In this document: positions 1-64,000 of the stretch, piece after piece
Position numbering within the stretch: the stretch's first letter is position 1
Layout: each line of letters starts with the position of its first letter
NCBI RefSeq assembly: GCF_964204865.1
Contig: NC_135250.1
Span: 31,859,395 to 31,923,394, forward strand
Direction: 5' to 3'
Length of the DNA: 64,000 nt
DNA from: Styela clava
Taxonomy: Eukaryota; Chordata; Ascidiacea; Stolidobranchia; Styelidae
Made by a program: the position numbers and the translations under genes
The notes under the pieces: generated by a model
Databases searched by the model: none
Told to the model about the DNA's origin: nothing
Seen by the model: the letters and a program-made list of their open reading frames with translations, nothing else

Positions 1-340
1 ACGCTTTTACTACAAGAAATCTGTGCTACGATCTGTCCTATATTCTCTACATTTTCGACAATGAACAATGACTTCTGCATGACGTAACAATTGAATCGAA
101 TCAGCTGTTAGCGAGCGGATGAATATTAGTTATTACTGCTCGACCTTGCGTTGAGTTGGGCAGCCTTTCCACAGCCCTGTTTAGTTATTATTAGTTAAGT
201 TATGCTAAGACGTTGTTGAAAAATGTATAAGTAAGTTATTAAACACTTGTAGATCCTTACAACGGATATGGGCCGTGAGACGAAGCCTTGAAAACGCCCA
301 GAAAATGAGTTTCGTAGCGCACATCTGGTAACTGAATAAA
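1..340 (+). repeat. Left arm of a large inverted repeat
   Basis: Pieces of this stretch read as the reverse complement of the 2330-2765 stretch. Bases 1-55 match the complement of about 2570-2625, 60-255 match about 2335-2545, and 270-340 match about 2700-2765. Identity looks roughly 80 percent with small indels, and the piece order is not simple. The arm probably continues left of the window. It looks like the long inverted terminus of a DNA transposon, internally rearranged. Confidence 0.6.
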
Positions 341-589
341 TTCTTCAGTTTAGTGTGAAAATGAACATACTGAACGCATTACAGCTTGTTCCACAATCCT
401 GATGCGAAATTGAATATAAGAGGTTCCCGGAAATTCAATAACCATAAGTTCACAACACATTCATAAGAACTATGCAATTCGAGAGCCCTACAGCACACTA
501 ACACAAATGTATTCCTGTAATGTTTTGCCTGACCAAAATCGGACTTCCTCAGTCAATCATAATTTATTAGGTAGATTATGAAAAATATG

Positions 590-700
590 GCATACGTGTA
601 ACCAACAACAAAAAATACTTTAATTGTGTGACAGGAGTGGCGAGTGACCTCGAAAGCAGGGACACGAACAACGCTGATTCACATTGGCGAATAAATTTTA
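590..700 (-). mobile_element. LINE 3' end fragment, degenerate
   Basis: The stretch with GTGTGACAGGAGTGGCGAGT resembles the one at about 53950-54015 and, in the opposite orientation, 3720-3780. It is taken as a short relic of the same LINE 3' untranslated region. Assignment is by local similarity only. Confidence 0.35.
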
Positions 701-710
701 TGTAATAACC

Positions 711-1945
711 ACAAGCAGTTTACAACAAGAAGAGCATAAAAAGCTACATCCATTTTATAGAAGCTATCAAACGGATTTATTTTTAAGCAATGAAGTCACA
801 AATAACATCGTGAGCACGAAAACACAAATAAATCAGTTATTTCTCACTTAGAAATTTACCAGAAAAGTCAAGAAAATTGTATAATATGTACATAACATAG
901 TGAACAGAAATATTACAATTAGTCTTTTTTTAGTTTATGTGGTTATGTATTTGAACAAAGGCAATATTATTTCTAGGAACAGGACTACGACACTAACAAA
1001 TGTTTGAAAAAAAAAAACAAATAAATGATACCTATTAAAAATCAACTGCAATATCTAATTCACTTTCTTCTGAATTGTTTTCGAAATCCACTATCTTGAA
1101 AATCGACTTTTCCTCTATAAGTGTACTGTGATTTTGCAGTCAATACAAAAATCTGTGCAATTTAAGTTGATTTTGGCACACTTGCATAAATTATTTTGAC
1201 TATTTTTTTTACACTTGCGTTTGCCAACTCAAGAACTGATTTGAGGGCCACATGCTTCTTCAGTGAATCATTGTTGGATATAATCCCTATGTTTGCCAGT
1301 GTTAAATAGACGTGCCTTGGTATCATTTACATTCTTCATATCCTCTTCATACAGTGAACAAACAAATTCCTCAGCTTTATTTATTAATGCCTCGTTAACC
1401 TCAAAAGATCTTCATAGTTGAGAAAGAAATGAATTGAAAACCTCAATGAAGTCTCCAACATGAGTTTGATGGGCAGTTCCAATTGCAGAAAGGTGCTAAA
1501 GTATTTCAATATGAATAGCCCATCTAAGCTGTTTGCAACTATTATGATTCTCATATACCTTTACGCTTCAAGACTTCTTGTTTAATTTATTTTATAGCAG
1601 CAGGGATTAGAGCCTGCATTAGGTCGGATTGGTGGAACATTGCCGTCTTCTTTTGTAGTACAGTATCTAAAATGAGGAAGAAAATCATATTTGGAACAGC
1701 ATGAGTGTAAAAATACCACTAAATACTAACTAATACCTTGAATACATAATGCATTTTATCTGATGTACTCAATGAGCGTATGTACTACAGTCCAGCAGTG
1801 TTTGCATACCATTACTAGACTATATCTACACTAAATTTTGATATATCACAGACTGAAATGCCCTATGACAGTATGAGTATGGACTATAGGCCTAGACTAT
1901 ATTTTAAAACATCAACTGTCTGTCTACAACTCGATTTCTCACCTC
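711..1945. repeat. Direct repeat unit, copy 1 (transposon-derived)
   Basis: The unit recurs at 2766-4792 in the same orientation with roughly 95 percent similarity by eye. Copy 2 differs by a 743-base insertion at 3154-3896. On the minus strand both copies contain pieces of a Cys-rich transposon protein. In copy 1 that reading frame is broken by indels and stops around 1100-1300, so it encodes nothing intact. Confidence 0.75.
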
Positions 1946-2329
1946 TCAATCGTTTCCAATGCTACTTTCTTTCCACTCCGGCATAACTTACCGTATCATT
2001 GCTTCCCAGGTTCTTGTCGATTCTATGAATTTAGATTTAGACCAACTGACATTAGTAAAATTGATTATTTTCTTCTCTTTCACACAACCGTGCATTACAG
2101 AAACAGCCATTAATTTCTATTTCCAAATATGCTGTGGCCTATATAGTAGTATAAGTCTGCTGAATAGTCAAGAAGAGTCTTAGTCATTAAATTAATCATA
2201 AACATTTCATGCAAGCCAGAAAATATCGTTGTTTGTGACATATCATTCTAGGTCTAGCCTTCCTTGGAATTACCGCACCGTACCTATTCAACAACGTCTT
2301 ATGAGCTAGTGCTCAACTAAAATTGCTAT

Positions 2330-2765
2330 TTATGGTAAGGATATACAAGTGTTTAATATCTTACTTATACTTTTCAACACCTCCTTAGAATAACTGAACT
2401 AATAATAACGGAAAAAAAAAAAACTATGGAAAGGCTACTCAACGCAAAAGTAAGCAGTAGTAGTACATCTGATATTCATCCGACCACTGGGGATTCACCT
2501 ACAGCTGACTAATTCGATTGTTACGTCATGCAGATGTCTGCGTTCATTGGCCCATGATACCGAAAAAGCAGAGAAAGTAGGACAGATGGTAACACATATT
2601 TATTGTAGTAAAAGTGTATTTTCTGTAAAACGTGCAACTTTTGTAAGTGGGAACAAGGCAATATTTGTTACTAAATTTTTAAGGAACATTTTAAAATCAT
2701 TTTCTGGTAGTTACCTTATGTGCGCTACGAAACTGAAAGATAAATGGCCTCGGCTCGCGGCCTAA
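2330..2765 (-). repeat. Right arm of the large inverted repeat
   Basis: It is the reverse-complement partner of 1-340 and ends immediately before the second direct repeat unit at 2766. With the left arm it brackets copy 1 of the repeated unit, suggesting that arms and unit belong to one element about 2.7 kb long. Confidence 0.55.
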
Positions 2766-3153
2766 CAAGCAGTTTACAACAAGAACAGCATAAAAAGCTA
2801 CATTCATTTTATAGAAGCTATCAAACGTATTTATTTTTAAGCAATGAAGTCACAAATTAACATCGTGAGCACGTAAACACAAATAAATCAGTTATTTCTC
2901 ACTTAGAAATTTACCGGAAAAGTCAAGAAAATTAAATGAATGTACAATATGTACATAACATAGTGAACAGAAATATTACAATTAGTCTTTTTTTAGTTTA
3001 TGTGGTTAAGTATTTGAAAAAAGGCAATATTATTTCTAGAAACAGGACTACGACACTAGCAAATGTCAGAAAAACAAATAAATGATACTTATTGAATCAA
3101 CTGCAATATCTAATTCACTTTCTTCTGAATTGTTTTCGAAATCCACTATCTCG

Positions 3154-3896
3154 AATCTGTAGAGCCAATAATTTACTAGCAATCGCTTTAACAGAAAATA
3201 GCCACAAATTCAACCCTAGCAGCAAACTCCCGTTGCTGGGTACGCCATCTTGGTGTAGACTGAACGCTGAGTCATAACGCTATTTCGCTGTGCTCCGTAC
3301 TCAACGAGGCATAACCATTTTATAGATGTCGCTGTTGCGTCGGTCATGACATTCCGTGGTGTATTTTCGATTTGTTGATGTTTTTTATCTGTCTTGTGTT
3401 TTATTTAAAAGTAATCTTTTTTTATTCCAAAGTCATTGTGGCATTCCGTGGTTTATTTCGCATGTTTTGCCGTTCTTTTTCTTGTATGATTATAGCCTAT
3501 TTCATGTTTGTTAATCATTCCACGGGGATTGTGACATCCCGTAGTTACTCAGGTTTTTTTCTTGTTGTTTTTCATTTTTCGAATGATTGTGTCCAATTAA
3601 GCCAATGTGTAATATTGAGTTCTATTTATTTTTTTGTCTTTTTGTATGATCGTGTTAATTTATTAAGTTAATGTGTAATATTGAGTGTCCCGTTTCTTAT
3701 ATTTGCTGCTTAATTTCAGCTACAAGGTGTCGCTGACTAGATGACTCTATGAGTCTTTTCGCGACTCCGCGTCAACTGCAACAAGCCGATATCCATTTGA
3801 CATTTTGTTACATTATATTATTTATTCATTTTTCATATCGCGCATTGTTTTTTTTGCATGACGAAAATAAATATCTGAATCTGAATCTGAATCTGA
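3154..3896 (+). mobile_element. 5'-truncated LINE 3' end with CTGAAT tail
   Basis: This segment is absent from the parallel copy at 711-1945, so it is an insertion. It ends in an AATAAA-containing stretch followed by a short CTGAAT repeat, the layout of a 5'-truncated non-LTR retrotransposon with a microsatellite tail. Its last 170 bases resemble other LINE 3' fragments here (GTCGCTG and CGCGACTCC motifs). The 99-codon open frame at 3372-3671 inside it has no recognisable protein character. Confidence 0.6.
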
Positions 3897-4450
3897 ATCG
3901 AAAATCGACTTTTCCTCTATAAGTGTACTGTGATTTTTGCAGTCAATACAAAAACAAAAATCTGTGCAATTTGAGTTGATTTTGGCACACTTGCATAAAT
4001 TAATTTGACTATTTTTCTTACACTTGCAGTTTGCCAACTCAAGAACTGATTTGAGGGCCACATGCTTCTTCAGTGAATCATTGTTGGGTGGAGAGAGTAT
4101 AGAGAGAGTTATGTTTGCCAGTGTTAAATAGACGTGCCCTGGTATCATTTACCTTCTTCATATCCTCTTCATACAGTGAACAAACAAATTCCTCAGCTTT
4201 ATTTATTAATGCCTCGTTAACCTCAAAAGATCTTCATAGTTGAGAAAGAAATGAATTGAAAACCTCAATGAAGTCTCCAACATGAGTTTGATGGGCAGTT
4301 CCAATTGCAGAAAAGTGCTTAAGTATTTCAATATGAATAGCCCATCTAAGCTGTTTGCAACTATTATGATTCTCATATACCTTTACGCTTCAAGACTTCT
4401 TGTTTAATCCATTTTATAGCACTGATAGCAGCAGGGATTAGAGCCTGCGT
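3897..4450 (-). pseudogene. Cys-rich (CXC-like) transposon protein remnant
   Basis: Minus-strand frames here encode a helical stretch including HQTHVGDFIEVFNSFLSQL, then a segment around RARLFNTGKH, then a Cys-rich tail with C-K-C-K, C-K-C and C-F-C-I-D-C spacing near 3920-4025. The order resembles uncharacterised transposon proteins ending in a tesmin/TSO1-like Cys cluster; that similarity is from memory and untested. A stop after the first segment and a frameshift in a TCTC run near 4095 break the frame, and the LINE insertion at 3896 removes its natural end. It is a dead copy, not a functional gene. Confidence 0.45.
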
Positions 4451-4792
4451 TAGGTCGGATTGGGCGAACATTGCCGTTTTCTTTTGTAGTACAGTATCTA
4501 AAATGAGGAAGAAAATCATATTTGGAACAGCATGAGTGTAATAATACCACTAAATACCAACTAATACCTTGGATACATAATGCATATTATCTGATGTACT
4601 CAATGAGCGTATATATGCTCATTGCATGTACTACAGTCCAGCAGTGTTTGCATACCAGTGCTAGACTATATCTACACTAAATTTTGATATATCACAGTCT
4701 GAAATGCCCTATGACAGTATGAGTATGGACTATAGACTATATTTTAAAACATCAACTGTCTGTCTACAACTTGATTTCTCACCCTCTCACAT

Positions 4793-5343
4793 ACACTTTA
4801 ATGTTGGAAAAATTTTGGTGATTTGATGATTATTCGGCTATCACTATAAAACAAGTAAAAAATGATAAATAACTAATATAATATAAGGTAGCAAAAAGAA
4901 TGCAAAGGAACCAATGTTCACTCATATTCTACCCGAAATTTCATCCATTTATGCATACTGTACGTACGAAGCGCATTTTCTCTATGGTTGTAAATCAAAC
5001 TATTGATCACCTTGCTCGAATATCGGCGTGAAAAAAGTTTCGTAGCAACTCCCTCAATTTAACCTAAAGAAAATCAAAACTCTTGCTGATTGGTGAATGT
5101 TACGGATATAAACCAGGAAAACAACACGGTTATTATCTTTTTGCAGGGAAGGTCACACTTCAGCGATCTGAAATTTGCGGCGTTTCCGAAACTTCTTATT
5201 GCGACGTGGCCTTTGATGAGGTGTTTTGGTAAGTTTTGTGTTTTTTTAGTGATTTTCATAATTTTTTTTATTTATTTTGTTGGATTGATATTATTGAAAT
5301 AAGCGACATGGATATTAAAAAGATAAAAAAAATTCGTACCAAG
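4793..5343. other. AT-rich spacer, no gene recognised
   Basis: No repeat family or convincing coding frame was recognised. The open frame at about 5090-5302 covers a GC-richer patch ending in GTAAGTTTT near 5230, which could be the donor of a non-coding first exon of the downstream coiled-coil gene. There is nothing else to support that. Confidence 0.3.
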
Positions 5344-5560
5344 TTATAATGCAACTGGAAGTGAGCCAAGCGACATTACAGCATTACCGGTACCGGTATG
5401 ATATTTTTCCGGGTAGAAGGAAAGTACGGTAATATACGGTAACGGCATAAGGCGAATCACTGCCTCCTGTCCGGTTACCTGTCCATTGGTGTTGGATATA
5501 GGATAAGTTAGCCAGTCAGGAAAATGAAGTCCTCGGTGGGCCGGATTATTACAAAAAATA
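5344..5560 (-). mobile_element. tRNA-derived SINE, degenerate tail half
   Basis: CCTGTCCGGTTACCTGTCCA and the following GATAAGTTAGCCAGT block match the tail half of the window's common SINE. The tRNA-like head is absent. Confidence 0.5.
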
Positions 5561-5889
5561 CTTTGATGTCCAATCTTTGTCAAATGCTCGACACTCTGTC
5601 AACTTTATGTTTCTTGGGATATTTCATGGTTAATAAAACTTAATATAAAATCGCATTTCTAAAATCTATTTATATAGAATCTAAATATATAGAATCTAAA
5701 TATAACTGATAACAGTAGTGGGAATGTTCACAACACTCTCTGCTTTGACCTTATATTGTTTAACAAGTGTGCTAACGCAATTGTTTGTTCACTAAGGCAA
5801 TTGTTTATTTCACCAGCTCGCACTGACAGTGTGGTGAGAGTAGAGCGTTCGAAACTTTCAGGAATGATGCGTTGGACCACATTACAGAG

Positions 5890-5964
5890 TGTGGTTGGAC
5901 ACGGTCATCGGGCCGCTCCAAATCTTGTGGTGGCCGCGCCGTATGTTGCCCACCCTTTGGCTGG
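5890..5964 (-). mobile_element. hAT-type MITE end fragment
   Basis: On the minus strand this reads AAGGGTGGGCAACATACGG followed by GC-rich sequence, typical of hAT MITE termini. A full SINE begins directly after it, so the SINE probably inserted into or beside it. Confidence 0.35.
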
Positions 5965-6300
5965 GCGGTGTGGCACATCTTGCTAAGAGTTAGGAATACG
6001 CTCACCACCGCATCTCTGATTACCCTTCGTGGGATCGCAGGTTCGAATCCCATGCGGGGATGATCATGTGCGAGAGGATTGCTGGACTCCTCGCCGCCGT
6101 AGTGTGGTTTACGTAACTGCTGGTCGGTTACGGCTTTCTCCACCATCAAGTCCATGCCTCTGAGAACAAATAACTGGCTAACTAATCCCATACCCGACTT
6201 GGAACCGGACAAGAGGTCATCGTTCGCCATATGATTAAGCCGTGTTATCGGCTTTCTTCTCCCCCAGGATAAATATGTAAATCCATTCCTATCCCCAGCG
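5965..6300 (+). mobile_element. tRNA-derived SINE, near full length
   Basis: The head carries a tRNA-like internal promoter: a TGGCACATCTTGCTAAG A-box-like segment near 5970 and a perfect GGTTCGAATCC B box at 6040-6050. The body reads ACTGCTGGTCGGTTACGG, and the end reads GGATAAATATGTAAATCC near 6265-6285. The A/B arrangement resembles a Leu or Ser tRNA head. This is the best reference copy in the window. A reversed head fragment follows at about 6335-6395. Confidence 0.75.
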
Positions 6301-6562
6301 CTATCTCGTACAGGGTATTCAGAGGTGAGATGGCTGGCGTATTCCTAACGCTCAGCACAATGCTACAATGCACCACACAATCGAGCCCATGGCTGTATGA
6401 CAGCTAACCCAGTAATGTCTGTACAGAACCTTGTACAGAGTGGAACTCATATAAAAAAATAAATAAAAATTCCATTCCTTATTTCAGTATTGTGATAATG
6501 TCTGAAAGGCATGATACATTCCCAACCTCACTAACTCAAAAATTTCATTTTTTTTTTTTTTC

Positions 6563-6564
6563 AG
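6563..6564 (+). other. 3' splice acceptor 50 bases before the CKAP4-like start
   Basis: A run of about 15 T residues ends in CAG at 6562-6564. It must receive either a spliced leader or an upstream non-coding exon. Confidence 0.6.
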
Positions 6565-6614
6565 AAAGTTTGTATTATATGATAGTCGTAGTAGGATAAT
6601 TTCAAAGCATAAGA

Positions 6615-9600
6615 ATGGCAAAGTCTGCAAATAAGGATGGAGTACGACAAAGAAAAAAGAATGAAAATGGGGAAGGAGATGCAAAAGCTGCTCCAAAGGT
6701 AAAAAGATCTGAAATAGAAAATGTTTTGCAGGATTTTATTGTTGTGGTGATAAATTGCCTTTTATTGAGTCATACATGACCCCTTATCCCACCCAAAGTT
6801 TAGTCGTTTTACTGTAGTTCATAGGAACACTTTTTATGGCCTTTGGCCTTTCATATCATCATATAAACAAGCTTCCTTACTTTTATTGAGTCGAAGCATC
6901 ATGAGCTTGAAGCTCTATTAGAGACTATTCGATCATTTTCATTTTGCCACTTATATTCTATCCCAAAAGGTGAGATTGCCCATGTACTCAAATCTCATGT
7001 TTCAAAGTTATGGGGGCTTTCCATCATTCAGTCTAATATTATTACAATGCCTCTGGAGTACTATTGTATCTTGTGTTTATCATTTTAGGAATTTCTTGAA
7101 TTTCTGTCATATATAGTGTATGGATCTTTTCCAGTCACCCCCCACTAATATATGACCCGCATTATCCAGTTAGGGAAGGATGAAAATACAAATTTCAAAT
7201 CATTCACAATTGAATTTGTGGCTGGGTAACTGGAAATGTCTAAAATTTCATCTATCTTAATAACTTTCAGACGACATCAAAACCTCAACAACAGCAATCT
7301 TCTGGCGGAATGACATGCTTAAATTGGTTTGTCGTACTTTTCTTCATAATTGCTGCCAGTGGAGGAGCATCTTTCTTTGTTTATAATGAGGTGAGAAAGG
7401 ATAGGATTTACATATTTATTTCGGCGGAGGGAAAAGCCGATAACACGGCTTAACAATATGGCGAACTACGGCCTCTTGTTCGGTTACCATGTGCATGTCG
7501 GGTTTGGGATTAGTTAGCTAGTTATTTGTTTTCGGAAGCATGGACTTGATGGTGGAGAAAGCCGTAACAAACCAGCGGTTACGTGACCCACCCTACAGCA
7601 GTGAGGAGTCCAGCAATCCTCTTGCACATGATCATTCCTGCATGGGATCCGCACGATAGCGAGCGTCTTCCTATCACTAACCACGATGCGCCACAGTGCT
7701 GTCTGGGTGAAAAAAAATTAGTCAAAAATTGAGTCTTTCAAAAAATCGTGAAATTGTTTGACTCAACCATGTTGGCGTCATTCGTTAATAAATATCTCAG
7801 ATTTCTACCTATACAGTCCACCTCACTCAGGGTGTAATAAATTGAATAGCCCTAGCCAATGTCGAACCGGGAAGATTCTGTTTCTTCCAGATAATACCAT
7901 CTGCTTATACATATTTTCTTTGCAACTAATGGACCAATCGATCTTAAATTTTCAAAGCTTTTAAATGGAAGTAGAAGGCTACTTATTTTTTCAAATTTAT
8001 CTGAAGAGCACTATAGAACCTGTTATTTAACCCAAACTTTTGCAAAACAATTCATGTGAACACTTTTATGTAATGTGACCTTTTTTGCCATATATTTGTG
8101 CATTGCTCTCTTGTTTTTTGCATCACTTTTAAACTTGTATCTAAAGATGGTTGGAACCACTAGTAGGCAAATATTTCCCTTTTTTAAATTCCCCAAAGTT
8201 ATATGGGACCAAATATTCTACCAAAAATTTTGGCGTTTCAATTTATTCCATGGGAACACTTAATATGACATCTGACTTTAATATTTTTATATTTGATCAT
8301 TGCTTTCTTATTCTCAGATGACTTTGACAAATCGTGCTCTACTAAAAGAACTCAATCAATTACGATCAGAATCTTCAGCTGTTGGGGAGTTCAAAGGTCA
8401 AATCAAAGTGATCATGTTAAAACTGGAAACCATGGAGCAGTTACAGGAAGAAATAACAAATTTGAATAACAAAGTAAGTCTAGGTTAATATAATTCTTCA
8501 TAGTCTCTTCAGTGGTTCCCGATAAATTATCTTAGAATACTGACGTAAGTATTTGAACAAAACATGGCTGAAATTGAGTGATTTGCTATTCGAAATAACT
8601 CCCTAGTATTCATAACATGGAATAGTATATATACAGTGATACCATAGCTTAGTTGATACTTTAACAATTAGTCGGTCGACCAAAAGATTCTAGTCCAAAA
8701 TGCACCGATTCAGAACAAATTATGTTTGATTACAGAGGTATCACTGTATACAATTTTCATGAAATCATACACAGTTGAAGATGAAATAGATTTAGTTCGA
8801 TTAATTTGCGTAAATGAACATTTGGGAGAGAACAAAACCTAATAATTAGTTTAAAAAATATTAAACGCGTTCACCCAGCGAAAACAAACTCAAAGCAAAT
8901 AAATATAGACTGTGAGTTAACATTCAGGCACTTCAAAATCAGATAATAGGCAATTTACTCTCAAACAAAACAGCAGCAGGGTTCAAATTAAACATAAAAT
9001 TGTCTTTTCTTTAGGAAGCCTCAAGGGGTTCTACTGTTAATCATCTTACACTTCAAATGAAGAATTCACAAACTGGGTTTGCAGATTTGGCATCTCAGGT
9101 TGAAGATTCTTCTAGCAAGATTGAAAGTTTGGAGGTTGAGGTGGAAGCTCTTAAATCTATGGTAAGTGGGTGTATATATTGTGGTGTATTCATGCCTTCA
9201 CTCTAGACAAGGCTCAATAGAAGTGATTGATAGAGGGTCAAAAGTCAAAATTAGAGTGGAAAGATATTTGCGGGCGGCCGTTGTATGAAATCCTAATATT
9301 GTTACGTATAATTAAATTGTTATGAATATACATGTGCTTGAACTGTGATAATGACGTAACAATTGGCGCTATCTAAAACACAAAAAGGTAAAAACATATA
9401 AAGTGGTAAACTTTTTCACTTAAGGGGTAGAGATTATTAAATCATTATGTGGGCCCGCAATTGACTCAGAGTTTGAGAAATATTGCTTTATAGAAACAAT
9501 CGCCAGTGGCTTCTATGCCCACACCCTATACTTTTAACAAGTAGTTTACAGTGGATTACACTTGTTAATGATCGGTTGAATCAAGGCTTCCCATCGTTAC

Positions 9601-12600
9601 TAGAAGTGTTGGGGCAGCTCATTGACCCGAATCAAGTCTGACTAGAGCAGTGGTTGTAAAACTTTGAGCCAATCGTGGGATGTCAGACATTTTATATTAG
9701 GCCTCCAATCAATTTCAAGTACACAAAAAGCCTGAGTCATTGACTCATGGTTCAAAACTTTCGAACTCTCTAAGTTTTGGGACTTTCATCCAACACATTG
9801 AGACATAATTCACTGATTGACCAGACTTCTGACTTTGATGACCAGCGACTCAGGTTCAGAAACGTCTAATCAATACAGGCTATATGTCTGTTTCTTGGTT
9901 TGGAAAAATCAACCAATCATTCGTTTTAGGCGCATGAATTTGACTTGTTTTGATTTCTTTTTTTATCAGAAATCTACTCAAAGTGAAAGTGCAGAACTAA
10001 AGAAACTGGATGATCTTATCAAAGTATCGAACACTAATATTGCTTATCTATCAGACGAGGCGATAAGGCTTGATAAGAGATTACGAGATTACTTCGAACA
10101 AGTAAGTTTTGATTGGTTTGTAATTTTCCATCATAAACGACTCACTGAGAAATGCGATAGGATATTCATATTTATCTGGATTGAGGGAAACAGATAAGAT
10201 AACTGATCGGACTGAGGGCTGTGCGCTGACGAACCCACGGCTTGTCTGATGGTCGGCACATCAGCATGTTCATGGATTTGGTTCTTCCGGTTCCGGTTAT
10301 GATGTGTTTTGCAGGTTCAACACCTGTAAAGGACTATTGAATGAAAAAGGACTGCTGGACTCATCACTATTGTAGGGTGGTTCGCGTAATTACTGGTCGG
10401 TTAGGCATTAAGTTCTTGCATCTGAAACAAATAACTGAATAACTATTCTTCCATGGACCAGTAAATGGACATGGGTCACAATTAGGGCTGGGCATTTTCG
10501 AATACCTTGTGATTTCAGAATCGAATCGAATAATATATTTCTCGAATCGAATCGAATTTGAATACTTGAAAATATATAATTGTAAGCGATTTTATTATAG
10601 TAATTGGTCCTCTCAACAAATGAATTACTGAAGACATAGAATAAATCACCCAGATAGATTACTGAGCGCTCACACAGAATAACAAACACGTTTTATCAGT
10701 AACTCACTACAGAAAATAGTCATATGTTAGAATTTCGTTGAAAAAATATGACTCCAATGAAAATAAAATTGGGGAATTCACCTCGACCATTGGCGGAAAG
10801 ATGAAAACAAGATGGCGGCGATTCGAAATTTAGCTCTGAACCGATTCGAATAATTTACTATTCGATTCGAATATTCGATTCAAAATGCCCAGCCCTAGTC
10901 ACAATATGCCTAAACCATCGGTCCCAACCGTCCCAACAGAAACTTTTTGAGTTGGGCTTTGTACCTGTTAATAATTGCTAGAGTTGTTGAATTAGTAGAA
11001 CTTTGATTGTAGTAGCAATGAATTAGGATATTGTTTTTGTTGTAGAGTTCTAGTTTTCATTCTAATTATTATTAAAGTAAAATTGTCCATTTTTGCGGAA
11101 AGGCTATGTTATTTTCTTGTAGGTTTTTTTTTGCATAAAATCGTCAATGGACCACACAATTTTTGTGTATTGAAATGGGCCACGAAAAAGAAAATGTTGA
11201 GAACTATTGGCCCTAATCAATTTAGTTTTACTACCCTCCTCAAGGATAATCATGAAAAAATTCTTTCATTTTGTTTTTTCTTCCCGAAATAAAAAATTCT
11301 CTTCATTTTTCAGACAAACTCAATCCAGAAAGAAGTCATCAACCTGACGGCAGATAAATTAGCGATGGGTTCTGCTATTGAATCAATCAAAACCACAGTC
11401 GTTAATATTCGAGAAAATTTAGAGAAATTGGAGAGTCAAGGTCCAGTGAGCACACAAGAGGGCGACACAGCAACAATAGAAGCAACGGTGAGTTAGCGCT
11501 GTAGAAACAGATTAGTAAAATATAATTTTTCAAATTTTCCTTATTTTAGTTCTATTACGGGGACTAGGTAAGTGACACTCATAGTATTTGTTCCTGTAAC
11601 CCTAACCTGGTACACATACTACGTTCCGGTGTCCACCATCTTAGTTCACATATTTCGGGAGTACTTGAAATTCTACTCAAGAACAGTATGATTGTTATGA
11701 AGCTTTTTACATATTCACACTGTGTTTGCAGGCACTGCTAAATGAGGTGGTACCACTATCAGTCCGCCATAGCTAACTTAATTTAATTACCCCATTGGTG
11801 AGTTAATGGACATAGAATCTCAAATTATGGCAACTATTTGTTTAACACATTATATATCGTTTTTCCAAAGGCAAAAGCTTCGTAATACAATACAATTTAT
11901 AGACAAATAATAATTTATTGATTATGAGTTGGGTTACCAGAGACTAACTCCCAATCCTTCATTTTTGTGTTAGTTGATCTGTATGCCTATAACGCAAGGA
12001 TGCTGTAGCAGGAATAAACATGTCTATACTCTTCAATTCAAGAGTCCTACTGCACACTAACAATTACAACGCACTAATGTATTTATGTAACGTTTTGTCT
12101 GTTTTTGTCGAAATATATGCTTCTACAAATTAGCCCTCCAACACCTAAACTGCATCCTACTCTACTAACGCATATTATTTTTTTAGCTTAAAGAACTTGA
12201 CACCAGAACTACTGCTGAGATTGCAAAGCTGTCAAGACAAGTGTCGGTAAGTCAGTCTCGACTTCTTAATGAGATGTTTTTCTTAAACATGGAAAATTTG
12301 ACCCAGAAAACTTTCTAGAAAAGTTTTTCAAACTCATAGAAATTAGAAATTTAATTCTCTTGAGTTGGGGGCAGAATTGCAGACTTCTCCTAATGATGAT
12401 AAATATCTAAGTCAAACTTTCCGACTGAACTTGAAAGGCATTAAGCATTCTGAACAGACAATTACTTGACGAGTGCTTGCATATGCCAAAGTTTTTGCTT
12501 TCAAAAACAGTTTTCTTTAAGAGTTTAAAGTTGAAATTTCCTCCATCATATTCATATTGTCAGGAGCTAGAGTCAATAATATATTGCCAACCAGGAGTTT

Positions 12601-15600
12601 GGGGTTGGCGCTGAAAAATTGATTTCACTGATTTTTCCTCATCTAAATTTGGTTTTCTCTGAGTTAGAGCTGGAAACGATTTAAAATTTCCTAATTTCAG
12701 GAATTAAAGTCAAAGTTTTTCTCAAACTGAAGTTCTCTACAGACCTGCCAGGAATAAAGTTATTTTAATTCCCTCTTTAACATTTTATTTACACCTCCAG
12801 GAAACATCGGAAAACTCAGCGCAATGGCTTCAGCAATCAACTGATCAAATCAGTAAAAAATGTCAACAAACTGTCGAGGATTTGACGAAGCAATTCAATG
12901 AAGTTAAGGTGAGTAAGATTGTAGTATAAAAACTGGGGGCGGGAAGGGAGAGATTAAATTGCTTGTAAAACTATTTATATTGGACTGGGTTCTTGAAAAT
13001 TATGGTGTTGCTAGTAGCAACCGTCACAGGTGGCTTAAATAGCTCAATCTATTCTCTCTGCTTTGTGTTAATGGATGCACCGACTGCAAGAACACTGGAG
13101 TGTATCAGGAACCAATATACCTATGTTGATTGGTCGGAGCGGTGGCACTTTTTTACCCTGGGCAAGGCCTTAAACAAAGAGCTATTGATATCTGATGATA
13201 TATAAGGAGTTGCTATTTAATTTGAATATGAATATTTCTGGTTCTCTATTACAGGGCTACTCAACTATTTTTATCGAAGGTTCGCAAACAAAACTTCAAA
13301 ATTATTTGGGTCCGGTATCTTTCCAGAAATGATATTCCGGCATCCTTAAACGAGCACTTCCTCGACCGACTAATGATTAGTAGCAAATTAAAATTGTTCA
13401 TTATGGTGTTATAGTTCTTTTCGTATATATTCAAAACTATGAAAGTCATTTTTTAATAGGAAATTCAAAAAAAAGTGGGGCTAATGATCCAAAATAAATA
13501 ATTAGGTGCGGTCCAAATACAATACTCGAAAGGTCCGGATTCGGACCGCGGTCCGCCAGTTGAGTAGCCCTGATCTATTAGATACTGTCAATTTGTTAGC
13601 TTAAATGTAACATTTAACACTGTGGGTTCTGGGATATCTCATCTATGTGAGAATTTCTGAATGAGCCATGAGTCTTATATATATGTGTCATCCTTCAAAG
13701 TCGAGGCAGTAGCGCAGATACTATTTAGTAGGGAGAATCTGAATATTTCTGACTTAGGGCATTATGGAGCTTGACATACGAAAAATGTTAACCAGAAAAT
13801 AGAAACGGCCATTGAATCAAAGTTGTGTCGGCCGGTAATTTTGTCGAATAAATACAATTGTTGTATTCAATGAAATATTTGATACTGTTGGTTTTTAGGT
13901 ATCTCCTCTGTGAGAGGAATGTTTGGATGGGTCTTCTATTTATATATATTGTCCTTCAGATTCAAGGCAGTGCAGATTCGATAAGACATTGTTTCTAGCT
14001 GGCCTCGTGATACCATTAAAATCAACATTTTTGATATACATTTTCCTTTAATATTTCAGGTTCAAATCAAAGAACCAGCTCAGGCAACTGAGAATGAAAG
14101 TCTGATCAACTCTGTTGCCACATTAGACACAAGTATGTTCTTGATTTTAGTTTTTCCAAATTTTTTTGTTTTGTTTTTTTAATGTTTTGCTACATTGTAG
14201 TCTGTCTTTTGTATCCTGTATTCCCGTTGCCAACATACTCAGAAGTAGACTAATGAGACCGGTGAAAGCTGCTGTGTATTATGCATGAGTAAATTGAAAA
14301 AGTCAATTGAAATGCTAATTCCAACAAATTTTTCTTTTTTTCTTTCAGAAATATCTGGCATCAGTCAAACTGTCACAAAATTAAACAAAACATTGGCTGG
14401 AGTCGTTAAATATCAGAAGTCAAAACAACAGGCAGATGCGGATGAAGTGAGTATTGATATTTAAGGTGTTCATAAATAAGTAATAATGAGGAACTAAAGA
14501 AAATTAACAAATACAAAATGAAATTTCTCCCCAAAAATGATAAAATTCTCCAAAAATGATAAAATTCCTCATCAGCTGGTATACATTTGGCATTGTTGTT
14601 CGAAAAAAATATTCTATACGATTTTATCACACCCGAAGTGAAATTATGTCTGATGAAATTGCAATTGTCACGTCATTGTTGCCCTTTGCTTATTGGACAT
14701 TGTTACAGAAATGAACTTCAAAAATAAACTTACGGTAAGAAATCGATGCTATGGGAAACATCTATTGTCTTTTTAAAAATAGTTGAATAGCGTTAGATAG
14801 TGACCATTTATTTGTATCCTCTGATACTAAAATGCAATGCTTAAAAAAATAAAATCTGTATTTTCCTGACTCTAGTTTAACGGCGCTCCAGAAGTGTACC
14901 AATATGGAGGTGACTGATTCTGTTCGCCTAGTTCACATCAAGTTGTGTAAATGGCTGAATCTTATGGGCAAGGGGTATATCCACTTGGCTAACACAGACA
15001 GTCCCGAACTCGTAATAGAACTAAAATAAGGAAAATTGGAATGAAAATATGACTCAACCATAACCTGGTACACGTACTACGGGAGTACCGATTTGACCAT
15101 GATAAAATCTCGCCCCAGGTTGAATCTGTAGAGAAGCTTACGTACCGAGTGATTGAGATCATGAACGAGGCAGCAGTGACCGAAGATAAGTTGGAAGAGT
15201 TGACAAAGCAGGTCACGAAGATCAACAATGAATTAAACGGAGTAAAAACTACGGCTCGTGAGTAGATCCTGATTTTGTTAACTAAAAATTTATAGAACGT
15301 GCAACTAATATTACACTCAGGTGTACTGGTTTTTTATGGATATAAATTTACGTTGAAAATATGTCGATGAAACTAGCGTCATAATGACCCTTGCATTGTG
15401 CTTCTTATTATTATATATAAACATTAGCCTAGCTAAGTTGTTTTTATCCATAGTTTTTTGATTCGAGCCTCCGGCCCAGTAACGAAGACTACCATCTGTA
15501 ACCGGCCCACTCAAAAAAATAATTGGCCAACCCTGATCTAGGGTCCGGTTTGGGAAGCCTTGCAAGGGTCCATTATGTCTGCTGATAAGCTTTCCTCTCC

Positions 15601-15719
15601 CCCTTTTAATCTGCAATAACACTGTTACAGGTATATTAGAATCTCGTGTTGATGAAGTTCGAACGGGAACTAAAGACCCGATTCCTCAACCTGCGGAACC
15701 AGAGGGGCAAAAAGAATAA
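6615..15719 (+). CDS. Coiled-coil type II membrane protein, CKAP4/CLIMP-63-like
   Basis: Twelve GT-AG exons are read at 6615-6698, 7271-7390, 8318-8473, 9015-9161, 9970-10101, 11314-11487, 12187-12246, 12801-12908, 14060-14132, 14349-14446, 15119-15257 and 15631-15719. Reading phase is kept throughout, giving about 459 residues. The N-terminus is short, basic and cytosolic-looking with a Gln run. One hydrophobic segment follows at residues 45-66, with Cys44 beside it as a possible palmitoylation site. The rest is almost entirely amphipathic heptad-rich helix, and the end is Pro/Glu-rich. This layout matches CKAP4/CLIMP-63, which spaces endoplasmic reticulum sheets and anchors microtubules, but coiled coils converge easily, so the name is inference. 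The start is the first ATG after the acceptor at 6564. An AATAAA lies at 15729-15734, ten bases past the stop. Introns carry SINEs and hAT, mariner-like and other MITEs. Confidence 0.8.
7401..7703 (-). mobile_element. tRNA-derived SINE in intron 2
   Basis: It runs from GGATTTACATATTTAT at 7404 to a head ending ATGCGCCACAGTGCT. The B box region is mutated, so the internal promoter is probably dead. It lies 10 bases after exon 2 of the CKAP4-like gene. Confidence 0.7.
8629..8752. mobile_element. Mariner/Tigger-type MITE, TA-flanked
   Basis: The ends are inverted: TACAGTGATACCAT on the left and AGGTATCACTGTATA on the right, about 120 bases apart, with TA at both outer edges. Confidence 0.6.
10157..10474. 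mobile_element. Degenerate SINE pieces in intron 5
   Basis: A reversed tail piece (GGATATTCATATTTATC) begins at about 10158, and a forward body piece (GGTTCGCGTAATTACTGGTC) lies at 10378-10400. At least two decayed SINE copies are joined. A hAT MITE follows at 10483. Confidence 0.45.
10483..10897. mobile_element. hAT-type MITE, ATTCGAAT-rich
   Basis: The inverted ends are TAGGGCTGGGCATTTT and AAAATGCCCAGCCCTA. A perfect 8-base target duplication, GTCACAAT, lies at 10475-10482 and 10898-10905. The interior is rich in AATCGAAT repeats. Related copies lie at 56180-56546 and at the right window edge. Confidence 0.85.
13252..13572. mobile_element. hAT-type MITE, CAGGGCTACTCAACT ends
   Basis: The inverted termini are CAGGGCTACTCAACT and AGTTGAGTAGCCCTG. 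The flanking 8-mers CTCTATTA and ATCTATTA agree at seven of eight positions. It sits in intron 8 of the CKAP4-like gene. A sister copy is at 62416-62726. Confidence 0.85.
14883..15085. mobile_element. Asymmetric-end MITE (GCGCTCCAGAAGTG family)
   Basis: One end reads GCGCTCCAGAAGTGTACC and the other ends GTACTACGGGAGTACC. The interior contains AACACAGACAGTCCCGAAC. Other members are at 17403, 39827, 42199 and 45454. It ends about 33 bases before exon 11 of the CKAP4-like gene. Confidence 0.6.
15325..15540. mobile_element. hAT-type MITE fragment (TGGCCAACCCTG end)
   Basis: It ends TTGGCCAACCCTGATCTAG and shares the GAGCCTCCGGCCCAGTA block with 57607-57887 and, more weakly, 18840-19112. It lies in the last intron of the CKAP4-like gene. 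Confidence 0.45.
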
Positions 15720-16042
15720 TTGGAGTTCAATAAAGCCTGGGGATGTTCGACGCATTTGCAATGATATTTCAATTTTTGCCAAATTTTATTAGGAACCCCC
15801 CCCCCTCCCCCCAAACAAGAAAATTTTAGTTCAATCCGCTTTTAAGCTGAGAAAGATGCTTTTGGGTGGAGAAAATATTTGGAAATATTGAGAATATGAC
15901 TGAGAGTGTTTCAACAATTTTAACTGCTACGTCTTCCCCCCCTAATAAAAATATTCTTAGCCCTCTAGTGGAATTTGGCCCAATCTGTAAGGAATCCTAG
16001 AGTTATTCAAATTTGGACCATCCTTAAGTGAAAGTCTTCTAT

Positions 16043-17045
16043 TTTGTTATAATTTTGTGTGTCTGTAAGCAATTTTTTTTATATGTGATTGAAAAAATAG
16101 ACAATTTTATGTAGCAATTGTATCTTTTCTGTTTTTGCTTTTTCGTGACCACTTACCGCCACAGCTTAAAAGTTTTTTGTCACCGTCTTTTGGACCACAA
16201 ACTACAAATTCATTTGCTTTAAGAATTCAGGCAAATTTTTCTGTTTGTTGTAATTCCTTGTCTGCAACATTTTTAATTCGTAATTGCGGAAAAAATTAGA
16301 CAATATTATGTAGCAATTAGTATTTTTCTCTGTTTTGTGTTTGTTTATGCTTTGCTCCTTTGTGAACACTTACCCCACAGCTAAAAAGTTCTTTGTCACC
16401 ATCTTGTGGACCACGAACTACCAAACAGTTTGCTTCAAAAACTCAAGCAAATTCTCTGTCTGTTGTAATTTCCTTGTTTGAAAGCAATTTTCTATGTGTG
16501 ATTGCAGAAAAATTGATAATTCATAAAATTTGATGATCAAAAATTTGTGATATTATTTTATTTATTTGAAATGTTTGCTGAAAACTATGAAACTGGTGCT
16601 ATTTAGATTAGTGTTACTACATTATAATATGACAAAATAGGACATTTTCGTTAATTTTTCAACTTTCGCTCTCATAGAGGTTGTCATGTTCTCCTGTAAG
16701 TAAAGGATCCCAACTAAGTTTGCTGTTCAAAAACTTTATTACTCATTAAAGTTGATCAAATAAATAAAGCTCTGTGTTAAATAGTTGACAACAAAATCTG
16801 TTTTTATTTTCATTGGAATTTTCTAGTGAGTTGTTGCTTGTATTTGTAGCGGCTATCAAGTTTGTTTTGTTAGCAAAAAGATCCCAAGTTTGTTGTTCAA
16901 AACATTATTACTCTTTAAGTTAATCAAATAAATTGATAAAGTAGGTGTTGTATTAAATTATCGCCAAAAAATCTCCCATTTCATCTTCTTTGGAATTTTC
17001 CAGTTGAGTAACTGCTTGCATTTGTAGCGTAGTGGCTATGATGTT
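16043..17045. repeat. Two local tandem duplications downstream of the CKAP4-like gene
   Basis: Two or three units of about 210-220 bases start near 16061, 16261 and 16480; each contains a CACTTACC...CCACAGCT block and a TTTTGTCACC block. A second pair of about 180 bases lies at roughly 16693-16865 and 16875-17040, sharing GGATCCCAA and TTTGTAGCG motifs. They look like old local duplications rather than dispersed elements. No gene was found here. Confidence 0.6.
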
Positions 17046-17402
17046 CATGCCCCATTTTGAGCTCTGGTTGAAACAATTATCCCAAAAATATCAATGTTTA
17101 TAAAACTAATTGAGTTTATTGAAAACCTTGCAGAAAATACCAGAACTCATTGACGGACCAAAAACTTTCTATGTTTCCATATTTTATATTACACTATTCT
17201 ATTCAAATCGTATACTGAGATTTTTTTCATTCTCATGCAGTAAAAGTTGTTGTATGATTTGTAGCAAAGCCGTTACTATTTTTGTGTACCACTTTGAGTT
17301 TCTTATGGGAATTAATAAACGGGGTGCCCAAAAAACGATCCCACAAATTTCTTAAATACTTTCATGGAAAGAGGAAAAAATTGTGTATGATTAAACCCAA
17401 AA

Positions 17403-17605
17403 GAGCGCTCCAAAAGGGTGGTGTACTAATATGGAGGTAAATAATTTTGTTTGCCTACTTTACATCAAATTGTTTGAAGGGACTGAAAACTATGGGCAGG
17501 GGTGGTATGTTCTCTTGGCTAACACAGAGTCCCCGAACTCGAAATAGAATAAGGAAAAAAAAAGAATAAGGCCTAACCCTAACCTGGTACACACACTGAG
17601 CACTC
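17403..17605. mobile_element. Asymmetric-end MITE (GCGCTCC family)
   Basis: It starts GCGCTCCAAAAGGGTGGTG and shares the AACACAGAGTCCCCGAAC and CCTAACCCTAACCTGG blocks with the 14883 copy. The right end is worn. Confidence 0.55.
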
Positions 17606-17910
17606 CCTTAAAGTTTCTGTAATCTAGGACGCTCCCACTAGCAATCCCTTTCTCCAGGTCTAGAATATGTTCCACATGACCAGGGTTCTGTATTTTTAGG
17701 TTTCCTAGAATCAAAAATGGTCCCCTATATTTTGTATAATTGTAATATTATAACTTGTGCTATTTCTGTACAATTGCTAAGTGCCAAACTCTAAAAGAGC
17801 AAATTGATTTTTGAATAATTTTTTTATATTTGCAGTAAATATGAAAAGTATGAAGCAAGTAATTGTGTATTTTCCATCCATGGTCCTGATGAAGTTTCGT
17901 TTGTGTAGAC

Positions 17911-18056
17911 CAGTACTTCCCAACCTTTTATTGCTCGTGACCTCCCAACCTTTTATTGCTCGTGACCTCCCTCCGGAGGCTTTTAGCACCTGTGGCATCC
18001 CTGTTTACCATTCCAGTGGTATTTATAGTGTTATTGGCCGCGGGCCCTGGTTGAAC
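17911..18056. mobile_element. hAT-type MITE end with a 25-base tandem repeat
   Basis: It begins CAGTACTTCCCAACC, a common hAT MITE terminus. The segment CAACCTTTTATTGCTCGTGA with its next five bases occurs twice back to back. The other end was not identified. Confidence 0.4.
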
Positions 18057-18839
18057 ACTGTCAGTATAAACATTCGAAACATGAGCAGAACTTGTATTCT
18101 TGCTTCATACCAGTTGTGCCTCTGTTATAAACCATTTTATACATTGAAATTATGTTGCAAAAGAGAATCATTTTGAAGTTTTTTAATGCAGTATTTAACT
18201 TTTAAGTAAATTCATATTCTGCAGTTGTGCGGCCATTACTATATTCATATATATAATCTGTATCTTATCGAAGAAAAACATGATTTGACTTTATAATGAG
18301 GGCTTCCAGAAAAAAAGTTAACTTAAAAATATGTTCTAAGCCAAGTTTGAAGCAATATTCACCCCAAAGTGTTTCAATGATAATACAGGAGTTTAAACAT
18401 CAAGTATATACATTTTTTTTCCTTTCCTCAAAACAGATTTTTTTTACGAATGAACGAAAACTTTGGCATATTCAAGCGTTTTTTATTAGACTGTTACGCT
18501 TAGCAGGAAGTATTTACTTCTTTGTGTCACTATTGAAGATCTTAAACTCCAATCCCGGGAAATTCAGAATTTTAACTTCCCACTTCTGGACTCAGTCCAA
18601 ACTCAAAGTATGACTTCTGTATTTCTGGCAACTGCCTAATTATTTGCTTTTGAAGCCTAATTTTGCCTGATCAATCTATCAACTGTGTTGCGCACCTATT
18701 ATTGCTGAAATCTATATGTCCTGCTTCTTAATATAGTTGTTTTGTCCATGAAAATGGTCTAGTATATTTGGGGAAAAAGGCCTTGAAGATTTCGTTACTT
18801 CAAAAAAGAACTCTTTGGCTTATCAGTGACCTCCTTCAA

Positions 18840-19112
18840 AGTTTCTATAACATGGGTGGTCAATTACTTTTCTGAGTGGGCCAGAGGCTCTAAAGTATGA
18901 ATAGAAAACAGTTTTATCTAAAGCTAGTCCAACAGCCAGGCTGATGTACATACAATAATATGAAGCACGATGTAACAATTGGAGTCATGATGACGTTATT
19001 TTCAACAGAAATTTATATCCATAGTCTGTTTATCTGTAGTCTTAATTTCCGCAGACAAAAGTGGCAGAATGATGAAACACTTCGGTGGACTGTAATTTGC
19101 CCCCCCCTGCTC
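18840..19112. mobile_element. Degenerate hAT-type MITE
   Basis: It starts near CATGGGTGGTCAATTAC and contains a GGGCCAGAGGCTC block like those at 15325 and 57607. The ends are too worn to define a target duplication. Confidence 0.35.
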
Positions 19113-19169
19113 TATAAGTACTGGTAATTGCTTGCCTAGAGTCTCATTAAAAGTGAACAATTAAGGAAC

Positions 19170-19400
19170 ATGAGCAATGACGTATTGATAAAAGTAGAAT
19201 GCTACAGCGTCCCTGCAGGACTAGAATATTTTGTACTCGTCAAACAAGCTGAAAATTGGATTTGAGAACAAGGACCCCAGCTTGCGACTTTTGAAAAGGA
19301 TTCAATTAAAATGATTGTTTTATTAACGAAAGAGCTCGGGATAAACTCATCTGCAAACATGTCCTTGTGGGAAGTGTTGCAATCGCCGCTGACACGCTAA
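19170..19400 (+). pseudogene. Small coding relic with one in-frame TGA
   Basis: From the ATG at 19170 a single frame runs 76 codons to TAA at 19398-19400, broken only by TGA after the 31st codon (at 19263-19265). Both halves have protein-like composition: MSNDVLIKVECYSVPAGLEY before the stop and MIVLLTKELGINSSANMSLW after it. That is unlike the low-complexity spurious frames elsewhere. I do not recognise the family. It could be an exon of a lost gene, a pseudogene, or a sequencing or assembly error at the TGA. No acceptor or SECIS-like hairpin was seen. Confidence 0.3.
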
Positions 19401-19494
19401 TATATTAATAGCTACTGCACATTACAAGTTAGATCATTCTTTATGCAACCATGATCACAGGTTTGAGAAAGTTGATTAACTAAGAGAAGATGGG

Positions 19495-19660
19495 ATTTAC
19501 ATATATATATATGGGTTGAGAAAAGTCGGTAAGACGGCTTAATACTATGACAAACCACGCTCTCTCATTGGGTTTCCAGTCTATGTCGTGTATGAGATTA
19601 GTTTGTCAGTTATTTGTTTTCAGAAGCATAGACTTGACTATCGAAATGTTCACCCACCCA
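19495..19660 (-). mobile_element. SINE fragment (tail half)
   Basis: TTTACATATATATATATGGG, the following GGCTTAATACTATGACAAAC and GATTAGTTTGTCAGTTATT correspond to the SINE tail half in reverse orientation. The head is missing. Confidence 0.55.
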
Positions 19661-20114
19661 GTAGAGACAAAAACGTAAACTCTAGAAACTGATTTTGATT
19701 AAGTTTTCAAAACCTAACAATGATATCAGTCATTTAGGTTTGTGACATAAAAGGAAACTCTGCAACGGGCAATCTCCTGCTTAAATCATTGGGCATAATC
19801 ATTAGAATAATTGTGTGAGATTCGTAACCATATGGGCAAGGAAAAAAGGGTCACTTCATCGTTTTCACTTTAGGATATGAAGTTTGATCGATACTGGAAT
19901 ACCAGAAGGTAGACCTTTTCCAAATTACTGATTTATAATAATATTTTCATATTTATCCTGTAAGATTGACAAGGTGACAGATTAATCACATGAGTTACTA
20001 TGGTTCTTATATCAGGTTAGCATTCCATGGAGGTAATAGGGGTAGATTTTTTATTTTCATCTCGGGGAAAGAAATCCGATGAGATGGGTTACAAGCTCTC
20101 ACCCAGTTCCCAGT

Positions 20115-20270
20115 GGATAGGATTTACATATTTATCCCGGGGGAGAGGAAATCCGATAAGACGGCTTAATCATATGGCGAACCACGGCCTCTTGTCCGGT
20201 TACCAGTCCAGGTCGGGTATGGGATTAGTTAGCCAGTTATTTGTTTTCGGAAGCATGGACTTGACCGTGC
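20115..20270 (-). mobile_element. SINE fragment (tail half), well preserved
   Basis: GGATTTACATATTTATCCCG, then GGCTTAATCATATGGCGAAC and GGATTAGTTAGCCAGTTATT match the SINE consensus closely; similarity stops after the GGAAGCATGGACTTGA block. Confidence 0.65.
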
Positions 20271-20525
20271 ATGTTGCAGTGCATGTTGAGTTTGGAATTA
20301 ATAAGTTAGTTATTGGATTTGTGCATGTACAGATCACTTCCTAATGCTTAGCATAATGCCCCAACCAATCTATCCAGGTACCAATTTGTAAAATGATATA
20401 AAGACACATTAAGTCAGTAAATGATGCAATTTTTCCAAGTTAACAAATTTCCAGTTGGTAGAACTATATAACGCTATAAAGACACACAATAAATAAAGTC
20501 TAACTCAAGTCTTCATTCTTCAAAA

Positions 20526-20873
20526 TCATTCTTCCTCTTCAGGTCCGTATCGTTCTGCGAATATTTCACGATATTTGAAGAACTCTTCATCAGAAGGGCT
20601 TTGAAATTGGACTACTTTCCCCGTCTCGAAGGCTTCAATTCTTTCTCTCATTTGAATAGTTTTGTAAACTCCCCAGGCAGCAATCCCACCCCCTCCTACG
20701 ACAATATAGGCGATTCCTTCAGCAACAGAAATGTCAGGTCCGTGTCCAGCCATCGTTCTACGGCCAGTGTTTTGCGTCGCATTCGCTAGCAATGGTTTTT
20801 TGTTCATGGAACGTAAAGTTGACATTTGACGGGAAAATGTCCCCAATGATTTTCGTAGACCTTGTTGCAACAT
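20526..20873 (-). CDS. Small predicted mitochondrial inner-membrane protein
   Basis: A single uninterrupted frame of 115 residues. The first 40 or so residues are rich in Arg, Lys, Ser and Thr without acidic residues, as in a mitochondrial presequence; RRTMAGHG near residues 38-45 could be the cleavage zone. One hydrophobic, Gly-rich segment (GIAYIVVGGGGIAAWGVYKT) spans about residues 53-73. It is followed by a charged helix and an acidic EEEE end. Size and layout resemble small accessory subunits of respiratory complexes, but I cannot assign one. The DAXX gene starts 968 bases away on the other strand, so the two are divergent. It is intronless within the coding region. Confidence 0.7.
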   Translation of the reverse strand: MLQQGLRKSLGTFSRQMSTLRSMNKKPLLANATQNTGRRTMAGHGPDISVAEGIAYIVVGGGGIAAWGVYKTIQMRERIEAFETGKVVQFQSPSDEEFFKYREIFAERYGPEEEE

Positions 20874-21009
20874 GGCTTCCCCAGTATTCCACGAAACTCA
20901 ACGTAAAGAAATGCAAAATCAACAAACAACAATCAAACGACAACCTCTATCTCGGAACCGACCAAAGTCGATGTATTCAGTGTTGCCAGAATTTTTACAG
21001 ATTTCTCAA

Positions 21010-21165
21010 ATCCATAAAAAGAGAGAGAGAGATTTATTTTCGTCAACCAGAAAAAAAAAAACACTGAAACAATACCAACAATAAAAATGTATAGTTTTTC
21101 GGTATAGACTGGGAGGAGCGATACGACCATACGGTCATCAGAGTCAGCTCCCCCCATATTCACTA
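21010..21165 (-). mobile_element. LINE 3' end with (CT)n tail
   Basis: On the minus strand, a GGTTGACGAAAATAAA terminus is followed by CTCTCTCTCTC. The upstream block GTCGTATCGCTCCTCCCAGT is shared with 63120-63330 and 38800-38970. It lies just upstream of the small mitochondrial protein gene, between it and DAXX. Confidence 0.6.
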
Positions 21166-21840
21166 TTTTAATTATGCATATGAGAATTCTTGAAAATTGA
21201 AAAAAAAAAAAAAATTTTCTATTACAGAAGAAATACAGAAATAATACAGAAAGTAATGACATCCTAAATAGATATCTAATATTGAGTTAGAAACGCAGAT
21301 TTATAATGCTATTCAAAAATTTAATAAATTATGAAATCAATCCTATCAGAATTTACCAAGAATGAATTATATTTTTAATTTTCAAATAGTAATTTTGAAG
21401 TTATATTTGGAATCCTAATCTGCCGAAATATTATAATCGGAATTATCAGCTGCGCTTGGCCGGTTTCTGTTATTTTGCACCGAAAAGCGCGTTTATCTGT
21501 AAGTATTGTCCATTATTTTATACTTTTGCTTGGAATTATTTGTTATTATTTATTGAAATATTTGACAATACAAACTCTCGGTCCCCGATAGAGGGCCATA
21601 GTTAAACGTAAGTCGTAAACGAAACGAAATTTTCCAAAAGCTGCAATACCGGTAACAGCATACCGTACGAAAAAGATTAGCAATTTTCTTGTCAACCATT
21701 GTCCTCCAGACAGGTCGATCGCGAATATTAAAATAAAATCTATTGATCTATGTCTTATATTATATATTTCGATATTTAATCAATTGTGATAATTTTTATA
21801 GTTCTAATAACAATTTTAAAGATAATTAATTGGCTCAGAT

Positions 21841-23268
21841 ATGAGTCAAATTATTGTGATAGACAGCTCTGATGAAGATGATAAACCACTAACAAAAAAT
21901 AATGAAGATGTTAAAAAACCTGCTGCGGAAATCATAAAAAATGGCAAAGATAAAACTGTCGAAAAATTAAACAATCATGACGAATTTTTTTTACAATTTG
22001 TTGATCTGTGCAATAAAGTTGTTGGCGAGAAAGAGGAAGGACGAAAAATAATTTTATTTTTGAATAAAAAATATGAAGAATCATCATTGGATTATAAGAA
22101 TTCAAGGGAATTTCGGAAATTACTTCAACGATATATTTTAAAATTGGATAACGGTTCAAAAGACGTTTTTGTTCTTGTCCATGACGTTGTCTCGATGCTC
22201 GATAAAAGTAATAAAGCGGGGAGTGAAATCAAAAAAGAATTTCCTAAAAGAAAACCATCTGAAAAAGGATTTAATAAAAACGATCTTGCGTCAAAAAAAC
22301 GAAGAGTAAATATTGAATCTATTTGTAAAGATTTATCAGAAAAAGTGGTATCAGATGATGGATTGAGGTGTGAGATAAAAAGCACTGTGTCTTCCTCTAG
22401 TAGCGGTGTTGATGTTAAATCAAAAGAACCTTCTAATAATACGGAAGCAGGTACGAGCTCCACAGAGGATGAACGGACTTCTCATTTAAGACGGAAACGT
22501 AAAAAAAAGATAAAAAACCTTGAAAATTTGTTGAAAAGAATTTCAAATGAAATTATACGATTACAAAACACTGAGTTGTCCTTGGATGACCTTGAAAAAA
22601 GCGACACAAGTTATATTGTCGAATCAAAACTTAAAAAACGATTTATGCAAATCTATACACAGTTATGTAAAATAAACAAGGCCCCTGTACAAACTGGGAG
22701 AGTCATCGAAAAAAAAATCAAAGTACAATCTTCAAGATTTGTGGAAATAAATCAAAAAGTTGCACGATATATAAATAACCCTAGAAGAGGGAACGAATTT
22801 CCAGATTATGGAGATATTTATCATCTTGTGGAACAAGCGAATATAAAAAATAATTTGTGCCTTACGGAATGTCATATTGAAATTAATGCAAAAGAAGTTT
22901 TCAAGGAAGTTGGTGAAAGATTACAAAAACGTCGCGAAAAAGATTTTGTTTTTGAATTTGGGTGCTCATCTATTGATGATAATAAAAATAACCCAGATCC
23001 TGCGCTTTCAGACGAAATTTTGGGGAAAAAATTAACAGAAAATCGGACTCTGGCGAAAGATAATATGAAGACGGTAATCGACAAATATTCCAAACTACAA
23101 AATGATATGGGTGAGCGGTCGCAACAGAATGAAGACAACGGAAAACTCGACGATGAAAGTGACGATTCCGAAAGTGATGAATCCAATGATTCAAAAACGA
23201 TACAAATTGACTCTGATTCTTCTGAAACAGATCTTGATACAAACATTGGGAACGGTGGGGCTAAATGA
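21841..23268 (+). CDS. DAXX: DAXX, histone H3.3 chaperone
   Basis: Intronless frame of 475 residues. It starts with a SUMO-interacting motif (IIVIDSSDEDD, residues 4-14). A helical bundle at about 46-121 matches the DAXX N-terminal domain. Basic KKRR and RRKRKKK clusters follow. The histone-binding domain runs from about 213 to 418, with family hallmarks FPDYGDIYHLVEQA, FKEVGERLQKRREKDFVFEF and DPALSDEILGKKL. The C-terminus is acidic and Ser-rich with a second SUMO-interacting-like motif (TIQIDSDSSETD). DAXX works with ATRX to deposit H3.3 and acts in PML bodies. Vertebrate DAXX is about 740 residues; the central acidic run is shorter here. A possible splice acceptor (CTCAG) ends 2 bases before the ATG. 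The 3' flank has an AATAAA at 23482-23487. Confidence 0.92.
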   Translation: MSQIIVIDSSDEDDKPLTKNNEDVKKPAAEIIKNGKDKTVEKLNNHDEFFLQFVDLCNKVVGEKEEGRKIILFLNKKYEESSLDYKNSREFRKLLQRYILKLDNGSKDVFVLVHDVVSMLDKSNKAGSEIKKEFPKRKPSEKGFNKNDLASKKRRVNIESICKDLSEKVVSDDGLRCEIKSTVSSSSSGVDVKSKEPSNNTEAGTSSTEDERTSHLRRKRKKKIKNLENLLKRISNEIIRLQNTELSLDDLEKSDTSYIVESKLKKRFMQIYTQLCKINKAPVQTGRVIEKKIKVQSSRFVEINQKVARYINNPRRGNEFPDYGDIYHLVEQANIKNNLCLTECHIEINAKEVFKEVGERLQKRREKDFVFEFGCSSIDDNKNNPDPALSDEILGKKLTENRTLAKDNMKTVIDKYSKLQNDMGERSQQNEDNGKLDDESDDSESDESNDSKTIQIDSDSSETDLDTNIGNGGAK

Positions 23269-23700
23269 CCACTGTAAATCGTTAAAGTGAGCTATTTCGA
23301 ATCATTTCCTAGTGCCAGTGCTGCACTTTTTGTGTGAGATTAAATTGTATGTGACTCGATGGAAAAATCTAATAATAACTGACGCTTGTCATTGCAACAC
23401 TTTCAGTTCAATATTTACCGTAATTGCACTGAAAAATGCCACACCCTACTTTGATTCTACCATTCTACAGAGTGGCTGTGAAATAAAAGTTTAAATAACC
23501 ACTGTAAATCATTGAAGTGTAACTGGTCGGAATAATCTAATAGTAACTGGAAACTACCATTGCTGCCCTTTTTCTTAGAGTCAATTTGTACTGAAGTAAA
23601 TATACATGGACCTACTCTAGTGTGATTATAAGTCATTGAAGTGTGACTGGTCAGAATATTCTTATAGTAAAATATATTTGCAGTTGCTGCCAATCGTTGT
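23267..23700 (+). repeat. Diverged tandem repeats in the DAXX 3' untranslated region
   Basis: Units beginning CCACTGTAAATCRTTRAAGTG lie near 23269 and 23499, with a third more diverged unit (TAAGTCATTGAAGTGTGACT) at about 23628 and a partial one near 23350. Each contains a TCTAATARTAACTG or similar block and a CATTGCTGCC-like block. Confidence 0.6.
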
Positions 23701-23893
23701 ATTAGCTAAAAATAGACTAAATCATGATTTACTTTTTTGATTTTTCTAAGATGTCAGAATTTTATTCTGTTTTGAACTTAAAACAATTGTGAATTTTGAT
23801 TGATTAATTTGTTTGAGTTTGAAGTTCATATTTTCATCATGTTTATCGAAACACCGATAGTGTTATTTTTACAGAGTGTGCTATGATATATAT

Positions 23894-24102
23894 AGGGTGT
23901 CCATAAAGTCGTTAAATTTTTTTAAATTGCAAAGGGAATTTATAGATACCATATATTCTTTTGGCCCTCATAGATATATTAAATGAAGTGAAAATATTTG
24001 AACAATTACTGATTAAAAAACAACAAACCTGGTTAAGATATATTGGGAACTGACTTCATAACAAAATTGAAATTGTAAATGGACTTTATAGACACCCTGT
24101 AT
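23894..24102. mobile_element. Mariner-type MITE, TA-flanked
   Basis: The ends AGGGTGTCCATAAAGTC and GACTTTATAGACACCCT are inverted and bordered by TATA. The interior has an AACAACAAACCTGGTTAAG block. Copies also lie at 37264-37460 and 44010-44217. Confidence 0.7.
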
Positions 24103-24482
24103 AGTAGTGTATAGCTATATTTTCTATTAATTGAGTTCGTGTGGGACAAACTACATTTCTTTCAACTATACCAGGGGTCACAAACTGGGGGTAATCAGCC
24201 CCAAAAGAATAATTTAGCAATTTTTCGATGATAATTCGAGTGCTCACAGTTTAAATAGTTTCTTTTGTAATCCCCCTCCTTTGGACTAGTCTGCGGGAAA
24301 GCTGGACATACAATGCTTGCATCTCGCTTAGTCATATGGTTGATAGGGACATGTTAACAATACCTTGCCATACAAATTGCAGGCTAAAGTGTTGAGCTGG
24401 CGCAATTTTAGCATTTCATCGAAGTTGGATGGAAAGATGCAATAGGTGATAGTATTATTGCAATTTTTAGTAAAAAAAAATG

Positions 24483-24719
24483 GGTGCTCCCGAAATATGC
24501 GAACCAAGATGGCGGACATCGGAACGTAACATGGGTAACAGGTTAGGGTTAGGCGATAATTTTTTTTCCAATTTTCCTTATTTTAGTCCTAATATCAGTT
24601 CGAAGACTAGCCAAGAGCCTCTCGTAGTATTTATACCTAAAATTATGGCCTAACCCTAACCTGATACACATATTACATTCTGATGTCCGCCATCTTGGTT
24701 CGCATACTTCGGGAGCCCC
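24483..24719. mobile_element. YY1-motif MITE, copy 1
   Basis: The inverted ends are GGTGCTCCCGAA and TTCGGGAGCCCC. A perfect 8-base target duplication, AAAAAATG, lies at 24475-24482 and 24720-24727. Both arms carry CCAAGATGGCGGAC (inverted on the right). Length 237. Confidence 0.85.
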
Positions 24720-25175
24720 AAAAAATGAGATAACAATTTGACTACTGTGTTATTTTGAAAGGGGTAATTGAACCTTTGGCAATTTGTTTTAAGGGTTATG
24801 ATATTGTTTCCCAATCCTTCCTTCATCGTGAATTTATATCTTATTTATTTTTACATTCCATGTCCATGTGTAGATATACCCATATTGGTACACATACTTC
24901 AGGAGCGCCGAATCTTCTTACCAAAGCTTTGTACTAGCAGTCGCCGATATGTAAGAGCTACAGTTTGAAAGAACTCGAATTTTTTCAAATCGGCATTGTC
25001 TCCTCAATTTACTTGCCTAAGGGTATGATTGCGCAATTACCGGTATTTCTTCATGTCTCCCAATTTCAATTTCTTCTATATACAATGTATATTTTCAGAA
25101 TTGTGTGAAATAGAGCAAGAGTTCATGTATTTTTAATGATGTTGCTTTTTACTCCAGACAAGGTTCTGTACTATA

Positions 25176-25392
25176 GTCACCTGGTTCCATTACATTTGAA
25201 CCCACGTACATTTGAACCCATGACAATTGCACCTGTATGCTATTGCTCCTATGGAATTTTTTTTGTTTCACGGATAGTTAAACCCATACTAACCCTAACC
25301 CATGGGTTTTAGCACCCGCATATAGATTGAACCCGTGGATATAGGCATGGGTTCAAATGTATGTGGGTTCAAATGTACGGTCACCTAGTCAC
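25176..25392. mobile_element. MITE with tandem TTTGAACCCA arms
   Basis: The left arm reads TACATTTGAACCCACGTACA followed by another TTTGAACCC. The right arm is the inverse with GGGTTCAAATGTATGTGGG. The core contains CTAACCCTAACCCATGGG. The whole is nearly palindromic. Confidence 0.6.
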
Positions 25393-25526
25393 CGATATGT
25401 CATATGCTGCTATAGTTTGAAACGAAACAACCCAAATTCTTCTAGTTCGACATTGTGTACCCAATTTATTACCCCCTAGGTGTGGCGGTGGCATTCGAAC
25501 CCCGAGATCTTTCACCCACTATGGCC

Positions 25527-26042
25527 CAGGGGTTCTCAACCTTTTTTCTGTCAAGTACCCCCCCGAGTCACGAAACAATCAATGCGAACCCCCGGAAATC
25601 ATACAGCGAACAAAGTTGTAATATATTGACTAACAATTTGTTGCAACACCAATTTATTGACCTTATGTAACTTAATTAAATTGTCTTGTTGATATTATTG
25701 CCCTTGTCTTCTGCCTAACTAATGAATTCTTAAAATCTCTCCCAAGTTACAATAAGCAAAATCACTTCTCCAATGCTCGCAGCACGCTGTCTTTAGAGAT
25801 TTCACAGTTTGCATGCAAAACTTTGAATTTCACATTGTTGCGCCATAATCACAACAACGCAACATCAGGGAAAATCTACCATTCAACTGGCATCTAGTTT
25901 CAATGGGCATGCATTTTCCTAGGGTAGTAATAAAGGATATTGAAAAAGATCATCACACGAAAACTCCACTGCCATCCAAGTACCCCTGGAAATCTTCTCG
26001 TGAACCCCTGGGAGTTCGCGAACCCCAGGTTGAACACCCCTG
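25527..26042. mobile_element. hAT-type MITE, CAGGGGTTCTCAACC ends
   Basis: It starts CAGGGGTTCTCAACC and ends GGTTGAACACCCCTG. The flanks CTATGGCC and CTCTATGC are only approximately duplicated. A classic hAT MITE layout, about 516 bases. Confidence 0.65.
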
Positions 26043-26188
26043 CTCTATGCCAACATAGCTAAGACAACTCCTCCGGCACTAAGCTATTACGCAACCTAGC
26101 TTCCATTTTTCCTTTTATTATGGCGATTACCCAATTTATGTGCATGTGACTTTTTAATAATGAAAAAATTTTTCATTTTATCTCTTAT

Positions 26189-26190
26189 AG
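26189..26190 (+). other. 3' splice acceptor 6 bases before the first FITM2 start
   Basis: TTTTATCTCTTATAG ends at 26190 and the ATG is at 26197. It is a strong pyrimidine-rich acceptor with no upstream coding exon recognised. Confidence 0.65.
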
Positions 26191-26196
26191 GACATA

Positions 26197-27069
26197 ATGT
26201 TGGATTTCTTAATTAAGTATTATCTAATCAGACCTCAATTTAGAGTTCTATTCATATGGATTGGCGTTTTAGCATTATCTGGTCTAAAAGAATTTGTCTT
26301 CATTCCTGACTCGTATTTTTCCGATTCAACGAATTTTTTCAACATTTACATCGTCAAGTACAATTGGATTTGGACCGTTTGGCTTGTAACCCCATATGCA
26401 TTTATAACAAGTTTTGTTTATTCCTGCGACCATTGGAAACGAGGTTCTGTCGCTACTGGGCTGAGATGGCTATTTCTCACTGGACTTTTTTACTTTTGGA
26501 CAATTGTTTTCGACGGAATCAGCAACCTAACTGGGCTATGCTTTGATTCTGCCAGAAATCCACTGTTAGACATCACAGATAAGCAGTCATGTATGAAATT
26601 GGCGGGAACCAATCGCTGGCGAAGTTTTGAAATTTCAAATCAAGCTTTCACATTAACCCTTTCAGCACTGGTGATAGCCTCGGAGCTACAAATCCAAAAA
26701 TACTGGAAATACATCTCAACCCACGCAGCAGAGACTTCACCGTGTTTAGCTATCGGATCAAAGTCCCTTATCAGGCTAAAAGCGAGGCATAAAACAACGA
26801 AAACAACAATAAACTATTTATTTATTTTCTGTTCAATTTTGAGCATTTTTTGGGAATTTTCCCTAATTTGTACCTGTCTGTATTCTCATGGTTTTATCAC
26901 TAAAGCGTTAGGTGCTGCTTTCGGAATTTTGTCATGGATGGTTGCATATTTAGAATTATTCCGTAACCGCTCTTTCCCTATTTATCCTGGTTACGGCCAT
27001 CTAAAGTCTTTGATCACCCACACGCCGGCTAAGGAGAACAGGAATGGGGTGGATAAAAAGAAAGAATAG
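26197..27069 (+). CDS. FITM2-like protein, first tandem copy, catalytic His lost
   Basis: 290 residues in one coding exon with about six hydrophobic segments. Family hallmarks are the NIYIVKYNWIWTVWL stretch (residues 49-63), the FEISNQAFTLTL stretch (144-155) and ICTCLYSHGFITKALGAAFG (224-243). FIT2 proteins are endoplasmic reticulum membrane acyl-CoA diphosphatases needed for lipid droplet budding, with two conserved histidines (155 and 214 in human FITM2). The second is kept here as His231. The first is replaced: the family's DISGH reads EISNQ, giving Gln149, codon CAA at 26641-26643. The paralogue 2.4 kb downstream keeps both. It is therefore probably inactive in the known reaction or has changed role. 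The frame is intact, so it does not look like a pseudogene. Confidence 0.88.
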   Translation: MLDFLIKYYLIRPQFRVLFIWIGVLALSGLKEFVFIPDSYFSDSTNFFNIYIVKYNWIWTVWLVTPYAFITSFVYSCDHWKRGSVATGLRWLFLTGLFYFWTIVFDGISNLTGLCFDSARNPLLDITDKQSCMKLAGTNRWRSFEISNQAFTLTLSALVIASELQIQKYWKYISTHAAETSPCLAIGSKSLIRLKARHKTTKTTINYLFIFCSILSIFWEFSLICTCLYSHGFITKALGAAFGILSWMVAYLELFRNRSFPIYPGYGHLKSLITHTPAKENRNGVDKKKE

Positions 27070-27453
27070 TCGTTTTTTATTAGAGGAAACTTCAAAATTT
27101 TGAATTGTCAAATTAGGCCATAGCATCTTGCAGGCCAAAAAACAGGGATTTTGACATTTAGTCCTAACGGTCTAAAATGCGTTCAAGATACGAAGAATTG
27201 CTATTTGTGATACAGAAAATACTTTTTTTACATTAAGAAATGAGGGGTTCCAACCCGCAATGCCCCCATCGACCTTGGGTTGGAAAAATTTTTGCATTTT
27301 TTATTGGGTGTTGTCCATAGTATCCAAATAGTTCAATATTTTAGATTTTTATTTTGTAATTATTAGCAATCATTGCTATCATAGAGGTTTGCTCAAAGTA
27401 AAAAATGTGTGAAAGGAGTATAACTATAAACTAGAGCTGCGTGCAGCTTTAAC

Positions 27454-27959
27454 AGGCTTCCCGCGTAAAAAAAACTGAAGACGCGTTTTGCTCACTGGAG
27501 CATGAAAGCGTGGTCAGTCATGCATAAAATTTGCAATTTATGATGGGGGACTTATTATCTGCATGTGATGTAAATTTCAAGTCTCTAAGTAGTGTCGTTC
27601 TCGAGAAGAAGATGAAAATGTAAAATCCTATATTGCTCACTGGAGCGTATCGCCGAGGTCACTCATGCGTATCCTTGACATATTGTATCCAGAACATGTC
27701 CATTAATCATTGTTAGGAATTTCAACCCAATACCATGTATCAATTTTGAGAAATCGTAAAAAAACTGAAGACGCGTTTTGCTCACTGGAGCGTGAAAGCG
27801 TGGTCAGTCATGCATAAAATTTGCATTTTATTGCTAGCTGAGAACTTCTGCACATTTGAGGTTTTAATTTCAAGTTTGTAGGACCAATTTGAAAAAAAAA
27901 TAATAATAATAAAACACAGGAATACAATAGGTTCCCTGCTGACAAGCAGCGGGAAGCCT
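27454..27959. mobile_element. MITE or Helentron-like element, AGGCTTCCCGC ends
   Basis: The inverted ends are AGGCTTCCCGC and GCGGGAAGCCT. Each is next to a small palindrome (AGCTGCGTGCAGCT on the left, CTGCTGACAAGCAG on the right). Inside, a block around CTGAAGACGCGTTTTGCTCA occurs twice (27474 and 27765) with more than 90 percent similarity. It lies in the spacer between the FITM2 copies. Confidence 0.6.
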
Positions 27960-28089
27960 AATAATTGATTTAATATGTTGTAACTAAATTCTATAGATAA
28001 GAATCAAATTTTTGTATTTGTGGAAGTTGGAAGCCAAAAATTTATTCAAAACTTTGAAATTCAGTGTCTGATTTAGGTTTTTATAGGAG

Positions 28090-28900
28090 TATGAAATAAT
28101 ATGTTGTGTGCTACGATGTATCGAAAAATCTGGGAATTTAAACAACTTGTTTGAACCGGTTTGAATAAGCCAGAGTGCAGTATTTTTAATTTTGTTCCGA
28201 CAGAACTCTTTGCTACCTTAAACGTTCCCATAATTTTTGTTACTATTTCACTCCCAGCTCTGTAAAGCAACTTGTAACAATCATATTGTTTCGTTTTCTA
28301 AGTACTGGGAATTATATGTATGGTGCTACTATGTATCTGGCAAATCGGAAATTTAAACAACTTACCTTGGATGGGTTCGTAAGCACTAGTGTGCAATATT
28401 TTTTCAATTTCATTCTGGCAAAACTCTTTGCAACTTAAACGTTGCCATAATTTTTGTTACTATTCCACTCTCAGCTCTGTGTAGCAAACTCGTTATTTAC
28501 AATCATATTGTTTCTTTTTCTTGGTAAATAAGAGAATTATATGTGATGTGCTACTATATATATGGGAAAAGTAAATTTAACAACTCATCCTAGCAGGGTT
28601 TAAGAGAGCTAAAGTGCATTACTGTTTAATTTCAAAATGCTTTGTGACCTCAAAATTGTGGCCGAAGATGAAAACAAATATTTCAGATTATTTTTGACTG
28701 AAATTTTTCACTCCCATCTCTGTGAAGCAAGCTTCCTACAATCATAGTATTCTTTTTCTTAGGGAAAAATTAATAACCTATGAGGTTATACTATGTATCA
28801 GTAAAGTCGGGAATTTAAACCACTAAGCTAGGCATGATTTATGAAAGTGCATTATTGTTCATTTTCATCCTGACACAGTTCTTTTAACCTCAAATTGTAG
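28090..28900 (+). repeat. Tandem array of about 230-base units before FITM2 copy 2
   Basis: Three full units and a partial one share CACTCCCAGCTCTGTGAAGC-type starts (28248, 28465, 28708), then ACAATCATATTGTTT, a pyrimidine-rich tract, CTACTATGTAT and GGAAATTTAAACAACTT-like blocks. The block CTGCTCTGTGAAGCAAAC recurs at 29375, immediately before the splice acceptor of the second FITM2 gene. Confidence 0.7.
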
Positions 28901-29422
28901 TGCCATCTGTGTGCGTCTGCTTACCACCACAGCTACCTTATATGTTATTTCATTATATAGTGGTTTCCAAACCCAATGGTTATTGAGTGAAATAGTTTAA
29001 TAACACTTTATGTTTTGTTTTCTTTTTGCGTTCTAGACACAGCCAGTTATTACGTCGTTATCACAGTTAAAGTTCTGTATATTCATAAACAATTCAATCA
29101 CACCAGTTTCTTAATTTTTCGTACTGTTATCGATATCTGTCCCTTGTGAGCGCTCCACTTTACTGCCCGCGAATATCTCATTTTTCTCATTTTCTGGTGA
29201 ATCAGCTTTTGGAACCACAGCAGTAAACAAACATACATCAATGGCATTTGTCGAAATAGATCTTTTATATGCCAACACTGATCAATATTTGATACATTAC
29301 CTAAATATTTATCTGCAAATGTTGTTTATTCTTTTTGCAAACTTTCACAGTAGATTTAAGTTAAGTTTCAACTCCCTGCTCTGTGAAGCAAACTTGCAAT
29401 AATCGTAATGTTTTTTCTTCTC

Positions 29423-29424
29423 AG
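29423..29424 (+). other. 3' splice acceptor before FITM2 copy 2
   Basis: TTTTTTCTTCTCAG ends at 29424, and the first in-frame ATG follows at 29455. The acceptor lies in the last copy of the local tandem repeat. Confidence 0.65.
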
Positions 29425-29454
29425 TTAAAAACTGATAATCTATTATTAAATAAG

Positions 29455-30300
29455 ATGTTGAATGCACACAAAAGTTGGCCCTGGTTGTATTTGGAGGCAG
29501 TTGCTCTATTTGTCGGAGTTATTATTTTGTCAGCTTTTCGTGAGTTTTTCGACATTCCAGAAACGTACTTTTCGAGCAAAAGAAATATTTTAAACCAATA
29601 TTTTGTGAAGTTTGGATGGGCGTGGACATTGGCCCTCTCAGCACTGTACGTACTCACTGGGACAGTGAATTATTACAAACAATACAAGCGGAAACTTTTC
29701 AATGCACTTGCTCGAAGCGTCATACTTACCATCTTTTGGTTTCTATTTACCATCACTCTGTTTGGAGCTGTAAGTAGAATTACTTACCCAGACTGTGTTA
29801 ACTATGACGGTAAAATAATTGAAAATGTCACGGATGAGCGATCATGCATGAAATTGGCGGGAAAGCATTACTGGATTGGTTTTGATATTTCGGGACATGC
29901 TTTTATTTTAACCCTTACGATACTGATGATATCTTCAGAACTACAAAAGCAATATTGGAAAACATCAGAGAGATCAGAGGGTTATGTTGGGTTACATTCA
30001 AAAGCTGCAATGGACATTTTATTGCCATTTTTTTATGGATTAAACCTCGTTTTAATCTTTATTTGGGGTATTTCTTTAATAGCCACCTGTCTATATTTCC
30101 ATGTATTTCTAAGTAAAATGCTTGGGGCAGGTTTTGGGATATTCTCATGGTGGATTTGCTATTTTAAAATCTTCCCTTTTCTATCTATCTCGTTAAGCGA
30201 TGAAAATGGAACTAACCCTGACTCAAACTTGAATCCTCTTTTAGCTGAGAAGATTACTGAAGCAGAGTCTAAGTCAAATCCAAAGAAAAAATTATGCTGA
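29455..30300 (+). CDS. FITM2: FITM2, fat storage-inducing transmembrane protein, second copy
   Basis: 281 residues in one coding exon, started at the first ATG after the acceptor at 29424; an upstream in-frame GTG is intronic. Strong family matches are the SSKRNILNQYFVKFGWAWTL stretch, YWIGFDISGHAFILTL and LIATCLYFHVFLSKMLGAGF. Both catalytic histidines are present (His148 in DISGH and His216 in YFH, equivalent to human 155 and 214), as expected of an active acyl-CoA diphosphatase that supports lipid droplet formation at the endoplasmic reticulum. The C-terminus is Lys-rich. It shares clear similarity with the copy at 26197, so the pair is a tandem duplication. An AATAAA lies at 30381-30386. 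NDUFB7 follows about 1.1 kb downstream on the same strand. Confidence 0.92.
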   Translation: MLNAHKSWPWLYLEAVALFVGVIILSAFREFFDIPETYFSSKRNILNQYFVKFGWAWTLALSALYVLTGTVNYYKQYKRKLFNALARSVILTIFWFLFTITLFGAVSRITYPDCVNYDGKIIENVTDERSCMKLAGKHYWIGFDISGHAFILTLTILMISSELQKQYWKTSERSEGYVGLHSKAAMDILLPFFYGLNLVLIFIWGISLIATCLYFHVFLSKMLGAGFGIFSWWICYFKIFPFLSISLSDENGTNPDSNLNPLLAEKITEAESKSNPKKKLC

Positions 30301-30409
30301 TTGAGGGGCTGGTTTAAATAGGTTATTATCTCCTTCCCACTGATTTTGTTTTGTTTGATTTTGTTAGCTAAAAAATAGACAATAAAGTATAATTGAGTCA
30401 GAGTTTAAA

Positions 30410-31120
30410 GAGGACAATCGTAACCTTTACTTTAAGATAATATTATAAAAATGGAAATATTTTTAAGGTTTTCTTACGTACTATAAATGGAATGAATTAG
30501 TAAATTTTATGATTAAAGACGATATTTCTTCATTTTATGATTTATTCTATGATTTCAAGTATTTTGTTTCTTACAGTTTTATTGTGCAGATGTTGAAATA
30601 ACTGTGTCATGCCAGAAGAATTTGGTTTGAACAAAATTTGGAATTAATAATGCCTATAAAAGAGATATTGATAAGAGATATCTTAAGTGTTTAAAGCTAT
30701 GAAAATCACTATGTAGAAAGCTTTTTTTTTGTTCCAAAGGAGAGGGTTCCAAACGTCCACATAATTGGATGTCTTTTGTGTATCAATTTCCTTTTGGAAA
30801 TGGTGAAATGCCACTCAACTATCAAATCCTGATATATACCAGAAGGTCACTATAGATAAGACAAGTTCTGAAGGAATCTCACTGCTTTGAATACCATTTG
30901 ACCTTTCACTGTTTTTGTTGGTCTATCATGTTGCATTAGATACGAAAACTATAGATTTTTAGCATATAAAATATTCAAGTTTTTCCAATTAATCAAGGGC
31001 ACATGACAAATTTATTTTTCAATGCGTTCAATTTTAGTTTAAAATTTGTATTGTAAGCATATAAATACCTTCGATAGTTTACGAATTGCTTTTAATTCTT
31101 AGGTATCCCCTATCTGTTTT
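30410..31120. other. AT-rich spacer, nothing recognised
   Basis: No repeat family, RNA gene or coding frame was recognised between the FITM2 polyadenylation signal and the MITE fragment at 31121. Confidence 0.4.
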
Positions 31121-31195
31121 ATTGGTGCTCCCGAAGTAGGCGCATCAAGATGTCACACAACCTGAACCCTGACCTGGTACACAACGTGAGTTCCC
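31121..31195. mobile_element. Fragment of YY1-type MITE, C variant
   Basis: GGTGCTCCCGAAGTAGGCG followed by ATCAAGATGTCACACAACC matches one arm of the variant copies at 36634 and 60593. The second arm is missing. Confidence 0.5.
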
Positions 31196-31355
31196 CCCCT
31201 CCCCCCTTCCTTCAATTTTTAACTTGGAATTTGAAAATGAGCATTGTACACGTAAAAATCCCTCGATTTTTCTAATATATTTTTTAATTAAGTAATCAGA
31301 ACACTCCCTGCATATCACACTGTTTAATAATAAATGTTTAATTTGATGTTTTTCC

Positions 31356-31357
31356 AG
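31356..31357 (+). other. 3' splice acceptor 34 bases before the NDUFB7 start
   Basis: GATGTTTTTCCAG ends at 31357; the ATG is at 31392. No coding exon lies upstream. Confidence 0.6.
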
Positions 31358-31391
31358 TTAGTTGAGCCCATAGGTGTCAGATACGACCACC

Positions 31392-33809
31392 ATGGGGCAA
31401 GGTGTAATGAAGAGCATTCATTTGGAGGATGAGCCGATCGACAAACCAGAAATGTTTGCTAAATACAAGGAGTATGGCGCAGAGGATAGGCCTGTCAGAA
31501 GTGAGTGGGACATGATTACTAAAATGTGTTTATTTTTTAACGAGAGGAAAGGTGGTTAGTTTCCTCAATCATGTGGGTATGTATGTAAAGGAAAGTTGAT
31601 TAGGCGGCAAACCACATCCTCACAGCTGGTTACCAACTCTGGTCTGTATGGAAATAGCTAACCATTATAAGGTAGTAAGTAAGTAGTCTTGGTTTGAACC
31701 TATAGACCAGGGGTCGGCAACCTACGGCCCGGATCCGGCCCGCGGAGCAATATGATCCGGCCCGGGACGCTTCACTGAATTATAGTAAAAAATTATAGCT
31801 GTTTCGTCGATTATCTTCTTTACGCAAAAGAATTTACGTGTAGACTAAATTATATTATAACGTAACAAGTATATAATTCACAATAACTTGTCTAATGAGC
31901 CTATAATCTAATTATAATTTAGACAAAGGGCAACAAAACGCAGAAAAGTTGATGCTAAGTGCAAATGGTTTAATGGCGCAAAAATATTCAAATGGTCAGT
32001 CTTCGCGCGCTGCTTAAAATTTAACTTCTGATCTGTGTGATAAAATGTGATTCATCGGTCATCCATTCGATTTTTAACTTTCCAAAAATATGTGCGGCCC
32101 GTCAATGACTTGCAACCTTTAATTTTGGCCCGCGAGCGACAAAAGGTTGCCGACCCCTGCTATAGACCTTCACACAAAAATATCAGAAGATGCCATGCCT
32201 AACGCTTAGCAAGATGCACCAACCAATGTACAATGACATCCCGGCTGTTCTAGTTTAGCCAGTTATGTTTGTTGTATTACATCCCCCAAGATGGTGGAGA
32301 AAGCCGTGTCCTGCCACTTTTCAATATCTGAGGCAATCAGAGCTGCGTAAAATTTACATTTAAGTTGAGAAAATATTTTCCATTTCTGAACTCCTGTAAA
32401 AATCAAATTCTTATATTGAAAAATTCTTATTGATTTAATTGAACAAATCTTCTAATTGATTGTGCCTAATGAAATTTGTTTTTCGCTTAGTTATTATAAA
32501 AAAAATTTTGATCATCCCTGCTAGTAAACCCCAATACTTTGAAAGATTTAAAATATTAAGGTTCTGCTCTTATCAAGTCACCTATTTTTAACAATCATTT
32601 CAGAAATGGCAGTTACAAGAGAAGAAATGAATCTGGGACAAATACCTCGTGAAAGCCGTGACTACTGCGCCCAACATTTCATGGCGTACAAGAAATGCAT
32701 TAGAGAGTGGATGCCGCAGTATCGGAAGTGCATGCATCAACTTCACCATTACCATGATTGCGAGATAGAAGAGTGAGTTAAAGGAATATAGACTGCAATT
32801 AATATAACAACCTCTTCTTGTTACTAATCAGTGTCGGATTTGTCAGTGTCGGTCCCCAAACCAGGGGTCATGACCCCAAATTGTGTCGGAGTGATAAGTA
32901 GGTAGGTTCGCAAACAGGTCATGGGATCGGCGGGGTCGCTGAGTTATGGTAGATGATGGATGTACAAAACATCTGAAATTTGACATACCATGTTAAATTT
33001 AGCAGCTTGCACCATGGCTTACTGTAAAACAGGCCTATAGGCATCACTCTATGCTTATGCTATAGAAAATGTAGGTGCTTATTGTGACATCACTGTTTGG
33101 TTTTAGCTTACTTTACCTGTCCTATACCACCACATGACCAAACTCATAAGTCAAATGAAAGAAGCTCTAAAGTCCCATGAAAAATATATTCATTGACCTG
33201 GGGTCGCACTGGACACTCGAAAGTTGTTATTGGGGTCGTCCTGGAAAAAGCTTGGGAACCCCTGACTTACATGTTTATGCCGGGGGAGAGGAAAAACGGC
33301 TTTGTCATATGGCAAACTACAACCTCCTTTCCCAGTTAAAGTCTGGACGGAATTAGTCAGCCAATTGAGTTTCAGATGCGTGGACTTGATGGTGGAGGAA
33401 GCTGTAACCAACTAGCGATCACACATGAACCACCCTACGGCATTGAGGAGTCCAGCAATCCTCTCGCACATAATTATTCCTATGAGATTTGAACTTTAGA
33501 ACCTATGCAGGGTAATTAGAGATGTTGTATCAAATGTTTCCATAACACTTCGTATGGTCCCTCGATCTGATCAACAAAATTAGCAGTATATACCAGTATA
33601 AATGTGATTTCTAATAAGGGACTTTTTTTTTGAATTTACAATGGTATTCTCCAAACACTCATTAGCAGCCATTTTAAAGAGCTTTATGTCTTTGATTTTT
33701 CAGCCAAATTATTCGAAGAAAAGAATATGAGAGAACTAAGCGCCTAATGAAGCGTGACAAGGAGCGAGCAAGACGGGAGGCGAGAGAAGCAGCGGCCGCA
33801 GCACAATAA
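31392..33809 (+). CDS. NDUFB7: NDUFB7, mitochondrial complex I subunit
   Basis: Three exons, 31392-31500, 32604-32772 and 33704-33809, encode 127 residues (human 137). The middle exon carries the twin CX9C motif: Cys-x9-Cys in CAQHFMAYKKC and again in CMHQLHHYHDC, the disulfide-bonded CHCH hairpin imported into the intermembrane space by MIA40. Before it, RKMAVTREEM aligns with the family's conserved entry into the domain. After it comes a long basic helix ending in an Ala run. Met-Gly at the start keeps the N-myristoylation site known in mammals. The subunit sits on the intermembrane-space side of complex I. AATAAA motifs overlap the stop and recur at 33846-33851. A hAT MITE (31708-32159) occupies intron 1; a hAT MITE and a SINE fragment occupy intron 2. 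Confidence 0.95.
31708..32159. mobile_element. hAT-type MITE, CAGGGGTCGGCAACC ends
   Basis: The inverted ends are CAGGGGTCGGCAACCT and AGGTTGCCGACCCCTG. A perfect 8-base duplication, CTATAGAC, lies at 31700-31707 and 32160-32167. It is in NDUFB7 intron 1. A copy in the opposite orientation is at 49302-49755. Confidence 0.88.
32862..33264. mobile_element. hAT-type MITE, CAGGGGTCATGACC start
   Basis: It starts CAGGGGTCATGACCCC and ends GGGAACCCCTG. The inner arms carry GGGGTCG blocks. Target duplication is not clear. It is in NDUFB7 intron 2. Confidence 0.55.
33270..33520 (-). mobile_element. tRNA-derived SINE, truncated, in NDUFB7 intron 2
   Basis: GCCGGGGGAGAGGAAAAACG begins the reversed tail and GGAGTCCAGCAATCCTCTCG marks the body. 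The head is mutated, with no intact B box. Confidence 0.6.
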
Positions 33810-34183
33810 ATAAACTCATTTGAATTTTTTGTTTATATATCTAAAAATAAAATATGTTTTCTCTTCTCACTGTTTCTCAATGATCAGAGTTTTCAAATTA
33901 ATGGTGTGTGGGCATCAACAAAAGTCTTAATAATATCCTTTTTAAATAGTGTGTGCGTTGATGTGGCCTATTGAAACAATCTATTTGGTGGCGCGGAATC
34001 AAATGAAGCATTCCAGTGTGCCAAAAAAGCAATTTATGAATGCGACATTGGCGCCGTATTTGGCCATTGGCGGCCTGGAAATCTAGGTAAAAAGCTGGGT
34101 ACAAGTTTTGGTTACATAGTGGTGTATCAATACCATTCTCAGGTTTGGCTCCTAGACTGTTCTGACGAAACCCTGGTTGAAAG

Positions 34184-35334
34184 TAGAGATGTATCGGTAT
34201 CGGCAATATCGGCCATTTTATCGGTATCGGTTAGATTAAGGCCGATATTTCCGATATATTTACCTTTTTGATATGGTCCAGAATGTTTTAAAAGATAAGT
34301 TGGAATACTACTTTTCAATTTATTTTTTGTCTGGAGAGATCGTGAGCTATAGGCCATACATGTCCCTACCCCCGCGAGAGAATAGGATTCACGTATTTTT
34401 AGCTATTTTCGCTGTCAAATTTTTATATTGACATTTTTAATATTACATAGTAATTATGAAGAAACATATCAACACGGCACATAACAAAAAGCAATTAGGC
34501 GCCCAGTTTTAAATCATACAGTGGAATTGGGGTCCTTATTAACGGCACATGGACTTTTGGCACGGGTATAAATTCTGACTGTTTGTCGTCAAGTACGAGT
34601 GTCATTTAGTCCGACGACATCGATAAACTAAACTCCGACACAATTATCCCTCTACGCAGATATTAATTTTGTTTAACTACACAATTTCTTTATAGATATA
34701 TTGACATGACCGCCTAGCCCCAGAGGGCCTAGAGTCCTAGACTGTCTCAAAATATATGATGGCAATTGTATAATAATATAAAATAGTAAAGTGAAAAAAC
34801 ATCCTCGACGGGTATATGTAGGCCTTCTTTTGGTCGGTGCTGATTGATATTCTTTCATGTTGGCTTTGACTTATTGCGTCGACGATTACGATTAGCCACG
34901 AAATAAAATATTTGAAAAATGCTTTTAATTTGAACGTAGGACGGCGGCTCTGGAATGTGTGGGTGATATTCGATATTCTTTTAAACACGAATAACGATAT
35001 TCGAAGGTCGCGATATTAACATTAAATTCAAATTGGACATCCCGGCTTATGAGTTTTCTAATTGAACACCGAGATTACTAGCGTTACTGTACAGTGTATC
35101 TTAATCAGTTAAAGCAAACACCAAACATTAATTTCATATTATGTGATATATCTTTATTTCGATCTGAAATAATGTGTACTATGAACAACGCTCAAAGACC
35201 ATTGTTTTAACCCGTCTGCCCTACACAGCACACCTAATTAAGTAATATTTACATAGTATCGGTATCGGTAATATCGGCCCTTCTGTAGTATCGGTATCGG
35301 TATCGGCGACAAAAGTGGTATCGGTACATCTCTA
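34184..35334. mobile_element. 1.15 kb non-autonomous hAT element with ATCGGT subterminal repeats
   Basis: The ends are TAGAGATGTATCGGTATCGG and, inverted, a terminus ending CGGTACATCTCTA. A perfect 8-base duplication, GTTGAAAG, lies at 34176-34183 and 35335-35342. Both ends hold many TATCGG/CCGATA hexamers, likely transposase-binding subterminal repeats. No transposase frame is left inside. Confidence 0.88.
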
Positions 35335-35494
35335 GTTGAAAGCCAGTCAGAGCATTGTACCTAACCATGTAGACATTGCAGATGAGACAGTTCTGGTTTG
35401 AATCCCAGGTGCAATAAATTAGATTGACAGTCCAGACCGGAAAGATTCTTCCAAACTCAATTTTATTTTGGTCTCTCAGAAACAAAATACAGAG

Positions 35495-35666
35495 GGGGCT
35501 CCCGAAGTATGCAAACCAAGATGGTGGACATCGTAATGTAATATGTGTACTAGGTTAGAGTTAGGCCATAATTTTAGGTATAAATACTACGGGAGGCTCT
35601 TGGCTACCTGTTACCCATGTTACGTTCCGATGTCCGCCATCTTGGTTCGCATACTTCGGGAGCACC
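35495..35666. mobile_element. YY1-motif MITE, internally deleted copy
   Basis: The ends are GGGGCTCCCGAAG and CTTCGGGAGCACC. It keeps AACCAAGATGGTGGACATCG on the left and the inverted motif on the right. About 65 bases of the core are missing. Confidence 0.75.
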
Positions 35667-35669
35667 GGG

Positions 35670-36240
35670 GGCGGGCATAATTCAAAATAGAAAAGTTAAA
35701 AACATCCAAGTACGTGCCCGTCAACCACAAACAGTCAAAAGAACTATGATAATACCTAACCTGGCAGAGCCTCCAAAGTAAAAATCATATACAACAGAAT
35801 GAAATGGACTCACATGCCTATTCTAGGTGTAACTTACCAAATTCAATCAGACTCGTATCTCTCTGATAAATTTATTTAATCATGATTTTGTACTGGAAAG
35901 ATGGTGAATGAAAAAATTATTCTTATCTCTACAAAATCTGTGTCAATGAATGGTACATGCTCTGCTTGTCATGTAATATTCTTCTTCGTGAGTGGAATGA
36001 GGTGATATACAACACAGATATCCAAATTGATTCAAAAGTTAATTACATTCAGTATTTTAAACTTTCAATCTTCATTTAAAAAATTTATCATTTTGACCAA
36101 CCGAAGTCTTTTAAAATTATGCACATTGTGCACTTCCATTTATTTGTCTGCATTTAAAAATCAGAAAATATTCGGAATATTGGATAATTTTGTATTGGCC
36201 ACTTCAATCATGATTAGGGACGGCCAATACCGAATTCTGA
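35670..36240. other. AT-rich spacer, nothing recognised
   Basis: The open frame at 36027-36248 has no recognisable protein character. No repeat family was identified. Confidence 0.35.
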
Positions 36241-36249
36241 AGCCTTAAA

Positions 36250-36525
36250 AGATAAAACGGGAGACCGAAGACTGCAGTTTCGATTCATGACTTTATAGTG
36301 ACACCGCGTGTCCCATCACTAATTAATTAATAACTCGCTAATTATACGACATAATTCATCCAAAATCAATAGGCTTCTGGTCCGAGATATGATGAATGCA
36401 CATGCAATTTAACATGCATTTAAAGCAGATTCAACCACGCCTTCGTGAGATATCGCGTGCATCTAACAGACAGACGAACAAACAAATACCTATCAACATA
36501 CTTACTGATCTAAAGATTGATATGT
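36250..36525 (+). mobile_element. Helentron-like non-autonomous element, copy A (worn)
   Basis: It shares with copies B and C the blocks CTCGCTAATTATACGACATA, CAATAGGCTTCTGGTC, GTGAGATATCGCGTGCATCT, an ACAGACAGACG microsatellite and a terminal hairpin ACTTACTGAT...GATATGT. Its left end is worn. Confidence 0.6.
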
Positions 36526-36604
36526 AACAAGTCATGGCGCCAATATTCTTGTATTGTGGCTATGGAAGGGGAATTAAAACCAAATACCTCTTCTACACAT
36601 ATAG

Positions 36605-36850
36605 GATGTAAATATTTATCCCAGGGGAGAAAAAAGGGACCTCTAGAAATATGCGCATCAACATGGCCCACGACCTGAACATAGTATGTGTGTACCGGTT
36701 AGGATTCGGTTGTGCGACATCTTGGTGCGCATACTTCTGGAGCACAGAAAAAAGTGCATGTCCATGCCGAGATATGGGATTAGTTAGCCAGTTCTTTGTT
36801 TCAGATGCATAGACTTGATGGTGGAAAGAGTCTAACGGGCCAGCGGTTAA
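36605..36850 (-). mobile_element. SINE interrupted by a MITE
   Basis: A reversed SINE tail (GGATGTAAATATTTATCCCA) is cut at about 36633 and resumes at about 36752 with GTGCATGTCCATGCCGAGAT and GGGATTAGTTAGCCAGTTCT. The inserted piece is the MITE at 36634-36750. Confidence 0.6.
36634..36750. mobile_element. YY1-type MITE, short C variant
   Basis: A short near-palindrome with arms ATATGCGCATCAACATGGCC and, inverted, CATCTTGGTGCGCATACTTC. It is the same variant as 60593-60708. Confidence 0.6.
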
Positions 36851-37263
36851 GGAAAATTTTTTCTACTATTCATAGAGTTATCTATGTTCCCCACCTGCCT
36901 CAAAAGCGTGTTATTACATTGCATATCATGTTAGTCATGGTTCTCACAACTTCTGTATGAAATTTAAAAATAGATTTTGAAATTTTGGTGCCGGAATACA
37001 GTCTGTGAACTGCCATATTCCCAGGTATTTCTCCATTCGTGTGCTGCCGTTGGAGATCACTTTCCCAGAGAGTCTAGTGATAAATTTTGAAATCAAAAGG
37101 CATTTGGAGGTTAATTTTTTATTCAACCACACAGACAAAACAACTTATAAGGAAAACTTGGCAATATGAAAAGATAACAAACGCTACACTGTAAGGATTG
37201 GAACTGAAGATGGTCAGAACCCAGTCATTATCTATGATTCTGAATGTAAAATATGGAATATAC

Positions 37264-37460
37264 AGGGTGTCAATAAAGTCTTGAAAAAAATTTTAAATTG
37301 CAAAGGGAATTTATTGATATCATATATTGTTTTGGCGCTTACAGATGTATTGAATGAGGTAAAATATTTACTGATTGAAAAACAACAAACCTGGTTAAGA
37401 TATATAGCGAGAATTGACTTCATAACAAAATTGTAAAGGGACTTTATGGACACCCTGTAT
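37264..37460. mobile_element. Mariner-type MITE, TA-flanked
   Basis: ACAGGGTGTCAATAAAGTC and GACTTTATGGACACCCTGT are inverted ends bordered by TA. Sister of 23894-24102. Confidence 0.75.
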
Positions 37461-37736
37461 TTTACATCGGTCATATTTAATAAATTACACATCGACGTCA
37501 AAGAGTTAAGATTTGGAAATGAGGGAAACTTGAAATAAACAGATGTCGTCAGTCATTTCTACAAGTACTTTGGGTGCCTTCCCACAAGACGATAATAACT
37601 CGCTACTTTATCCATAACCACTTTCTAACCGAACAAAGTCAATAAATAGGAAGCGTATAAAAAATATGGTCAATTACATCACAGTATTCAAACTTTACAG
37701 CAATTGTGACATCACTGTAGATATATTATGAGATCA

Positions 37737-40700
37737 CTATGATTTAGAGGTATGCATTGGGCATTCTGCCGGAATGTCTGATTGTGATGTCATCTGTGCA
37801 GTCATGCGTTGCGTATTCGAATCAGATGCTTGCGGAATTCCATTGTGGATGACTTTCTTGTTTTTTTCGATTGTAGAATCTGCGTCTCCTCCCCCAAAAT
37901 TCGTCAACCTCATGTACCAAGCTTTAGAACGATCCCAAACAGCTCCGAAGGAATCCAGCGCTGGTCTTACATCCTGAAAGAAAAACTTTTCGTATAAGTT
38001 TGCTTCAAGAAAGGTTTCTAGCCCTCATGGTGCAAAGAGTAAAACGAGAATATCGGTTGGAAACCGAAGACTTATCGATCGAGAGTTAGGGGATCCCCCA
38101 AAACAGAAACTGCGGTTTTGATTCATCCGCTCTTGTAACTTGCGCACTGCGCATCACACACACTCGGTGGGTCTCAAAATTCTCTCGTTTTACAAAAATT
38201 TAGATCACTTCATCAATAATTGATTGATAACTCGCTAATTATACGACATAATTCGCCCAAAATCAATAGGCTTCTGGTCTGAGATAAGATGAATGCACAT
38301 GCAAAATCTGGAGCAGATTCAATCTCGCTTTCGTGAGATATCACGTGCATCTAACAGACATACAGACAGACGAATACCTATCAACATACTTACCGATTAA
38401 AATCGATAAGTAATAATAAGGGGTTCGCAAACACCACTGTAATCAGTAATTTATTTTATCACCATATAAGAAATACTGTACATACAGAACGAGAAGGAAG
38501 AGAGGAAAATAATGCATTTCATGGTGAAAGGGGACGCGGTAAACCAGCATTGGTTATCGAGCAGCGACACCTAAGAATAGTCTAACATTGGGTCATACAA
38601 GAACAAAAATCGAACTAAATATATAGTACTAAAGTGAGGAGTCGGACGCCAAAATACTGACATTGGCATAAATATGTTTAAAAAGACCGGATATTTCCAG
38701 ACTTACTACTGATATATCTATACTTGCAATGCGGGTGTTAGCTGGTAGTGACCATGATTTATTACACATCACTTACATTCAATTCGATAGGACCACCCTG
38801 TTTCCATCAGAGAGAGATAGAATTCTTCATTTTGTCAACCAAAAAACGCATAATATGATATATAACAATAAGAAAATGAGTGAAACAAAAGTTTTCGGTA
38901 TGACTGTGAGGTAATGATACGACCATTTATGGTCATCTGAGTCAGATACTGACACTTTCATATTTAATATTCAGCGTTTAGCGAATATGCAAAGGAGTCG
39001 ATCGCTAGGTGGTCAGAGACCTGCACGACACAAAAGAACGAGAGGGTTACAACATAGAAAAACAATTACCGGTACTCAATTTTTGGATAAACAAATTTTT
39101 TTTAAATCTTTTTGTAGGGCGCATAAAAATTTTTACGGGCCACATGCTGCCCACAGGTCATACACTGCGCAGGCCTGGGTTAAAGGCATTTGACAATAAG
39201 AATTTCGCTTTTGAACCCCATGTCCACCATATTTCCCTGAGGTGTAATAAATGGGGTAGATAGTGTCGGACCAAAAAGATTCTACTCCTAGTCTTCAACC
39301 AACAATAATGGCTCATTTGCTAGCTCAGGGTGGTCCAAGATTGGCAGCTCCGCGGGCCACAAAATTACCCTTGCATTGTTTGCGGGCCACAATAGTGCCA
39401 AGAACTTCGCTCGTTTAGTTGCTTCAGCAAGCCATAACACTAGTCAATTCAGTGAAATTAATGATGCAACAATATGTCAAAAGATTTTTTGTTCAATTTT
39501 ATGACGAAACAACACGAAATGCGATTTTTGATTCTTCTCCGAATACGACGCGGGCCACAGATAATGAATCAACGGGCCACATGTGGCCGCCAGTCCTGGG
39601 TTTGGACTACCCTGGGCTAGCTATTTACAGCTTTAGCTTTGTTTATAAAACTCACCAAAATTGTGAATTGAAACGTTTCCGGGTTAACAGCCCCTCCATC
39701 GTAATAATCAATGATGTAGCGGACTTTCTTTCCACACCTGTCAATCACCCAGTCGTGACGATCAAACGGAAGTTCGTAGCTGAAAAGAAAAGTTCAGAAT
39801 TTGTTATGAGGCTTTAATTTGAGCGGTCCAGAAGTGTGTACCAATATGGAGGTAACTAATTTTTTTTTCCTACTTCAAGTTGCATTAAGGGACTGAAACC
39901 TATGGGCAGGGGTATATTCACTTGGCTAACCCAGACAGTCCCCGAACTCGTAATAGAACTAAATAAGGAAATTTAGAATAAAATTATGGCCTAACCCTAA
40001 CCTGGTACACACACTATGGAAGTACCTCACGTAACCGAAGTCATAATAGAGTTACTTCATGTATCGAATTTTATTAATGAAAAGTCAAATATTAGAGGAG
40101 ATTACAGTCAAAAAAAATTGGACAAATCTCAGATAGGGACTTTGTTGTATGAGCAGATTCTTTACAGATTATCAAATTGAGTGTCCTGGTATGAATCCAA
40201 TGTTTGCAAATGAATCATAACACATTTAACCTAATATAAGTAAGTCTAACTATTTGAAAAATCTTAATACAACTACCGGTAAATATTTCAATCAGTTAAA
40301 TATAAAATAACACAAAGCCTGTTTGAGACAGGATGAGAGGAATGTCATAACCCAATAGGCTTTAGTCATTAAAAACCCATCATTCTAAAAATATCAAAAA
40401 AATGTGAAAAATATTCTATCCTCAAAACTGCTCACGTATATAATGAAAGATGTCTAGAAAATTACAGAATATGCAAATTTCTGCTCTGGTGATCACATTC
40501 CCCATAAGAGCTAATGTTAAAATTGTTTTGTTCAGATCACTTTTCTTTTAGCGCGGAGGATGGGTTTTTAATGAATAAGGTCTAATGAGACACCTAACAA
40601 GGTATTTGCTCATGGCCGCCTAGAGGGGCCGAGTCTGGTATAGTTTAGCCCCACATGCACTTTTAGTTGGCCTGGCTCAAGAATTTTGGCGTCATTCTCA

Positions 40701-43700
40701 ACCCCCATTTGACCACTGTCACAGTTGGTGTAATAAGACCCTACAAAATATAAAGATGGTCGCAATTTCTCACGTTTTTCGTCGCAATGATCCTGATATG
40801 AGAAAGATCGTTGGCGCAGAAGCTATTTCTGGTGATCGTACTTTGGCAACCTCTATGGCGTGATTGTGATGTCGTAGTGACGTCATTTTTTGGAAGACAT
40901 AGTCAGGTGGGCGTTAGAAATAACATATGCCAAATTTTTTTGTCTCAAAAGTCTTTGTGGTACTATACTAGACCAGAGGGGCCAAGTTCCAAATTTGTAA
41001 ACCTCGGCTGCAGCACTTACCCCATCCAACTCCTTATTCTTGCTCTCGGAGAAAATTCTTTCGCTTTTCCCCCAAATTTTAATAATTTTGGGCCACAGGG
41101 GCATTCTCTGTAAAAGAAAAAAAACACATCTAAGGAAATTGGTTACGGAAGTATTAACAAACATTTTCAGTTAAATTTCACCCTTCGCCTATTTCAGAAC
41201 TATTCTTTCTACGTCTCCACGTATCAAAACTATTTATTTAATACTTATCGATTTCAATCGGTAAGTATGTTGATAGGTATTTGTCTGTTTGTCTGTCTGT
41301 TAGATGCACGCGATATCTCACGAAAGCGAGATTGAATCTGCTCCAGATTTTGCATGTGCATTCATCATATGTCGTACCAGAAGCCTATTGATTTTGGATG
41401 AATTATGTCGTATAATTAGCGAGTTAATAATTAATTAGCGATGGGACACAAGGTGTCACTATGGAGTAAGAACGCTGTTTTGGGGGATCCCCTAACTTTC
41501 CATCGATAAGTCTATTCTCGTTCAATCTTTAATGGATCTTCAGCTAGTTTTATGCACAAGTTGCATTTCCGTTTTTGTACATTTAAGTAGTTTATATTGT
41601 GTGCACACATTAGTATTTTAGATGTAATAATAAGCGAGAATATCTGTATTTGTACTACAGCAAAGGATAAGCAAAACTCCTCTTTTGTAAAGTTTGAGTA
41701 GTTTACAATATACATACATAAGTATTATGGTAATATTATCCAACTAAAGAATGTTTAGTAGTAATACAGCAAATACAAAACAAAATTATTCCCCAAGAAC
41801 GAAAAAATATCACACTGGTCAGGGAAAGTGGAGCGCATGGATCCTAAACAAATGACTGTTTAATTAACAATTTGCATGAACAACATGGACTGGTAATTTT
41901 CTCTCCCTCGAGATGAAAATGAAAATTTCAAAACTCCGTCACCTACTTGGCATGGAAGGCCTCCCATTTCAAGACTTCCATCCAGGCTTGTTCATTATTA
42001 GCGTTATGTATTGAAATGATATTGGTCATATCTCCTTCCTGAGGGTCATCATCCTTCCAACGCCAGCCTTTACGTAACATCGCGTTCCAAAACATTTGTT
42101 CCGAGGGGTAAACCCATCTTTCACCTGTGAAAACATCAAGTTGTCTTTGAGGTGTTCACTCAAATCAAGGCGCTGCATAAACGATCTATCGCTTTTAATA
42201 GCGCTCCAGAAATGTGTGTACCAATATGGAGGTAACTAATGTTGTTCGCCTACTATACTTCAAGTTGTGTAAAGGGACTGAAACCTATGGACAGGGGGAT
42301 ATTCACTTGGCTAACACAGACAAATTCGAAATCGTAGTCGTAATAGAACTCAAATGGGAAAATCAAAATAAAATTATGGCCTAGCCCTAACCTGGTAAAC
42401 ACACAATGGGGGTATCGATATTATGGCAGCAAAAAACAGAATTTCCTCGGTTTTGACTTGCCTACTTGCTGGCTGCTCATTTTATAACTTTTTCACTGCG
42501 AAGAGCGCCCTCTAGATACAAATACAACTGCTGATATTATCTTGTTTTTTAGTTTTATAGCTATAGTCATCGGTTTTAAGTTTTCACCCCCCCCCCCCCC
42601 CCCGTTCAAAAAAAGGACGCTTGACATACCTTCCTTTGCTTCTCCTTTAGGAATTGATGACACAATTCTGTCTGTTGACAGAGGAAAAGGCTGATCTGGT
42701 GACGGCTGTTGATTAGGGGGCGGCATCTGCGAGGAAAAGGAATTTATGAATATTTTCACTTATCAACAAAAAATATTTATTTATACCTATCTCTCCATGC
42801 ATGGATTTGAATCAAAAATTTTGATCAGAAAACATCATGTTTTAGCACAGTGCAAGAAAACTCCGTTTATCTCAGTTTCATTGCTTGACCCTAATGGGAT
42901 TCGGAATCGACCAATAATATAACACTGTACATATTACCGTGACAACAACAGGGAAGGAGTGGGACATGATTGCTAAAATTCTTCTGGAAGGGGGCTGCCC
43001 CTTTCATCTTTAAGTTATCGAAATTTTGAATTGATTGGTTGATTAGCCACAACGAAAAAAAAATTTTTCAACGAGAATTCAGTAAAACATGAGTCCGTGC
43101 CATGTTACAAAGTAAAAAAAGATCAGAAACTTTACCATATTTGTAGGGTCAATCTCTGAACTCTGACCTCCACTCATCGGACATTCGCTGGGATATTGTT
43201 GGTCAGTTGTCTTGTTGTGCATTGGACATTCTGATGGAGGCCCAGCGGCTAAATAAAGAGAACAGTAATAAATAATAGTCAGGCTTGATGGCTAGCTCTG
43301 GTATCTTGCAAAGGTTTGAACTGGAATTATTTGTGAGAGGATCGCTATACTCTCCTCCACTTCGCCTATGATTTGATAAAATGGGTAGTGCTGCATCGTG
43401 CTAAGCGTTAGGAATTGGAAGCACACCTTTGAATACTCTGCGTGGGTTCGCAGGTATTAATCCTATGCGGGGATAGTTATGTGCGAGAGGATTGCTGTAC
43501 TCCATGAGGAGGCAGAGAGGTTCACGTAACCGCTTGTCTTCTACGGCTTCCTCCAGCACTAAGCCCAGTCCATGCTTCGAAATCAAATAACTGACTAACT
43601 ACTAATCCCATACCCAACATGGAATGGTATCCGGACGAGTGACCGTGGTTCGCCATATTATTAAGCCATCTTATCGGCTTTCCTCTCCCCCAAGAAGAAT

Positions 43701-43865
43701 ACGTAATCCCATACACTATCTCCTTACATCTTGATAAATATCAGTAGCCTCTTGTTTGAAGCCTTGTTCAGAGCAAAAGGCTTGAATGGACATCACTTTA
43801 AAAAAAAAGTTACCTGCAGCTGTTGGCTTCTGTTCCACCACTGGTGTGGACTCCCCACTTCCCAT
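37737..43865 (-). CDS. HCCS: HCCS, holocytochrome c synthase (heme lyase)
   Basis: Seven minus-strand exons: 43814-43865, 43136-43248, 42630-42726, 41947-42124, 41021-41107, 39656-39779 and 37737-37973. Phases agree and give 295 residues. The enzyme joins heme to the CXXCH of cytochrome c and c1 in the intermembrane space. Seen here: two N-terminal Cys-Pro heme motifs (Cys24 in ECPMH, Cys39 in ECPMS); the [18 protein letters not shown] stretch; [18 protein letters not shown] followed by [11 protein letters not shown] with His127, equivalent to human heme ligand His154; [36 protein letters not shown]; and [19 protein letters not shown]. Human HCCS ends just after this last block; here about 54 more residues follow, ending in a further ECPMH at residues 287-291. 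A splice acceptor ends 2 bases before the ATG. Confidence 0.95.
38036..38413 (+). mobile_element. Helentron-like non-autonomous element, copy B
   Basis: Left end GACTTATCGATCGAGAGTTA. Right end is a hairpin, CTTACCGATTAAAATCGATAAG, next to an ACAGACATACAGACAGACG microsatellite. ACTTATCGAT on the left is inverted as ATCGATAAGT on the right. This layout resembles DINE/Helentron elements. It lies in HCCS intron 6. Confidence 0.65.
38450..38620 (-). mobile_element. LINE 3' end fragment
   Basis: On the minus strand it contains TTCTTAGGTGTCGCTGCTCG, followed by an AATAAATTACTGAT terminus. It resembles the 53870 and 3720 fragments. Confidence 0.45.
38800..38970 (-). mobile_element. LINE 3' end fragment with short CT tail
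   Basis: On the minus strand, GACTCAGATGACCATAAATG is followed by GGTCGTATCATTACCTCACA, then GGTTGACAAAATGAAG and a CTCTCTCT tail. It belongs to the same family as 21010 and 63120. Confidence 0.55.
39326..39614. mobile_element. hAT-type MITE, CAGGGTGGTCCAA ends
   Basis: CAGGGTGGTCCAA and TTGGACTACCCTG are inverted ends. The flanks TGCTAGCT and GGCTAGCT match at seven of eight positions. It sits 41 bases from HCCS exon 6, in intron 6. Confidence 0.78.
39827..40027. mobile_element. Asymmetric-end MITE (GCGCTCC family)
   Basis: It starts near GCGGTCCAGAAGTGTGTACC, contains CAGACAGTCCCCGAACTCG and ends around CACACACTATGGAAGTACC. It is in HCCS intron 5. Confidence 0.6.
40358..40594. mobile_element. 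MITE with TCATTAAAAACCCATC ends
   Basis: TAGTCATTAAAAACCCATC near 40373 and its inverse GGATGGGTTTTTAATGAATA near 40558 bracket about 200 bases in HCCS intron 5. No clear target duplication was seen. Confidence 0.5.
41243..41522 (-). mobile_element. Helentron-like non-autonomous element, copy C
   Basis: Opposite orientation to copies A and B. It begins with the hairpin CTTATCGATTTCAATCGGTAAG and a TGTCTGTTTGTCTGTCTGTT microsatellite, and ends CCATCGATAAGTCTATTCTC. It is in HCCS intron 4. Confidence 0.65.
42199..42413. mobile_element. Asymmetric-end MITE (GCGCTCC family)
   Basis: It starts GCGCTCCAGAAATGTGTGTA and ends near AACACACAATGGGGGTA. It is in HCCS intron 3. Confidence 0.65.
42587..42603 (+). 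repeat. Poly-C tract
   Basis: About 17 C residues in HCCS intron 3, 27 bases beyond the exon 3 donor on the minus strand. Length may be unreliable in the assembly. Confidence 0.7.
43285..43705 (+). mobile_element. tRNA-derived SINE with a partial second head, in HCCS intron 1
   Basis: A partial body (GAGAGGATCGCTATACTCTC) precedes a full head (GTGCTAAGCGTTAGGAATTG and GTGGGTTCGCAGGTATTAAT), body and tail ending GGCTTTCCTCTCCCCCAAG. The B box is mutated. Confidence 0.65.
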
Positions 43866-43867
43866 TG

Positions 43868-43870
43868 CTG
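43868..43870 (-). other. 3' splice acceptor 2 bases before the HCCS start
   Basis: On the minus strand TTCATTCGTTCAG is followed by CA and then the ATG. No upstream coding exon was recognised. Confidence 0.6.
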
Positions 43871-44009
43871 AACGAATGAACAAATTCAACCAACCAAAGG
43901 CAAAGTTTAAACCTACTCTATCCTAAATAAGCTAACCAACACAAAAAATTAAATTTAAAGCAGTAGGGACGACCAAGACTGAATAACATACTATTCAAAA
44001 TACTGAATA

Positions 44010-44217
44010 TACAGGGCATTCATGAAGCCTTAAATTTTCAAAACTGCAAATGGATTTATCGAAACTATATATAGTTTGTTACCTCACAGATGTATTGAAT
44101 GAAGTAAAAATACTTAATAAACACTGAATAAAATTAAAATAAACCTGGTTAAGATACATTCAGAACTGACATCATAACAAAAATGAAATTGTAACGGAAC
44201 TTTATGAATACCATGTA
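44010..44217. mobile_element. Mariner-type MITE, worn
   Basis: TACAGGGCATTCATGAAGCC and the inverse GGAACTTTATGAATACCATG are recognisable but mutated ends of the 23894 family. The AAACCTGGTTAAGATACATT core is kept. Confidence 0.6.
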
Positions 44218-44518
44218 TTATTATTTTTGTCTAGTTCATCAAATAAATCCGCACAAAGCATTATAAATTGATAGAAATTGAATAATGTACCATTCATACT
44301 CTTAATAAAACATGTTGATTTTTACCAAACACCAAAAAAATTTAAATGCAAACATTGAATGTATTCTAGCTTTAGTTATGTCGGCAGAAAATCTTGCACA
44401 AAGCTTTATAAATTGATAGAAATTGAATAATGTACTATCAATGATATTCTCTTAATTAGGACATGTTTCTCATATATGGATTTCTCCAAACACCATATAC
44501 TAAGTAAATTTAAATATG

Positions 44519-44748
44519 GGTGCTCCCGAAGTATGCGAACCAAGATGGCGGACATCGGAACGTAACATGGGTAACAGGTTAGGCGATAATTTTTTTCCAA
44601 TTTTCCTTATTTTAGTCCTATTATCAGTTCGAAGACTAGCCAAGAGCCTCCCGTAGTATTTATACCTAAAATTATGGCCTAACCCTAACCTAGTACACAT
44701 ATTACATTCCGATGTCCACCATCTTGGTTCGCATACTTCGGGAGCCCC
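44519..44748. mobile_element. YY1-motif MITE, copy 3
   Basis: The ends are GGTGCTCCCGAAGTATGCG and CATACTTCGGGAGCCCC. AACCAAGATGGCGGACATCG is on the left, inverted on the right with one change. Target duplication is unclear. Confidence 0.8.
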
Positions 44749-44762
44749 CAAATCTCTTATGT

Positions 44763-44895
44763 GACCCCTCGTACATTTCAGTTTAACTATCGCATTTTAT
44801 TGTCAATGAATGTATCTAATTTATTTTTTGTTCAAATGTAGAATATTTTGCATGTGAAACTACAAAATTAAATATCTGAATCTGAATATATTCTA
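44763..44895 (+). mobile_element. LINE 3' end fragment with CTGAAT tail
   Basis: It ends AAATTAAATATCTGAATCTG, as does the 3154-3896 element. Short and strongly 5'-truncated. Confidence 0.45.
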
Positions 44896-45453
44896 GCTTG
44901 GTTATTTTGGACGAAGAAATTTGCACAAATCATTATGAGTTGATAGAAATTATGAAAACTTATATTTTAAAATATTGGATATATTTTTAATTAGCACATG
45001 TTCATCATATATTTGAGTCGTGCACACCAGAAAAATTAGAGGGATACATTCCAAAATTATATTTTAGAATATAGAATGTATCTAATATCAGGTTGAAAAA
45101 CTTAAATGGCAAATATAATGACAATCACTATAAAATGACGAAATAAAATAATGATATTATTTTGAATTATAGAATCGAGAATTTAAAGTAATAAATATCA
45201 CTGTATCCGACTCGTTTTAGATTTCCTGATCCAATTAAAAGTTAAAAACACCTCTAAAAAAAATCACCAAACTAACACCGACATTGTTAAATAATATGAC
45301 CAGGAATGTCCAAAATGATTCAAATCAATTCAAAATGAATGATATCAGATTTCGAATTTAGGAATAATATTTTAATTTGAAAAATCGAGTCTCACGGTAT
45401 GACCAGAAAAGCGTTTAATTTCTGAAAAAAATAAAAAAACTGTTAATTCGGTA

Positions 45454-45659
45454 CTCCCGTAGTGTGTGCCAGGTTAGGGTTAGGCCATAATTTTATTTCG
45501 ATTTTCCTTATTTTAGTTCTATTACGAGTTCTGAGACTCTCTGTGTTAGCCAAGTGAATGTACCCCCTGCCCATAGGTTTCAGTCCCTTTACACAACTTG
45601 ATGTAAAGTAGGCGAACAAAATTAGTTACCCCCATAATGGTACACATACTTCCGGAGCG
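45454..45659. mobile_element. Asymmetric-end MITE (GCGCTCC family), reversed
   Basis: It starts GTACTCCCGTAGTGTGTGCC and ends GTACACATACTTCCGGAGCG, with AGTTCTGAGACTCTCTGTGT inside. Opposite orientation to the other copies. Confidence 0.65.
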
Positions 45660-46260
45660 AAGATAATTTTCCTGCATTTCCAAATTCAACTCATTAAATA
45701 TAAATTGACAACACGACCCAATTCAGAATAAGTCCGATATTCCATGTTTAAAAATATTACTTTAGAATGCTTTGGAATAGTTCGATATTCAATGTCTATC
45801 AATATAGAATATAATTGATATATCGTGACAGATACATAAGAAAAGTAGATTATTCAGTTTTGGTCAACCCAGTGTAATAAGAAAATACAAACAATAGCAT
45901 GAACTTGTTTAAATCTTTCAGGCAGTAACACAATGAACAAATCAGAAATAAAACAATGCAACGACCCCATGACCCCAGAATAAATTTCCTTATTTACTTC
46001 CATATTTTGTTGAATCATATGCAATGTACACACAATGGACAATTACCCAGAACATAGTCTTGTTCCTATAATTCGAATAGTTTGTCAGTTATCACAGCTC
46101 TAGAGTTTTGAAAAAGAATACACTAAAAGTAATTGTCACTATTTCTATTAAAACCTGGTCGAATATTTTAAAACAAAAAGTTATTTTAAAATTAATACAT
46201 TATTTTCCACCTAACTAAAAATACACACTGTGCATACAGAATGTAAAAACGAAATCAAAC
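45660..46260. other. AT-rich spacer, nothing recognised
   Basis: Only scattered low-complexity sequence was seen; the open frame at 45854-46042 is not protein-like. Confidence 0.35.
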
Positions 46261-46273
46261 AATAGCATTTTGG

Positions 46274-46510
46274 GGGGCTCCCGAAGTATGCGAACCAAGA
46301 TGGCGGACATTGGAATGTAATATGTGTACTAGGTTAGGGTTAGGCCATAATTTTAGGTATAAATACTACGGGAGGCTTTTGGCTAGTCTTCGAACTGATA
46401 ATAGGACTAAAATAAGGAAAATTAGAAAAAAAATTATCGCCTAACCCTAACCTGTTACCCATGTTACGTTCCGATGTCCGCCATCTTGGTTCGCATACTT
46501 CGGGAGCACC
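46274..46510. mobile_element. YY1-motif MITE, copy 4
   Basis: The ends are GGGGCTCCCGAAG and CTTCGGGAGCACC. A perfect 8-base duplication, CATTTTGG, lies at 46266-46273 and 46511-46518. AACCAAGATGGCGGACATTG is on the left and its inverse on the right. Length 237. Confidence 0.9.
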
Positions 46511-46519
46511 CATTTTGGA

Positions 46520-47120
46520 ATATAGAGAGACACGAATATCATAACTGGTTATAAGCAAAGACACCCTTGTTAATTAACATCAAAGTTGAAATATCAGGGT
46601 TTATGACGACTTGTTCTGGAACCAAAATTCATTTTATACAAAATGTCAGAAATACGCACCCCTTGCCAAAATAATAATAATTGGTTAGGCAATAGCAAAC
46701 TGGAATAATTCTGATCTTTCAAAAACATAACATTCTGCAAGCATAAAGCAATCCAGATTCCAATTTTTCACTAACAGTCCAATGGAATGCTTTTTATTGA
46801 ACCCAGTGAATAGGAAAGCAGGTAAAGTGGGAACAACTGTCCCTTGTTCGATTATCAGAAAATACTCTATGAAGGAATTTTCTTAGGTGAAATCTTCTTT
46901 ACACAGCAGCAAACAAACGGACTGTTGCGGGCGCTCCCCTCTCCTGGCCTGCCAATATCCTTTCACTTCTAATTTTGGCCTCCAGTCAATTAACTTTGGA
47001 AACCACTGATATAAAGCATTGGGTTGGAAAAAGCATTCGCATTGAAAAAAATTGGGAAAAAGGGACATTACAGTTGCCAGTTTTCCTTTAAGGAATGTTA
47101 TATAATGGGCTTAAAATAGA
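46520..47120. other. Spacer downstream of FKBP3, nothing recognised
   Basis: No repeat family or coding frame was recognised. Confidence 0.35.
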
Positions 47121-47129
47121 GAAAGGATT

Positions 47130-47260
47130 CTTATATTTATCCCAGAGGAGAGGAGCTCATAAGGATAACTCAATCCCATCTCAAACCACGGCCTCTTGTC
47201 ATGTTGCCAGGAATAGGAACAGTTACCGCTGATTCATTTCAGATGTATGGACTTTAAAAA
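47130..47260 (-). mobile_element. SINE fragment
   Basis: ATTTATCCCAGAGGAGAGG, CAAACCACGGCCTCTTGTCA and GATTCATTTCAGATGTATGG correspond to the reversed SINE tail half. Confidence 0.5.
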
Positions 47261-47294
47261 TGTAATATATTGTCAAAACAGCAGGCGACTCTTA

Positions 47295-50200
47295 TCAGTC
47301 AATGGATAAAAGTTCGATCTCAAAATACAACGTAGCATTGGAAGGAATCTTCGCTTCTGGCTTTCCCGCCTTCCCATAAGCATATTGAGGCTCAATTGTG
47401 ACCTCACACTTTTCTCCAACCGACATCGCCATGACAGCCTGGTCCCAACCAATGATCACCTCACTCTTGCCGACTTTAAATTGTAAAGGCTGATTTTTCT
47501 TCTTTTTAGTTCCCTGTGTAAGACTGTCAAACACAGTCCCATCTTCTAGTTTACCCACATAATAGCATTTCACTTTGTCCCCTGGTTTGGGGAAATTTGT
47601 TTTGTCCCCCTTTTTCAAGACATTGGTTTTCTTGAACTTGGGTGGGCCAGTGTCATCTTCTGTAGTTTTTTTTGCCTTCGATTCACTAGTGGACAATGTC
47701 TCGACCTTTTTAGTCAAATCAGCGACAGGCTTGTCTCCTGTAAATTCAAAATAGACATTTATTTCAAACGATAATAGATGGCTAAATAACGAGGTAAACC
47801 ACGACCTCTTATCTCTTTTCACCATGTATGATTCATGGGCTCTCGTAATAGTGTCAATACCTGTACAATTTTTCACAATTATCTCAAGAAAGAGAGGAAT
47901 GCCAATTTGACAATTTAGTTTATTGGCGAACCAAAGCCTTTCCTTATCAGTGGTGGGCGGACATTTAATCATTTCATATTCATGTAGGATTGGATAGGAT
48001 TTATATATTAATCCAGCGGGAGAGAAGAGCCGATAAGACAGCTTAACCATATAGAAAAGCACGGCCTCTCGTCCAATTACCATTTCATGTCGGGTAGGGA
48101 ATCAGTTACTTGTTTACGGAAGCATGGACTTGATAGTGGAGGAAGCCGTAATTGTATGTACCTGATGGCTGGATGGTAGAAGCAGTGTTCAGGTGTTACT
48201 GTGATATGGCAAGTATGTTTCGAACACAAAATGTCGCAATGGTCCAGTCCCTCTCTACTCTCACCAACCAGAATGTTTCCGGCAACAGAGCATCATATTT
48301 CTATCAGACCAGCCCAACAGTCTCGAGGGGTCTCATGTAGTTTCGTACCTATCGTACTTCTAGTAGGCGTAGCATAACAATTTTTTCATGTGTCAATCCT
48401 AACCCTCATCTGACTACACCATCCAAAATTTACATCACTACGACGTCACAGTGATGTAATAGATAGGCTTACCATAAATCTGAAACAAAAAACCGGGACG
48501 GTGCGATTTGGCAAACATTCGGTTGATTGCCAGTCTTTGTAATATTGAAACGTCTACCAAGCCATTGCGGGTATATACGGCTCTAAATCTCTATACTGAT
48601 CATTGAATTAGAAAAAACACAAAAAAATAGTTTGTATTATTTATTTAGACCAAAAGTATTTGTTTGCAGATGGAACCCTTCTCAAAAATTCTTGTTTTGA
48701 TTTTGTCATAAAACTGATAACAAGAGACATCACCATTAAATTTGCAGGTTACGAGTGCTTTTATATTTTCTTCTGGCATTCTGAACCTGCTTCCAGACCA
48801 GAAAGTTTTAACAATGGAGAAAAAATCTGTTCAACAGATGCCGATGTTCCGGCAAACAAAATCAACGAGTTTCTGCAAATTCGAAATGCTAATATTTCTG
48901 TTAGAAAAAACGTTAAACATCTCTGTCCACTTAAATTCAACCGCAAAGTAAGCCAAATTGCATTTGAACCATGCTCAGACAAATATCTCCTTATCAGTAT
49001 TCGTCGAAAAGTGCATCTCTATTCAAAACCTGACTAGCTAACCGAACATATCATTTATCAATTTTGCAAACCAAACACTTTAGTCCAGTTTAAATCACCC
49101 ATAATTTGTCCATATGTGGGGCCTGGGGAGCATTTTAGGCTTCATCATGCAGCTCTATATACCGCAAACATTCTTTTTAAATACAGTTACATCGATTTCG
49201 CCAGAGCGTTCCAAGGATTCCAGAAGTATAAGTGATTGCGACGGAATTAACAGTCTTCACCCTTTTTCCTTCAAATTTAGCTTCACCTCTGACATCTACG
49301 GCAGGGCTTGGCAACCTTTTGTCGCTCGCGGGACAAAATTAAGGGCTGCGAGTCATTGGCGGGCCGTACATATTTTTAGAAAGCTGAAACCGAACGAATG
49401 ATACTTTTTATAATAAAAATCAAGCAGTAATACATCTTTCGAATAGAATATAGATTTACTTCCTCATTGCATCGCAAAAAATTGCATTTGAATATTTTCA
49501 GCGCCATTGAACCCTTTGCACTTCGCATCATTTTTCTGCGTTTTGTTGCCATTTGTCTAATTATAATTAAATTATAGGCTCATTAAACTAGTAGTTGTGA
49601 ATTATATACTTGTTAGGTTATAATATAATTTAGTTTAAAAAATATAATCGTCAAAACGGCTGTTTTGTTACTATAATTTAGTGAAGCGTCACGAGCCGGA
49701 TTATAATATTCTGCAGGCCGGATCCGACCCTGGAACCGTAAGTTGCCGACCCCTGATCTACGGCATTAGTATTATCTTTTTTCAAAATTAAAATAATTTT
49801 GTTGGAGTAGGTGAGCTGGCAAAGGACAAATTTCAAGTGAAGTTCGTACGCTGGAACATTTAAGCATAAGAGTAGGACATCCTTCTTGATAATTTGAATA
49901 ACTTATCAAGCTTTCAAACAGTTCAGTAATCCTTTGCAAAGCAGGTAATAAAGGGAAAACCCGAGTGTTGCCATGCTGTAATAGCCGTTGATACTATCAA
50001 CAAAATCGCAGAATGATTTCTCTTCTGTTACTCGGACAGTGTATATGTAATAATATTTATACATTTTGACAACAACACAAACAGGCAAAGTATCTACGGC
50101 ATGTTGAAAATGGCATCGCAGTGCACAGTTGAACTACATAGTATGCACAATCTATACCGGTTATACTTCTTTTAGTTTGAAAAAAGCATTATTTGTTTTT

Positions 50201-51642
50201 CGTCTTTTTACGCCTCCAAAGTTGATGTTGCAATTATCCGCACAGAATCCAACAACTTTTCCGAGAAAAGAGAGCAAGTATTCAGTAAAAGTTTTGGCGG
50301 TTTCCCTGGGTAAAGATTTGAATTCTAATAGTTTTATCTTCACACCAACATCAGGTAAAAAAATAACGAACCACGACTGGAACAAGCTTTAAATTCTTTC
50401 TGTTTGATGCATCGAAGGTTACTGATACGAAACTGGTTTAAAGTAAATCATCATTAGGTTCAGAGGAGAACAGCGGAGCAATTCAATTAAAAATCACCGA
50501 CTCTCATTTATTTCTGGCTAAACGTGCAAAATCAGCGAATCCGCTTATCAGACAGCGGACATCAGAAATTCTAACTGTGTATATTTACAAGTTAATGCAA
50601 ATTTAGGCTAAAAAAATCAAAAATAATTCAGAGGTGCAGTCAAAACTTTGTGTGATAGGCAAATGTCGGCTGTCAACGACAAACAATCATCCGAATTTGT
50701 TATCGCAAAAAATTGGTCAGTCGAGTCGATGCCTCAATTAATGTTTTGTGCTTCCTGCTTTGGATAAGATCGTTGACATCAGAACGACCATCTTATTCTT
50801 GACTAATAGAAAAACAGATCTGCAATGCGTACAGTGACCTTTCCTCCTTCAGTTTGCGCAAAATAAGGAAAATCTCCTTTCAACTCATTAGAAAATTTGT
50901 ACTTTTTCTTATGGCATTTCGACAACTTAACGGCATTGTAGTTAACGCCAGAAAACGCATTAAAACATATACCGATTGTGACATAACAATAGAGCAAATT
51001 TTTACTCTCCGAATTAGCGAAGTGTGTCGCAAAACAGTGGTAAATGGGCTGCCACCGTTAAAAAATTGTAACAATAAGAAATATGAATTTTTCACCCATG
51101 ACAGCCGTGCTGACAAACCGGGACATTTGAGTCGACCGGCCGGGACAGCTCGTCAAAACCGGGACTGTCCCGGCTAAACCGGGACGTATGGTAAGCCTAG
51201 TAATAGAGCCCTCCAAACTATACGAACTATTTTTGGATGGCGTAGTCAGAAGAGGGTTAGGATTGACATGCCAAAAAATTGTTATGCTACGCCTACTAGA
51301 AGTAGGCTACGTTAGTAAGAGGTACGAAACTACACGAAACCCCAGTCTCGGAGTCTCCATTCAGCCATTAGCTATTATTTATCAGTTGACTTTAGTTATA
51401 AACAATAAAATTTCACCTGCACCAGTTCCAAAAGCACAAGTTTCAAACAAAGCATTGTAAGCAATCACTAAGGCATCTCTTTTCGAAGTTTTGGTGACAT
51501 TTTTCAAACTCCCCAGAAGTTTATGCTCAGCTAAAAACTCTGATGTTGAGTGAGTTTGAAGAAAAGATATCAATTCTTTTTTACTGACGTCATCACCATG
51601 TAATTGCTCATCAGTCCACTGCCTTTCAACTTGCGCAGACAT
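47295..51642 (-). CDS. FKBP3: FKBP3 (FKBP25), nuclear FK506-binding prolyl isomerase
   Basis: Two minus-strand exons, 51417-51642 and 47295-47737, join in phase (donor GCAG|GTGAAA, acceptor TTTACAG|GAGAC) to give 222 residues; human FKBP3 has 224. Exon 1 is the basic tilted helical bundle found only in this FKBP, with SEFLAEHKLLGSLKNVTKTS and LVIAYNALFET matching human almost word for word. Exon 2 gives a Lys/Ser/Thr-rich linker and the FK506-binding domain: VLKKGDKTNFPKPGD, DGTVFDS, the lysine loop GTKKKKNQPL typical of FKBP25, EVIIGWDQAV and YAYGKAGKPEAKIP. Active-site FD, VIxGW and YAYG residues are present. FKBP25 binds nucleic acids, histone deacetylases and ribosome biogenesis factors in the nucleus. 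The 3.7 kb intron is mostly nested transposons. No splice acceptor precedes this start, unlike its neighbours. Confidence 0.95.
47995..48150 (-). mobile_element. SINE fragment in the FKBP3 intron
   Basis: GGATTTATATATTAATCCAG, GGCCTCTCGTCCAATTACCA and AAGCATGGACTTGATAGTGG match the reversed tail half. Confidence 0.6.
49302..49755. mobile_element. hAT-type MITE nested inside the hAT element
   Basis: CAGGGCTTGGCAACCTTTTG and the end GTTGCCGACCCCTG are inverted. A perfect 8-base duplication, ATCTACGG, lies at 49294-49301 and 49756-49763. It is the same family as 31708-32159, in opposite orientation. Confidence 0.85.
50161..50385 (-). pseudogene. hAT transposase central fragment
   Basis: A 74-codon frame containing VVGFCADNCNINFGGVKR and NNAFFKLKEV, which resembles the conserved DNTNTNFGG region of a hAT transposase subgroup. 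It is isolated from the other coding pieces by stops and frameshifts. It has no role of its own. Confidence 0.7.
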
Positions 51643-51784
51643 ATTATTTTCTATATTTCCGGTAAACTTACAGATCAATAAGCGTTGCAAACGAATTTTG
51701 AAGCGTCCAGCATGTGTTTTGCAGACGTTTCCGATAAGTGCAAGGAGTCAAAAAATTCTCGCCGGTTACATAAATTTTATACTC

Positions 51785-52115
51785 GCACCAGTGGTTCTCA
51801 ACCCTTGCGAGACTACCGTGAGCTCCTACGCTATTCAGCATTCAGATAATATGATGCCTCAAGGCGCTGGTAGCTCAAGTCATTCGTTCCTCAACTATCA
51901 AACTGCGAGAATATTTATGTACAAGAGGATTGCTGGACTCCCTGTCGTGGGAAGGGTCACGTAACCGCTGGACGGTTACGGCTTCCTCCACTTTCCTCCA
52001 TACTTCCAAAAACAAATAACTGGATAACTAATTCAATACCGACATGAACTGGTAAACGGACGAGAAGCCGTGGTTCGCCAGATGATTAAGCCGCTTTGTC
52101 GCTTTTATTTCTTTC
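51785..52115 (+). mobile_element. tRNA-derived SINE upstream of FKBP3
   Basis: Body GAGGATTGCTGGACTCCCTG and CCGCTGGACGGTTACGGCTT, with tail ATGATTAAGCCGCTTTGTCG. The head is mutated. It lies about 140 bases from the FKBP3 start codon. Confidence 0.6.
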
Positions 52116-52395
52116 GGTAAAAGCGTTTTTCCATTATTACAGAAATAGAGATACGATATGACTCAGTGCAAGGTTGCCAGAACAAACGATGATGATAGTT
52201 ATACGTAAAGCTCTGCAATGAAATATTATTTGTCACCCATTTTTCTCACTTAGTCAAGTTCAAGCATGTTGCATTTCTATATGTTCACTTACTTCCTAAC
52301 TTCTACTTGCCCGTTAAACTAACTTTAGTTTTAACACTAGATTACGAATAAGGTGTTGCTCACGCAAATAAAAGCTCAAAGCCCCAAGGTTTGCC

Positions 52396-52600
52396 ATGTA
52401 TGTATGTATGTATGTATGTATGTATGTTTATTCGTCTCGTAAAAGCAATATAAAAGAGTAAATAATTATAAATACTGAAGACGGGATGTATGCACAAGAC
52501 CATATTGGCCTAAAACACAAATGTGCGGCATACATCCCTTTTGATTTATATAAATTATAATAGGGTAAATCAAATATGTACAATATGGTCCTTTATACAG
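52396..52600 (-). mobile_element. LINE 3' end with (CATA)n tail
   Basis: On the minus strand CGAGACGAATAAA is followed by about eight CATA repeats, the layout of a LINE 3' end with a tetranucleotide tail. Confidence 0.5.
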
Positions 52601-52923
52601 GCAGTTGTGCAAGGAGGGTGGGTGGATGCGGCAACAGGGATATGGGTGGAGTGTACAAAACTGTTTGTACAAAGGAGTTTGTTAGACAAAACAACATCTA
52701 TAAATAGAGACACAACACAACATGAAACACACTGCGTATGAATATAGTAATGAAAAAAAAATGAGAATTCTGATGAATGTACAACACCATTGAGTGATGA
52801 TACCACATACTATAAAACGCGGAAATGGTCAAGTATAAAACGCGGGAATGGTCATAACAACCTAAGATAATTCGTGCCCATGCGTAGCCAGCCCAAAATG
52901 TTGGGGGGGAGGATAATTTTTTT

Positions 52924-53159
52924 GGGGCTCCCGAAGTATGCGAACCAAGATGGCGGACATCGGAATGTAATATGTGTACTAGGTTAGGGTTAGGCCATAA
53001 TTTTAGGTATAAATACTACGGGAGGCTCTTGGCTAGTCTTCGAACTGATAATAGGACTAAAATAGGGAAAATTGGAAAAAAATGATCGCCTAACCCTAAC
53101 CTGTTACCCATGTTACGTTCCGATGTCCGCCATCTTGGTTCGCATACTTCGGGAACACC
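52924..53159. mobile_element. YY1-motif MITE, copy 5
   Basis: GGGGCTCCCGAAGTATGCG starts it and CATACTTCGGGAACACC ends it. Flanks ATTTTTTT and ATTTTTGT are near-duplicates. The CAAGATGGCGG motif is intact on both arms. Confidence 0.82.
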
Positions 53160-53870
53160 ATTTTTGTTTTATAATGAAGTAAATACTATGCTCCGAACAA
53201 AGCCAAATAAATTATCCACTGTTATCTAACAATATCTTAAAATAATAGCTCTACAGACTTCCTTTGTTGTCGACGTTATGCAAGGCATATACCGCGCATT
53301 TTCATCTAACTCGTTTAGTTCGTCAGGTGAAAGGATTATTGATGGACCTTTCCCCGAGCATCGACTTCCTTGTTTACTTCGTGACATTGGCCAATCAGCA
53401 AGATGCAAAAAGTGACGAAACAATGCCCCCTTTTCGCATCCGCTCAGACACTTTTCTCACTCAGACAGATTTTCAAGCGTGATTGTAACTATTACCTCGT
53501 TTTCGCGTTTCTGAACTCTATTCGTTAGTTTTCAGTTGTGTTTTGGGAACTTTAATAAAAATCAGATAATTCAATGATCACTCTGTCTTTCTATGAATTT
53601 TAATTTAATTGCAGTAATAAAAATTAGTGTAGAAATAGCTGGGATAGACTAGCCTGAAATTCTTTACCGGTACTTTTAAAAAACAGATTGTTGTATGCGA
53701 TGAATCATAATGATGGTTTGAAACACATACCCCATTTTACAGACGCCAACTCGCAAAAGCACTCTTAAAATAGCCTCGACAATTTTGCAATGGTAAAGCA
53801 TAGGGAGAATTTTCCGAGGGTCAAAGGTCGGGGAAAGGTCCATAGCAAGCCAATTCAAATCGTTCAATAA
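53160..53870. other. Spacer, nothing firmly recognised
   Basis: A short inverted pair (GATGGACCTTTCCCCGA near 53341 and its relative near 53816-53850) suggests a decayed element. A CCAATCAG box at about 53390 is not linked to any recognisable gene. Confidence 0.3.
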
Positions 53871-53871
53871 A

Positions 53872-54060
53872 TCAATCAATCTTTTATTTGTCAACACAAA
53901 AAACAAGCATATAGAAAACTGTTACAACAAACGAAATATACTGATCATGTTAATTGTGTGACTGGAGTCGCGAGGGACCTATAGAGGTCTTCAAGCAGCG
54001 ACACCTAGCTGATGCAGGTTAGTATAAAAAAGTAACTAAATGAGACACAACTACTGAATA
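53872..54060 (-). mobile_element. LINE 3' end with GATT tail
   Basis: On the minus strand, GGTGTCGCTGCTTGAAGACC and GGTCCCTCGCGACTCCAGTC are followed by TGACAAATAAAAGATTGATTG. Same 3' region as the fragments at 590 and 3720. Confidence 0.55.
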
Positions 54061-54482
54061 CCAGTAGTTGCGGCAGTATACATAATTGAGGCTACTGTTC
54101 AGATTATTTAACAAAATAAATATATAACTATCACGAGAGAATGCACTGAATAGAGAAAATGGGAGGATAACAAGAAAAAATAAAGAAAAACTTAAAAAGA
54201 ATGCAAATTTGGCAAATGTAAAACTAAAAACAAAGGAAAACGAACAATACGCACAAAATATTCGTAACAAAGCAAATGGCAAGTACACCCTTGCGTACGA
54301 CATCTGTGTCGATATGAGTTTTCAATGGAGTGCACTGAAATTTAGGATAGAAGAGTCATTGACAGATCCACTAAAACTAATATCTGCTCGAAGATACACA
54401 CAGCTAAGCCATTTTATTAGTTGTTCAAATGTGGAAGTTTGTAGGCCTATATCTACGTTGCGATGATAAAATTTACATTAGG

Positions 54483-54612
54483 TAGGATTTACATATTCCC
54501 CCAAGGGAAAGGAAAGCCGATAAGACGGTTTAATCATTGCGAACCACGGTCTCTCGTCCGGTTACCAGTCCATGTCGAGTATGGGATTAGTAAGCCAGTT
54601 ATTTGGACTTGG
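54483..54612 (-). mobile_element. SINE fragment
   Basis: GGATTTACATATTCCCCCAA, AGCCGATAAGACGGTTTAAT and GTATGGGATTAGTAAGCCAG match the reversed tail half. Confidence 0.6.
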
Positions 54613-54619
54613 TTAATAG

Positions 54620-56170
54620 AAACGTTTCATGATACATTAATAGTAATTGCATACTTGGAAAGTATCACGGCGTATAAACTCAGAAGTATCTGATTAATTA
54701 AGTAAAGCCACGCTTCAATTTCGAAAAATCGCTGATGGCGGACAAATAATAATGCTGAAATAATGAAATAAATGTTATGTAGAAATTCTTGTTTTCCATT
54801 AGTAATTCAATTCTTTTGATATGGGAGCACTACATGTCGTTTAGTATTTGCGCGTATTCTATATAATTTAATGATATGGGCAATTAGTCGATTATACTCT
54901 AGTCTAAAGCGCAAATCGATGGTTTTTTCCATCAAGTTCAAAATCTAAGGTTTTAATCCCATGGCAACCATTTCACCCAGACTTCATATGAACTAGCGTA
55001 CAATTACAAATAGCTATTGCTAATAGACACCAAATGACGTCATCGAATTACGTAACATTTAAATTAAGTCACATACCCCCACAACACATTTTGTTGATCG
55101 AAACTATTCTAGGCGCAAATTTATTCAAATGAAAACTTTTTTTAAGCCATCAAATATGGCCGTGTCTAAACCCATCTTTAAAAACATGTTTCTCCTACGT
55201 ACGTTCGGTCGGTGTTTCCGTGTTTTAGTACACCAAAGTAAACAATTCTAAATTTCTCACTGATGTAAAACATGTGTTTCGGGGGCGTCCGCCCCAGTTT
55301 ATCGACCTTATATGTAGTCGAAGTTGCTTCTACTTTTAACAAATTACCAAGCATGGTACATGCATATATCGAAGATAAATCACGAATTATCTGTAATTCC
55401 ATTATGGTCGCGTGCAAATGATAAATGACTGTTTAAAAATTTATAAATTTACAAAAAATTATTTTGAATTTTTTATACAACGGTTTCACATTTTCAATTT
55501 CAAAAAGTTCCTATTTTTGCTTTAGTATCATTATAATCTCACACCGAATCATTATTGCGTTGCTAGCCAGGAAATTCCCAATACCAGAATTCCAACGCAG
55601 CTAGTAGCCAAGGGGAAAGGGGCACACGGTACATTTAGAGTGTGTCTGGGGGAACAAGGACGTTTGTAAAGCGATTTTTTTATGAATTTTTTAGATATCA
55701 GTGGCGTTTTTTATCTGGCTTTGTTCGGAGCAAAAGCTATCGGTGGGCGTCACATTACGATATTACGTCATTATACAACCCCCCACCCCCTCAATTTGGG
55801 CTGCCTACGATCTGACAGGAGTCTGTTCGGTTCAGAATTGCCGGCCTGGATATCACTAGTCCGGGTTTTTTCAAAGTGGACACTCGGCTCCCAGGACGAT
55901 CGAAAAACTTGCGAGTCTTCAAAAAAGAAACCAGGAATTATGAACCCCTGCACTAGGTATGCGCCCGAATGTATTTCATATTTTTGTTACTTTTCTGCAA
56001 GTTTTTAACAGTGTGAGTGCGTAAGTAGAAACCCATGTAAAAGCGTTCGACGTCAGCTTGTACAAGAACAGGGCGCGGTTTTTCATTCAGTTACTTTAGC
56101 TTAGACTAGTTGCGTACTGGTTGCCAGAAATGGAAAGCGGGCGATGAATCGTGGTGCGCTATATAGCAGT
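54620..56170. other. Spacer, no gene recognised
   Basis: Mostly unique AT-rich sequence. Around 55640-55980 a GC-richer patch ends AACCCCTGCACTAGG and may be one end of a hAT MITE; its partner end was not found. Confidence 0.3.
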
Positions 56171-56179
56171 TTTCAGAAA

Positions 56180-56546
56180 TATGGATTTTTTTCGAATCGA
56201 ATCTTGAATACTTGGAAGATATGTAGTGTATTGACTGTTTTATTGTAATGAGTCCTTCAGTCACATAAATAAGTGAAAACACGTATTATCTATCACTCGC
56301 ACAGTTCGCTGAGAGTTCCCACGCAGTGAGAAACATGTTTCATAAATAACTCACTCGGATGAAAAGTCATATGTCAGAGTTGCATTACAAAGATTTGACA
56401 TGAATAAAAAAAAATTAGAGATTCATGTCGATCTGCGGATGAGCAAAAAACAAGATGGCGGCGATTGAAATTTCCGTGTGAACCGATTCGAATAATTTAC
56501 CATTCGATTCAACTCGAATATTCGATTCAAAATGGCCACCCCTAGT
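56180..56546. mobile_element. hAT-type MITE, ATTCGAAT-rich, second copy
   Basis: Shares CTCACTCGGATGAAAAGTCA-type blocks, the CAAGATGGCGGCGATT block and the AATATTCGATTCAAAATGGC end with 10483-10897. The left terminus is worn. Confidence 0.55.
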
Positions 56547-56961
56547 CGCAAACCGAAACTGGGTCGCATGAAGATCTTCTTGGGTCGCTTCTTTTTTCAA
56601 CAAAAACTTAAATGTTAAGGATTTCATTTTCTGGTAAATGTTATTGGATATTTCAAGTGCTGCTTACTAGTAATTTCATATATGGGAAGTATAACTGCGT
56701 AAAAACTTGGCAGCGTCTTGCTGTTTGCACTCAAGTACAGCTTTTCCATTTTGCGGTAATTTTTGAGAAATAAATGTCATATACAAATGGTTTTATGATA
56801 GTAATTTAATTTTGCGGCCATAAAAGCGCTACACGAGTTTATTTGCAAATCTTTTGGTCGCGAGATGTTCCCGAAATTTATTTTGTTTTTAATTTTGTGG
56901 CGCTTAGAACAAACGTTGGGAGCAACTGCGCTATATGACTGCGTCGTATTATAGGCTTATC

Positions 56962-57192
56962 GGTGCTCCCGAAGTATGCGAACCAAGATGGCGGACATCG
57001 GAACGTAACATGGGTAACAGGTTAGGCGATAATTTTTTTCCAATTTTCTTTATTTTAGTCCTATTATCAGTTCGAAGACTAGCCAAGAGCCTCCCGTAGT
57101 ATTTATACCTAAAATTATGGCCTAACCCTAACCTAGTACACATATTACATTCCGATGTCCGCCATCTTGGTTCGCATACTTCGGGAGCCCCT
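56962..57192. mobile_element. YY1-motif MITE, copy 6
   Basis: GGTGCTCCCGAAGTATGCG and the inverse CATACTTCGGGAGCCCC. Flanks GGCTTATC and GGCTCATC match at seven of eight positions. CAAGATGGCGG is intact on both arms. Confidence 0.85.
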
Positions 57193-57606
57193 GGCTCATC
57201 TCCTATTCAGCATAAATTAGAAAATTCTGCATACTTCAGTGCTATTTCACTGTAATTCGAAAAGAAACGTAGTTGAGTCTTCTGATAGAAATGTAGACGT
57301 TGTTATACACGAGAATGGATAAATTAGAGGTCAAGTAAGAGTGAATGCTTGTAATATTAATTGATCCATCACACCAAACTCGCATGTATAAGACCAAACA
57401 TGTGAATTAAAGCAAACTCTACAGATAGACCTGCTGTCCCTTGTAATGTTCTGCTCTGCCCCTAAGGCACTCACCTGGGCCCGACTCTGCGCATATGGCC
57501 GTTGTTCCGACCGTCATGCTAGAAACAAACAAAGGTAACCCCTACAAATAAACCGACCTTGACCCAAACCCATTAATATCAACTAACGAATACACCAGTT
57601 ATAAGG

Positions 57607-57887
57607 GTTGGGAAAATTACGGTTCGGATCCGGCCACCTAAGTACTTCATTAGGACCACTTGTGTCTGCTGGTAGTAAGACTATATTGGATATAAATTTC
57701 CGTTGAAAATATCGATGACAGTCGCGAAATAATGACCCCAATTGTGACATTGTGCTTCTTAGCTCAGCTGTTATAAATAAACTGTTTTTATTCAAAGTTT
57801 TTCTCATTGAGTTTTAAGCCTCCGGTCCAGTAGCCAATTATATCATGCGTAACAACCCACGTAGGAGAGTAACTGCCCACCCCTGGA
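57607..57887. mobile_element. hAT-type MITE (GGCCGGA family)
   Basis: It ends AACTGCCCACCCCTGG and contains GCCTCCGGTCCAGTAGCC and CGGTTCGGATCCGGCC. Related to 15325-15540. Confidence 0.5.
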
Positions 57888-57942
57888 TTAGCTTTTAATA
57901 CTTGCATTACTTTTTTATTAAAAAAAATTTTTTTCCATTTTT

Positions 57943-57944
57943 AG
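57943..57944 (+). other. 3' splice acceptor 23 bases before the esterase-like start
   Basis: AATTTTTTTCCATTTTTAG ends at 57944; the ATG is at 57968. Confidence 0.6.
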
Positions 57945-57967
57945 TGCCTTTTTACAAATAAACGTGT

Positions 57968-60900
57968 ATGATGTTATCTGTTGTTCCGTTTATTATTTTT
58001 CTTACATTGCATACATCATCAGCTCAAGATAACGTCATCGAAACTACGTCAGGACCTATACGTGGCCAGGTAATAAATTATTTTGTTATCGACCGATTAT
58101 AAATCTCATACCTGTCAACTCGGATATCATATCTAATTTTTTTCCCCCCAGAGGTCAGGATTTGCGAACAGAGGCGACATTACTGAATATTTGGGAATCC
58201 CCTACGCTGAACCACCCACCGGAGACAACAGATTTCGGGGCCCGGTTCCAGTCAGGCCGTGGAATCGAACGTTGGACGCGTTTGAGTTCGGCTCAGCTTG
58301 CCTGCAGAATGACCTTGAGCTAAGTACGTCTCTTGTTGGGGCTCAAACCACAGACACGGGTAAGAGGACTTCTTAATATTTTGCTCATTTGTTTACATCT
58401 GGCATGACAAACTACTGCCCGCGGGCCAAATCCGTACCGCTCGGTATTCAGTCTGGCTCGTCTGATGCTGCCACAGCCAAACTAAAAACAAATTTGGATG
58501 TTTTAGCTAAAAAAATAGCTCAAGAAATTTGTTCAAATTTCAAGCAAACCACCTTACGGCGGCGAGAAGTCCAGAAATCCTTTCGCACATAACTATATTC
58601 GCATGGGATAGAACCTGCGAACACACGCAGAGTAATCACAGGTGCGGTGGCGAGCGTATTCCTATCGCTTAGCTCTCCACGCCTTATATTTTATAATTAT
58701 CACGACATTCCAAGATCGTGTTAGCACAAACACCATGGAGCCTAAAGTTTCTATATTTCAGCTTTCTCCGGTATTGTGATGAGTGAAGAAGATTGCCTCT
58801 ACCTTAATATTTATCAGCCGGCTGGTACAGATATGACGTCCACGACAATGTCAACGTCACAAGATAATGTGACGCCACAATCAAATGTGACGTCTCAACC
58901 CAATGTGACGTCCCAACCCAATGTGACGTCAGAAACCAAAGCTGTCATGGTCTTCTTCCACGGAGGCGATTTCGTCAGCGGGTCAGGTAAAGTGAGACCT
59001 AATTCTAAAATAGGGTAGGATTATTTATCCCGGGGGAAAGGAAATTGCATAAAACGTTCTAAATCAGGGGCGGGCAAATACGGCCCACTTGCATCTGTTG
59101 AAATGACGAGTATAGCTTTGAGTAAATTGTTTTTATTTATAGTTTTGTTACTCCCGAAGTATGTAAACCAAGATGGCGGACACCGGAACGTAGTGTGTGT
59201 ACCAGGTACCAGGTTAGGGTTAAACCATAATTTCAGGTACAACTACTACGGGAGTCACTTGGCTAGTCCCTGAACTCGTAATAGAAATAAAATAAGGAAA
59301 ATTAGAATAAAAATATGACCTAATCCTAACCTGGTACACATACTACGTTCCGGTGTCTGCCATCTGGGTTCACATACTTCGTAAGTTACCATAGTTCGAT
59401 TTGCAGTACATGGTGGGTGTGGGATTAGTTAGCCAGTTGTTCGTTTCAGTCGCATAAATTTTGACACTGCTTTCTTCTTTTTTTAGGAATGGCATACAGC
59501 GGATCGGTGCTTGCGTCAGAGCATGACGTCATCGTAGTTACTGTGAACTACCGTCTGGGGGCGCTAGGATTTTTATCAAATGGAAGTGACTCAATGCCAA
59601 GTAATTTTGGACTCATGGACCAGCAGATGGCGCTGAAATGGATCAACGAAAACATTATGGTGAGAGATGACGTGAAGACAAAATTGTATTTGAATCTTCG
59701 GAAACTGGGTTAGATACCGATGCAGATGATCGATCAAATACATAACACGTTTTTATTGGGCACATTAGTGGACATAACGATCCTTGCAATATTATGTTGT
59801 TGTTCTTGTTATTGGACACGTTTACTGGACCAATTGCTTTAAACTTTTTAGTGGTTAAAGATGGAATTTTTCTTCAGAAGGCTATTACTCTTTTTTATTT
59901 CTAAATTTTGTATGAATTCTATGAAGTTTGATATTTCGTCCAAATTTTCGCTGTATTATTTCATCCATGGGAACACTGGCTGTCCGGTTTGATTCTGTAA
60001 ATTCTTGCTACGCGAAACTCGGAAATTTTTTGAGAGTGCCGGTAGCGTAAAAGGTAAGGACTGCATTGCTCTGATTAACGTGTCCACATATTTGAGCATT
60101 GTTCTCTTGTAAGTTTTAATAGTTTTATCACTAATAACAAAATATCTACCACCCTCTAAACTTGGAAACCTTCCCCTCCCATGAACTAAAAATATGGGTA
60201 ATATACTGTATCATTTCAAACTATGACGTCTCCCCTATATCTCTCATTTTCGTCTATTTTTCTAGTTTTTTTATGGAGACCCGGAGCGGATCACGATCTT
60301 CGGCAGCGGCTCAGGAGGGTCGTCCGTTCATCTGCACACGATCATAGAAAGTAGTCGATCTCTCTTCTCCAGGGCGGTTGTTCAGAGCGCAACATATAAT
60401 GATGCGGTCTGGGATAGTTCATCAGCCAAGGAGAACTACGACGGTATGTACTAAAAGAGAAATAAAGTCTCAGGTTCCAATCCCATCACTGCCATGCCAG
60501 ATCAATGCCTAGAAAGGTCTAGGTATGACGTATCATAGTGCCGTGTGGGTCAGATCAACAGCTAAAGAAAACTACGACGATATGTATTGAATAGAGGGTA
60601 CCCCTGAAGCATGCGCACCAAGATGTCGCATAGCCTGAACCCTAACTTGGTACACAACCTCAGTTCAGGTTGTGCGCCATCTTGGTGCGCATACTTCAGG
60701 AGGTCCGAATAAAGATTCAAAGAGAGAATTGCTGGGCTCCTCGCCGTCGTTGGGTGGTTCACGTAACCGCTGGTCGGTTACGGCTTCCTCCACCACCAAG
60801 TACATGCTTCCGAAAACAAACAATATAACTAATCCCATACCCGACTTGGAATGGTAACCGGACGAGAGGCCGTGGTTCGCCATATTGGCTTTCCTTTCCC

Positions 60901-63571
60901 CCGGGATAAATATATAAATCCTATCCTTCTCGCCGCTACAGGATGATTCACGTAACCGCTGGTCGATTGCGGCTTCCTCCATCATGAAGTCCATGCATCA
61001 GAAACAAATAACTAACTAATCCCATGCCCGACATGGACTTGTAAATGGACGAGAGGCCGTCATATGACTAAGTCGTCATATCGGCTCTCCCCCGGGATAA
61101 TAGGAAAATGTTATCCCATCCTTATGATTTTGTTCCAGCATTTCTGGCAATTTTCGGTATTGGCGCAATGAATGACGTAATGAGTTACCTACGTAACGAA
61201 GCAACTGCAGAGGAGATTTTAGCAGCCTCAGAAGAAATTGTAAGTTGCCGTTTCTTATTATTTGCGCTTTGAGTAGTATTTCTATAATACGGCAGCGTTT
61301 GCCAAATTTTTCTTTGTACAGCGTCAAATTATCGAGAGAAAATACTCAAAGCGCGCTTACGCGAAAAAAAAAATTGATGCCTTCAAATAAAATTCAACTT
61401 TGTGATCGTTAATGTGTACTTTATGCATTTTAAAGTTTGCAAACATGTAGACCTAAGGAATAAAGGCAATGTCAACAAAACAACATAATGTCATAACATT
61501 TACATTTATTTAGTTATTTATCTTGAGGGCCTAATAAGCTCTTTGAGCTACGACAAAAATACTCCCGAAGTATGTGAACCAAGATGGCGGACACCGGAAT
61601 GTAGTAGCGTATGTGTACCAGGTTAGGATTAGGACATAATTTTATTCCAATTTTCTCATTTTATCTCCATTACGAGTTCGGGTACTAGCCAAGTGACTAA
61701 CGTGGTTATTGTACCTGGAATTATGGCCTAATCCTAACCTGGTACACACTACGTTCCGGTGTCCGCCATCTTGGTTCACATACTACGGGAGTACCACGAA
61801 AAATGATATGTTTGATACAGAAATATTCGACATTTAAAAAAAAGGTGGCCAGAGTCAGATATTAGGATTCATGTCTCGATTTTTTCTTCCATAAAAGTCA
61901 AAATTGTTTGTCACTCCGTAGTCGGAGCCAGAATTAGATTTATAAAAATCACCGGAGTATCAGTCGGATTCGGATACTAAGTTCTGCGACTTCTAACATC
62001 TTTATATTTTCCAGGGAGTCTGGCAACCGGTAATCAGCAACCTAATACCCGTTCAACCACGAGAGGCGATGAAGAGCGAGACCGTCAACCAGGACCGTTG
62101 TAAGTCGATAACTATTGATATTTTCACACTATCGATCTGAACAAGTCTCTTTGCAGAAGAATGCTAGTAGTTGTTAAACCATCGGCTTGGCTTGACAGTC
62201 ATGCTGGGATCTAAATAAAAACTTGCCATTCCATAGCTTTTACGCGGCATGAAGTCACAGGTTCAAATCTCATAGGATGATAATTATGTACAAGAAGATT
62301 GCTGGACTCCTCACCGCTATAGGCTGGTTCTATACCGACGTACTTATTTCTAACGCACAGCAAAATGCACCTAACATGTGTCTATTAAATATATACGACA
62401 AAATGTGGCCTAGCCCAGGGCTACTTAACTATTTTTACCGAAGATCCGCATACAAAACTTCAAAATTATTTGGGTCCGGCCTTTCCAGAAATTATATTTT
62501 GGCATCCTTTAACGCACACTTCCTCGGCCTGCTAATGATTATTAGCTAATCAAGATTATTATGGCGATTTAGTTCTTTTTATATATATTCAAAACTGTAA
62601 AAGTCATTTTATAAAAGAAAACTTTAAAAGTGGGGCTGATGATTCAAAATAAAGAATTAGGTGCGGTCCAAACCAAATACTCGGAAGATCAGATTCGTAC
62701 CGCGGTCCGCCAGTTGAGTAGCCCTTGCCTAGCCAACAAAAATCACCCCTTTGGCCGGCGACAAGAACTTCAATTTGTGAAAACATATTCGACCATTCAT
62801 CAGATTCAACTACAAAAGTAGGAATCGCAGTTCGTATCAAATGCAATTGTTTATCTTTTATCTCCAAGTTTACAATCGATTTTCTTATCTTTTAACACAG
62901 ATATTGATATGGTGGTCGGTTCCAACAACTTGGACGGCTCACAAATTGCGTCATCAGCCGTGGACGTGGACAGTGAAACGTGGTACTATGACGTTGTACG
63001 TGACGTCACATCTCGTACGTCAGAATTTAATGATTGGGATGAAAGTGACGTTGGAAAAAGAATGAAAGTAGGTTATACCTTGGCGTGTAAAAAACAATAA
63101 AATTCTTCTCTGATAAAATAATTCCTTCTCGACTGGGAAACGCTGCTATAAAGGAGTGCTATCGTCACCTTTTTATGTTTTTCATACTTTGTGGGAGTTG
63201 ACCTCGATGAACGAAAAGTCGTATCGCTCCCTCCTGCCCATGCCAAAACAATTTCAATTGCTGTTGCCATTTTATAGATGACTGTATTTTGGTTGACGAA
63301 AGAATAAAGCTCTCTCTCGCGCGCGCTCTCAAACGCCAATACTACTATATGCGACTCATAATCACGCCTTTCCCAAATAACGCTCCATACAATCAGTCAC
63401 TAATATTCAACAATTGTATTTTGATCATTCAACATATTTCATCCTTTTCAGATGTTCAAACTATTCTACGGCGGTTTCTATGGAGATTTCAACGCTTCGT
63501 TACCTCGGTTGAAGAATGCATTGAGCACGGTGATCTACAGCGACCAACTATACGAGACTTGGGCTCAAGAG
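57968..63571 (+). CDS. Secreted cholinesterase/carboxylesterase-like protein, catalytic Ser replaced (3' end beyond window)
   Basis: Nine exons are visible: 57968-58069, 58152-58359, 58762-58986, 59487-59659, 60266-60443, 61139-61239, 62015-62099, 62901-63067 and 63452-63571. They give 453 residues; the family usually has 530-600, and the last donor at 63572 shows the gene continues. A signal peptide covers about residues 1-19. Type-B esterase hallmarks are [56 protein letters not shown] and [17 protein letters not shown]; both cysteines of the first disulfide loop are kept. The nucleophile elbow, normally GESAG, reads G-S-G-S-G: the catalytic serine position is Gly251 (codon 60308-60310). 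The acid site region reads [10 protein letters not shown] with Asp in place of Glu. It is probably not a hydrolase; non-catalytic relatives (neuroligins, glutactin, neurotactin) are adhesion proteins. Confidence 0.88.
58540..58690 (-). mobile_element. SINE head fragment in intron 2 of the esterase-like gene
   Basis: CGGCGGCGAGAAGTCCAGAA, GTGGCGAGCGTATTCCTATC and CGCTTAGC match the reversed SINE body and head. The B-box segment reads ATGGGATAGAACCTGCG, one change from the consensus GGATTCGAACC region. Confidence 0.6.
58858..58935 (+). repeat. Coding minisatellite in exon 3 of the esterase-like gene
   Basis: About four copies of an 18-base unit containing AATGTGACGTC. It encodes repeats of the type NVTSQP, each with an N-x-T glycosylation sequon. 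It lies between the YLNIYQP and VFFHGG motifs, a surface loop position in the family fold. Confidence 0.8.
59015..59460 (-). mobile_element. SINE split by a MITE, intron 3 of the esterase-like gene
   Basis: ATTTATCCCGGGGGAAAGG at 59023 and GGGATTAGTTAGCCAGTTGT at about 59420 are reversed SINE pieces on either side of other inserted DNA, including the MITE at 59147. Confidence 0.45.
59147..59394. mobile_element. YY1-motif MITE, TACTCCCGAAG variant
   Basis: TTACTCCCGAAGTATGTAAA and, inverted, CACATACTTCGTAAGTTAC. CCAAGATGGCGGACACCGG is on the left; the right arm has a changed motif (CCATCTGGG). Confidence 0.7.
60532..60590 (+). pseudogene. Decayed duplicate of the exon 5 end in intron 5
   Basis: The stretch GAAAACTACGACGATATGTA repeats the exon 5 donor region GAGAACTACGACGGTATGTA (60431-60450), about 131 bases downstream. 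Similarity extends to both sides, roughly 80 percent over 55 bases. In the duplicate the donor GT has become AT, so it cannot act as a splice donor. Confidence 0.6.
60593..60708. mobile_element. YY1-type MITE, short C variant
   Basis: Arms GCATGCGCACCAAGATGTCG and, inverted, GCGCCATCTTGGTGCGCATA, with almost no core. It lies in intron 5 of the esterase-like gene. Confidence 0.65.
60715..61115 (+). mobile_element. Two SINE copies in tandem, intron 5 of the esterase-like gene
   Basis: The first (60725-60925) has ATTGCTGGGCTCCTCGCCGT and CCGCTGGTCGGTTACGGCTT and a good tail, GGGATAAATATATAAATCC. The second (60926-61115) repeats the body and tail. Neither has the tRNA head. Confidence 0.7.
61559..61794. 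mobile_element. YY1-motif MITE, TACTCCCGAAG variant
   Basis: TACTCCCGAAGTATGTGAAC and, inverted, GTTCACATACTACGGGAGTA. CAAGATGGCGG is intact on both arms. Intron 6 of the esterase-like gene. Confidence 0.78.
62228..62340 (+). mobile_element. SINE fragment
   Basis: CAGGTTCAAATCTCATAGGA is a B-box-bearing head piece, followed by GATTGCTGGACTCCTCACCG. The rest is lost. Intron 7 of the esterase-like gene. Confidence 0.55.
62416..62726. mobile_element. hAT-type MITE, CAGGGCTACTTAACT ends
   Basis: CAGGGCTACTTAACT and AGTTGAGTAGCCCT are inverted ends. A perfect 8-base duplication, GCCTAGCC, lies at 62408-62415 and 62727-62734. Sister of 13252-13572. Confidence 0.85.
63120..63330 (+). mobile_element. 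LINE 3' end with CT/CG tail
   Basis: GTCGTATCGCTCCCTCCTGC, then GGTTGACGAAAGAATAAAG and a CTCTCTCTCGCGCGCGCTC tail. Same family as 21010-21165. Intron 8 of the esterase-like gene. Confidence 0.6.
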
Positions 63572-63859
63572 GTATTTGTGTTAAAACTGTTGTGCACAAA
63601 GCAGTGCTGTGTCAATGGTATTTGACCTTTAACCCCAACGTTGTTCTATAACAGTGGTTCCCTTTTAAGGCTCGTGGCTAGGACTGGATATAGGACAGAT
63701 ATTCCCTTGTGTATGACTTTTTTTATTGTGATTCATAAATGTCAATGATGGAATACAATTGATTTTGTTTTATATCATTTCTTCAACTTCGAATCAATTG
63801 AAAAACGAGTTCGGCTCCCGCATCTGCGTTGAACATTTTTGACTTAAACTCCGAGAAAG

Positions 63860-64000
63860 TTTACTTTTTTGCAACAAAAACATTTCGAATTGAACATTCG
63901 AATCAAATTGAATTGTAAATCATTCGAATCGGTTCAAATGAAAATTTTGAATCGTCGCCATATTCGTTTTAAATGACGCACAGCCTGAACAACCCCAACC
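63860..64000. mobile_element. Truncated repeats at the right edge
   Basis: ATTCGAAT-rich sequence like the hAT MITE at 10483, followed by ATGACGCACAGCCTGAAC, an arm of the C-variant MITE. Both are cut by the window end. Confidence 0.4.

What the first reader, a model, noticed from the sequence alone, without database searches (positions are those of the whole stretch)
26197..27069. FITM2 paralogue that has lost one of its two catalytic histidines
Seen: two tandem FITM2-type genes. The downstream copy keeps both family histidines (DISGH and YFH); the upstream one has EISNQ in place of DISGH, so Gln149 replaces the first, while the second (His231) is kept. The open frame and the other motifs are intact. 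Known: both histidines are needed for the acyl-CoA diphosphatase activity of human FIT2. Inference: a membrane pseudoenzyme or new-function copy under selection, perhaps a lipid sensor or partner of the active copy.
Basis: partly seen in the sequence, partly recalled or inferred. Interest (0 to 1): 0.75.

Follow-up and report, generated by a model that had tools for sequence, protein, structure and literature searches.

The report
FIT2 duplicate with eroded catalytic face
An animal genome carries two neighbouring copies of a fat-droplet gene (FIT2/FITM2); one of them has lost key parts of its enzyme active site but otherwise looks like a working membrane protein, a pattern already described for FIT2 duplicates in other animals.

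Summary
The central observation is real. The 26197-27069 frame encodes a 290-aa FIT protein (PF10261, 39.8 bits) and 29455-30300 a 281-aa sister (83.2 bits). Gln149 (CAA, 26641-26643) sits where the sister has His148; His231 is kept. No third FIT match was found in the 376.6-Mb genome. The sister itself lacks the third triad acid (Ser220). In Pfam score the loss is greatest in the luminal active-site blocks and about nil in the TM4 and TM5 blocks. The upstream copy is not evolving faster overall (24 against 27 unique changes, recalled human FITM2 as outgroup), so it is probably a retained protein. Hayes et al. 2017 already report catalytic-residue divergence in five of seven FITM duplications, including His-to-Asp in a Limulus copy. 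Whether it is catalytically dead is open: PgpB without this His keeps 27% activity on a diphosphate substrate. Tunicate origin and expression were not verified.

The parts
26197..27069 (+). upstream FIT/FITM2-type gene, single open coding frame, 290 aa, degenerate catalytic site
   Evidence: frame; PF10261 39.8 bits, profile 3-240 of 240; one of two FIT matches found in the genome
26623..26643 (+). C2 motif region SFEISNQ (residues 143-149); sister and recalled human FITM2 read GFDISGH
   Evidence: putting the sister's block 141-152 in gains 20.3 Pfam bits
26641..26643 (+). codon CAA, Gln149, in place of the C2 histidine (H-1)
   Evidence: His there in silico raises the Pfam score from 39.8 to 45.5
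26884..26901 (+). C3 core SHGFIT (residues 230-235): His231 kept; S230 for conserved F, T235 at the third triad position
   Evidence: motif definition from PMC5798408 passages
26326..26343 (+). loop 1/2 motif STNFFN (residues 44-49): both Asn kept, Lys lost ([K]xNxxN); sister KRNILN
   Evidence: sister's block 40-60 gains 13.9 bits
26188..26190 (+). splice-acceptor-like TAG after a pyrimidine-rich stretch, 6 nt before the ATG (5' UTR intron or trans-splice acceptor, inferred)
   Evidence: last base 26190, 12 of 15 pyrimidines; background 0.106 such sites per 50 nt
27055..27066 (+). C-terminal KKKE, a KKxx-type ER retrieval signal by sequence
   Evidence: rule from PMC5798408 section 8
29455..30300 (+). 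downstream FIT/FITM2-type gene, 281 aa, GFDISGH and YFH kept, third triad residue Ser220, ends KKLC
   Evidence: (83.2 bits)
29422..29424 (+). splice-acceptor-like CAG 30 nt before the downstream ATG

Best explanation
The upstream gene is an old tandem duplicate of FITM2 that still makes an ER membrane protein with the FIT body, but whose luminal lipid-phosphatase centre has been largely dismantled: C2 general-acid His to Gln, its Gly to Asn, the Phe before the C3 His lost, no acid at the third position, loop 1/2 Lys lost. Most likely it keeps a non-catalytic FIT function (binding or partitioning di- and triacylglycerol through the transmembrane core, alone or with the sister) with little or no acyl-CoA diphosphatase activity. 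Shown: the residues, where family-likeness is lost, the old divergence, the open frame. Shown only with recalled outgroups: balanced protein rates. Inferred: loss of activity, lipid binding, ER location, expression.
For: (1) In-silico swaps: His, Gly, Phe or Glu at four positions raise the Pfam score by 5.7, 5.4, 6.2 and 5.1 bits. (2) Of ten sister blocks put into the upstream protein, C2 gains most (+20.3 bits over 12 residues), then loop 1/2 (+13.9), residues 85-113 (+10.1), 61-84 (+8.0) and C3 (+5.0); 153-172 (TM4) +1.2 and 209-226 (TM5) -1.0 hardly change. (3) Relative rates are balanced: 24 upstream-only against 27 downstream-only changes with recalled human FITM2 as outgroup, 23 against 24 with FITM1. 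Of 77 sites alike in both human paralogues, upstream-only departures are 3 of 7 motif sites against 3 of 70 elsewhere (Fisher p 0.008; sites chosen after seeing the alignment); downstream-only departures are 0 of 7 and 8 of 70. (4) Synonymous sites are near saturation while protein identity is 35% (NG86 dS 2.80, dN 0.61; ML rejects omega = 1, 2dlnL 55). (5) An unconstrained frame has a 5% chance of staying intact at K 0.022-0.038 (assumed indel rates); one neutral episode giving both an intact frame and at least 3 changes in codons 148-149 has probability at most 3.4e-5. (6) KKxx end and loop cysteines kept. (7) Published precedent.
Against: Current selection, expression and protein stability are untested. 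No AATAAA or ATTAAA lies within 800 nt after the upstream stop (first AATAAA 27908, 839 nt on; weaker variants at 27397 and 27425; the sister has AATAAA 81 nt on). The nucleophilic His231, both loop 1/2 Asn and Lys236 are kept, which a fully non-catalytic protein would not need. A low FIT score is not itself a mark of a dead enzyme: recalled human FITM1, which keeps both His, scores 50.3. No structure could be modelled.
Confidence: 0.55

Rival explanations
1. Altered enzyme, not pseudoenzyme: the C3 His still attacks the phosphoanhydride and, because the leaving group of a diphosphate needs little protonation, activity survives without the C2 His, with changed substrate range.
For: His231, Lys236 and both loop 1/2 Asn are kept. 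In E. coli PgpB the C2 His-to-Ala variant keeps 27% activity on the diphosphate C55-PP but 0.09% on the monophosphate PGP (PMC7413402, passages); acyl-CoA cleavage by FIT2 is also at a phosphoanhydride. That paper cites other work with about 20-25% left on two DGPP substrates and, in conflict with its own data, 140% on PGP. Hayes et al. note that residues beside the core can set substrate range.
Against: More than the His is gone. In PgpB, Gly-to-Ala in SGH leaves 0.8% and Gly-to-Asp no detectable activity on C55-PP, and C3 Asp-to-Ala 0.07%; the upstream copy has Asn at that Gly and Thr at that Asp. But Asp at the Gly is normal in algal/SAR FITMs, and another group found 50% PGP activity for the Asp-to-Ala variant (cited), so transfer from PgpB is uncertain. 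Single substitutions in the presumed site of yeast FITMs, Yft2p H-1-A among them, prevented rescue of growth (abstract and passages).
Confidence: 0.28
2. A gene in early decay: the sister suffices, and the catalytic-site changes are the first sign of loss of function.
For: Lower Pfam score (39.8 against 83.2); no AATAAA or ATTAAA within 800 nt of the stop; no expression evidence available.
Against: Open 290-codon frame, balanced relative rates (recalled outgroups), acceptor-like site 6 nt before the ATG, KKxx end kept. Several site changes together with an unbroken frame do not fit one recent neutral episode (at most 3.4e-5).
Confidence: 0.12
3. Sequencing or assembly error at codon 149.
For: One base separates CAA from a His codon; no reads could be examined.
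Against: N148, S143, S230 and T235 also depart from the family (for three of them, 45 for S143), so one base would not give back the motif; the frame is otherwise clean.
Confidence: 0.02

Closest known systems
Limulus polyphemus FITM2A2 (Hayes et al. 2017, PMC5798408, passages)
   Same: FITM2 duplicate in which the C2 His (H-1) is replaced while a sister keeps it; authors call it likely to inactivate LPT-like activity
   Different: Asp there, Gln here; here Gly, Phe and the third triad acid are also changed; here both copies carry KKxx ends, whereas the five minor duplications of that paper differ in predicted localisation
Vertebrate FITM1, and the few FITM1s (particularly fish) with altered key residues (same paper, passages)
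   Same: paralogue with a diverged catalytic site beside a conserved FITM2
   Different: separate duplication: the two window copies group together against recalled human FITM1/2 (100% of 200 bootstraps in an unrooted four-taxon tree)
Lipid phosphatase-related proteins (LPR/PRG) within the lipid phosphatase superfamily
   Same: lost catalytic residues and a proposed lipid-sensing role (PMC5798408 passages)
   Different: those lose the C3 His (H-2); here that one is kept and the C2 His is lost

Membership tests
FIT/FITM family (PF10261) | match to the family profile above its curated cut-off | tested here: met
   39.8 bits (upstream) and 83.2 (downstream), cut-off 21.4, profile positions 3-240 of 240
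FIT/FITM family (PF10261) | six transmembrane segments, both ends cytosolic | tested here: inconclusive
   simple hydropathy scan only did not resolve six segments; TM labels in this report are inferred from the alignment with recalled human FITM2 and published topology
FIT/FITM family (PF10261) | paired cysteines in luminal loop 3/4 | tested here: met
   C115/C132 upstream, C114/C131 downstream
Catalytically competent FITM (H-1, H-2, E-3 triad) | C2 motif with His (SGH; G may be S or D) | tested here: not met
   upstream SNQ; downstream SGH meets it
Catalytically competent FITM (H-1, H-2, E-3 triad) | C3 His (H-2) | tested here: met
   His231 upstream, His216 downstream
Catalytically competent FITM (H-1, H-2, E-3 triad) | third residue E (sometimes Q or H, rarely D) in HxxxE | tested here: not met
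   Thr235 upstream, Ser220 downstream; range of residues from PMC5798408
Catalytically competent FITM (H-1, H-2, E-3 triad) | acyl-CoA diphosphatase activity | not testable with these tools
   needs purified protein
Pseudoenzyme under selection | purifying selection on the non-catalytic copy | tested here: inconclusive
   old constraint supported, but no orthologues: genome contigs and viral-contig scans found none (these collections hold no animal genomes as such)

The most novel reading that the evidence does not exclude
The upstream copy is a natural separation-of-function FITM: it still partitions neutral lipid at the ER but cannot cleave acyl-CoA, so lipid handling and catalysis have been split between two tandem genes.
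Probability: 0.35. Interest if true: 0.6.

Novelty: new member of a known kind. Interest (0 to 1): 0.38.

Why it matters
Whether FIT2 acts in droplet formation by cleaving acyl-CoA or by handling neutral lipids is unsettled: a 2024 review says none of the proposed functions is confirmed in vivo (PMC11169642, passages), while a 2023 mouse liver study says its findings support acyl-CoA diphosphatase action in vivo (PMC10027564, abstract and passages). A natural pair in which only one copy has a near-complete catalytic site would let the two roles be tested apart. It also adds a further case to the pattern that FITM duplicates diverge at the catalytic site. It differs from the five minor duplications of Hayes et al. 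in that KKxx ends are kept in both copies.

Tried and rejected
Rejected: a third FIT gene (one profile and one protein search of the genome gave the same two places; introns and best-candidates-only scoring limit both); another histidine standing in for H-1 (none within the two motifs); gene conversion around CMKLAG...F.I, where 6 successive identical-residue sites share their codon (shuffle P 0.29); an ncRNA in 20000-34000 (no Rfam match at gathering scores).

Led nowhere: relatives in genome contigs (153 pattern hits, none confirmed) and viral contigs (35, none); solved structures (none at E <= 1 for the downstream protein; upstream not searched); the paper reporting the human enzyme (not held); paper searches FITM2+tunicate, fat storage-inducing transmembrane+ascidian, FITM2+Ciona, FIT2+pseudoenzyme (0 papers each).

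Results against my reading: no near AATAAA/ATTAAA; family score is also lost in the 61-84 and 85-113 blocks (+8.0, +10.1) while the sister's loop 4/5 block scores worse (-10.4), so the loss is greatest at the active site, not confined to it; the first 39 residues were not swapped and the last block lies mostly beyond the profile match; PgpB data show that loss of the C2 His alone need not abolish diphosphate cleavage.

Full report
Observation. The window (G000:C1:31859395-31923394 of a 376.6-Mb assembly in 379 contigs) holds two + strand frames, 26197-27069 (290 aa) and 29455-30300 (281 aa). Both match PF10261 over profile positions 3-240 of 240, at 39.8 and 83.2 bits against a cut-off of 21.4; they are 35% identical. 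One profile and one protein search of the genome found these two places and no third (the searches ignore introns and score the best candidates only). Neighbours are a DAXX-type gene upstream and NDUFB7 downstream (exon 32606-32773, 61 bits).

Hayes et al. 2017 (PMC5798408; passages and section 8 read) describe the FITM centre as C2 SGH (H-1) and C3 HxxxE (H-2 and E-3, the latter sometimes Q or H, rarely D), with F before H-2 and a conserved K after the motif, plus [K]xNxxN in loop 1/2. The upstream copy departs at H-1 (Q), the Gly of SGH (N), the F before H-2 (S), E-3 (T) and the K of loop 1/2 (S). It keeps H-2, the K after C3, both Asn and the loop cysteines. Of these positions the downstream copy departs at E-3 only (S220). 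That both copies have Ser/Thr there suggests the change predates the duplication (inference). In Pfam score, His, Gly, both, Phe or Glu put into the upstream protein give 45.5, 45.2, 50.8, 46.0 and 44.9 against 39.8; Gln149Ala gives 39.3 and His231Ala 33.7. In the downstream protein (83.2) His148Gln gives 77.8, His216Ala 77.0 and Ser220Glu 87.8. So Gln is scored about as badly as Ala at H-1. As yardsticks, recalled human FITM2 and FITM1 score 83.6 and 50.3.

Where family-likeness was lost. Ten chimeras, each with one block of the upstream protein replaced by the sister's (residues 1-39 were not swapped), changed the score by: 40-60 +13.9, 61-84 +8.0, 85-113 +10.1, 114-140 +0.9, 141-152 (C2) +20.3, 153-172 (TM4) +1.2, 173-208 -10.4, 209-226 (TM5) -1.0, 227-246 (C3) +5.0, 247-290 -0.7. 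The match ends near residue 251, so the last block says little. C2 is the strongest in total and per residue. TM4, which holds the FIT signature where an FLL-to-AAA mutant changes droplet size and number (PMC2875400, passages), is hardly worse than the sister's. TM labels are inferred from the alignment.

Is it a live gene? Synonymous differences are near saturation (NG86 dS 2.80, dN 0.61; ML omega 0.04 at a poorly bounded t; omega = 1 is 27.5 log units worse). That shows long constraint on the pair, not on one branch. Four-taxon branch lengths are 0.89 (upstream) and 1.07 (downstream), with the two copies together against the human pair in 100% of 200 bootstraps. So the upstream copy is not the faster one, yet its unique departures at sites alike in both human paralogues are enriched in C2/C3 (3 of 7 against 3 of 70, p 0.008; small numbers, sites named after seeing the alignment); the downstream copy's are 0 of 7 and 8 of 70. 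An unconstrained frame would have a 5% chance of staying intact at K 0.022-0.038, depending on the assumed indel rate. Such a frame would be unlikely to gather at least 3 changes in codons 148-149 as well (at most 3.4e-5 at an assumed indel ratio of 0.1). Both genes have an acceptor-like site just before the ATG (26190, 6 nt; 29424, 30 nt; background 0.106 per 50 nt), fitting a 5' UTR intron or trans-splicing. Against: the first AATAAA after the upstream stop is 839 nt away. No expression data were available.

How it may work. In PAP2-type enzymes the C3 His is the nucleophile, and the C2 His is thought to protonate the leaving group and activate water (PMC7413402 passages). In PgpB, C2 His-to-Ala leaves 27% activity on C55-PP but 0.09% on PGP; SGH Gly-to-Ala leaves 0.8% and Gly-to-Asp none detectable on C55-PP; C3 Asp-to-Ala leaves 0.07%; C3 His-to-Ala none. 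The same passages cite conflicting work by another group (His-to-Ala 140% and Asp-to-Ala 50% on PGP). Since acyl-CoA is cleaved at a phosphoanhydride, loss of the C2 His alone would not prove a dead enzyme. The joint loss of the Gly, the His and an acid at the third position makes strong reduction likely (inference). I therefore favour a retained FITM with a largely non-catalytic, lipid-handling role (0.55) over an altered enzyme (0.28), decay (0.12) and error (0.02).

Known or new. Hayes et al. report five of seven FITM duplications with a diverged catalytic residue, a Limulus copy with H-1 to Asp 'likely to inactivate', and a few FITM1s, particularly in fish, with major changes. The words Ciona, tunicate, urochordate and ascidian do not occur in their main text. 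By their rule (C-terminal di-lysine = ER) both window copies are predicted to be ER-resident (KKKE and KKLC), unlike the five minor duplications of that paper. So this is a further, more eroded case of a known kind. My searches for FITM2 with tunicate or Ciona, and for the full family name with ascidian, found no paper in the held library, which lacks most subscription journals.

Noticed in passing
24483-24719; 35495-35666; also 29-mer hits at 44541-44726, 46296-46488, 52946-53137, 56984-57169: Interspersed fold-back (MITE-like) element: inverted arms of 81 nt (90% complementary) and 61 nt (85%) in the two places examined; a 29-mer taken from the first arm matches 11 times in the window with up to 3 mismatches, mean 0.00 in shuffles.
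   Followed up: partly
30112-30114: The presumed active sister itself lacks the canonical third triad residue (Ser220 in HVFLS), so its own activity is not assured.
   Followed up: partly
21841-23268: DAXX-type protein in one 475-aa open frame, matching both the histone-binding and the N-terminal DAXX families.
   Followed up: no
47298-48101 minus strand: Open frame with a C-terminal FKBP-type peptidyl-prolyl isomerase domain (109.4 bits).
   Followed up: no
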